Below are positions 1 through 36,684 of a stretch of 36,684 nt of DNA, in pieces. A program made the translations under genes and the position numbers. The DNA is from Phyllobacteriaceae bacterium Water-Bin73 (GTDB taxonomy: Bacteria; Pseudomonadota; Alphaproteobacteria; RS24). The notes under the pieces were generated by a model. It made no database searches. It worked only from the letters and a program-made list of their open reading frames with translations, and had not been told where the DNA came from. Location: positions 1-36,684 of the forward strand of contig FZLQ01000006.1 in NCBI GenBank assembly GCA_900197605.1, in the 5' to 3' direction. The number at the start of each line of letters is the position of its first letter. Positions within the stretch are counted from its first letter, which is position 1.

Positions 1-476
1 AGCAGCATGATAAATTTACCGGCGGGGTGGTGAAGCGGCAAATCGCGCAGGCCGATTTCTGCCTGCTCACCAAAAGCGATTTAACCGATGATGGCGGCGC
101 GGCGGCGGTTGAGCTTATTGGCGGTTTAACCGACGCACCGATTGCCGCGCCAGATGATAAAGTGCTGGCCGATATGCTGTCGGGCGCGCCCTCTGCGCTC
201 CCCGATATGGGGACTGATGCGCCGCTTTTTGCCGACACATTATTCGACAGCTTCGCCTTCAGCGCCGACACGCCGCTGGATATTGAGAAGCTGGCGACCT
301 TACTAAAATCCCTGCCGCTGGTTCGCGCCAAAGGCCATACCGGCACGCATCGGCTGCAACTGGTCGGCGACCGCTACACGCTCATCGAAGCCGACACGCG
401 CAAGCCCGAACTGGTGTTCATCACCGAAAAAGGCAAAGTCGATTGGGCGGCGGTTGAGGGATTACTCACCGCTTAA
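1..476 (+). CDS. CobW/P47K-family GTPase, C-terminal part (5' end outside window)
   Basis: The reading frame is open from base 3, so the gene begins upstream of the window. The visible ~157 residues hold the end of the G domain: a QIAQAD stretch followed by TKSD, which fits the NKxD guanine-specificity motif with Thr in place of Asn. A linker follows, then a CobW C-terminal domain (FDSFAFSADTPLDIEKL, then a basic LVRAKGH segment). CobW/YjiA/ZNG-type proteins are GTP-dependent metallochaperones or cobalamin-synthesis factors. The N-terminal Walker A and the metal-binding CxCC motif are not in view, so the metal cannot be inferred. The stop lies 11 bp inside the convergent gene at 466-972. Confidence 0.8.
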   Translation, partial: QHDKFTGGVVKRQIAQADFCLLTKSDLTDDGGAAAVELIGGLTDAPIAAPDDKVLADMLSGAPSALPDMGTDAPLFADTLFDSFAFSADTPLDIEKLATLLKSLPLVRAKGHTGTHRLQLVGDRYTLIEADTRKPELVFITEKGKVDWAAVEGLLTA

Positions 477-972
477 TCTCAAAAACAAACACCCCGTCAT
501 CGCCGCAATTATCGAGCTTGCGTTCAAAGATGATTTTGTCTTTGGCGGTCAGCAGGCGGCTGGCGAGGTCGCTGCCATCGGGCTTGGCGAAACTTTCAAA
601 GCTCAGCACCTCGCCATAATGGGTGGTCAAAAAACCTTTGAGGAAAATATGCCAGTCATATTGCTTGGCGTCCGTCGGGTCGGTTTCGCGCACCAGCGCG
701 CCATCGACGCTGACCTTAATCTCACGCATCGGGCCGCAAATATAGCTGTCGCCATAATTGAATATAATATTGCGATAGGCGATTTCGGGGCCTGCCTCCA
801 ATTGCGGCAAAACCTGTTTCGGCTCAATCAGGATATAGACATTATCGCCGGCCTCGGCCGCGCCGGAGATTTTGCGCCCCTCTATGCGATGCGCTGTGCC
901 GTCTTCTTGCGGCACCTCTTGCCATGCCAGTGCGGGGCTTGCCAATAGAGCGATAAGCAGAAAAAACTTCAT
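466..972 (-). CDS. small secreted/periplasmic protein of unknown function
   Basis: I do not recognise this family. The 168-residue product starts with a clear Sec signal peptide (MKFFLLIALLASPALA, cleavage probably before WQEV). The mature part is about 150 residues, mixed charge, with no further membrane segment. It has only two cysteines, one in YICGP and one in NCGDDG, which could form a disulfide. I chose the ATG at 972 because the signal peptide begins directly there; an ATG five codons upstream adds MVRYR and is less natural. The 3' end overlaps the convergent CobW-like gene by 11 bp. The upstream side is a structured repeat, not an operon partner. Confidence 0.65.
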   Translation of the reverse strand: MKFFLLIALLASPALAWQEVPQEDGTAHRIEGRKISGAAEAGDNVYILIEPKQVLPQLEAGPEIAYRNIIFNYGDSYICGPMREIKVSVDGALVRETDPTDAKQYDWHIFLKGFLTTHYGEVLSFESFAKPDGSDLASRLLTAKDKIIFERKLDNCGDDGVFVFEIKR

Positions 973-999
973 GCGATATCTAACCACGAAGAGGGATAA

Positions 1000-1072
1000 C
1001 GCCCAACAGCTTCTGCTGTTGGCGACCCGTTTTGGTGCGAGGGCCGCATGGCCAAGCTTGCACCAAAATAGA
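1000..1072. repeat. structured intergenic repeat, copy A (two hairpins)
   Basis: Hairpin 1 has perfect 8-bp arms CCAACAGC (1003-1010) and GCTGTTGG (1015-1022) around a 4-nt loop. The spacer CGACCCG follows. Hairpin 2 has perfect 9-bp outer arms TTTTGGTGC (1030-1038) and GCACCAAAA (1060-1068), with an inner GGCC/GGCC pair (1042-1045, 1050-1053). The same arrangement recurs at 32387-32458 with changes in both arms, and its left half recurs at 36217-36250. It lies between the secreted-protein gene and the tRNA terminator. Confidence 0.8.
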
Positions 1073-1073
1073 G

Positions 1074-1109
1074 AAAAACACTTTGGCCGACCAAAAGTCG
1101 GACAAAGTG
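1074..1109 (-). terminator. intrinsic terminator after the tRNA
   Basis: On the minus strand a 12-bp stem with one internal mismatch (CACTTTG-t-CCGAC paired with GTCGG-c-CAAAGTG, loop TTTTG) is followed directly by a T run (1074-1078). It ends the transcript that leaves rpoD, panD and the tRNA. The first stem bases are the last two bases of the mature tRNA. Confidence 0.85.
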
Positions 1110-1181
1110 GGCCCGGCAGGACTTGAACCTGCGACCAATCCGTTATGAGCGGACCGCTCTAACCAGCTGAGCTACAGGCCC
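1108..1181 (-). tRNA. tRNA with CAU anticodon, probably tRNA-Ile2 (lysidine-modified)
   Basis: The cloverleaf can be drawn by eye. The acceptor arm is GGGCCTG with CGGGCCC (one G-U pair). The D arm is GCTC...GAGC, and the anticodon stem GTCCG/CGGAT carries loop CTCATAA with anticodon CAT at 1145-1147. The T arm is GCAGG TTCAAGT CCTGC, and the discriminator is A. CCA is not encoded. A CAU anticodon fits elongator Met, initiator Met or Ile2. The first acceptor pair is G-C, which argues against initiator. The variable-region TTGGTCGC resembles tRNA-Ile2, and location beside rpoD is a known alphaproteobacterial position for Ile2. As Ile2 it would need TilS to convert C34 to lysidine. It starts 11 bp after the panD stop and is probably co-transcribed with it. 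Confidence 0.85.
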
Positions 1182-1192
1182 CACTTTGCCAA

Positions 1193-1531
1193 TTACTCTT
1201 CGTCTTCCGGTAAGAAAACAACGGGCTCATGCGCACGCGCCGCGTCGGCGTCCATCTGCACATAAGAAATAATGATAACCAAATCTTCTTTTTGGGCAAG
1301 GCGCGCCGCCGCGCCGTTAATGCCAATCGTCTGCGACCCACGCTCGGCCGGAATGGCATAAGTGGTGAAACGCGCGCCGGTGTTAATGTTCAACACATCG
1401 ACTTGCTCATTCGGCAAAATGCCGACGCGGTCGAGCCAATCTTCGTCCACCGAAATGGAACCCTGATAATGCATGTCGCATTGGGTCACCGTGGCGCGGT
1501 GAATTTTCGCCTTCATCATTGTTAAAAGCAT
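1193..1531 (-). CDS. panD: aspartate 1-decarboxylase
   Basis: Makes beta-alanine from L-aspartate for pantothenate and coenzyme A; a cytosolic pyruvoyl enzyme made as a proenzyme that cleaves itself. The self-cleavage site is visible as Gly24-Ser25 in HYQGSIS, where Ser25 becomes the pyruvoyl group. Other family signatures are KIHRATVTQ at the N-terminus, [10 protein letters not shown], the INGAAARL loop and ISYVQMD. The length of 112 residues is slightly under the usual 115-140 and the protein looks complete. I kept the ATG at 1531 because [13 protein letters not shown] matches known PanD N-termini. It lies 26 bp after rpoD and 11 bp before the tRNA, so it probably rides on the rpoD transcript. 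Confidence 0.93.
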
Positions 1532-1557
1532 GGGGGGTTTCTCTTGTGCCGACTGCC

Positions 1558-3525
1558 CTAATTATCGAGGAAACTACGAAGCTTCCGTGAACGGCTGGGG
1601 TGTTTCAGCTTTCTCAACGCTTTCGCTTCAATCTGGCGAATACGCTCGCGCGTGACTGAGAATTGCTGTCCCACTTCTTCCAGCGTGTGGTCGGTGTTCA
1701 TACCAATGCCGAAACGCATACGCAAGACCCGTTCTTCGCGCGGTGTCAGCGATGCCAAAACACGGGTGGTCGTGTCGCGCAGGTTCGATTGAATGGCCGC
1801 ATCAATCGGCAAAATGGCGTTTTTATCCTCGATGAAATCACCAAGCTGGCTGTCTTCCTCGTCGCCAATCGGAGTCTCGAGCGAAATCGGCTCTTTGGCA
1901 ATTTTCAAAACCTTACGCACTTTATCAAGCGGCATGGAGAGTTTTTCTGACAGCTCTTCCGGCGTCGGCTCGCGGCCAAACTCATGCAGCATTTGACGCG
2001 ATGTGCGCACCAGCTTGTTGATCGTCTCAATCATATGCACCGGAATACGAATGGTGCGCGCCTGATCGGCGATGGAGCGGGTGATGGCTTGGCGAATCCA
2101 CCACGTCGCATAGGTCGAGAATTTATAACCACGGCGATATTCAAATTTATCAACCGCTTTCATCAGCCCGATATTGCCCTCTTGAATGAGGTCAAGGAAT
2201 TGCAGCCCGCGATTGGTGTATTTTTTGGCAATTGAAATAACCAAGCGCAGATTGGCTTCGACCATTTCCTTTTTGGCGATGCGCGCCTCGCGCTCACCTT
2301 TTTGCACCGTGCGAACAATGCGCCGGAACTCAGAAATATTGAGGCCGGTCTCATTGGCCAAATCCTGAATCTCAGTGCGAATATCTCGCACTTCATCGCG
2401 GTTTTTCTGAATGAAATCTTTCCAGCCCTTGCCGGTCAGACGGCCAACACGGCGCGCCCAATTTGTTTCATATTCATTGCCTTGATACTGCTTAAGAAAG
2501 TCCTCGCGCGTCACACCGGTCTTTTGTGCAAACCGCCAAAGCTGCGTTTCCAGCCCGACCAGTCGCTTATTAATCGTGTAAAGCTGCTCAACCAGTGCCT
2601 CAATGCGATTATTATTCAGCGACAGGCCTTTGACCTCGTCAATAATCTCACTGCTCAACTTGGCCAGACGATTTTGTTGCGCCGTGCCAAGCTCTTTATT
2701 CTTGGCTTGCAGTTCAACGCTTTGGTCTTGCAAGCGGCGCAGCTTTTTATAAGTGCCGGCAATAATGTCGAAACTGCCAAGCACTTTCGGCTTCAGTTCC
2801 ATTTCCATTGCTGAAAGCGACATATTAGCTTCGGCTTCTTCATCATCTTCGTCAGGTTCGCCTTCGGCTTCACCCGATGGCGCGCCCGATGGTGGCGGCG
2901 CAGCGCCTTCTGCCGAACGGTCAATCTTCTTGGCTTCCGGCCCGGCAAAAGTAGCATCAAGGTCGATAATATCACGCAGCAGCACTTTGCCTTCGTTCAA
3001 TTCATCGCGCCAAATAATAATCGCCTGAAACGTCAGCGGGCTTTCGCACAAGCCCGCAATCATGGTTTCGCGGCCTGCCTCTATGCGTTTGGCGATGGCA
3101 ATTTCGCCCTCGCGCGACAGCAATTCCACCGACCCCATTTCGCGCAAATACATACGCACCGGGTCATCTGTGCGGTCGCCCGTGCTGGTGGTCTTGGCGG
3201 TTTTGGCGACCGCCGTGGTGGCGCTGTCATCATTGGCGGCTTTGGTGCCTGCCTCATCGCTATCTTCGCTGTCGCCCTCGCCTTCGCCATCATCGGTTTC
3301 AACAACCGTGATACCCATTTGCGACAGCATGGACATGATGTCTTCAATCTGCTCAGAGGAAAACTCCTCAGGTGGCAGCACGGCGTTCAGCGCGTCATAA
3401 GTCACAAAGCCCGTTTCTTTGGCGGCTTTAATCATGCGCTTCACGTCACGATTATTCATATCGATAAGCGGGCTATCGCCGGTTTCGGCTTCCTGCCCTT
3501 TTGCGGTGGCTTTTTTCTTCGCCAT
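1558..3525 (-). CDS. rpoD: housekeeping RNA polymerase sigma factor (sigma-70/RpoD)
   Basis: The 655-residue primary sigma factor directs core RNA polymerase to most promoters. Region 1.1 occupies about residues 15-80 ([19 protein letters not shown]). A Glu/Asp/Ser-rich acidic linker lies at about 80-110, then region 1.2 ([19 protein letters not shown]) and a non-conserved insert with a Pro/Gly/Glu-rich tract. Region 2 has the [17 protein letters not shown] and [15 protein letters not shown] motifs at about 440-490, region 3 follows, and region 4.2 ends the protein ([20 protein letters not shown]). It follows dnaG by 31 bp in the common dnaG-rpoD order. The sequence appears intact. Confidence 0.97.
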
Positions 3526-3556
3526 TTATATCTCCGTGACCCCTCTCACGTTAATC

Positions 3557-5464
3557 TCAAACGGCGCTACTGTTCTGCTGTTCCAGTGCCGCAATCTCAT
3601 TTTTAATCGCCAATAGGCGATCCAGCGCGTCTTGGGAATCTCCCTCTTCGCGCTTTAATTCACTTTCGAGTTCTGCCTCGGCCTGCTGCTGTTCGACCGC
3701 TAATGTCTGTAATTTATGGTGTAATTGTGAAACTTCAAGCCAACCGGCCAACACTTCTTCTAAACCCGCATCCAAACGTGCAAAACTCAATCGGCGCGCT
3801 TCCGGCATATTGGCGAGACGCGCGCTAACATCTTGTCTTCCCCTACCCTCCAAATGCCTTGTAAGCCCCGCATTGTCAAGCCCCGCGGCTGTGACATCAT
3901 GTGCTTCAAGCCCGTCAAAATAGTCGATAATTTCAAATCGCATGGCGTCAAGCGGCCCGCTTTTCAGCGTCATGGCCTCAAACATATCGCGATGCGTCAG
4001 CAATATCGCCGGATGGTGGAAGGCAATCAGCACAATCAAGGCCTCGCGCGGCAGCCAATCATCTGCGCCGGTGGCCAAAGCAGAGCGCCGCACTTCCGAG
4101 GTCGGTTGCCCGCGATAAGTGTTTTGGGTGCGGCGGCCTTGCCAGCCATTGCCGCGACCGGCGCGATTAAAGCCGCTATTATTGGGCAGCGGCTCATTGC
4201 CCAGCAGCTTATCAAGGCGCTTTCTAATCTCTTGGCCATAGAGGGTTTTTACATCGCCATCGCGCAATTGATTGACCGCCTCGCGCAACCGCTTTTTCAG
4301 CGCGGCAGCGCGTTCGGGCGTATCCCACGGCGCCGCCTCAATCTCGCGCTCCCACATCAGGTCGAGCAAGCTCATCGCCTTGCCCAAAATGGCTTGCATG
4401 GCTTCCGCCCCACCCTCGCGCACCACATCATCGGGGTCTTTGCCGGGCGGTAAAATGGCAAAGCGCAGCGAATAGCCGGGCTTCAACAGCGGCAAGGCGC
4501 GGTCAATGGCGCGATAGGCCGCGCGCAAACCCGCTTGGTCGCCATCGAGACATAAAATCGGTTCAGGTGCCATGCGCCAGGCCAGTTGAATTTGCTCTTC
4601 CGTCAGCGCCGTGCCCATGGGCGCGACGGCATGGTGAAAACCGGCATGTGCCAGACCGACAACATCCATATATCCCTCAGCCACCAATAAAGTGCCGGTG
4701 TCATAAGCGGGTTGGCGGGCGCGGGCGAAGTTATACAAGACGCGACCTTTATCGAATAAGGGCGTGTCCGGCGAGTTGAGATATTTGGCCGGTGCATCTG
4801 CCTGCATGGCGCGACCGCCAAAAGCAATCACCCGCCCGCGCGTATCGGCAATCGGAAAAATAATGCGATCGCGAAAGCGGTCATAAGGCGCTTTATTATC
4901 CTCCGGCTTAATCGCCATGCCGGATTCAATCACCTTATCGACGCCAATATTGCGCGCCGTCAAATGCTCCAATAATGCAGTGCGCGAACGCGGCGCATAG
5001 CCAATGCCGAAACCGGCAATCATATCTTGCGTGACACCGCGCCGCTCCAAATAGGCGCGTGCCTCATCAGCCGCCGGTGTTTGCAATTGCGCCTGAAACC
5101 ATTTCGCCGCCGCCTCGGTGACATCAACCAGTCCGGCTTGTCTTTGCGCCCGTTCAGCCGCGCGCGGGTCGCGCTCAGGCATGGGCAGACCGGCCTCTGA
5201 GGCCAAACGCTCAACCGCTTCGGGGAAGCTCAACCCCTCGGTTTCCATCAAAAAATCGAATATTGAGCCATGTTTTCCGGTTGAGAAACAATGGTAAAAC
5301 TGCTTGTCATCATTGACGGTAAAGGAGGGAGTGCGCTCTTGCTTGAACGGGCTGAGGCCGACAAATTCGCGGCCACGGCGTTGCAGCTTCACCTTGCGAC
5401 CGACCACATCCGAGGTCGCCACACGGTTTTTAATCTCATCAAGAAAGCCAGAAGGAAACGCCAT
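3557..5464 (-). CDS. dnaG: DNA primase, with a degenerate N-terminal zinc ribbon
   Basis: Synthesises RNA primers at the replication fork, working with DnaB. The N-terminal CHC2 domain (residues ~1-100) has kept its fold signatures (ERTPSFTVN, FYHCF, SFPEAVERLA). Of the four usual zinc ligands, however, three are changed: Ser38 and Lys41 replace the first Cys and the His, and Thr62 replaces the last Cys; only Cys59 remains. The TOPRIM catalytic core is normal, with EGYMD at 263-267 and LDGDQAG at 306-312 giving the metal-binding acidic residues. The C-terminal helicase-interaction region (about 450-635) is divergent, as is usual. The 635-residue length is typical. It lies between the YqeY-like gene (90 bp upstream) and rpoD (31 bp downstream). 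Confidence 0.96.
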   Translation of the reverse strand: MAFPSGFLDEIKNRVATSDVVGRKVKLQRRGREFVGLSPFKQERTPSFTVNDDKQFYHCFSTGKHGSIFDFLMETEGLSFPEAVERLASEAGLPMPERDPRAAERAQRQAGLVDVTEAAAKWFQAQLQTPAADEARAYLERRGVTQDMIAGFGIGYAPRSRTALLEHLTARNIGVDKVIESGMAIKPEDNKAPYDRFRDRIIFPIADTRGRVIAFGGRAMQADAPAKYLNSPDTPLFDKGRVLYNFARARQPAYDTGTLLVAEGYMDVVGLAHAGFHHAVAPMGTALTEEQIQLAWRMAPEPILCLDGDQAGLRAAYRAIDRALPLLKPGYSLRFAILPPGKDPDDVVREGGAEAMQAILGKAMSLLDLMWEREIEAAPWDTPERAAALKKRLREAVNQLRDGDVKTLYGQEIRKRLDKLLGNEPLPNNSGFNRAGRGNGWQGRRTQNTYRGQPTSEVRRSALATGADDWLPREALIVLIAFHHPAILLTHRDMFEAMTLKSGPLDAMRFEIIDYFDGLEAHDVTAAGLDNAGLTRHLEGRGRQDVSARLANMPEARRLSFARLDAGLEEVLAGWLEVSQLHHKLQTLAVEQQQAEAELESELKREEGDSQDALDRLLAIKNEIAALEQQNSSAV

Positions 5465-5554
5465 GAGCCTAGTCTAAGGCTTTATCGGAAGTATCGCCAC
5501 TGAGGCGACAGGATAAATTGTGCATGAATGACGCAATCGGCAATTTTGGCTGCG

Positions 5555-6007
5555 CTAGCCAAGTCGCTGTTTAACCAGCCCGCCCGCTTTGCCGAAATCC
5601 ATCTGACCGGCATATTTGCCTTTCAGCACGCCCATCACCTTGCCCATATCCTTTAATGAAGCAGCACCGGTTTCGGCAATCGCATCATTAACGGCGGCGG
5701 CAATATCATCATCGCCAAGCTGAGCCGGCAAAAATTCTTCAATGACCAGAATCTCAGCGCGCTCTTGCTCGGCCAACTCCAATCGTCCTGCCTCTTCATA
5801 AGTCGCGGCGGCCTCTTGGCGCTGCTTGACCATTTTGGCAAGAATTTCGAGCACCTGCTCATCGGTTGCACCGGAACCTTTATCGGCTCCACGCGCAGCG
5901 ATATCGCGGTCTTTAATGGCGGCTGTAATAAGCCGCAACGTCGAAATGCGGATTTTGTCTTGGCTTTTGACCGCTTCCTTAAGCGCTTCGGTGAAACGCT
6001 CCTGCAT
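5555..6007 (-). CDS. GatB/YqeY-domain protein
   Basis: The 150-residue protein matches the stand-alone YqeY family along its length: an amphipathic start (MQERFTEALKEAVKSQDK), the STLRLITAAIKDRDIAARG motif, a MVKQRQEAAATYEEAGR helix, the EEFLPAQLGDD segment, and a C-terminal KDMGKVMGVLKGKYAG ... GGLVKQRL domain. It shares the tRNA-binding tail domain of the amidotransferase subunit GatB, but its own role is not well established. It is the first gene of the dnaG-rpoD transcription unit, as in many alphaproteobacteria. Its ATG follows a strong GGAGG ribosome-binding site at a normal distance. Confidence 0.93.
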   Translation of the reverse strand: MQERFTEALKEAVKSQDKIRISTLRLITAAIKDRDIAARGADKGSGATDEQVLEILAKMVKQRQEAAATYEEAGRLELAEQERAEILVIEEFLPAQLGDDDIAAAVNDAIAETGAASLKDMGKVMGVLKGKYAGQMDFGKAGGLVKQRLG

Positions 6008-6042
6008 GGTCGCCTCCTCGTGGTACTCACATCAAAGTCGGT

Positions 6043-6071
6043 CATATATGCCATTGCGAGGGTTTTGGCAA
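6043..6071 (-). promoter_or_regulatory. sigma-70 promoter for the YqeY-dnaG-rpoD-panD unit
   Basis: Read on the minus strand, TTGCCA (6066-6071) and TATATG (6043-6048) are separated by exactly 17 bp, and the -10 lies 35 bp before the start codon at 6007. This is the best-formed promoter upstream of the unit. Confidence 0.6.
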
Positions 6072-6243
6072 TCACTCAGATGACGGGGTTTGAGAATCAC
6101 CCGAAAACCCTGCACTCAGCTTGCGCCGAACCATGAGGGATTCGATTGGCGCGCCGCCTGAATCATTACAGGCGCGGCCATACGCCTTTTATCTTATTGG
6201 TATTATTTCGTTTTTTTAGTCACCGGATTCTTCTTTTCACGGC

Positions 6244-6270
6244 TTGACCGAGACTGATGCTTTATATAGT
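6244..6270 (+). promoter_or_regulatory. candidate carAB promoter
   Basis: CTTGAC(C) at 6243-6249 resembles the alphaproteobacterial -35 consensus. A TATA-rich -10 (best fit TATAGT at 6265-6270) follows with a short 15-bp spacer. If correct, transcription would start near 6277 and give a leader of about 178 nt before carA. The spacing is not ideal, so the exact elements are uncertain. Confidence 0.4.
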
Positions 6271-6308
6271 TTCCCGTCAAATTAGCACGCAAAGAAGAAG
6301 GTTTGTTT

Positions 6309-6458
6309 ATGGGTGTTCCAGTCATCCCCGTCGCCTCGGCCGCAACAGCGGCAGGGGCATTTTTTTTGCCTGCTTTTTATCATTGTCCCTCATTTGCCGT
6401 GTCGGCTTGCGCCGCACGGTTAAAAACCAAGTTGAAAACTAAAGAGACCCGCTCATGA
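6309..6458 (+). CDS. carAB leader reading frame (49 codons) spanning the attenuator
   Basis: The ATG at 6309 is preceded at 7 nt by AAGAAGAAGG (6292-6301), one of the best ribosome-binding sites in the window. The 49-residue product (MGVPVIPVASAATAAG..., ending KTKETRS) matches nothing I recognise and is probably not functional as a protein. The frame runs through the intrinsic terminator at 6333-6367, and its TGA stop (6456-6458) overlaps the carA ATG (6455-6457). This suggests that translating the leader affects both termination and carA initiation. It is not a classic amino-acid attenuator: there is no run of Arg codons, and both Arg codons lie after the terminator. Confidence 0.5.
   Translation: MGVPVIPVASAATAAGAFFLPAFYHCPSFAVSACAARLKTKLKTKETRS
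6333..6367 (+). terminator. intrinsic terminator in the carAB leader (attenuator candidate)
   Basis: GCCTCGGCCGC (6333-6343) pairs with GCGGCAGGGGC (6348-6358) across an AACA tetraloop. The stem has 10 pairs (one G-U) and one G-A mismatch, and A plus eight T follow (6360-6367). No plus-strand gene lies upstream for thousands of bases, so the only transcript it can end is the carAB leader. A second hairpin (CCGTG-t-CGG with CCGCACGG, 6397-6419) lies between it and carA. Confidence 0.8.
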
Positions 6459-7618
6459 GTGTTTGGACCCCGCCCACAAAAACCGCTCTGCTGCTGACCG
6501 ATAGCGGCGAAAAGTTCTATGGTTACGGCATTGGCGCAACCGGCCATACGGTCGGTGAAGTTTGCTTCAACACGGCCATGACGGGCTATCAGGAAATCCT
6601 CACCGACCCCTCTTACGCATCGCAAATTGTGACCTTCACTTTTCCGCATATCGGCAATGTCGGCACAAATGACGATGACAGCGAGATCTCAAACAATCAA
6701 AACCCGCGCGCCGCCAATGGCTTGATTATTCGCGAGGCGATTACCGCGCCGGCGAATTATCGCAACACGGCGCATTTGAATGATTGGCTGATTGAAAAAG
6801 ATTTAATCGGCATTAGCGGCGTCGATACGCGCGCCATCACCGCCCATATTCGCGATAATGGCATGTTCAACGCCGTGCTGGCACATGCGCCGGACGGCAA
6901 TTTCGATATTGCCGCGCTGGAAGCCGACCTTGCCGCCTTTGCCGGATTGGAAGGCGCGGATTTGGCAGGCCAAGTGACCAGCGCTGATGATTATGATTGG
7001 GGCGAAGGCCGCTGGGCGTGGGACGAAGGCTTTAGCCAAGCCACTGACGGCCCGCATGTGGTGGCGCTTGATTATGGCGTGAAGAAAAATATTCTGCGCT
7101 GTTTGGTTGAGGCCGGGTGCCGCGTCTCGGTGCTGCCTGCCAATAGCAAAGCCGAAGATGTTTTGGCCGCCGGGCCTGACGGCATTTTCTTATCTAACGG
7201 CCCGGGCGACCCGGCCGCGACCGGCGATTATGCGGTTGGCGAGATTGAAAAACTGGTGGCCAGCGGCAAGCCGGTTTTCGGCATCTGTCTCGGCCATCAA
7301 ATGCTGGCGCGCGCACTTGGCGCACAGACCATCAAAATGAAGCAAGGCCATCACGGAGCCAATCATCCGGTTAAAGATTTGGGCACGGGCAAGGTGGAAA
7401 TCACCTCGATGAATCACGGCTTCACGGTTGACCGCGACAGCCTGCCCGAGACGGTAGAAGAAACGCATATCAGCCTGTTTGACGGCACGAATTGCGGCAT
7501 CGCACTTAAAGGCCAGCCGGTATTCTCGGTGCAATATCACCCCGAAGCCTCACCCGGCCCGCAAGACAGCCATTATTTATTTGACCGCTTTGTAACCGCC
7601 ATGCGGGGAGACGCCTAA
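6455..7618 (+). CDS. carA: carbamoyl-phosphate synthase, small (glutaminase) subunit
   Basis: Hydrolyses glutamine and passes ammonia through a tunnel to CarB for carbamoyl phosphate, the precursor of arginine and pyrimidines. The N-terminal CPSase small-chain domain (residues ~8-140) shows the [18 protein letters not shown] signature. The C-terminal class I glutamine amidotransferase domain (~190-380) has the nucleophile Cys in FGICLGHQM (about residue 277) and the His-Glu pair in YHPEASPGP (about 360). The 387-residue length is normal. The ATG lies inside the stop of the leader reading frame, and the carA stop overlaps the carB start (TAATG), so the two subunits are probably translationally coupled. 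Confidence 0.97.
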
Positions 7619-10600
7619 TGCCAAAACGAACCGACCTCTCAAGCATTATGATTATTGGCGCCGGCCCGATTGTTATCGGACAGGCTTGCGAGTTTGACTA
7701 TTCCGGCGCGCAAGCGTGTAAGGCTTTGAAAGAAGAAGGCTATCGGGTCATCTTGGTCAACTCCAATCCCGCGACCATTATGACTGACCCGGAATTGGCT
7801 GATGCAACCTATATCGAACCGATAACGCCCGACATTGTTGCCAAGATTATTGAAAAAGAAAAACCCGATGCGCTGCTGCCGACAATGGGCGGACAGACCG
7901 CGCTCAATACCGCCATTGCGCTGGCTGAAAACGGCACATTGGACAAGCAAAATGTGCAGCTTATCGGGGCCGACCTTGAAGCGATTAATAAAGCCGAAGA
8001 CCGGCTTTTATTCCGCGACGCAATGGATAAAATCGGGCTGGAAAGCCCGCGCTCTAAAGTGGCGCATACGCTGGAAGAGGCGCTGGAGGTTCTGGATTAT
8101 GTCGGCCTGCCGACAATTATTCGCCCCAGCTTTACCATGGGCGGCACCGGCGGCGGCATCGCCTATAATAAAGAAGAGTTCATCAATATTATTGAGGGCG
8201 GCCTCGACGCCTCGCCGGTCACGGAAGTGCTGGTTGAGGAAAGCGTGTTGGGCTGGAAAGAATATGAGATGGAAGTTGTCCGCGACAAGGCCGACAATTG
8301 CATCATTATTTGTTCGATTGAAAATGTTGACCCGATGGGCGTGCATACGGGCGACAGCATCACCGTCGCCCCGGCCCTGACCCTGACCGATCGTGAATAT
8401 CAAATCATGCGCAACGCCTCAATTGCCGTATTGCGCGAAATCGGCGTTGAGACCGGTGGCTCGAATGTGCAATTCGCCGTTAATCCGGAAGATGGGCGTT
8501 TGGTCGTTATTGAGATGAACCCGCGCGTGTCGCGCTCATCGGCTTTGGCCTCTAAGGCGACCGGTTTTCCTATTGCCAAAATCGCCGCCAAGCTGGCTGT
8601 CGGCTATACGCTTGACGAATTGATGAATGATATTACCGGCGTCACACCGGCCAGTTTTGAACCGACCATTGATTATGTCGTCACCAAAATTCCGCGCTTT
8701 GCTTTTGAGAAATTCCCCGGCGCCGAGCCGCTTTTGACGACGGCTATGAAATCGGTTGGCGAAGCCATGGCGATTGGCCGCAATTTCAAAGAGAGCTTAC
8801 AAAAAGCCCTGCGCTCCCTCGAAACCGGATTGACCGGATTGAACGCGCCTGAAGATGCGCCCGATATCAGCACGGAAGAAGGCATGGCCGATATGCGCGC
8901 CGCGCTGACCACCGCCACACCATCGCGCCTGCTGATGGCTGCCCATGCATTGCGCCAGGGCATGAGCCAAGAAGATGTCTGCGGTCTGGCGCATTTCAGC
9001 CCGTGGTTTATCGAGCAGCTTGGCGAGATTGTCGAGATGGAAGCCAAGATTGCCGAACACGGCCTGCCCGATAATGATGAAGCCATGCGCGCCGTGAAGG
9101 CGATGGGTTTTGCCGATGCGCGTCTGGCTGAATTGCTGGGCGATAGTGAAGACAATGTGCGGGCGGCGCGTCACAAAATGGATGTGCGCCCTTATTTCCG
9201 TCAAATCGATACATGCGCAGCAGAGTTTGCCGCCGGCACGCCTTATCTTTATTCCAGCTATGACACGCCCTCAGCCTTTGGCGGTCAACAAGAAGCCGAA
9301 CCCAGCGACCGCAAAAAAGCCGTCATTTTGGGTGGTGGGCCAAATCGCATCGGGCAAGGTATTGAGTTTGATTATTGCTGCTGCCATGCCGCTTACGCGC
9401 TGGCCGATGCGGATATTGAAAGCATTATGGTGAATTGCAATCCGGAGACCGTATCGACCGATTACGATACCTCTGACCGCTTGTATTTCGAACCCTTGAC
9501 GCAAGAAGATGTTTTGGAAATTCTGGCCTGCGAGCAGAAAAACGGCACGCTGGCCGGGGTGATTGTGCAATTTGGCGGACAGACACCGCTGAAACTTTCG
9601 CAAGCGCTGGAAAAAGCCGGTATCCCCATTCTCGGCACCGACCCTGACGCGATTGATTTAGCGGAAGACCGCGACCGCTTTAAGGATTTGCTGGAACGCC
9701 TCGAGCTGCGCCAGCCCGATAATGGCATTGCCCGCTCGGCTGATGAGGCGCGCGCCATTGCCGCTGATATCGGCTTCCCTGTTGTCATTCGCCCGTCTTA
9801 TGTATTGGGTGGCCGGGCGATGGAAATCGTCGATAATGATGCCCAGCTTGAACGCTATATGCGCGAGGCCGTCGTCGTGTCGGGCGACAGTCCGGTGCTG
9901 ATTGACGGCTACTTGCGCGACGCCACCGAGCTTGATGTCGATGTGCTGAGCGATGGCAAAGACGTGTTCGTCGCCGGTATTCTCGAACATATTGAAGAGG
10001 CCGGTGTTCATTCCGGCGACAGCGCTTGCTCTATGCCGCCTCATTCCCTATCGAGTGAGATTATCGAAGAACTGAGCCGCCAAGCCAAAGATATGGCGAA
10101 AGCACTGAATGTGGTCGGCTTGATGAATGTGCAGTTTGCCGTGCAAGGCGAAACGATTTTCGTCATTGAAGTCAATCCGCGCGCCAGCCGCACCGTGCCG
10201 TTTGTTGCCAAAGTATTGGGCCAACCGATTGCCCGCATCGCGGCGCGGCTGATGGCCGGTGCGCCGCTATCTGAGTTTAATATGAAAGCGCAAAGCTATG
10301 ACCATATTGCCGTCAAAGAGAGCGTCTTTCCGTTTAACCGCTTCCCCGGCGTCGATACGATTTTGGGGCCGGAAATGCGCTCAACCGGCGAAGTGATGGG
10401 GCTCGACCTCGATTTCGCCACGGCGTTTGCGAAAAGCCAGCTTGGCAGCAGCACGGTTTTACCGAAAAGCGGCACGGCCTTTATCTCAGTGCGCGAAGGC
10501 GATAAGCAACGCGCCATTGTGCCTGCCAAACGGCTGGAGCAACTTGGCTTTAAGCTGATAGCAACCGGCGGCACGGCAACTTTTCTGGCCCAAAACGGCA

Positions 10601-10869
10601 TTGACGTTGAGCCGGTCAATAAGGTGGCTGAAGGCCGACCGCATATTGTCGATGCCATTAAAAACGGTGACGTGCAGCTTGTTGTCAACACGACTGAGGG
10701 CGAGAAATCGCTGGCCGACAGTAAGTCCATCAGGCGCACAACATTGGAAATGAAAATCCCCTATTACACGACATTAGCCGGTGCCGAAGCCGCCGTGGCC
10801 GCGATTAGGGCATTAGATGAAAACGAGTTAAGCGTCACCAGCCTGCAGGATTATGCGGCGCGTCTTTAG
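7618..10869 (+). CDS. carB: carbamoyl-phosphate synthase, large subunit
   Basis: The 1083-residue synthetase subunit joins bicarbonate, ammonia from CarA and two ATP. The two homologous ATP-grasp halves are plain. The first begins [20 protein letters not shown] and carries [13 protein letters not shown]; the second begins [20 protein letters not shown] with [13 protein letters not shown]. Each has its [18 protein letters not shown] or [18 protein letters not shown] motif. The C-terminal MGS-like allosteric domain (from about residue 940, [20 protein letters not shown]) is where UMP and ornithine act in the E. coli enzyme. Length and domain order are complete. It is the last gene of the carAB pair, followed by 85 bp to greA. 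Confidence 0.98.
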
Positions 10870-10954
10870 TCAGCCGACACGCGCAAAAAACTTGCCAATT
10901 CGATAGGTTTTGTGAAAACTAAAGGTCTGCTCAGTTCAGAGTGGGGAGGACTGC

Positions 10955-11428
10955 ATGGAAACCGTGCCTATGACATCTGGCGGCTATGACGCGCTGGATA
11001 TAGAATTAAAACGCCTGAAAGGGCCGGAACGCCAACGCATCATCAGAGCGATTTCTGAAGCGCGCGCGCATGGCGATTTGTCAGAGAACGCTGAATATCA
11101 TGCCGCCAAAGAGCAGCAGAGCCATAATGAAGGCCGCATTATGGAACTCGAAGACATGATAAATCGCGCCGATGTTATTGATGTGGCCAGCCTGACCGGC
11201 AAGCAGGTGAAATTCGGCGCGACGGTGAAACTCATTGATGAGGACACCGAAGCTGAAGTGACCTATCAGATTGTCGGCGATTATGAGGCCGATCTTGAAC
11301 AAGGCAAAATTTCCATTTCATCGCCCATTGCCCGCGCCCTTATCGGCAAAAGCGACGGCGACAGCGTTGAGGTCAACACGCCGGGCGGAGGTAAATCATA
11401 CGAAATTTTGGGCGTGAAGTTTAAGTAG
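10955..11428 (+). CDS. greA: transcription elongation factor GreA
   Basis: Rescues backtracked RNA polymerase by stimulating transcript cleavage in the secondary channel. The 157-residue protein has the N-terminal coiled coil, with the tip acidic pair in the conserved [14 protein letters not shown] segment, then a C-terminal FKBP-like domain starting near residue 85 ([24 protein letters not shown]) with the family ending [23 protein letters not shown]. The start is set by GGGGAGGACTGC just upstream of the ATG. The stop overlaps the convergent Lrp-type gene by 8 bp. Confidence 0.97.
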
Positions 11429-11900
11429 CGTCGCCAATCGGCAAGGCCGTGCGCCCTTTGGAGCGGCGAATGGTCAGCGAGGTGCGGACATTGGCGACAT
11501 TGGGTGCTGACGTCAGCTTCTGGGTCAGAAATTCCTGAAAGCTTTCCAAATCGGGCGCGATGCATTTCAAAATGAAATCAATCTCGCCATTCAGCATATG
11601 GCACTCAAGCACTTCCGGCCAGTCGGCCACACGCGCCTCAAACGCCTGCAAATCGGCCTCGGCCTGGCTCTCCAATCCCACCATAGCGAAAACAGTAACG
11701 CCGAGACCCAGCATTTGCGCGTCCAACTCGGCAAAATAGCCGGTGATGAAACCGGCCTCTTCCAAAGCCCGCACCCGACGCAAGCAAGGCGGCGCAGAAA
11801 TTCCGGCTTGGCGCGCCAATTCAACATTGGTCACGCGCCCATCAGTCTGCAAAATACGCAGAATTTTAAGGTCGATATCGTCGAGACGCGGCTTTTTCAT
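11421..11900 (-). CDS. Lrp/AsnC-family transcriptional regulator
   Basis: The 159-residue regulator has an N-terminal winged helix ([20 protein letters not shown], then the recognition region [20 protein letters not shown]) and a C-terminal RAM/effector-binding domain (residues ~65-150, with [17 protein letters not shown]). Members of this family sense amino acids and bind as octameric assemblies. The target is not evident; the divergent ELM1-family gene starts 91 bp away and autoregulation across this gap is possible. It converges on greA with an 8-bp overlap. Confidence 0.92.
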
Positions 11901-11991
11901 GGCGCAAATACCGTTTTTGCTTTCTGAAACCTGATTAGCAGGTAATAATCATACTCGTTTTTGAAATAAATGAAACAAGGACCGCATAATT

Positions 11992-12939
11992 TTGATTAAG
12001 ATTTGGGGCATAACCGGCGGGCGGCGCGGCAATGATGTGCTGGTGGAAGGCATAGCCAATGCGCTCGGCGGCGACTTGCGGCTTATCCATACGCATTTAC
12101 GCGCGCCCTATAAATGGCTTGCCCCTTATCGTTTGGCCGAGCCTGCGGCAGCGCAAGACCCTCAAATCAGCGCGCCTTATCCGGATATGGTGATTGCCAG
12201 CGGTCGCCAAGCCGTGCCGCATGTGCGCCATATCAAACGCGCATCGCGCGGCGATGTTTTCACGGTTTTTCTGCAAGACCCGATTATCAGCCCGCGCCAT
12301 TTTGATTTTGTTTGGGCGCCGACGCATGACCGATGCGCGGGCGCGATGAGCACGCTTTTATCGCCGCATAGCATGGATAAGGCGATGCTGGAAAACGCCG
12401 CCACCTCACTGCGGGCGCGATTGCTGCCCCACCCACCCAAAGGCAAAACGGTCGCTGTGCTGATTGGTGGGCCGAGTAAAGTCTATCCGTTTGGCGCAGA
12501 TGAAATGCAAAAACTGGCCGATGGGTTGGCGGCACTTGCCGCGCAAGGGCATTTTCTGATGATAACTCTGTCGCGCCGCTCGCCCGATAGCTATGCCGAT
12601 ATGTTGCGGACCAGCCTGCCGACCGGCAGCTATTTCCTCTGGGATAATGAGGGCGCCAACCCCTATCACGCCATGCTGGGGCTGGCCGAGCAGATTATCG
12701 TCACGGCGGATTCGGTGAATATGGTTGGCGAGGCTTGCCTGCCCGGCGTGCCGGTGCAAGTGTTTCACCTGCGCGGCGGCTCGGCCAAATTCAATCGCTT
12801 TCACCATGCTTTGACGCAAGCGGATATGACCCGCCCGTTTATCGACACGCTCGAAAACTGGCCGACCCAATCGCATAATGCGACCGACGAAATTGCCACG
12901 GCGATAAAGGTCGCCTATGCAGCGCATAAAAACATCTGA
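11992..12939 (+). CDS. ELM1-like (DUF1022) family protein, TTG start
   Basis: The 315-residue protein matches the family known in plants as mitochondrial fission factor ELM1 and common in alphaproteobacteria; the bacterial role is not established, though the fold is glycosyltransferase-like. Visible family motifs are WGITGGRRGNDVL at the N-terminus, the SGRQAVPHVRHIK segment, FLQDPIISPRHFDFVWAP, VAVLIGGPSKVYPF in the middle, ITLSRRSPD, and VTADSVNMVGEACLPGVPV near the C-terminus. I chose the TTG at 11992 because the frame has no ATG nearby, the family N-terminus starts exactly there, and AAGGACC lies about 10 nt upstream. No signal peptide is seen. Confidence 0.85.
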   Translation: MIKIWGITGGRRGNDVLVEGIANALGGDLRLIHTHLRAPYKWLAPYRLAEPAAAQDPQISAPYPDMVIASGRQAVPHVRHIKRASRGDVFTVFLQDPIISPRHFDFVWAPTHDRCAGAMSTLLSPHSMDKAMLENAATSLRARLLPHPPKGKTVAVLIGGPSKVYPFGADEMQKLADGLAALAAQGHFLMITLSRRSPDSYADMLRTSLPTGSYFLWDNEGANPYHAMLGLAEQIIVTADSVNMVGEACLPGVPVQVFHLRGGSAKFNRFHHALTQADMTRPFIDTLENWPTQSHNATDEIATAIKVAYAAHKNI

Positions 12940-13986
<1,047 letters not shown>

Positions 13987-14003
13987 GTATAAGGGCGCGG
14001 CGG

Positions 14004-14030
14004 CTTAGACCGCTTAGACCGCTTAGACCG
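14004..14030. repeat. 9-bp tandem repeat, three exact units
   Basis: CTTAGACCG occurs three times in a row (14004-14012, 14013-14021, 14022-14030), just after the trxB stop. Confidence 0.9.
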
Positions 14031-14038
14031 CCCCCGCC

Positions 14039-14087
14039 CGCCTTCTCCAAGCGAGGCTGTTTTGCAGCGTAAAACAGCCGAGACGGG
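14039..14087. repeat. hairpin repeat family 2, copy D, between trxB and dnaE2
   Basis: A perfect 9-bp inverted repeat, GGCTGTTTT (14055-14063) and AAAACAGCC (14071-14079), is flanked by CGCCTTC...CAAGCGA on the left and GAGACG on the right. The same 49-bp layout with different arms occurs at 36145-36193. CAAGCGAGG appears again at 14102-14110. It may act as a shared terminator of the convergent genes, since the stem has T/A tracts in its arms, but no clean T run follows. Confidence 0.65.
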
Positions 14088-14132
14088 ACACTTATCGAGC
14101 GCAAGCGAGGTTTAGTGAGCCCTTCACCCCCC

Positions 14133-17100
14133 TCACTCCCCCCGCCAAGCCATTTCGCGTGGGGTTTTGCGGCCGGTTTGGCGTTTCGGGCGCAGCACTT
14201 TGGGCAGATGTGCGGTCGAGTCCATGCCGTGCTGGGCGGTTAGCTGCAACAGCGAAGCGGAAATATCGTGCAGCCGCTCGGCCACCACATGCACGACAAT
14301 GCCGCTGCGTTGCACGCGGCCTTCAATCCGTATCAGCCGCGCCCCAATGGTGATGCGCCGATAACGTTCAAAACGGTCGGGCCAGACGACAATATTGCCG
14401 GTGCCGGTTTCATCCTCCAGCGTCAGAAACACCACACCCTTCGCGCTGCCCGGGCGTTGGCGACAAATCACCAGACCGGCAATGCTGATGCGCTTGCCGT
14501 TTGCCGCATCTTGCAACACCGCGAGCGGTTGCACATTCTCCGTCGCCAAGCTGTCGCGCAAAAAAGCCATAGGATGATTTTTGAGCGACAATCTGAGGCT
14601 GGCATAATCTTCCAGCACTTCCATGCCGGGGGGCAAGGCGGGCAGTATGGCGTGCTCATCTTCGGCCACAGCCGGCGACACGCCCTGCCCGTCAAACAAA
14701 GGCAGCGCCGCAGCTTTGCTTTCAGGCGCGAGCGCGCGCACCGCCCATAACGCTTGACGGCGGGTCAACCCCAGCGTGGCGAAGGCATCGGCGCGCGCCA
14801 AACGCTCTAAAGTCGAAACACCAATACCGGTGCGGGCGGCGCAATCGGCGACACTGTCAAACGCACCCCTAATACGCCGCGCCGCCACCAATACCTCGGC
14901 ATCGGCTTTCAACAGGCCGGTGATTTGATTGAAGCCGAGCCGCAGCGCAATCTCGCAACCCGTATCCTCCAAATCGGCCTCGGCGTCTGAGGCATTAATG
15001 CAGACCGGCAAAGCGGTGACGCCCTGTCTTTTGGCTTCGGCGACGAGTTGCGCCGGTGCGTAAAACCCCATGGGCTGGCTGTTGATGAGCGCGGCGCAAA
15101 AGGCGGCTGGATAATGATGCTTCAACCAAGCCGAGACATAGACCAGCAGCGCAAAGCTGGCGGCGTGGCTTTCGGGGAAGCCATATTCGCCAAAGCCTTC
15201 AATTTGCTTGAAGCAGCGCTCGGCAAAATCGCGCTCATAGCCGCGCGCCACCATGCCATCGACCAGCCGCAAACCAAACTCATGAATAATGCCGGTTTTG
15301 CGAAACGTCGCCATGGCGCGGCGCAGGCGGTCAGCCTCGGCGGGGGTAAATCCGGCGGCGACAATGGCAATACGCATGGCTTGTTCTTGAAACAACGGCA
15401 CGCCGAGTGTTTTGCCCAGCACTTCCTCCAGTTCTTCAGACGGAAACTCGACCGGCTCCTCGCCATTGCGGCGGCGCAAATAAGGATGCACCATATCGCC
15501 CTGTATCGGCCCGGGGCGCACAATCGCCACTTCCACCACAAGGTCATAAAAATCGCGCGGCTTGAGGCGCGGCAACATATTCATCTGGGCGCGGCTCTCG
15601 ACCTGAAACACACCAATCGATTCAGCGCGGCACAGCATGTCGTAAACCGCGCTGTCTTCAGCCGGCACATCGGCCAGTTCAAACGCTTGGCCGTGATGCG
15701 CCGCGATGAGGTCGAAACTGCGGCGAATGGCCGACAACATGCCAAGCGCCAGCACATCAATTTTCAACATGCCCAGCGTGTCGAGATCGTCTTTATCCCA
15801 TTCGATAAAAGTGCGGTCATCCATCGCCGCATTGCCAATCGGCACCAGCGTATCCAGCCGCTCATTGGTAATCACAAAGCCGCCAACATGCTGCGACAAA
15901 TGCCGCGGAAAACCGATTAGCTGACCGGCCAGCGCCAAAGTGGCGGCGAGGCTGGGCGTATCAGGGTCGAGACCGGCCTCAATAATATGTTCGCGCGGTG
16001 GCGGTTTGCCGCCGCCGCCCCAGTTCAAGGCCAGCAAAGCCGAGGCGACATCGCCCGACAGACCCATGACTTTGGCCACTTCGCGCACCGCCGAGCGCGC
16101 GCGATAGGTAATCACCGTGGCGGCGATACCGGCGCGTTCGCGGCCATATTTTTGATAAATATATTGAATGACCTCCTCGCGCCGCTCATGCTCGAAATCA
16201 ATATCAATATCGGGCGGCTCATTGCGCTCGGCTGAAATGAAGCGTTCAAACAGCAAATCGAGGCGGCTCGGGTCAACCGCCGTAATGCCGATGCAATAAC
16301 ACACGGCTGAATTGGCCGCACTGCCGCGCCCCTGACATAAAATCCGTTTGGCGCGGGCAAAGCGCACAAGGTCATGCACAGTCAGGAAATATGGCGCGTA
16401 GTGCAGTTCATCAATCAGCTTTAATTCATGGCGTATCAGCCCGTCGAGTTTTTCCGGCACCCCATCGGGAAACCGCGCATGCGCCCCGTCCCAAGCCAGC
16501 TTTTCCAAAAGTTCTTGCGGGCTAAGCTGCGGGTCAAACGCGTCTTCGGGATATTGATAAGCCAGTTCGTCGAGCGAAAAATCACACGCGTCCAAAACCT
16601 TCTGAATATTGCTCAGGGCTTGCGGATAATTGGCGAATAAACGCTGCGCTTCAGCTTCTGGCTTAATGTGTCGCTCAGCATTGCCCGCAAGGCGATAGCC
16701 TGCCTCATCAAGGCGCACATGCTGGCGAATACACGACACAACATCTTGCAAGGGCCGCCGCTCGGGGGCGTGATAAAGCGGGTCGAAAGACGCCAGCAAT
16801 GCTGCACCGGCCCAATCGGCCATCGCCGCAATATCGCGCAAACGGGTTTTATCATCAGCGCCATAAAGCGGCACAAGCAGCGCATAAACTTGCCGTGTGG
16901 CGGCGGCGAGTTGCGCCAGCTTTTCACCGAAAACCGGCTCGGCGCGCAAAGGCGGCACAGCCAACCAACAAAGGGCGGCATGGCGCGCCAGCCCCAGCAC
17001 ATCGTCCATACTCAACAGACATTCACCCTTGCGCCCACGCCGATTGGCTTGTGTCAGACATTGCGACAGCGCGCCATAAGCGGCACGGCTGCGCGGATAG

Positions 17101-17333
17101 GCAATCACCTCAAAGCCACATTGCGTAACCAGTCGCGCGCCGGGCAAATAGCGCAAACCCGCCTGCTTGGCTGCTGCATGGCCGCGCACCACACCGGCTA
17201 ACGTATTGCGATCAGCCAAGCCAATGGCGCGATAGCCGAAAGCGGCGGCTGTTTCGACCATTTCCTGCGGATGCGATGCGCCGTGCAAAAAACTGAAATT
17301 GGAAATGGCCGCCAATTCGGCAAAACCGCGCAT
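14133..17333 (-). CDS. dnaE2: error-prone DNA polymerase (DnaE2/ImuC)
   Basis: Second C-family polymerase, the catalytic part of the SOS mutasome that copies across damaged DNA. The N-terminal PHP domain begins AAISNFSFLHGASHP (residues ~9-22). The polymerase core shows GRGSAANSAVCYCIG (336-350) and the catalytic PDIDIDFEHERR (375-386). Helix-hairpin-helix and OB-fold parts follow (ISIAGLVICRQRPGSAKGVV near 980). The length, about 1066 residues, fits DnaE2 and is shorter than replicative DnaE, and the C-terminal tau/beta-binding extension is missing as expected. The imuB stop overlaps its start: ATG at 17333 gives a TGATG junction, and a GTG one codon upstream is also possible. It is the last gene of the imuA-imuB-dnaE2 cassette. 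Confidence 0.95.
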   Translation of the reverse strand: MRGFAELAAISNFSFLHGASHPQEMVETAAAFGYRAIGLADRNTLAGVVRGHAAAKQAGLRYLPGARLVTQCGFEVIAYPRSRAAYGALSQCLTQANRRGRKGECLLSMDDVLGLARHAALCWLAVPPLRAEPVFGEKLAQLAAATRQVYALLVPLYGADDKTRLRDIAAMADWAGAALLASFDPLYHAPERRPLQDVVSCIRQHVRLDEAGYRLAGNAERHIKPEAEAQRLFANYPQALSNIQKVLDACDFSLDELAYQYPEDAFDPQLSPQELLEKLAWDGAHARFPDGVPEKLDGLIRHELKLIDELHYAPYFLTVHDLVRFARAKRILCQGRGSAANSAVCYCIGITAVDPSRLDLLFERFISAERNEPPDIDIDFEHERREEVIQYIYQKYGRERAGIAATVITYRARSAVREVAKVMGLSGDVASALLALNWGGGGKPPPREHIIEAGLDPDTPSLAATLALAGQLIGFPRHLSQHVGGFVITNERLDTLVPIGNAAMDDRTFIEWDKDDLDTLGMLKIDVLALGMLSAIRRSFDLIAAHHGQAFELADVPAEDSAVYDMLCRAESIGVFQVESRAQMNMLPRLKPRDFYDLVVEVAIVRPGPIQGDMVHPYLRRRNGEEPVEFPSEELEEVLGKTLGVPLFQEQAMRIAIVAAGFTPAEADRLRRAMATFRKTGIIHEFGLRLVDGMVARGYERDFAERCFKQIEGFGEYGFPESHAASFALLVYVSAWLKHHYPAAFCAALINSQPMGFYAPAQLVAEAKRQGVTALPVCINASDAEADLEDTGCEIALRLGFNQITGLLKADAEVLVAARRIRGAFDSVADCAARTGIGVSTLERLARADAFATLGLTRRQALWAVRALAPESKAAALPLFDGQGVSPAVAEDEHAILPALPPGMEVLEDYASLRLSLKNHPMAFLRDSLATENVQPLAVLQDAANGKRISIAGLVICRQRPGSAKGVVFLTLEDETGTGNIVVWPDRFERYRRITIGARLIRIEGRVQRSGIVVHVVAERLHDISASLLQLTAQHGMDSTAHLPKVLRPKRQTGRKTPREMAWRGE

Positions 17334-19018
17334 CACGGAAACACCCCGTGCATGAACCAGCGCGGATTGCCGGTTTCGCGTTCATATAAGCCGTCGCGAT
17401 ACAGCCAAAAGCGATGGCCTTGCATATCTTCCACACGGTAATAATCGCGGGTTTTGCGGTTATGATTTTGCGCGCCCGTATGGCTTTCCCCCATCAGCCC
17501 GCCCCACCATTCGGGGCTGATACGCTCCGGCCCATAGGCTGTCGTCACCTCATGCAGCACGCGTCGCCAGCGAAACCGACAGGGCGCGCCTTCAGGAATT
17601 TCGGCAATCACCTCAATCGGCTCGGGCGCACAAAGCATGAAAAGCGGCCGCGCCGCCGCATCGACAAGCGGGTTCACCAACTCATCTGACGCTGTGTCTT
17701 GCGCTTGCAGCACCGAGACAAAACGCACGGCACGCTCAGGAATATAAGAAGCATGCGGCACCGGACGCACCACCACATGCGCCCCGAGGCGGCTGACCAG
17801 CCGGTCATAAAGACCGCCCAAAGCCGCGATTGGCGTGCTTTTACGCAAGCGCCCGCCCAGCCGGTTTGACAGACCGATATTTTCTTGCGGCATGGTCATG
17901 GCGGTTGTTTTGCTCGCCACTAATTGCAAGCCCTCAATGCCGAAACCGGCATCAAACCCGCCCGACAGGCGCGTCAATCTTTCTTCAAACAAACGCAGCA
18001 TATGCGCCGCATCGGCTGATGGATGGGCCAATGGCACAGCCAGCGCCAGCACAAGATTATCAGATCGCGTTAAGGCCACATCAAGGCGTTGCGCGCCCTG
18101 TCCCTCGGCCTGTAATTGCGCCACCAGCATCTCGCATAACTCACCGATAAGCGCCGTCAGCGCCTCTATTTGCGTTACCCCTTGCGGCAGATTTTTACGC
18201 GCCAAAAATTGCGGCGGCGGCAAATACGGATTAAGGCTCTCGCCCGCCTGCCCCAGAGCTTGCTCCAAGCGCAGCACCGGTTCAGGGCCAAAGCGACGGG
18301 TCAGGTCAGCGCGCGGAAACCGCGCCAATTCCGCAATTGTGTCGAGGCCAAGACGTTGGCACAAATCAATATGTTGCGGGTTTAAGCGCAAAGCCGCAGG
18401 CGGCAGCGGCAATACGGCTTCGGCATCTTGTCCTTCCGGCACAATGCTCAAATCGGTGGCGGCAAAGCGCGCCAGCCCCCAGGCCGCACCAATGCTACCG
18501 GCAATGGCCGCGCGCATGGTAACGGCGCGGTCGTCGCGATAAGCCGCCAGCCGCGTCGCTATATCTTCGAGCAAGGCGCGTTCGCCACCGAATAAATGTG
18601 CACACCCGCTAATATCCAGCAGCAGGCCATAATCATTCAGCCCGTCCGCCGTTTGCGGCATGGTGTCTTCGCCAATCCACGGCGTATAGCGTTGCAGCCA
18701 ATAAGCGCATTTCTGCAAACGCGCGGCGGCATCTTGCGGGTCAGCCATAGCGGTTTGCACATCGGGCACCAGCGCGCGCGCATCGGGCAAGGTCATGGCC
18801 GGATAGAGACCGGCTATACCCGCCGCCTCATTCAGCCCGACCAGACGCTGCGCGTTTTTATGCATATCAATCAGCGCGAAAGGCTGCGTTGCATCATAAT
18901 CAGCGCGGCTCGTCTCCGCCGCCCAATGCGGAAACCACAGCGCGACAATGCGCCGACCGGTTAGTGACGGTGTCAGCAGAGGCTCTTGTGGCTTGGGGGG
19001 AAGTGGTGCGGCGGTCAT
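17333..19018 (-). CDS. imuB: ImuB, Y-family polymerase-like mutasome subunit
   Basis: The 561-residue protein is the adaptor of the ImuA-ImuB-DnaE2 mutasome. It belongs to the Y family but is thought to be catalytically inactive and to link DnaE2 to the beta clamp. Visible parts are the start RRIVALWFPHWAAE, the LLLDISGCAHLFGGE motif (which in active Y polymerases would be followed by catalytic acidic residues), little-finger-like segments in the middle, and an RxxRDYYRVED segment with a GLYE..TGNPRWFMHG tail at the C-terminus, which is typical of the family. It starts 9 bp after the imuA stop and its own stop overlaps dnaE2, so all three are one operon. Confidence 0.93.
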   Translation of the reverse strand: MTAAPLPPKPQEPLLTPSLTGRRIVALWFPHWAAETSRADYDATQPFALIDMHKNAQRLVGLNEAAGIAGLYPAMTLPDARALVPDVQTAMADPQDAAARLQKCAYWLQRYTPWIGEDTMPQTADGLNDYGLLLDISGCAHLFGGERALLEDIATRLAAYRDDRAVTMRAAIAGSIGAAWGLARFAATDLSIVPEGQDAEAVLPLPPAALRLNPQHIDLCQRLGLDTIAELARFPRADLTRRFGPEPVLRLEQALGQAGESLNPYLPPPQFLARKNLPQGVTQIEALTALIGELCEMLVAQLQAEGQGAQRLDVALTRSDNLVLALAVPLAHPSADAAHMLRLFEERLTRLSGGFDAGFGIEGLQLVASKTTAMTMPQENIGLSNRLGGRLRKSTPIAALGGLYDRLVSRLGAHVVVRPVPHASYIPERAVRFVSVLQAQDTASDELVNPLVDAAARPLFMLCAPEPIEVIAEIPEGAPCRFRWRRVLHEVTTAYGPERISPEWWGGLMGESHTGAQNHNRKTRDYYRVEDMQGHRFWLYRDGLYERETGNPRWFMHGVFP

Positions 19019-19027
19019 GTGTGGTGC

Positions 19028-19792
19028 CTAAACAGCGCGCCGCATAAGCGGCATCACGTTCGGTTTCTCAGCTATCTGCGTCGCCGCCGGATATAAAGAC
19101 CAACCGACAGAAGGCGGCGGCGTATCATAGGTGAGGCGCAATTTTTCGAGCGTCACCTGCCAGCCATTTTGCGGCAAAGCGGCAACCCGCCAGCGCGTTG
19201 TTGCGGCTGAGGCGGCAGTTTTACCAAGTGCCAATAATAATGGCCGTTCGGCTGCGCGTGCCGCCAATGACAAGCGGCGGCTATGGGTAAAATCGGGCAC
19301 GCTCTCAGAACTGGTCAATAAGCTGCACGCGACCGAAGCACAGCTCAACGCCTGCTCGCCCGCCCATAATAAATCCGGCAGGGTCACGCCATCGAGATAA
19401 ACCAGTGTTGGCGGTGACAGACCATGCGCCGCCAAAGCCGGGCCATAGGGCTGCCCGCCATCGCGACACGCAGCATGGGTTTGGCCGTAAAGCAGCACAT
19501 CATCATCAGCCCCTTGCGCCATAAAACGCGCAGCCAGTCGATGCGCGAAACCCAAGACGGCAGGCATATCGGCGGTGCTTTCAGCCGCCACCTCGTGCAG
19601 GCCGCCGCATGGTATGCCGCCGCCGCTCACTTGCGTGTCAAAATAAGCGTCAATTTCTGCAAAACCGGTCCTGATAGAAGCGCCGCGCTGCACCATCGGC
19701 TCATGCTTGGCCACCAGCTTATGCAAGCGGTTCAGCTTGTGCTGCCGCGTCATGCTTTTGGCTTGCCTGCTCTTGTTAAAAGCGCGTTGCAT
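19028..19792 (-). CDS. imuA: ImuA, RecA/SulA-like mutasome accessory protein
   Basis: First gene of the SOS mutagenesis operon. ImuA resembles RecA/SulA and interacts with ImuB and RecA in Myxococcus and Pseudomonas studies. The alphaproteobacterial form is seen here: a basic N-terminus, then ASIRTGFAEIDAYFD, the VSGGGIPCGGLHEVAAES motif in the position of the RecA P-loop (without a canonical GxxxxGK[ST]), and LPDLLWAGEQALSC. Two starts compete. The ATG at 19801 would sit directly on its AGAAGAG ribosome-binding site, whereas the ATG at 19792 has it 9 nt upstream, so I chose 19792 (254 residues). A LexA box lies about 25-40 bp upstream. Confidence 0.88.
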   Translation of the reverse strand: MQRAFNKSRQAKSMTRQHKLNRLHKLVAKHEPMVQRGASIRTGFAEIDAYFDTQVSGGGIPCGGLHEVAAESTADMPAVLGFAHRLAARFMAQGADDDVLLYGQTHAACRDGGQPYGPALAAHGLSPPTLVYLDGVTLPDLLWAGEQALSCASVACSLLTSSESVPDFTHSRRLSLAARAAERPLLLALGKTAASAATTRWRVAALPQNGWQVTLEKLRLTYDTPPPSVGWSLYPAATQIAEKPNVMPLMRRAV

Positions 19793-19817
19793 GGTTTGCA
19801 TCTCTTCTTGCTTAAAT

Positions 19818-19832
19818 GTTCCTATTTTGTTC
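19818..19832. promoter_or_regulatory. LexA (SOS) box for imuA-imuB-dnaE2
   Basis: GTTC (19818-19821), seven bases, GTTC (19829-19832): an exact match to the direct-repeat LexA site of alphaproteobacteria. A GAAC at 19841-19844 also makes an inverted partner with the second GTTC. On the minus strand a TTGACT at 19852-19857 could be the -35, placing the box over the -10 region, where LexA would block transcription. It lies 26 bp upstream of the chosen imuA start. Confidence 0.9.
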
Positions 19833-19879
19833 TAAAATGAGAACAAGCAAGAGTCAATGGCGCAACACGCAAAGCAACA

Positions 19880-20033
19880 AATTATTTAATCGTTGCAGCG
19901 CCCCGCTAAAAGGGCTTGGTGAGCAAAGCGAACCCTAGCCCGCCTTGCGCCAGCGACCGGTGCGCAAGCAAAGGAAGTCGGCTTTTCACAACGCACACGA
20001 AATCGCAGAATTATTTAATCGTTGCAGCGCCCC
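19880..20033. repeat. 25-bp direct repeat pair duplicating the 3' end of the methyltransferase gene
   Basis: The 25-base sequence at 19880-19904 is repeated exactly at 20009-20033 (period 129 bp). The right copy contains the last codons and stop of the methyltransferase gene; the left copy is free-standing, next to the SOS promoter. Weaker similarity continues for about 35 bp to the left of both copies. The segment between them holds a CTTGCGC/GCGCAAG hairpin and resembles parts of repeat family 2. Confidence 0.9.
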
Positions 20034-20631
20034 AATATGTATAACCGAGGATTTTCGGCGTGCTTGGCACGTACATTTGGTCGAGATCGGTGATTTGAAA
20101 CCCGCCCTCTTCAATCAGTCGCGGAATTTCGCGGTTCATATTACAGCCACCGGCAATTTTGCCCCAAACGCCATTCAAACGGTCTTGCCATTTGACGACA
20201 GCCGCATCGGGTGCGCGGCCATGTTCTGAGAAAATGAGTTTGCCACCCGGCTTCAACACGCGGCGCATATTTTGCATCGCCTGCAATGTGCCGGGAATGG
20301 TGCACAGCGTATAAGTCAGCAGCACCGTATCGACGCTATTGTCTTCGAGCGGAATTTCTTCGCCCGGCAGGTCAATAAACTCGACCTTAAAAGGCATTTT
20401 TTCAGCCAAAGGCTTGGCGTGTTTCACCATATCGGGTGCCGGTTCCAGCCCGAACACCATATCGACCTTATCGGCATCATAAAATTCAAGATTGTGACCC
20501 GTGCCCATGCCGACTTCCAAAACGCGGCCTTCGCATTGCGGCACAACTTTTTCGCGCTGCTTTACAATCGGCTTGGTGCCGCAAGCGGCTCCGATAAAAC
20601 GCGGTAAAATATATTTGTCATAAAAGCCCAT
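20011..20631 (-). CDS. class I SAM-dependent methyltransferase (METTL7-like)
   Basis: The 206-residue protein has motif I VLEVGMGTGHNLEFYD (residues ~37-52), an acidic motif II around FGLEPAPDMVKHAK, and motif III/IV VDTVLLTYTLCTI followed by LKPGGKLIFSEHG. After it comes WQDRLNGVWGKIAGGCNMNREIP, a stretch characteristic of the METTL7/TMT1-like branch of UbiE-type methyltransferases. The substrate is not known; related proteins act on small thiols or lipids. Despite its position it has its own spacing from ilvE (61 bp downstream of the ilvE stop) and may be in the same transcript. Its last 25 bp are duplicated downstream. Confidence 0.87.
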   Translation of the reverse strand: MGFYDKYILPRFIGAACGTKPIVKQREKVVPQCEGRVLEVGMGTGHNLEFYDADKVDMVFGLEPAPDMVKHAKPLAEKMPFKVEFIDLPGEEIPLEDNSVDTVLLTYTLCTIPGTLQAMQNMRRVLKPGGKLIFSEHGRAPDAAVVKWQDRLNGVWGKIAGGCNMNREIPRLIEEGGFQITDLDQMYVPSTPKILGYTYWGAATIK

Positions 20632-20692
20632 AATCGCCTCCCCTTAACGCACGGAAAGCGTGGCACAAATCAATCGCAATTTGAAGACTGTT

Positions 20693-21562
20693 TTAGCCGT
20701 TCACCAGCGCGGTGTAATCGTCCATCAGGTTTTTGGAGATGTCGCTTGGCGTGAATTTATACGGCCCGATTTCAGACACCGGTGTCACTTCAGCCGCCGT
20801 GCCGGTGATGAAGCACTCGCTGAAGCCTGCCAGCTCTTCCGGCATGATGGCGCGCTCGACAATTTCATGGCCGCGGGCGCGCGCCAAATCCATTACCGTG
20901 CGGCGGGTAATGCCATCGAGAAAACAATCGGGTGTCGGCGTATGAATGACGCCATCTTGCACAAAAAACATATTGGCACCGGTCGCTTCGGCCACTTGGC
21001 CACGATAATCGAGCATCATCGCATCGGCATAGCCTTTGCTTTCGGCTTCGTGCTTGGACAGGGTGCAAATCATGTATAGGCCCGCCGCTTTGGCGTGGCA
21101 CGGTGCGGTTTCCGGCGATGGGCGGCGATATTTGGCCATATCCAGGCGAATACCTTTCAGGCGCTCCTCAGGGTCGAAATAAGACGGCCATTCCCAAGCA
21201 GCAACAGCAACATTAATGCGGTTTTGCTGGGCCGAAACCCCCATCATCTCACTGCCGCGCCAAGCGACGGGTCGAATATAGCCATCGGTCAGACCATTGG
21301 CTTCCAGCGTTTTAATGCAAGCCTCATCAATTTCCTCGACGCTATAAGGCAGGTCAAAACCCAATTCACGACCGGAATAAAACAAACGTTCCGTATGCTC
21401 GCGCAGCTTAAAGATAGTGCCATTATAAGCACGCTCACCCTCGAAAACGCTTGAGCCATAATGCAGACCATGCGTCAGCACGTGGACTTTTGCGTCAGCC
21501 CACGGCACCATTTCGCCATTCATCCAGATGAACCCATCGCGCTGGTCAAATGCTATGCTCAT
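20693..21562 (-). CDS. ilvE: branched-chain amino-acid aminotransferase
   Basis: PLP-dependent fold-type IV enzyme that makes Leu, Ile and Val from their 2-oxo acids, with glutamate as donor. Signatures are WMNGEMVPWADAKVHVLTHG, HYGSSVFEGERAYNG, the PLP-lysine region APCHAKAAGLY, MMLDYRGQVAEATGAN, and DGITRRTVMDLARA, with GTAAEVTPV near the C-terminus. I chose the ATG at 21562 (MSIAFDQRDG, 289 residues) because GGGGA lies 8 nt upstream; a start 14 codons earlier adds a non-conserved arginine-rich tail. It is divergent from the MarR-type regulator with about 104 bp between starts. Confidence 0.93.
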   Translation of the reverse strand: MSIAFDQRDGFIWMNGEMVPWADAKVHVLTHGLHYGSSVFEGERAYNGTIFKLREHTERLFYSGRELGFDLPYSVEEIDEACIKTLEANGLTDGYIRPVAWRGSEMMGVSAQQNRINVAVAAWEWPSYFDPEERLKGIRLDMAKYRRPSPETAPCHAKAAGLYMICTLSKHEAESKGYADAMMLDYRGQVAEATGANMFFVQDGVIHTPTPDCFLDGITRRTVMDLARARGHEIVERAIMPEELAGFSECFITGTAAEVTPVSEIGPYKFTPSDISKNLMDDYTALVNG

Positions 21563-21611
21563 TAAATATCCCCTGCGCCGCCATATTGGCGCTGTATATT
21601 TCATGCTAGAG

Positions 21612-21627
21612 TTATCAGTGAAGATAA
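21612..21627. promoter_or_regulatory. inverted repeat in the ilvE/MarR intergenic region, candidate operator
   Basis: TTATC-N6-GATAA forms a 16-bp dyad, with a related GTTAT...AATAAC pair and a CAGTG...CACTG pair spanning 21611-21645. Dyads of this size between a MarR gene and its divergent neighbour are typical operator positions. Binding by this MarR protein is inferred only. Confidence 0.35.
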
Positions 21628-21666
21628 TTTATGTCAATAACACTGACCCTTTTCGGGGATAACCGC

Positions 21667-22182
21667 ATGTCGGGTGATATGAGCAAAACGAAAGACCGCA
21701 AAGACAGCGACTTTAACGATGCGATTGAGCTGATGTTCTTCGCCTATCGTGATTTTATTGCTGATCCTGATGTTATTTTGGAGGCCCATGATTTTGGCCG
21801 CGCCCATCACCGAGTTTTACACTTTGTCGCCGGTAATCCGGGCATTTCCATCGCCGATTTGCTGGATATTTTGCGCGTGACCAAGCAAAGCCTGGCGCGG
21901 GTTTTACGCGATTTGATTGATGGCGATTATGTTGAACAACGCATTGGTGCCAATGACCGCCGCAAGCGGCTGCTGCATTTAACGCCGAAAGGTATCGCTC
22001 TGCATGGCAAGCTGATTGCGCCGCAAGAAAAGCGCTTCAATGAGGTGCTGACGGCGCTTGGGCCGCAGGTTTTTGAACAATGGAAAAAAACAATGCGGCT
22101 TGTCATCAACAGCGAAGACCGCGAAAATGTCGATGAATTGATTAAACGGTCGCGGGCTGCCCGCACCAAGAACGAAACATAG
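21667..22182 (+). CDS. petP: MarR-family regulator, PetP-like
   Basis: The 171-residue winged-helix regulator has the MarR core: AHHRVLHFVAGNPGISIADLL, the recognition region RVTKQSLARVLRDLI, and a wing at IGANDRRKRLLHLTPKG. Flanking helices form the dimer interface. I chose the ATG at 21667 because GGGGA lies 7 nt upstream; an earlier in-frame ATG at 21631 overlaps the likely promoter. In Rhodobacter capsulatus petP (MarR type) precedes petR upstream of the bc1 genes. The same MarR-then-OmpR order here suggests the name, which rests on gene order and family and not on direct comparison. Confidence 0.75.
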   Translation: MSGDMSKTKDRKDSDFNDAIELMFFAYRDFIADPDVILEAHDFGRAHHRVLHFVAGNPGISIADLLDILRVTKQSLARVLRDLIDGDYVEQRIGANDRRKRLLHLTPKGIALHGKLIAPQEKRFNEVLTALGPQVFEQWKKTMRLVINSEDRENVDELIKRSRAARTKNET

Positions 22183-22202
22183 AGACGGAAAGTAAGGCGC
22201 GC

Positions 22203-22901
22203 ATGAGCCAGCCTGATGAAACCACACCGCATGTTCTGATTGTCGATGACGACACGCGCATACGCGAATTGCTGCAAAAATATCTGTCGGATAATGGCTA
22301 TCGCACATCAACCGCTGCCGATGCCGCCGAGGCGCAAACCAAAATGGACGGGTTGGAATATGACCTATTGGTTCTGGATATTATGATGCCCGGCATTACC
22401 GGCCTTGAGTTTACCGAGAAATTACGCGCGGCAGAAAACCCCGTGCCGATTTTATTGCTCACCGCTTTGGCGGAAACCGAACAGCGCATTGAGGGACTGG
22501 CCATGGGCGCCGATGATTATCTGCCCAAGCCGTTTGACCCGAAGGAATTATTACTGCGCGTCCAAAGCATTTTGCGCCGCAGTGCCAGCGATGAATCGCC
22601 GCTTGCGCCGCCCGAAGAAGTGCATTTTGGCGACCATTTATTTCGCTATGAGCGCGGCGAACTGACCCGCGATGGCGCGCGCATTACCCTGACAACGCGC
22701 GAGATTGAGGTGCTGCGCTGTCTGACCCAATCACCCGGACGCATTGTGACACGCGCCGAATTGGCTGATGGCGAGGATATTTCAGAGCGCGCCATTGATG
22801 TGCAGATTAACCGACTGCGCCGCAAAATTGAGGCCGACCCGCGCGACCCGATTTATTTGCAAACCGTGCGCGGTGCCGGTTACGTGCTGAGGACGGACTA
22901 A
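22203..22901 (+). CDS. petR: OmpR-type response regulator, PetR-like
   Basis: The 232-residue regulator has a receiver domain with acidic residues Asp15-17, the phosphorylated Asp59 in LVLDIMMPG, Thr87 and Lys109 (LPKPFDPKE). A winged-helix Trans_reg_C domain follows (LTTREIEVLRCLTQ, then SERAIDVQINRLRRKIE and TVRGAGYVL). It starts 20 bp after the MarR gene and is followed by a histidine kinase 3 bp later. R. capsulatus PetR is needed for growth that relies on the bc1 complex, and the bc1 operon of this window lies about 10 kb away. The link to bc1 is inference from family and gene order. Confidence 0.85.
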   Translation: MSQPDETTPHVLIVDDDTRIRELLQKYLSDNGYRTSTAADAAEAQTKMDGLEYDLLVLDIMMPGITGLEFTEKLRAAENPVPILLLTALAETEQRIEGLAMGADDYLPKPFDPKELLLRVQSILRRSASDESPLAPPEEVHFGDHLFRYERGELTRDGARITLTTREIEVLRCLTQSPGRIVTRAELADGEDISERAIDVQINRLRRKIEADPRDPIYLQTVRGAGYVLRTD

Positions 22902-22904
22902 GCC

Positions 22905-24242
22905 ATGTGGTTCTCGCCCAGCGCCTTTTTGAAAACCTATATGCCGACGGGGCTGTTTCCCCGCTCGCTACTGATTATTGTGATGCCGGTTGTGGTGACG
23001 CAAATCGTTGTCGCTTTCGTGTTTATGGAGCGGCATTGGTCAACCGTGACGCAGCGCCTGTCGCGCGCCGTGGTGTCGGATATTTCAATGCTGGTCGATT
23101 TACGCATGCGCGAACAAGGCGGCGATGGCGAATTATTGAGCCAAATGGCCGGTGATGCGTTTGCCATGTCAGTGGCGTTTTTGCCCGGCGAAAGTCTGCC
23201 CAGCGGCAGAGAGACACCAATTGTCGCGCTATTGCATCAATCCTTATCGCGCGAATTGAGCCAGCAAGTCGGGCGTCCGTTTTGGATTGATACGCAAACT
23301 TACGATAATTACGTTGATATTCGCGTGCTGCTGCCCGGCGAAGTTATGCGGGTTTTGGCGCAACGCAAACGGGTTTACGCCACCAATACCCATATTTTCA
23401 TGATCTGGATGGTCGGCACATCAGTGATTTTACTAATGGTCTCCGGCGTATTTTTGCGCAATCAAATTCGCCCGATACAACGCCTCGCCGAAGCGGCGGA
23501 GGAGTTTGGCAAAGGCCGCAATATGCCAAATTTCCGTCCGGCCGGCGCGACCGAAGTGCGTAGTGCCGCCGCCTCTTTTATTGAAATGCGCGACCGCATT
23601 GAACGCCAGATTGAACAGCGCACGACCATGTTGGCGGGGGTGAGCCATGACTTGCGCACGCCCCTGACGCGGCTAAAGCTACAACTCGCCATGCTGCCCG
23701 AAGGGCCGGAAATTGAGGAATTGAATACTGATATTTCCGAAATGGAAGACATGCTTGATGACTATTTGGCCTTTGCGCGTGGCTATCAGGGTGAGACCGC
23801 GACCGAGGCCGAGCTGGCTCCCTTCCTCAACCAAATTCATCATGATGCTGAACGGCGTTGGCCGAATGTCAATATCCGTTTGACCGATGTGTTGGCGCGA
23901 CCGGTGTCCATCAAGTCCAATGCGTTCCGCCGCTGCCTGAATAATTTGGTCAATAATGCCTGCGGCCATGCGGGCATGGTGCATCTCGGTGCCAAAATTA
24001 ATGAGACTGAAGACACGGTGACGATTTTTGTCGATGATAATGGTGTCGGTATTCCCGACAACAAGCTCGAAGAAGTGTTTCGCCCGTTTTATCGGCTCGA
24101 TGATGCGCGCAATGCGCAAACCGGTGGCACGGGTCTTGGGCTGGCGATTGCGCGCGACGTGGCGCGCGGGCATGGCGGGGATATTATATTGTCACGTAGT
24201 GCGCTGGGCGGCTTGCGCGCCGAGATTACCCTGCCGGTTTAA
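22905..24242 (+). CDS. EnvZ-type sensor histidine kinase
   Basis: The 445-residue membrane kinase has two transmembrane segments (about residues 21-41 and 163-184) around a periplasmic domain of about 120 residues that I do not recognise. A HAMP linker follows (to about 235), then the phosphorylated His248 in GVSHDLRTPLTRLK. The ATPase domain has N box NNLVNNACGHA (346-356), G1 DDNGVGIPD (377-385) and G2 GGTGLGLAIA (407-416). It starts 3 bp after the response regulator gene and is its likely partner. The start is the ATG at 22905. Its stop overlaps the convergent proC by 4 bp. The signal sensed cannot be read from the sequence. Confidence 0.92.
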   Translation: MWFSPSAFLKTYMPTGLFPRSLLIIVMPVVVTQIVVAFVFMERHWSTVTQRLSRAVVSDISMLVDLRMREQGGDGELLSQMAGDAFAMSVAFLPGESLPSGRETPIVALLHQSLSRELSQQVGRPFWIDTQTYDNYVDIRVLLPGEVMRVLAQRKRVYATNTHIFMIWMVGTSVILLMVSGVFLRNQIRPIQRLAEAAEEFGKGRNMPNFRPAGATEVRSAAASFIEMRDRIERQIEQRTTMLAGVSHDLRTPLTRLKLQLAMLPEGPEIEELNTDISEMEDMLDDYLAFARGYQGETATEAELAPFLNQIHHDAERRWPNVNIRLTDVLARPVSIKSNAFRRCLNNLVNNACGHAGMVHLGAKINETEDTVTIFVDDNGVGIPDNKLEEVFRPFYRLDDARNAQTGGTGLGLAIARDVARGHGGDIILSRSALGGLRAEITLPV

Positions 24243-25120
24243 TCATCCAGCTCGGCACCCAGTTCAATCATCTCATCTTGTTCTTCACCGATTTTAGACA
24301 GCTCACCGGCGCGCATGGCGGCGGCTTGAGTGGCGCGGCGCATTAAATCGACCAAGCCGGCATCGCTCATCAGCACATCAAGCGCGGCCTCGGTTGTGCC
24401 GCCGGGTGACGTGACATTGACGCGCAACTGACGCGGGTCAGCCGCCGCATCGCGCAGCATGGCGGCCGAGCCGACGATTGTCTGCGCCGCCAATTGCGCC
24501 GCCATATCTTGCGGCAAACCCAAATTAACCGCCGCCGCCGCCAATGCCTCAACCAAATGGAAAAAATAGGCCGGGCCGGAGCCTGAAATCGCCGTCACCG
24601 CATCAAGCATTTTTTCATTATCGAGCCAGACGGTTTGCCCGACCGCCGCCAGCAAGGCCTCCGCCGCCTGTTTTTGACTGTCTTGCGTGCCGCCCGACGC
24701 ATAAAGCGCGGTTATGCCCTCGCCAATGGCGGCAGGCGTGTTTGGCATGGTACGCACAAAGCTCGCCTCGCTGCCCAATAAATCGCTCATCGTATTTATC
24801 GGCACACCGGCCATCAGCGACAAGACCAGTGTCTCATCACTGGCCAAAACCGCCAGCGATGGCAGCGTCTCAACCGCGAGTTGGGGCTTAATCGCCAGAA
24901 TAATAATGCTGGGGGCTGCCGCTTCCAGCGCGGCGTCATCGGGGTTCAGGTGAACGCCCAAATCTTGCAGGGCCGCATCGGGATTGGGTTCTTGCACATA
25001 AAATTGCGCCGGTGACAGCCCCGCGCCCAGCCAGCCTTGCAGCAAGGCCGAGCCCATTTTGCCACAGCCGACCAGCAGCAATGACTGCCCGGCGACCAGT
25101 TCGGAAAGCGCTTTAGGCAT
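24239..25120 (-). CDS. proC: pyrroline-5-carboxylate reductase
   Basis: Catalyses the last step of proline synthesis, reducing pyrroline-5-carboxylate with NAD(P)H. The N-terminal Rossmann motif is LLLVGCGKMGSALLQGW (residues ~14-30). A mid-protein RTMPNTPAAIGEGITAL motif and the C-terminal dimerisation signature with AISGSGPAYFFHLVEAL and SPGGTTEAAL are diagnostic. The ATG at 25120 gives 293 residues, in a junction where ATGCCTAA holds both this start and the stop of the YbjN-like gene; a longer in-frame start at 25150 adds ten unlikely residues. It probably forms one transcript with the YbjN-like gene. Confidence 0.95.
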   Translation of the reverse strand: MPKALSELVAGQSLLLVGCGKMGSALLQGWLGAGLSPAQFYVQEPNPDAALQDLGVHLNPDDAALEAAAPSIIILAIKPQLAVETLPSLAVLASDETLVLSLMAGVPINTMSDLLGSEASFVRTMPNTPAAIGEGITALYASGGTQDSQKQAAEALLAAVGQTVWLDNEKMLDAVTAISGSGPAYFFHLVEALAAAAVNLGLPQDMAAQLAAQTIVGSAAMLRDAAADPRQLRVNVTSPGGTTEAALDVLMSDAGLVDLMRRATQAAAMRAGELSKIGEEQDEMIELGAELDD

Positions 25121-25607
25121 CACCGCGCGTTTCAAAAAGGCTGCTCTCAAGCGCCTGTTGCGGTGAGTGTCCGGCCCAAATCAGAAATTGAAAAGCCGGA
25201 AAGAAACGCTCGCAGGTTTCAAGCGCATGATTGATAAGCTCTTCGCATTGACCTTCAGATAGGCCCTCGCCACTGACAAACATGGTGTTGCGGAATAAAA
25301 TCGCGCCATCGCCCGACCAAATATCGAAATGACCGAGCCAAAGCTGCTCATTAATCAAGGCCAGCAATTCATGCACTTCATTGCGCTTGCCCTTTGGCGC
25401 GCGCGTGTCGAGCACACAAGCAACATGCAAGCCGCCCAAATCGGGCCGCCAGCTAATCGCCAAATGATAATCGGAATGTGAGCCAGAAATGCAGACATTC
25501 ATATCGTCTTCCGTGCCACGCTCAAACGGCCATTCGCGCGAAGCAGCAAGCCCTTCAATCAAATCAATCGGGTGCTCAATATGTACCTGTTGTGCGGCTG
25601 AACTCAT
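25113..25607 (-). CDS. YbjN-domain protein
   Basis: The 164-residue protein matches the alphaproteobacterial YbjN family. It has an N-terminal HIEHPIDLIEGLAASREWPFER segment, a central YHLAISWRPDLGGLHVACVLDTR strand region, LLALINEQLWLGHFDIWSGDGAILFRN, and a C-terminal CERFFPAFQFLIWAG helix. The family is related to secretion-chaperone folds, with no settled biochemical role, and E. coli YbjN affects motility and stress. The start at 25607 is chosen because GGAGAGGG lies 8 nt upstream; the ORF could extend 26 codons further without support. The upstream gap has a GCCCGC/GCGGGC hairpin (25630-25652). The stop overlaps proC by 8 bp. Confidence 0.85.
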   Translation of the reverse strand: MSSAAQQVHIEHPIDLIEGLAASREWPFERGTEDDMNVCISGSHSDYHLAISWRPDLGGLHVACVLDTRAPKGKRNEVHELLALINEQLWLGHFDIWSGDGAILFRNTMFVSGEGLSEGQCEELINHALETCERFFPAFQFLIWAGHSPQQALESSLFETRGDA

Positions 25608-25768
25608 CAAACTGCCCTCTCCTATATGCGCCCGCTTTAATAATCTGCGGGCACCGGCTGTTATCGATGAGATTGTCTGATTCACTGAGTCGGTAAAAGG
25701 CTAAAAACCTGCCCGCGAATTTAATCCACGAGCAAAATGGGGGCATATTGGAAAATCGGGAAGGTCGC

Positions 25769-26014
25769 TTATTTTTGCTTTTTCAGTGCATCTATCTCGG
25801 CACGCAGCGCAGCATTTTCTTCACGCGCCGCGACAGCCATCGCCCGCACGGCCTCAAATTCTTCGCGCGAAACCATGCCATTCTCGCTCAAAATAGCATC
25901 AACCCGCGCCCGCACGGCCTGCTCGACTTCATCGCGCACGCCTTGCGCCGCAATGCCAAGCCCCGTTGCGAGGCCGGTTAAATCGTCCAGAATTTTGTTT
26001 TTTGCATCACTCAT
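25769..26014 (-). CDS. ubiK: UbiK-type accessory factor (BMFP domain)
   Basis: The 81-residue protein has the arrangement of the UbiK/YqiC family: an N-terminal amphipathic helix (ILDDLTGLATGLGIAAQGVRDE) followed by a long coiled coil that includes VSREEFEAVRAMAVAAREEN and ends AALRAEIDALKKQK. UbiK helps the aerobic ubiquinone-synthesis complex in proteobacteria and binds membrane lipids. The gene is divergent from lgt (79 bp between starts). Its stop is 161 bp from the next gene on this strand, so it may be monocistronic. Confidence 0.85.
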   Translation of the reverse strand: MSDAKNKILDDLTGLATGLGIAAQGVRDEVEQAVRARVDAILSENGMVSREEFEAVRAMAVAAREENAALRAEIDALKKQK

Positions 26015-26093
26015 TTTTCACCTATGCGCACAAATTGGCCGCGCCCGTGCTATATTGCAAGCAGATTTTGACGCGACAGAAAGATAGCGCCCT

Positions 26094-26891
26094 ATGCCTT
26101 TTCCCAATATCGACCCGATTATTTTTGAAATCGGCCCCTTTGCTTTGCGTTGGTATGCGCTGGCCTATATGGCCGGTCTGATTTTGGGCTGGAAATATAT
26201 GGTGCGGCTCACCCAACGCCCTGCGCTTTGGCCGCAAGGCGCGCCTGCCAAAGAAGAACAGATTGATGATTTGCTGCTTTGGGTAACACTCGGCGTGATT
26301 ATTGGCGGGCGATTGGGCTATGTGCTGTTTTATAATGCGCCTTATTACATTGCCAATCCCGGCGCGGCACTGGCTGTCTGGCAGGGCGGCATGGCGTTTC
26401 ATGGCGGCGCGCTGGGGGTTATTTTGGCGGTGATTTACTTCGCCCGTAAAAACAAAATCCCGCTTCTGTCATTGGGCGATATGGTCGCCATCACTGTGCC
26501 GTTTGGCCTGCTTTGCGGGCGCTTGGCCAATTTCATTAATGGCGAATTATGGGGCCGCGTCACCGATGCGCCCTGGGGCGTTGTTTTTCCCGGCGCAGGT
26601 GCCTTGCCGCGCCACCCCAGCCAGCTTTATGAAGCCGCGCTTGAGGGCGCGCTGTTGCTGCTGGTGTTGAATGTGCTGGCATGGAAGTTCAAGGCATTGG
26701 CCAAGCCCGGCCTGTTGACCGGCCTGTTTCTCATCGGTTATGGCGCGTCGCGTTTTCTCATTGAATATGTGCGCGAGCCGGACGTGCATATCGGCTTTAT
26801 TTTTGACCTCATCACAATGGGGCAAATATTATCGCTGCCGATGATGCTGGCCGGTGCAGGTTTTGTGTATTGGGCGATAGCGCGCAAATGA
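26094..26891 (+). CDS. lgt: prolipoprotein diacylglyceryl transferase
   Basis: Inner-membrane enzyme that moves a diacylglyceryl group from phosphatidylglycerol to the lipobox cysteine of prolipoproteins, the first step of lipoprotein maturation. The 265-residue protein starts with GPFALRWYALAYMAGLILGW, has several further membrane segments, and shows the conserved GGMAFHGGALG and the Lgt signature GRLANFINGELWGR, followed by PRHPSQLYEA. Later it has the conserved FLIEYVREPD. The stop overlaps the midA start (ATGA), and midA overlaps pgeF, so the three are one operon. Confidence 0.96.
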   Translation: MPFPNIDPIIFEIGPFALRWYALAYMAGLILGWKYMVRLTQRPALWPQGAPAKEEQIDDLLLWVTLGVIIGGRLGYVLFYNAPYYIANPGAALAVWQGGMAFHGGALGVILAVIYFARKNKIPLLSLGDMVAITVPFGLLCGRLANFINGELWGRVTDAPWGVVFPGAGALPRHPSQLYEAALEGALLLLVLNVLAWKFKALAKPGLLTGLFLIGYGASRFLIEYVREPDVHIGFIFDLITMGQILSLPMMLAGAGFVYWAIARK

Positions 26892-27985
26892 CTCCGCTGA
26901 AGAAACTTCTGCTCGAAGAAATTAGCGAAAACGGGCCGATGCCGCTGGCCGATTATATGGCGCGGGCTTTGGGCGACCCAACTCATGGCTATTACATGCA
27001 GCGTCGCCCGTTTGGCCAAGCCGGAGAAGATGGCGGCGACTTTATGACTGCGCCGGAAGTCAGCCAAATGTTTGGTGAATTAATCGGCGCTTGGCTGGCC
27101 GATTTATGGCTACGTATGGGACAACCCAAACCTTTTTGTTTGGCAGAATTGGGCCCCGGACGCGGCACGCTTATGGCCGATATTTTACGCGCCGCAGATG
27201 TCTTGCCTGACTTTGCCGCCGCCGTGCAGGTGCATTTCGTCGAAACCAGTGCCGCTTTACGCGCCGCGCAAAAACAGCTTGTGCCGCAGGCGATTTGGCA
27301 TGACACGCTCGACACTCTGCCCGCCATGCCGACGCTGATTATCGGCAATGAATTTTTTGACGCGCTGCCGATACAGCAATACAAAAAACAGCCGGACGGT
27401 TGGTCGCCGGTCATGGTGTCGGCTGACAATGACAATTTGGTATTTGCCGATGGCAAAAGCCAAGCGGCGGTTTTTTCTGACGCGCTCGCGGCCTGCTTAC
27501 CCGATGCGATGGCGCATGGCGCTATTGTCGAATATGCCCCAATGGTTGAAGCCGTCATGCACACAGCGGCGCAGCATATTGCGACGCATGGCGGTGCCGC
27601 TTTGCTGATTGATTATGGCCACGCCGCACCGGCTTGCGGCGACAGTTTTCAGGCCATGCGCGGGCATGGCTTTGTTGACCCGTTGGCTGAGCCGGGGCTG
27701 GCTGATCTGACCGCACACGTCAATTTTCCGCTGCTCGCCCATATTGCCGAAACGGCAGGGCTGACGGCTGCGCCACTTGCCGAACAAGGGCGTTTTCTCG
27801 AGGCGCTCGGCCTCAGCCTGCGGGCGCAGCAACTGATGCAGTTAAGCCCGGGGCGCGAAGTGGATATTCAAACAGAATGCCATCGCCTTGCCGCGCCGCA
27901 AGAAATGGGCAGCCTGTTTAAGGTGCTGGGCGTGGCGCATAAAGATATGCCTGTCTTGGCCGGATTTTTGCCGGAGGAAATGTGA
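26888..27985 (+). CDS. MidA/NDUFAF7-family SAM-dependent methyltransferase
   Basis: The 365-residue protein has the family start (LADYMARALGDPTHGYYMQR), FMTAPEVSQMFGELIGAWL, and the SAM-binding motif LAELGPGRGTLMADILRA. IIGNEFFDALPIQQY is next, with GAALLIDYGHAAPACGDSFQA and DLTAHVNFPLLA later, all as in MidA. The eukaryotic relative NDUFAF7 dimethylates an arginine of the complex I subunit NDUFS2; a role in complex I assembly here is inference. The ATG at 26888 makes an ATGA overlap with lgt; an upstream TTG at 26870 would only add six residues. The downstream pgeF start overlaps its stop. Confidence 0.9.
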   Translation: MTPLKKLLLEEISENGPMPLADYMARALGDPTHGYYMQRRPFGQAGEDGGDFMTAPEVSQMFGELIGAWLADLWLRMGQPKPFCLAELGPGRGTLMADILRAADVLPDFAAAVQVHFVETSAALRAAQKQLVPQAIWHDTLDTLPAMPTLIIGNEFFDALPIQQYKKQPDGWSPVMVSADNDNLVFADGKSQAAVFSDALAACLPDAMAHGAIVEYAPMVEAVMHTAAQHIATHGGAALLIDYGHAAPACGDSFQAMRGHGFVDPLAEPGLADLTAHVNFPLLAHIAETAGLTAAPLAEQGRFLEALGLSLRAQQLMQLSPGREVDIQTECHRLAAPQEMGSLFKVLGVAHKDMPVLAGFLPEEM

Positions 27986-28728
27986 CCAAACTCAGCCCCC
28001 TCACCCATTCGGCGCTGAACGAGCCGCATGGGTTTTTCACCCGACAGGGCGGCGTGTCAAAAGGCATTTACGCCAGCCTGAATGTCGGGCTTGGCTCAGA
28101 CGATGTGCGCGATAATGTTTTGGAAAACCGCGCCCGCATCGCCCAAACGTTAAACTCGACAGCACTGGTCAGCGCCCACCAGACCCACAGCACAGTGACC
28201 GCCTTTATTGACGCGCCGCAAGAGGGTATTCAAGCCGATGCGCTGGTCACCAAAACACCGGGCTTGGCCGTTGGTGCGCTGGCCGCCGATTGCGCGCCGG
28301 TTTTGCTGGCTGATACGGAAAACGGCATTATCGGCGCGGCGCATAGCGGTTGGCGCGGCGCATTTGATGGCATATTGGCCAGCGTGGCCGAGACCATGCG
28401 GGCGCATGGCGCGGCGCATATCACAGCGGTTATCGGCCCATCTATCTCAAAGGCCGCTTATGAAGTCGGGCCGGAATTCATCGCCCGCTTTGAGGCCGAT
28501 TATGCCGCCGACCTCGACTTGTTTGCGCCGTCACAAAAACCCGCGCACCATATGTTTGACCTGCCGCAATTTGTGCAAAGACAATTAGGGCGGGTCGATA
28601 TTGAGGCGCATATTCTGGCCGCCTGCACTTATGCTGACGAAACGCGATTTTTCTCATATCGGCGCGCCACCCATCGCCAAGAGGCCGATTATGGCCGACA
28701 GATTTCCGCCATATGTCTGCCTGCGTGA
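27982..28728 (+). CDS. pgeF: peptidoglycan editing factor PgeF (YfiH/laccase-domain family)
   Basis: The 248-residue protein has the Cu-oxidase_4 family motifs: GFFTRQGGVSKGIYASLNVG, HQTHS, a cysteine-containing LAADCAPVLLAD, and the zinc-ligand AAHSGWRGAFDGI stretch, with GPSISKAAYEVG and CTYADETRFFSYRR later. E. coli YfiH acts on wrongly built peptidoglycan precursors, and other members act on purine nucleosides; both activities have been claimed for the family. The GTG at 27982 overlaps the midA stop, and GGAGG lies 6 nt upstream. It is followed by an eight-T run with a weak stem, and by 97 bp to prs. Confidence 0.92.
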   Translation: MTKLSPLTHSALNEPHGFFTRQGGVSKGIYASLNVGLGSDDVRDNVLENRARIAQTLNSTALVSAHQTHSTVTAFIDAPQEGIQADALVTKTPGLAVGALAADCAPVLLADTENGIIGAAHSGWRGAFDGILASVAETMRAHGAAHITAVIGPSISKAAYEVGPEFIARFEADYAADLDLFAPSQKPAHHMFDLPQFVQRQLGRVDIEAHILAACTYADETRFFSYRRATHRQEADYGRQISAICLPA

Positions 28729-28825
28729 TTTTTTTTGATAGAAACGGGGATAATTCAAAATGGCAAATAGCGAATCTCCCCCCGCTTTGTTATGCAAATA
28801 AGACCTCAGTTCGGGAGACCACGTC

Positions 28826-29758
28826 ATGAAAATCATCGCCGGAAACAGCAACCTGCCACTGGCCGAAGAAATCAGCTCTTATCTCAACGTGCCATTGGCC
28901 AAAAGCGATGTGCGCCGATTTGCCGATAATGAGGTTTTTGTCGAAATTCTGGAAAACATGCGCGGCGAAGACGTGTTTGTTATGCAATCCACGTCAGCAC
29001 CGGCGAATGATCATCTCATGGAATTGCTGATTATCATTGACGCGCTGCGCCGTGCCTCGGCGCGCCGTATTACGGCGGTGCTGCCTTATTTCGGCTATGC
29101 CCGCCAAGACAGAAAGCCGTGGCCGCGCACACCGATTTCAGCCAAGCTGGTTGCCAATCTGATTGAGGCCGCAGGCGCCGACCGCGTGTTGACGCTCGAT
29201 TTACACGCCGGACAAATTCAAGGCTTTTTCGATATTCCGACCGATAATCTGTTCGCCGCGCCGGTATTTGTCGATGACATTAAAAAGCGCTTTAACGGCC
29301 AGAATTTAATGGTCGTCTCGCCTGATGTTGGCGGCGTGGTGCGGACACGCGCGCTGGGCAATCGCATTGGCGCAGACCTGGCCATTGTCGATAAACGCCG
29401 CGAGCGCGCCGGTGAAAGCGAAGTGATGAATATTATCGGTGACGTGACCGACCGCCATTGCCTGCTGGTTGATGATATTGTCGATAGTGGCGGCACGCTG
29501 TGCAATGCGGCGGAAGCGCTGCTGGCCAATGGTGCCAAATCGGTTTCTGCCTATATCACGCATGGTGTTTTATCGGGCGAGGCGGTTAATCGGGTGAATA
29601 ATTCGCAGCTTGAAAAACTGCTGATTACCGACACGATTCAGCCAACCAAAGAGATTCTGGGCTCAGATAAATTCGGCATTATCAAGATTGCCGAACTGAT
29701 TGGCGAAGCCATGCGGCGCACCACTGACGAGCACTCGGTTTCCAGCCTTTTCGACTAA
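28826..29758 (+). CDS. prs: ribose-phosphate pyrophosphokinase
   Basis: Makes PRPP from ribose 5-phosphate and ATP, feeding purines, pyrimidines, NAD, histidine and tryptophan. Family motifs are [21 protein letters not shown], the ATP region [12 protein letters not shown] (about residues 90-101), [11 protein letters not shown], and the PRPP-binding loop [19 protein letters not shown] (about 212-230). The 310-residue length is normal. The ATG at 28826 has GGGAG 10 nt upstream. The product is a substrate for the pyrimidine pathway also fed by carAB, but the genes are in separate units. Confidence 0.97.
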
Positions 29759-29926
29759 ATCATTAAGCATTGCGTAGCACGCAAGGCGGGGTTATAACCC
29801 GCTCACGATACGGTTTTGCACCCCTGGAGGAAAATCGGTCTGACCGGCTTGGCATGGGCTTTGTCGGGATTTATCGCCAGCTTTGCCTCTGAAAAATGGG
29901 GTTGGCTGCTAATTAAGGAGACAGAA

Positions 29927-30598
29927 ATGTCTGATATTTTTGAAATTGCCGCTGAAAAGCGGGAACGGGCCGGTAAGGGGATCGCTCGTGCATTACGTCG
30001 TGAAGGACTGGTGCCGGCGGTCATTTATGGGGACAAAAAAGACCCCGAAGGTATTTCCCTGCAAATCGGTGAAATCAAGAAACTGTTCAATACGGGCCGT
30101 ATGATGAACACGCTTCTGGAAATTGACCTTGAAGGCAAAAAACAGCGCGTTATTGCACGTGACGTGCAATTGCATCCGGTGCGCGACGATATTCTGCACG
30201 CCGATTTTCTGCGCCTCGGAAAAGGCGCGAAAATTGCTGTTGAAGTATCCGTGACCTTCTTGAATGAGGAAACATGCCCGGGCCTGAAACAAGGCGGCGT
30301 TTTGAACGTTGTGCGCTACACGGTTGAACTGAACTGCCCGGCTGACAATATTCCCGAAACCATCGAGCTTGACCTCGCTGAAGCGGAAATGAATGACAGT
30401 CTGCATATTTCGGAAGTGAAACTGCCTGATGGCGTTGAGCCGGTCATTTCTGACCGCGACTTTACCATTGCCACCATCGCCGCTCCGGCAGCGCTGAAAA
30501 GCGAAGGAGCCGGAGAAGATTCCGATGAAGAGGGTGACGACGCAAAAGGCGCAGAAGAAGCCGAAGGCGGCAGCGAAGACGAAGGCGGCGAAGAGTAA
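29927..30598 (+). CDS. rplY: 50S ribosomal protein L25 (long Ctc/TL5 form)
   Basis: Binds 5S rRNA in the large subunit. The 223-residue protein is the two-domain Ctc/TL5 form, not the short E. coli L25. The N-terminal domain (about 1-100) has KGIARALRREGLVPAVIYG and IARDVQLHPVRDDILHADF. The C-terminal beta-rich domain follows, with GGVLNVVRYTVELNCPADNIPE. A glutamate/glycine-rich acidic tail makes up the last 25 residues. I chose the ATG at 29927 (AAGGAG upstream, family start MSDIFEIAAEKRERAGKG); the frame is open further to a TTG at 29816 but that extension is not family-like. It is followed by pth 33 bp downstream, a common pairing. Confidence 0.95.
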   Translation: MSDIFEIAAEKRERAGKGIARALRREGLVPAVIYGDKKDPEGISLQIGEIKKLFNTGRMMNTLLEIDLEGKKQRVIARDVQLHPVRDDILHADFLRLGKGAKIAVEVSVTFLNEETCPGLKQGGVLNVVRYTVELNCPADNIPETIELDLAEAEMNDSLHISEVKLPDGVEPVISDRDFTIATIAAPAALKSEGAGEDSDEEGDDAKGAEEAEGGSEDEGGEE

Positions 30599-30631
30599 TC
30601 TTCGCCCCCTCTCCCTTCATGGGAGCGCATC

Positions 30632-31237
30632 ATGCAGCTTTTTGTCGGTCTCGGTAATCCCGAATCCAAATATGCCAAAAACCGGCACAATGTCGGTTTC
30701 ATGGCCATAGACGCGCTTGCCGCGGCCTATGGCTTTGGCGATTTTCGAGAAAAATATCACGGCCTTTTGGCTGAGGGGCAAATCGGCCATGAGAAAGTGC
30801 TGCTGCTGAAACCGCAGACTTTTATGAATAAAAGCGGTGTCAGCGTGTCTGAGGCGGTTAATTTCTTCAAACTTGATGGCAGTCAAATTGTCGTGTTTTA
30901 CGACGAACTCGACCTGCCGCCCGGCAAGCTGCGTATGCGGCGCGGTGGTGGTTTTGCCGGTCATAATGGCCTGCGTTCCATCAATGCCCATATGGGGGCC
31001 GATTTCCGCCGCGCCCGATTGGGCATTGGTCATCCCGGCGATAAGGCAAAGGTAAACAGTCATGTGCTGGGAGACTTTGCCAAAGCCGATGCCGATTGGC
31101 TGGCCGATTTTCTAAAGGCGTTGGCAGACCATGCGCCTTTGCTGGCGGCCGGCGATGATGCCACTTATCAAACCCGCGTGGTTGAGGCCATGCACCCACC
31201 AGAACAAGCAGAGCAGGAAGACGAAAATGGGATTTAA
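30632..31237 (+). CDS. pth: peptidyl-tRNA hydrolase
   Basis: Frees tRNA from peptidyl-tRNA that dropped off the ribosome. Signatures are LFVGLGNPESKYAKNRHNVG, with the catalytic His in RHNVG, LLKPQTFMNKSG, YDELDLPPGKLRMRRGGG and GHNGLRSI. The 201-residue length fits, with a short charged tail. GGAG lies upstream of the start. Its last 11 bp overlap ychF in another frame. Confidence 0.96.
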   Translation: MQLFVGLGNPESKYAKNRHNVGFMAIDALAAAYGFGDFREKYHGLLAEGQIGHEKVLLLKPQTFMNKSGVSVSEAVNFFKLDGSQIVVFYDELDLPPGKLRMRRGGGFAGHNGLRSINAHMGADFRRARLGIGHPGDKAKVNSHVLGDFAKADADWLADFLKALADHAPLLAAGDDATYQTRVVEAMHPPEQAEQEDENGI

Positions 31238-32324
31238 ATGCGGCATTGTCGGACTGCCTAATGTTGGCAAATCGACCCTTTTCAACGCGCTGACCAAAAC
31301 CGCCAGCGCGCAAGCGGCCAATTTTCCGTTCTGCACCATTGAGCCGAATATCGGCGATGTCGCCGTGCCTGATGACCGGCTTGATGCGCTGGCCGACATC
31401 GCCCAATCGGCCAATCGCATTCCGGCGCGCTTGAGCTTTGTCGATATTGCCGGTTTGGTGCGCGGCGCGTCTAAGGGTGAAGGGCTGGGCAATCAGTTTC
31501 TCGCCAATATTCGCGAGGTTGATGCCATCGCCCATGTGCTGCGCTGTTTTGAGGATAGCGACATCACCCATGTGGAAGGCAAAATCGACCCGCTGGCCGA
31601 TGCCGATACGGTGGAAACCGAGCTGATGCTGGCCGATTTGGAAAGCCTTGAGAAGCGCGAAGACGGGCTACGCAAAAAAGCCGCCGCCAAAGACAAAGAG
31701 GCGCTGGCTGAATTGGAATTGGTGGAATTGGCGCTGGCCGAATTGCGCGAAGGCCGTCCGGCGCGCAAAGCCGATATTCCGGAAAACCGCGCGCGCGACT
31801 GGAAAAACCTGCAACTCATCACCTCTAAGCCGGTGATTTATGTCTGCAATATCGAAGAAGACAGCGCCGAAAGCGGCAATAGTCTGTCGGCCAAAGTCAC
31901 GGAAAAAGCGGCGGCAGAAAACGCCGAGGCCGTGGTTATCTCGGCGCGCATTGAAGAAGAATTGGCGCAACTTGATGACGCTGAGCGGCTGGAATATCTC
32001 GAGACTTTGGGGCTGGAAGAGCCGGGGCTGAACCGCCTGATACGGCAGGGCTATGCGCTGCTCGACCTCATCACCTATTTCACCGCCGGCCCGAAAGAAA
32101 GCCGCGCTTGGACGGTCAAACGCGGCACCGCCGCGCCGCAAGCCGCGGGCGTTATTCATACTGATTTCGAACGCGGTTTCATTAAAGCCGAAACCATTGC
32201 CTATGGCGACTACACCACGCTCAACGGCGAGGCCGGTGCACGCGACGCCGGTCGCCTGCGCCAAGAAGGCAAAGACTATATCGTCGAAGATGGCGACGTG
32301 ATGCTATTCCGGTTCAACGTGTAA
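31227..32324 (+). CDS. ychF: redox-regulated ATPase/GTPase YchF (Obg family)
   Basis: Obg-family P-loop protein that, unlike its relatives, prefers ATP in E. coli, and binds ribosomes; a role in oxidative stress has been reported. The 365-residue product starts with [20 protein letters not shown] (G1) and has the G3 region [21 protein letters not shown]. The G4 position reads CNIEED in place of NKxD, the change linked to loss of guanine specificity. A coiled coil lies at about 130-190, and the C-terminal TGS domain ends [11 protein letters not shown] chose the ATG at 31227 from this N-terminus and an AGGAAG site; a longer frame to 31131 runs back into pth. A strong terminator follows 3 bp after the stop. 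Confidence 0.96.
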
Positions 32325-32327
32325 GAA

Positions 32328-32359
32328 AAAACCCCGCCTCATTGCTGAAGCGGGGTTTT
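32328..32359. terminator. bidirectional intrinsic terminator between ychF and petC
   Basis: AAAACCCCGC (32328-32337) and GCGGGGTTTT (32350-32359) form a perfect 10-bp inverted repeat. It gives GC stem plus T run on both strands, so it can stop ychF from the left and petC from the right. Repeat copy B lies between it and petC. Confidence 0.9.
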
Positions 32360-32386
32360 GAATTTATAGGATTTTCGCTAAATCTG

Positions 32387-32458
32387 CGTCCAACAGCGTC
32401 AGCTGTTGGCGACCCGTTTCAGCGCATGGGCCATAGGCCAAATTTGCGCCGAAATAGA
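32387..32458. repeat. structured intergenic repeat, copy B
   Basis: The same two-hairpin layout as 1000-1072. Hairpin 1 has identical arms CCAACAGC (32390-32397) and GCTGTTGG (32402-32409) with a different 4-nt loop. The spacer CGACCCG is the same. Hairpin 2 has arms TTTCAGCGC (32417-32425) and GCGCCGAAA (32446-32454), with inner GGCC/GGCC (32429-32432, 32436-32439). Compared with copy A, several arm positions differ while pairing is mostly kept. It ends 1 bp from the petC stop. Confidence 0.8.
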
Positions 32459-32459
32459 A

Positions 32460-33257
32460 TTAATGTAAGTCGGCCCAGATTTTACGCATTGAGAAGAACA
32501 TCAATCCGGCGAAAATCGACAGATAAATCAGCACCATAAAGCCCATGCGCTTACGCTGCTCAAGCTCCGGCTCTGCCGTCCAGTTGAGAAAATGTGTCAC
32601 ATCCATCGACATTTGCTCAACCGTTGCTTCGGTACCGTCGCTATATTCGACAAGCTCTTCCAGCAGCGGCACAGGCATGGCGATTTTGCCACCGGCCATA
32701 TATGGATTGTAGTAGAGACCGGCGCGCATTTCGACACCTTCCGGTGCCTCTTCATAGCCGCTCAGCAGCGCATGAATATAATCGGCTCCGCCCCCACGCG
32801 CTTTGGTAATGAGCGAGAGGTCCGGCGGATAAGCCCCGCCATTGGCAGCACGTGCCGCATTTTCATTCGGATAAGGCGACGGAAATTTATCGCGCGGCAG
32901 AGCATCACGCTCAAACATATCGCCATAATCATCAGGCCCGTCTTCGACCAAATATTCTTTGGCAATCGCTTTGACTTCAGCCTCAGAGAATTCCGGCCCA
33001 CCCTCTTGCGAGAGATTGCGGAAGGCAATCTGGTTCAAAGAATGGCAGCTCGCGCAGACTTCTTTATAAACCTGGAAACCGCGCCGCAGCGCATTGCGGT
33101 CATAAGTGCCGAACAGCCCATCAAACTGCCAGTTCATCTCGGCCGGGTGTTTGGCATCGCCTGCCGCATTGGCCGGTGTAAAGACGGCTGCGGAAAGACC
33201 GACAGCCATAATGGCCGCGGCAAGACCTGCCTTAATCCCAAATCGCATCATCATCAT
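32460..33257 (-). CDS. petC: cytochrome c1 of the bc1 complex
   Basis: The haem c subunit of complex III, passing electrons from the Rieske protein to soluble cytochrome c. The 265-residue precursor has a Sec signal peptide (cleaved near PANA-AGDA, about residue 31). The haem-binding CASCH is at 68-72, Met194 (KIAMPVPL) is the probable axial ligand, and a single C-terminal membrane anchor lies at about 238-258 (GFMVLIYLSIFAGLMFF). Four ATG codons in a row begin the gene and GAGGGGGA sits right before them, so the exact start among them is uncertain. It is the last gene of petABC, 13 bp after petB. A bidirectional terminator follows repeat copy B. Confidence 0.96.
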   Translation of the reverse strand: MMMMRFGIKAGLAAAIMAVGLSAAVFTPANAAGDAKHPAEMNWQFDGLFGTYDRNALRRGFQVYKEVCASCHSLNQIAFRNLSQEGGPEFSEAEVKAIAKEYLVEDGPDDYGDMFERDALPRDKFPSPYPNENAARAANGGAYPPDLSLITKARGGGADYIHALLSGYEEAPEGVEMRAGLYYNPYMAGGKIAMPVPLLEELVEYSDGTEATVEQMSMDVTHFLNWTAEPELEQRKRMGFMVLIYLSIFAGLMFFSMRKIWADLH

Positions 33258-33270
33258 TCCCCCTCAAAGC

Positions 33271-34503
33271 CTATTCGGCAGGTTGTGCGCCGAGAACCGG
33301 CTCGGAGATGGACTCCGGCACCGCTTTTGGCTTTTCGACTATGCCCAATACCGGCAGGACGACCAGGAAGTGAGCGAAGTAATAAACAGTGCCGATACGC
33401 GCCAGCACAATGTAAATACCTTCCGCCGGTTGCGCGCCCAGATAACCGAGCAACAAGCAATCCAGCACCAGCAGCGCATAGAATTGCCGGAACAGCGGAC
33501 GATAACGCGCGGAGCGCACTTTCGATGTATCCAACCACGGCAGCAGGAAGAGAATGAGAATGGCACCAAACATCAGCGCCACACCGCCCAGCTTATCGGG
33601 CACAGCGCGCAAAATGGCGTAGAACGGCAGCAAATACCATTCCGGCACAATATGCGCCGGCGTGACCAACGGATTGGCTTGAATGTAATTGTCAGCATGC
33701 CCCAGCACATTCGGTGCAAAGAAGATGAAATAAGCAAACAGAATAATGAAAACCGTCAGCGCAAAGCCGTCTTTCACCGTGTAATAGGGGTGGAACGGCA
33801 CTGTGTCTTGCTTGCCCTTAACCGAAATGCCGACCGGATTATTATTGCCCGGCACGTGCAACGCCCAAATATGCAGAATAACCACACCGAAAATCAGGAA
33901 CGGAATAAGGTAATGCAGCGAGAAGAAGCGGTTCAGCGTCGGATTGTCGATTGAGTAACCACCCCACAGCCAAATGGCAACATTCTCACCAATCAGCGGA
34001 ATGGCACCGAACAGATTGGTAATTACGGTCGCGCCCCACAGGCTCATTTGCCCCCAGGGCAGCACATAGCCCAAAAAGGCGGCGGCCATCATCAATAGAT
34101 AAATAATCACGCCCAAAATCCACAACACCTCGCGCGGCGCTTTATACGAGCCATAATACAGCCCGCGGAAAATATGGATATACACGGCGAGGAAGAACAT
34201 TGACGCGCCATTGGCATGAATATAGCGAATGAGCCAGCCATAATTCACATTACGCATAATGTGTTCGACCGAGTTAAAAGCGAAATCGACATGCGGCGTA
34301 TAATGCATGGCGAGGATAATGCCGGTGATGATTTGCGTCACCAGACAGAAGGTCAAAATACCGCCAAAAGTCCACCAGTAATTGAGGTTTTTCGGGGTCG
34401 GATAATCAATAAAGCTGTCATGCGCCAAACGCAAAATAGGCAGGCGCGAGTCCATCCATTTGGTGAACCCATTGCTCGGATTATATGTGCTTTCACCGCT
34501 CAT
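33271..34503 (-). CDS. petB: cytochrome b of the bc1 complex
   Basis: The 410-residue membrane core of complex III with both quinone sites. The four haem ligands are visible as His96/His110 ([20 protein letters not shown]) and His197/His211 ([19 protein letters not shown]), with the 14-residue spacing typical of the family. The Qo-site PEWY motif is at 287-290. Eight membrane helices can be traced. It is an undivided cytochrome b, as in proteobacteria, and not the split b6/subunit IV. The gene follows petA by 9 bp and precedes petC by 13 bp. Confidence 0.97.
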
Positions 34504-34512
34504 TTATTTGTC

Positions 34513-35040
34513 CTAACCAATTTTGATGCGGCTATCGCCGACAAATTCATATGAAGGAATTTCGAGGTTCTTCGGGGCCGGGCCCTTGCGAATACGACCC
34601 GATGTGTCGTAATGCGAGCCGTGGCACGGGCAGAACCAGCCATTAAAGTCACCGGCTTGGCCCAGCGGCACACAACCCAAATGGGTGCAGATACCGACCA
34701 TCACCAGCCATTCATCTTTTTGCACGCGCTCGGCATCATTTTGCGGATCGGGCAAATCTGTATCAGCGACGGTGCGCGCTTCGGCAATCTCGCCTTGCGT
34801 GCGGCGGCGGATAAACACCGGCTTGCCGCGCCATGTCACGGTAATGCTTTGGCCGGTCTCAATGGCTGACAAGTCAACCTCGATAGAGGCCAGCGCCTTA
34901 ACCGATGCATCAGGATTCATCTGATGTATCAGGGGCCAGGCAATATTGGCTGCGCCAATGGCGGCAAATGCGCCGGTTGCCAAATATAAAAAGTCGCGAC
35001 GGTTTGTTTCGTCACCAGCAGAATTTTGTTCGTCCGCCAT
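34513..35040 (-). CDS. petA: Rieske iron-sulfur subunit of the bc1 complex
   Basis: The 175-residue protein has a Tat-like N-terminus, [20 protein letters not shown] (residues 14-33), which stays as the membrane anchor. The soluble 2Fe-2S domain carries CTHLGC (118-123) and CPCHGSHYD (137-145). Cys118, His120, Cys137 and His140 are the likely cluster ligands, and Cys123-Cys139 the stabilising disulfide. It is first in petABC and divergent from hemF. The ATG at 35040 has AAGGAGAGCAAT upstream. Confidence 0.97.
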
Positions 35041-35074
35041 ATTGCTCTCCTTCTTGCCCCCTCACGGCCTAGCC

Positions 35075-35102
35075 TTTATATACAAGCAGCGAGTGGTCGC
35101 AA
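35075..35102 (-). promoter_or_regulatory. candidate petABC promoter
   Basis: On the minus strand TTGCGA (35097-35102) and TATAAA (35075-35080) are 16 bp apart. The -10 is 34 bp before the petA start. I see no FNR-type TTGAT-N4-ATCAA site in the petA/hemF gap. Confidence 0.5.
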
Positions 35103-35145
35103 ACTATAGCCAGAGCGTGTCGGGCATAATGTGTCACCATGACGC

Positions 35146-36111
35146 ATGAATCAGCCGGTTTTCGACTTGCGGCATCGGCTACAAGGCATTGAAACTATTA
35201 CTGAATTTTTACGCGCCCCGCAATCTAAGGCGAGCGACGCAAAGGAAGATAAAAGCGTGGACGAAAATCTTTGGAATCACCGCAAACAAAGCGCCGCCGA
35301 TTGGTTTCGGTGCTTGCGTGACGACTTATGCGCGCGGCTCGAATCATTAGAGCCGGACGGCGCGGTTTTTGAGCGCAAGCCGTGGCAGCGCGGCGACGGC
35401 TCAGAAGATTTGGGAGGCGGCGAGATGTCGATGCTGCACGGGCAGGCATTTGAGAAAGCCGGCGTGCATATCTCCACGGTTTACGGCGAATTTTCCGAAG
35501 AGTTTAGAAAGCAAGTGGCCGGGGCGGAAGACGACCCGCGCTTTTGGGCGGGCGGCATTTCCGTCATCATTCACCCGACCAACGCCAACGCCCCGACCGC
35601 GCATATGAACACGCGCATGGTAGTGACGACCAAAGGCTGGTTTGGTGGCGGCGGCGACCTGACGCCGATGTTAGATGCGGCGCGCAGCGATACGCATGAG
35701 GATACGGTAGATTTTCACGCCGCCTTCAAAGCCGCCTGCGACAGCCATAATGCGGGCTATTATCCGCGCTTTAAGGAAGAGTGCGATAAATATTTCTTTC
35801 TGCCGCACCGCAATGAGACGCGCGGCACGGGCGGCATTTTCTACGATCACCTCGATAGCGGCGATTGGGACGCTGATTTTGCCTTCACGCAAGATGTGGG
35901 GCGCGCTTTTGTTGAGGTTTACCCTGAGATTGCGGCGCGGCGCATCGACCTGCCCTATGATGAAGCCATGCGCGACGAGCAAATGCAACGCCGTGGGCGT
36001 TATGTCGAGTTTAATCTTCTGTATGACCGCGGCACGATGTTCGGCCTGAAAACCGGCGGCAATGTCGAGAGTATTTTAAGCTCGATGCCGCCGATTGTTA
36101 AATGGCGGTAA
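35146..36111 (+). CDS. hemF: oxygen-dependent coproporphyrinogen III oxidase
   Basis: Converts coproporphyrinogen III to protoporphyrinogen IX using O2 in haem synthesis. The 321-residue protein has [69 protein letters not shown], and a C-terminal [19 protein letters not shown] and [14 protein letters not shown]. It ends right after VKWR, shorter than E. coli HemF, which I believe is common in alphaproteobacterial members. The N-terminus is somewhat long; a GTG near 35257 is an alternative start. The divergent petABC operon makes haem-containing products, which fits shared control, though no operator is visible. Confidence 0.93.
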
Positions 36112-36119
36112 AAGCACCC

Positions 36120-36138
36120 GCTTGCCCCACGGGCAAGC
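36120..36138. other. hairpin after hemF
   Basis: GCTTGCCC (36120-36127), CAC, GGGCAAGC (36131-36138) is a perfect 8-bp inverted repeat beginning 8 bp after the hemF stop. No T run follows, so it is not a classic intrinsic terminator; it may protect the mRNA end or belong to the repeat cluster next to it. Confidence 0.5.
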
Positions 36139-36144
36139 CCGGTG

Positions 36145-36193
36145 CGCCTTCCGCAAGCGAGGCGGCGGGGCGCAGTCCAGCCGCCGAGACGCC
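36145..36193. repeat. hairpin repeat family 2, copy E, after hemF
   Basis: The same 49-bp layout as 14039-14087: CGCCTTC, then CAAGCGAGG, a hairpin with arms GGCGGC (36161-36166) and GCCGCC (36180-36185), then GAGACG. The arms differ from copy D while the flanks match and the length is identical. Confidence 0.65.
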
Positions 36194-36216
36194 TTAACCA
36201 TCGCCAAGTATGAAAA

Positions 36217-36250
36217 CGCCCAACGCCGTTAGGTGTTGGCGACCCGTTTT
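36217..36250. repeat. structured intergenic repeat, partial copy C
   Basis: Left half of the A/B repeat: arms CCAACGC (36220-36226) and GTGTTGG (36233-36239), followed by CGACCCGTTTT. It shares GTTGGCGACCCGTTT with copies A and B. The second hairpin is not conserved; a GGCTG/CAGCC pair occurs in its place (36252-36268). Confidence 0.7.
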
Positions 36251-36345
36251 CGGCTGCGAACGACAGCCCTTCCAACTTGTTGGCTTAGGCTGGAGGTTAC
36301 GCCTAGCCGGAAATAAACCTGAATCAAACTATCCGCCAACGCGAT

Positions 36346-36684
36346 ATGGCTTCGGGCTTCATCATCACTTATGGGCGTGAAATCGATGAGAACATAACCG
36401 TCGAAATCGCCCATGCACGATATGCAGACTCAAGTTCTGATGGCACAAGCTTTTTGGATACCGAATTAACGGCATTTGAAATTTCCGGCATCTTCCAATT
36501 TGACGGGGGAGCACCTTTTGTGCGCCTCGGCTATAGTGACGGCGAACTAAAAGCGCCAGTCATAAGATTGGATACGCTAGAAATTATAGGCAGCTTGGAG
36601 GAAAGCCAAAGCGGACCACTTTTTGGCGTCGGGTTCGACATTCCAATCAACGCGTCAAAATCCGCTATTCGGTTAGAATATAAC
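36346..36684 (+). CDS. outer-membrane beta-barrel protein, apparently 5'-truncated and running off the window
   Basis: From 36307 this frame is open to the edge of the window. The translation shows alternating polar/apolar strands and aromatic ends typical of a small Opa/OmpA-like barrel: ASGFIITYGREI, ITVEIAHARYAD, TAFEISGIFQFDGGAPFVRL, then GPLFGVGFDIPI and SAIRLEYN. There is no signal peptide or first strand: in-frame TAG codons at 36304 and 36286 close the frame upstream, and the first ATG is 36346. Either the gene lost its 5' end or the N-terminus lies in another frame through a frameshift. Codon use is more AT-rich than in neighbouring genes (ATA, CTA, AGA), which suggests a different history. 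Confidence 0.55.
   Translation, partial: MASGFIITYGREIDENITVEIAHARYADSSSDGTSFLDTELTAFEISGIFQFDGGAPFVRLGYSDGELKAPVIRLDTLEIIGSLEESQSGPLFGVGFDIPINASKSAIRLEYN

Follow-up and report, generated by a model that had tools for sequence, protein, structure and literature searches.

RIMEs (Rhizobium-specific intergenic mosaic elements) are intergenic repeats of Alphaproteobacteria, ~100 bp in length, which carry more than one palindrome per unit and exchange modules between units. The Rickettsia palindromic elements and the ERIC and Correia repeats are lineage-specific palindromic repeats without a known transposase. GTAG-tagged REP sequences often exceed 100 copies per genome (PMC2817692). The CGTC REPs of Alphaproteobacteria have no transposase and favour the ends of convergent or unidirectional genes (PMC3733652). 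Sinorhizobium meliloti transcribes its REP elements (PMC2873474), so that an RNA-level effect of the repeat described below would be plausible.

We analysed a stretch of 36,684 nucleotides, referred to as the window, which is contig C45 of genome G000 (1.79 Mb, 98.8% complete, 157 contigs). The original prediction described two copies of a repeat, A (1000-1072) and B (32387-32458), as sharing hairpin 1, the spacer and the layout of hairpin 2. This description was accurate. Each copy folds into two adjoining hairpins, and the two are 83% identical across the first 46 nt. The core GTTGGCGACCCGTTT occurs three times within the window. When up to 3 mismatches were allowed, 5 matches were found in the window against 1.2 expected, and none of 100 shuffled sequences reached 5; thus, a chance repeat was excluded. 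The RNA folding energies of copies A and B were well below those of shuffled sequences (z −5.4, 0/200 shuffles), and DNA folding of the same copies gave z −5.9 and −4.9. The arms of hairpin 2 had been reported to differ between the copies while most pairs survive, and indeed 9 of 9 positions pair in A and 8 of 9 in B, with a single A.C mismatch.

The site at 36217, taken at first for a half copy, proved to be a full-length unit of ~140 bp (36217-36356, copy C), in which an intact hairpin 1 is followed by a longer hairpin 2 and a conserved tail block (Table 1). A short-form copy in genome G007 (L023/L054) was considered as the orthologue of copy C and was rejected, as comparison of the flanks placed the two at different loci; therefore, the downstream sequence that they share is the conserved tail of the element. 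An open frame on the plus strand (36346-36684) has its start within copy C's tail block and extends as far as the end of the contig. It shows a weak likeness to an outer-membrane beta-barrel (PF13505, below cut-off), and the repeat may have displaced the start of this gene.

Table 1 Components of the repeat copies in the window, neighbouring features, and further copies in the same genome.
Feature	Position	Strand	Remarks
Copy A, hairpin 1	1000-1024	+	CGCCCAACAGC TTCT GCTGTTGGCG, bulged C
Copy A, unpaired spacer ACCCG	1025-1029	+	
Copy A, hairpin 2, short form, plus TAGA	1030-1072	+	TTTTGGTGC...GGCC GCAT GGCC...GCACCAAAA
tRNA gene adjoining copy A (context)	1108-1181	-	
Intrinsic-terminator-like hairpin (A-tract, CCCCGC...GCGGGG, T-tract)	32326-32359	.	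Between ychF and copy B; outside the element
Copy B, hairpin 1	32387-32411	+	
Copy B, spacer ACCCG	32412-32416	+	
Copy B, hairpin 2, short form	32417-32458	+	Ends 1 nt from the petC stop codon (petC on the minus strand)
Copy C, hairpin 1, intact	36217-36241	+	
Copy C, spacer ACCCG	36242-36246	+	
Copy C, hairpin 2, long form	36247-36313	+	Conserved GA/GAG internal loop (CGAC...GGAGG)
Copy C, conserved tail block	36318-36356	+	CCTGAATCAAA...CGATATGGCTTCGGG
Further copy in G000	C47:15281		Long form, at contig end
Further copy in G000	C47:14643		
Further copy in G000	C131:4943		
Further copy in G000	C105:24930		
Further copy in G000	C58:21769		Hairpin 2 only
Decayed hairpin 1 in G000	C122:7522		

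Covariance models and pattern searches identified ~40 copies, some of them decayed, in 12 genomes of a single genus of the PS1 clade (marine Alphaproteobacteria). With a 74-position model and at most the best 150 candidates scored per genome, the genomes of the genus contained 0 to 8 copies, with eight in G000. Further copies had been expected in the genome and were found, at about eight per genome and not in tens. A long-form copy (G000:C47:15317, L059) lies 3 nt from the contig end; thus, assembly breaks may hide copies, and MAG copy counts are lower bounds. The 16 genomes from the other five genera of the family contained zero copies when at most the best 150 candidates were scored per genome. 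No copies were found in 240 sampled genomes of the class, where two matches, both to purL-like coding sequence, were false. The matches in G125 and G236 (other families) and several weak (R1) matches share such a purL-like coding sequence (TVQVGDPF) and not the element. A GTDB-wide scan of ~85,000 species genomes returned seven loci, all within the genus, using an exact pattern that strongly diverged relatives may escape.

A weak match at G010:C3:296022, the sole in-gene match, lies within a long open reading frame and was discarded as a false positive, and a match in a viral contig (L101) was a chance match in repetitive coding-like DNA. The plasmid and phage collections gave no match to the element. 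A search of the window against Rfam at the gathering threshold returned nothing except the tRNA; copy A had no Rfam match at E ≤ 5, and copy C had chance-level matches only. A discrete small RNA, as a reading of the sequence, thus found no support. The literature search found no paper on PS1-clade repeats.

In the unit defined by comparison of the copies, a CCCG spacer joins hairpin 1 (25 nt) to hairpin 2, and some units carry an additional tail of ~40 nt; the total length is about 73-165 bp. Hairpin 1 has the form CGY(C/T)CAACNGC-loop-GCNGTTG(G/A)CG with a bulged pyrimidine and a loop of the GTTA/GTCA/CTTC type. The spacer is usually ACCCG and sometimes CCCCG, GCCCG or TCCCG. The sequence GACCCGTTT and the layout are conserved across non-orthologous loci. 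Hairpin 2 exists as a short form (in A and B) and as at least two long ones. At its base the short form is T-rich/A-rich, its G+C stem varies, and its apex reads GGCC-N3/4-GGCC. In its alignment (15 copies), 96.4% of the cells were paired, compared to 30-44% when the partner strand was slid; 10 of 24 pairs were changed on both sides, and the covariation score was not reached by any of 500 shuffles. In the long form (seven copies), 95.9% were paired and 12 of 25 pairs were changed on both sides, and an internal loop of GA opposite GAG was kept while the surrounding stems covaried. A third, multi-branched hairpin 2 was present in G001, G003, G004 and G010. The tail, AATAAACCTGAATCAAA...CGATATNGCTTCGAGG, follows hairpin 2 in 8-9 copies at unrelated loci, and an exact-pattern search of the genus matched it only beside units. 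We infer that short and long modules of hairpin 2 have replaced one another.

Gene junctions were classified with a simple codon-usage gene caller. Junctions with the element were convergent in 16 cases, co-directional in 12 and divergent in none, compared to 4, 52 and 17 in the flanks. After collapsing by locus, the numbers were 10, 4 and 0, respectively (Fisher p = 2e-7 vs flanks, 3e-4 vs window junctions). A stop codon is found within about 100-150 nt of most copies, and at the petC, OG5 and C105 loci the unit is located between the stop codon and a terminator-like hairpin. Copies A and B had both been assigned to gene ends, which is correct for B, located between the convergent genes ychF and petC, but not for A. 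Read on the minus strand, copy A follows the tRNA gene and precedes the start of the next one (466-987), with no protein-gene end, and is an exception to the placement at gene 3' ends. Hairpin 2 is flanked by TTTT on the 5' side and AAAA on the 3' side on both strands, and separate terminators adjoin. An intrinsic terminator was rejected, as these flanking tracts are the wrong ones and no T-tract follows either hairpin. An inverted pair of copies was observed after an rnpB-like sequence (RNase P RNA-like, named by eye) in G002 (L073, G002:C91:1702-1899) and G007 (L078, G007:C5); in G011, a single copy (L160, G011:C104) is on the other side of the same sequence.

Units at fixed loci turn over among species. 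At the ychF-petC junction, the unit is full in G000 and G007, truncated in G011 and absent in G001, G004, G005 and G010; in G002, only hairpin 1 is left, and it is fused to another repeat. G006, G008 and G009 carry a different repeat there and the unit was not seen, with the G009 contig ending ~70 nt from petC. The tRNA locus contains the intact unit in G000, a unit without hairpin 2 in G009, a remnant in G006 and none in G008. The junctions OG3 and OG8 contain the unit in opposite orientations between two sub-clades. Sets in opposite orientations are L061 and L056 vs L069, L163, L080 and L161, and L064 and L082 vs L065. At G000:C58:21769-21826 (L162), hairpin 1 is missing and hairpin 2 has the opposite orientation with respect to the tail block, possibly through in-place inversion of the palindrome.

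We counted 14 changes in the stems of orthologous hairpin 1 sequences, of which eight break a pair, four keep it as a wobble and two are true double compensations. Together with the covariation across copies, the eight pair-breaking changes indicate that the structure is kept across the family and relaxed at individual loci. Selection on structure, as originally proposed, is therefore upheld by the comparison across copies but not as host selection on each copy, as changes within loci were pair-breaking in eight cases and pair-keeping in six. The two double compensations, which arose within orthologous loci, point to some locus-level selection. No clean case of an empty and a filled site with a target duplication was found at the loci compared, because the spacers of the species are too diverged; thus, we can only infer insertion.

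A second repeat family with two hairpins was observed in the window at 36109-36193 (+) and about 19905-19984 (+). It has the form TAAAAGCACC-hairpin-GGTGCGCCTTGCGCCAGCGA...GAAGTCGG, with RGGGCT/AGCCC variants, and was also found at L068, L063, L075, L132, L136, L151 and L152. This repeat clusters near the first family and often starts on the stop codon itself, as in hemF, whose TAA forms its first three bases. At G007:C61:826-945 (L068), it is inserted into a copy of the first repeat, in the apical portion of hairpin 2, and in the orthologue at G002:C225 (L081), hairpin 2 is uninterrupted.

We compared the repeat with the known systems. By description alone, it resembles RIMEs and BIMEs in being dispersed between genes, in having at least two palindromes per unit and in exchanging modules, and it differs from them in its restriction to the PS1 genus, ~8 copies per genome, an exchangeable hairpin 2 and a conserved tail block. 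Likewise by description alone, the Rickettsia palindromic elements and the ERIC and Correia repeats differ in that the PS1 repeat was not found inside genes. Similar to REP/REPIN-RayT sequences, it is palindromic, extragenic and located near gene 3' ends, and it occasionally forms inverted pairs (G002:C91, G007:C5). Unlike these sequences, it has two hairpins per unit and no GTAG or GGAG tag in the aligned copies, and it remains below 10 copies per genome (at most the best 150 candidates scored per genome), whereas REP sequences often exceed 100 (PMC2817692). A search for a RayT gene had been suggested; the Y1 transposase domain (PF01797) was detected in 0 of 12 genomes of the genus and in 5 of 14 control genomes. 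Without a Y1/RayT gene in the genus, the classical REP mechanism is inapplicable. The proposed REP/BIME-like character thus applies to the kind of repeat, given the pair-keeping substitutions, the dispersed copies and the preference for gene 3' ends, but not to the RayT mechanism or the copy number.

Several other explanations were considered. Hairpins are abundant at gene ends, and the copies might be ordinary terminators or unrelated hairpins that coincide. This is hardly credible and was refuted, as the sequence GACCCGTTT and the layout are conserved at non-orthologous loci, with E values down to 1e-22 per genome, and as the shuffled sequences and the covariation exclude it. The repeat might instead be a diverged offshoot of the CGTC-tagged REPs, which are common among Alphaproteobacteria (Di Nocera 2013, PMC3733652). 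Hairpin 1 often begins with CGTC, and its core stem of 8 bp encloses a loop of 4 nt; more generally, the stem of 8-9 bp, the loop of 4-5 nt, the location at convergent and 3' gene ends, and the lack of a dedicated transposase agree with those REPs (PMC3733652). However, CGTC is not a conserved unpaired tag here: its CG pairs with the closing CG, in 15 of 15 short-form copies, its last C is also paired, and CGCT or CGCC stands in its place in many copies. The stem begins with C-G and has no A-T pairs at its start, it is followed by GCG NCCCG and not by a CCA tail, and intact units need the second hairpin as part of the unit. We therefore regard this origin as very improbable.

Two explanations concern the function or the mobility of the unit. 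It could be a cis-acting RNA maintained by the host, a double hairpin in the 3' untranslated region that protects mRNA ends or blocks convergent read-through. The strong bias to 3' ends and convergent genes, the units between stop codon and terminator at petC, OG5 and C105, the compensatory double changes within orthologous loci, and the GA/GAG internal loop of the long form, kept amid covarying stems, are in line with such a role. It is nevertheless unlikely, because at any given locus most species are without the unit, hairpin 2 is lost or replaced although the flanking genes stay, the same junction carries both orientations, and the anatomy is not that of an intrinsic terminator. Alternatively, the hairpin structure, the turnover, the insertion-like gain and loss, and the in-place inversion would fit a miniature element whose movement depends on a transposase that escaped detection or on a recombinase acting on single-strand hairpins, namely an IS-derived MITE or an attC-like site of an integron-type integrase. 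The half-site of attC is RYYYAAC, and the 5' arm GYYCAAC resembles it. However, the 3' arm GTTGRCG does not fit GTTRRRY, the AAC/GTT letters vary (AUC/GAU, AGC) while pairing is kept, and hairpin 1 is one continuous stem with a loop of 4-5 nt, which leaves no room for a second box pair. An attC site, which requires two box pairs (R''/R' and L''/L'), was thus rejected on anatomy. The genus is without a Y1 transposase, and no terminal inverted repeats, target duplication or adjacent autonomous copy were seen at the copies. A miniature element of this kind is distinctly unlikely.

The repeat is probably a genus-restricted, non-autonomous family of REP/RIME-like palindromes that is tolerated in 3' untranslated regions and whose structure is under constraint mainly during propagation. 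The family is new, and its kind of repeat is already known. New copies would arise either through a process of copying or insertion in which the hairpins are recognised in single-stranded form, DNA or RNA, or through recombination and template switching at palindromes, and the structure would be constrained mainly when the unit propagates. Afterwards, the unit would persist as a tolerated 3'-untranslated double hairpin, which may modestly protect or end transcripts, and would decay, hairpin 2 first. Several points count against a palindromic family of this kind: no clean pair of empty and filled sites was found, the copy number is low for a selfish repeat, no mobilising enzyme was identified, and the double compensations within orthologous loci hint at some selection there. 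A rather unlikely reading is that of a mobile hairpin element in two parts that, without RayT, would insert at the 3' ends of genes, spread via recognition of single-strand hairpins, swap its second hairpin (short GGCC, long GA-loop or multi-branched) and flip in place. If true, it would imply an undescribed mobiliser in streamlined marine Alphaproteobacteria.

The family adds a structurally clear repeat, supported by covariation, to the small-genome bacteria of the ocean, in which such repeats would not be expected in large numbers. Its palindromic copies turn over although RayT is absent, which is the problem raised, and still unsolved, with the CGTC REPs. The swappable hairpin 2 and the inversions at the same locus provide concrete loci for testing a mobilising mechanism.
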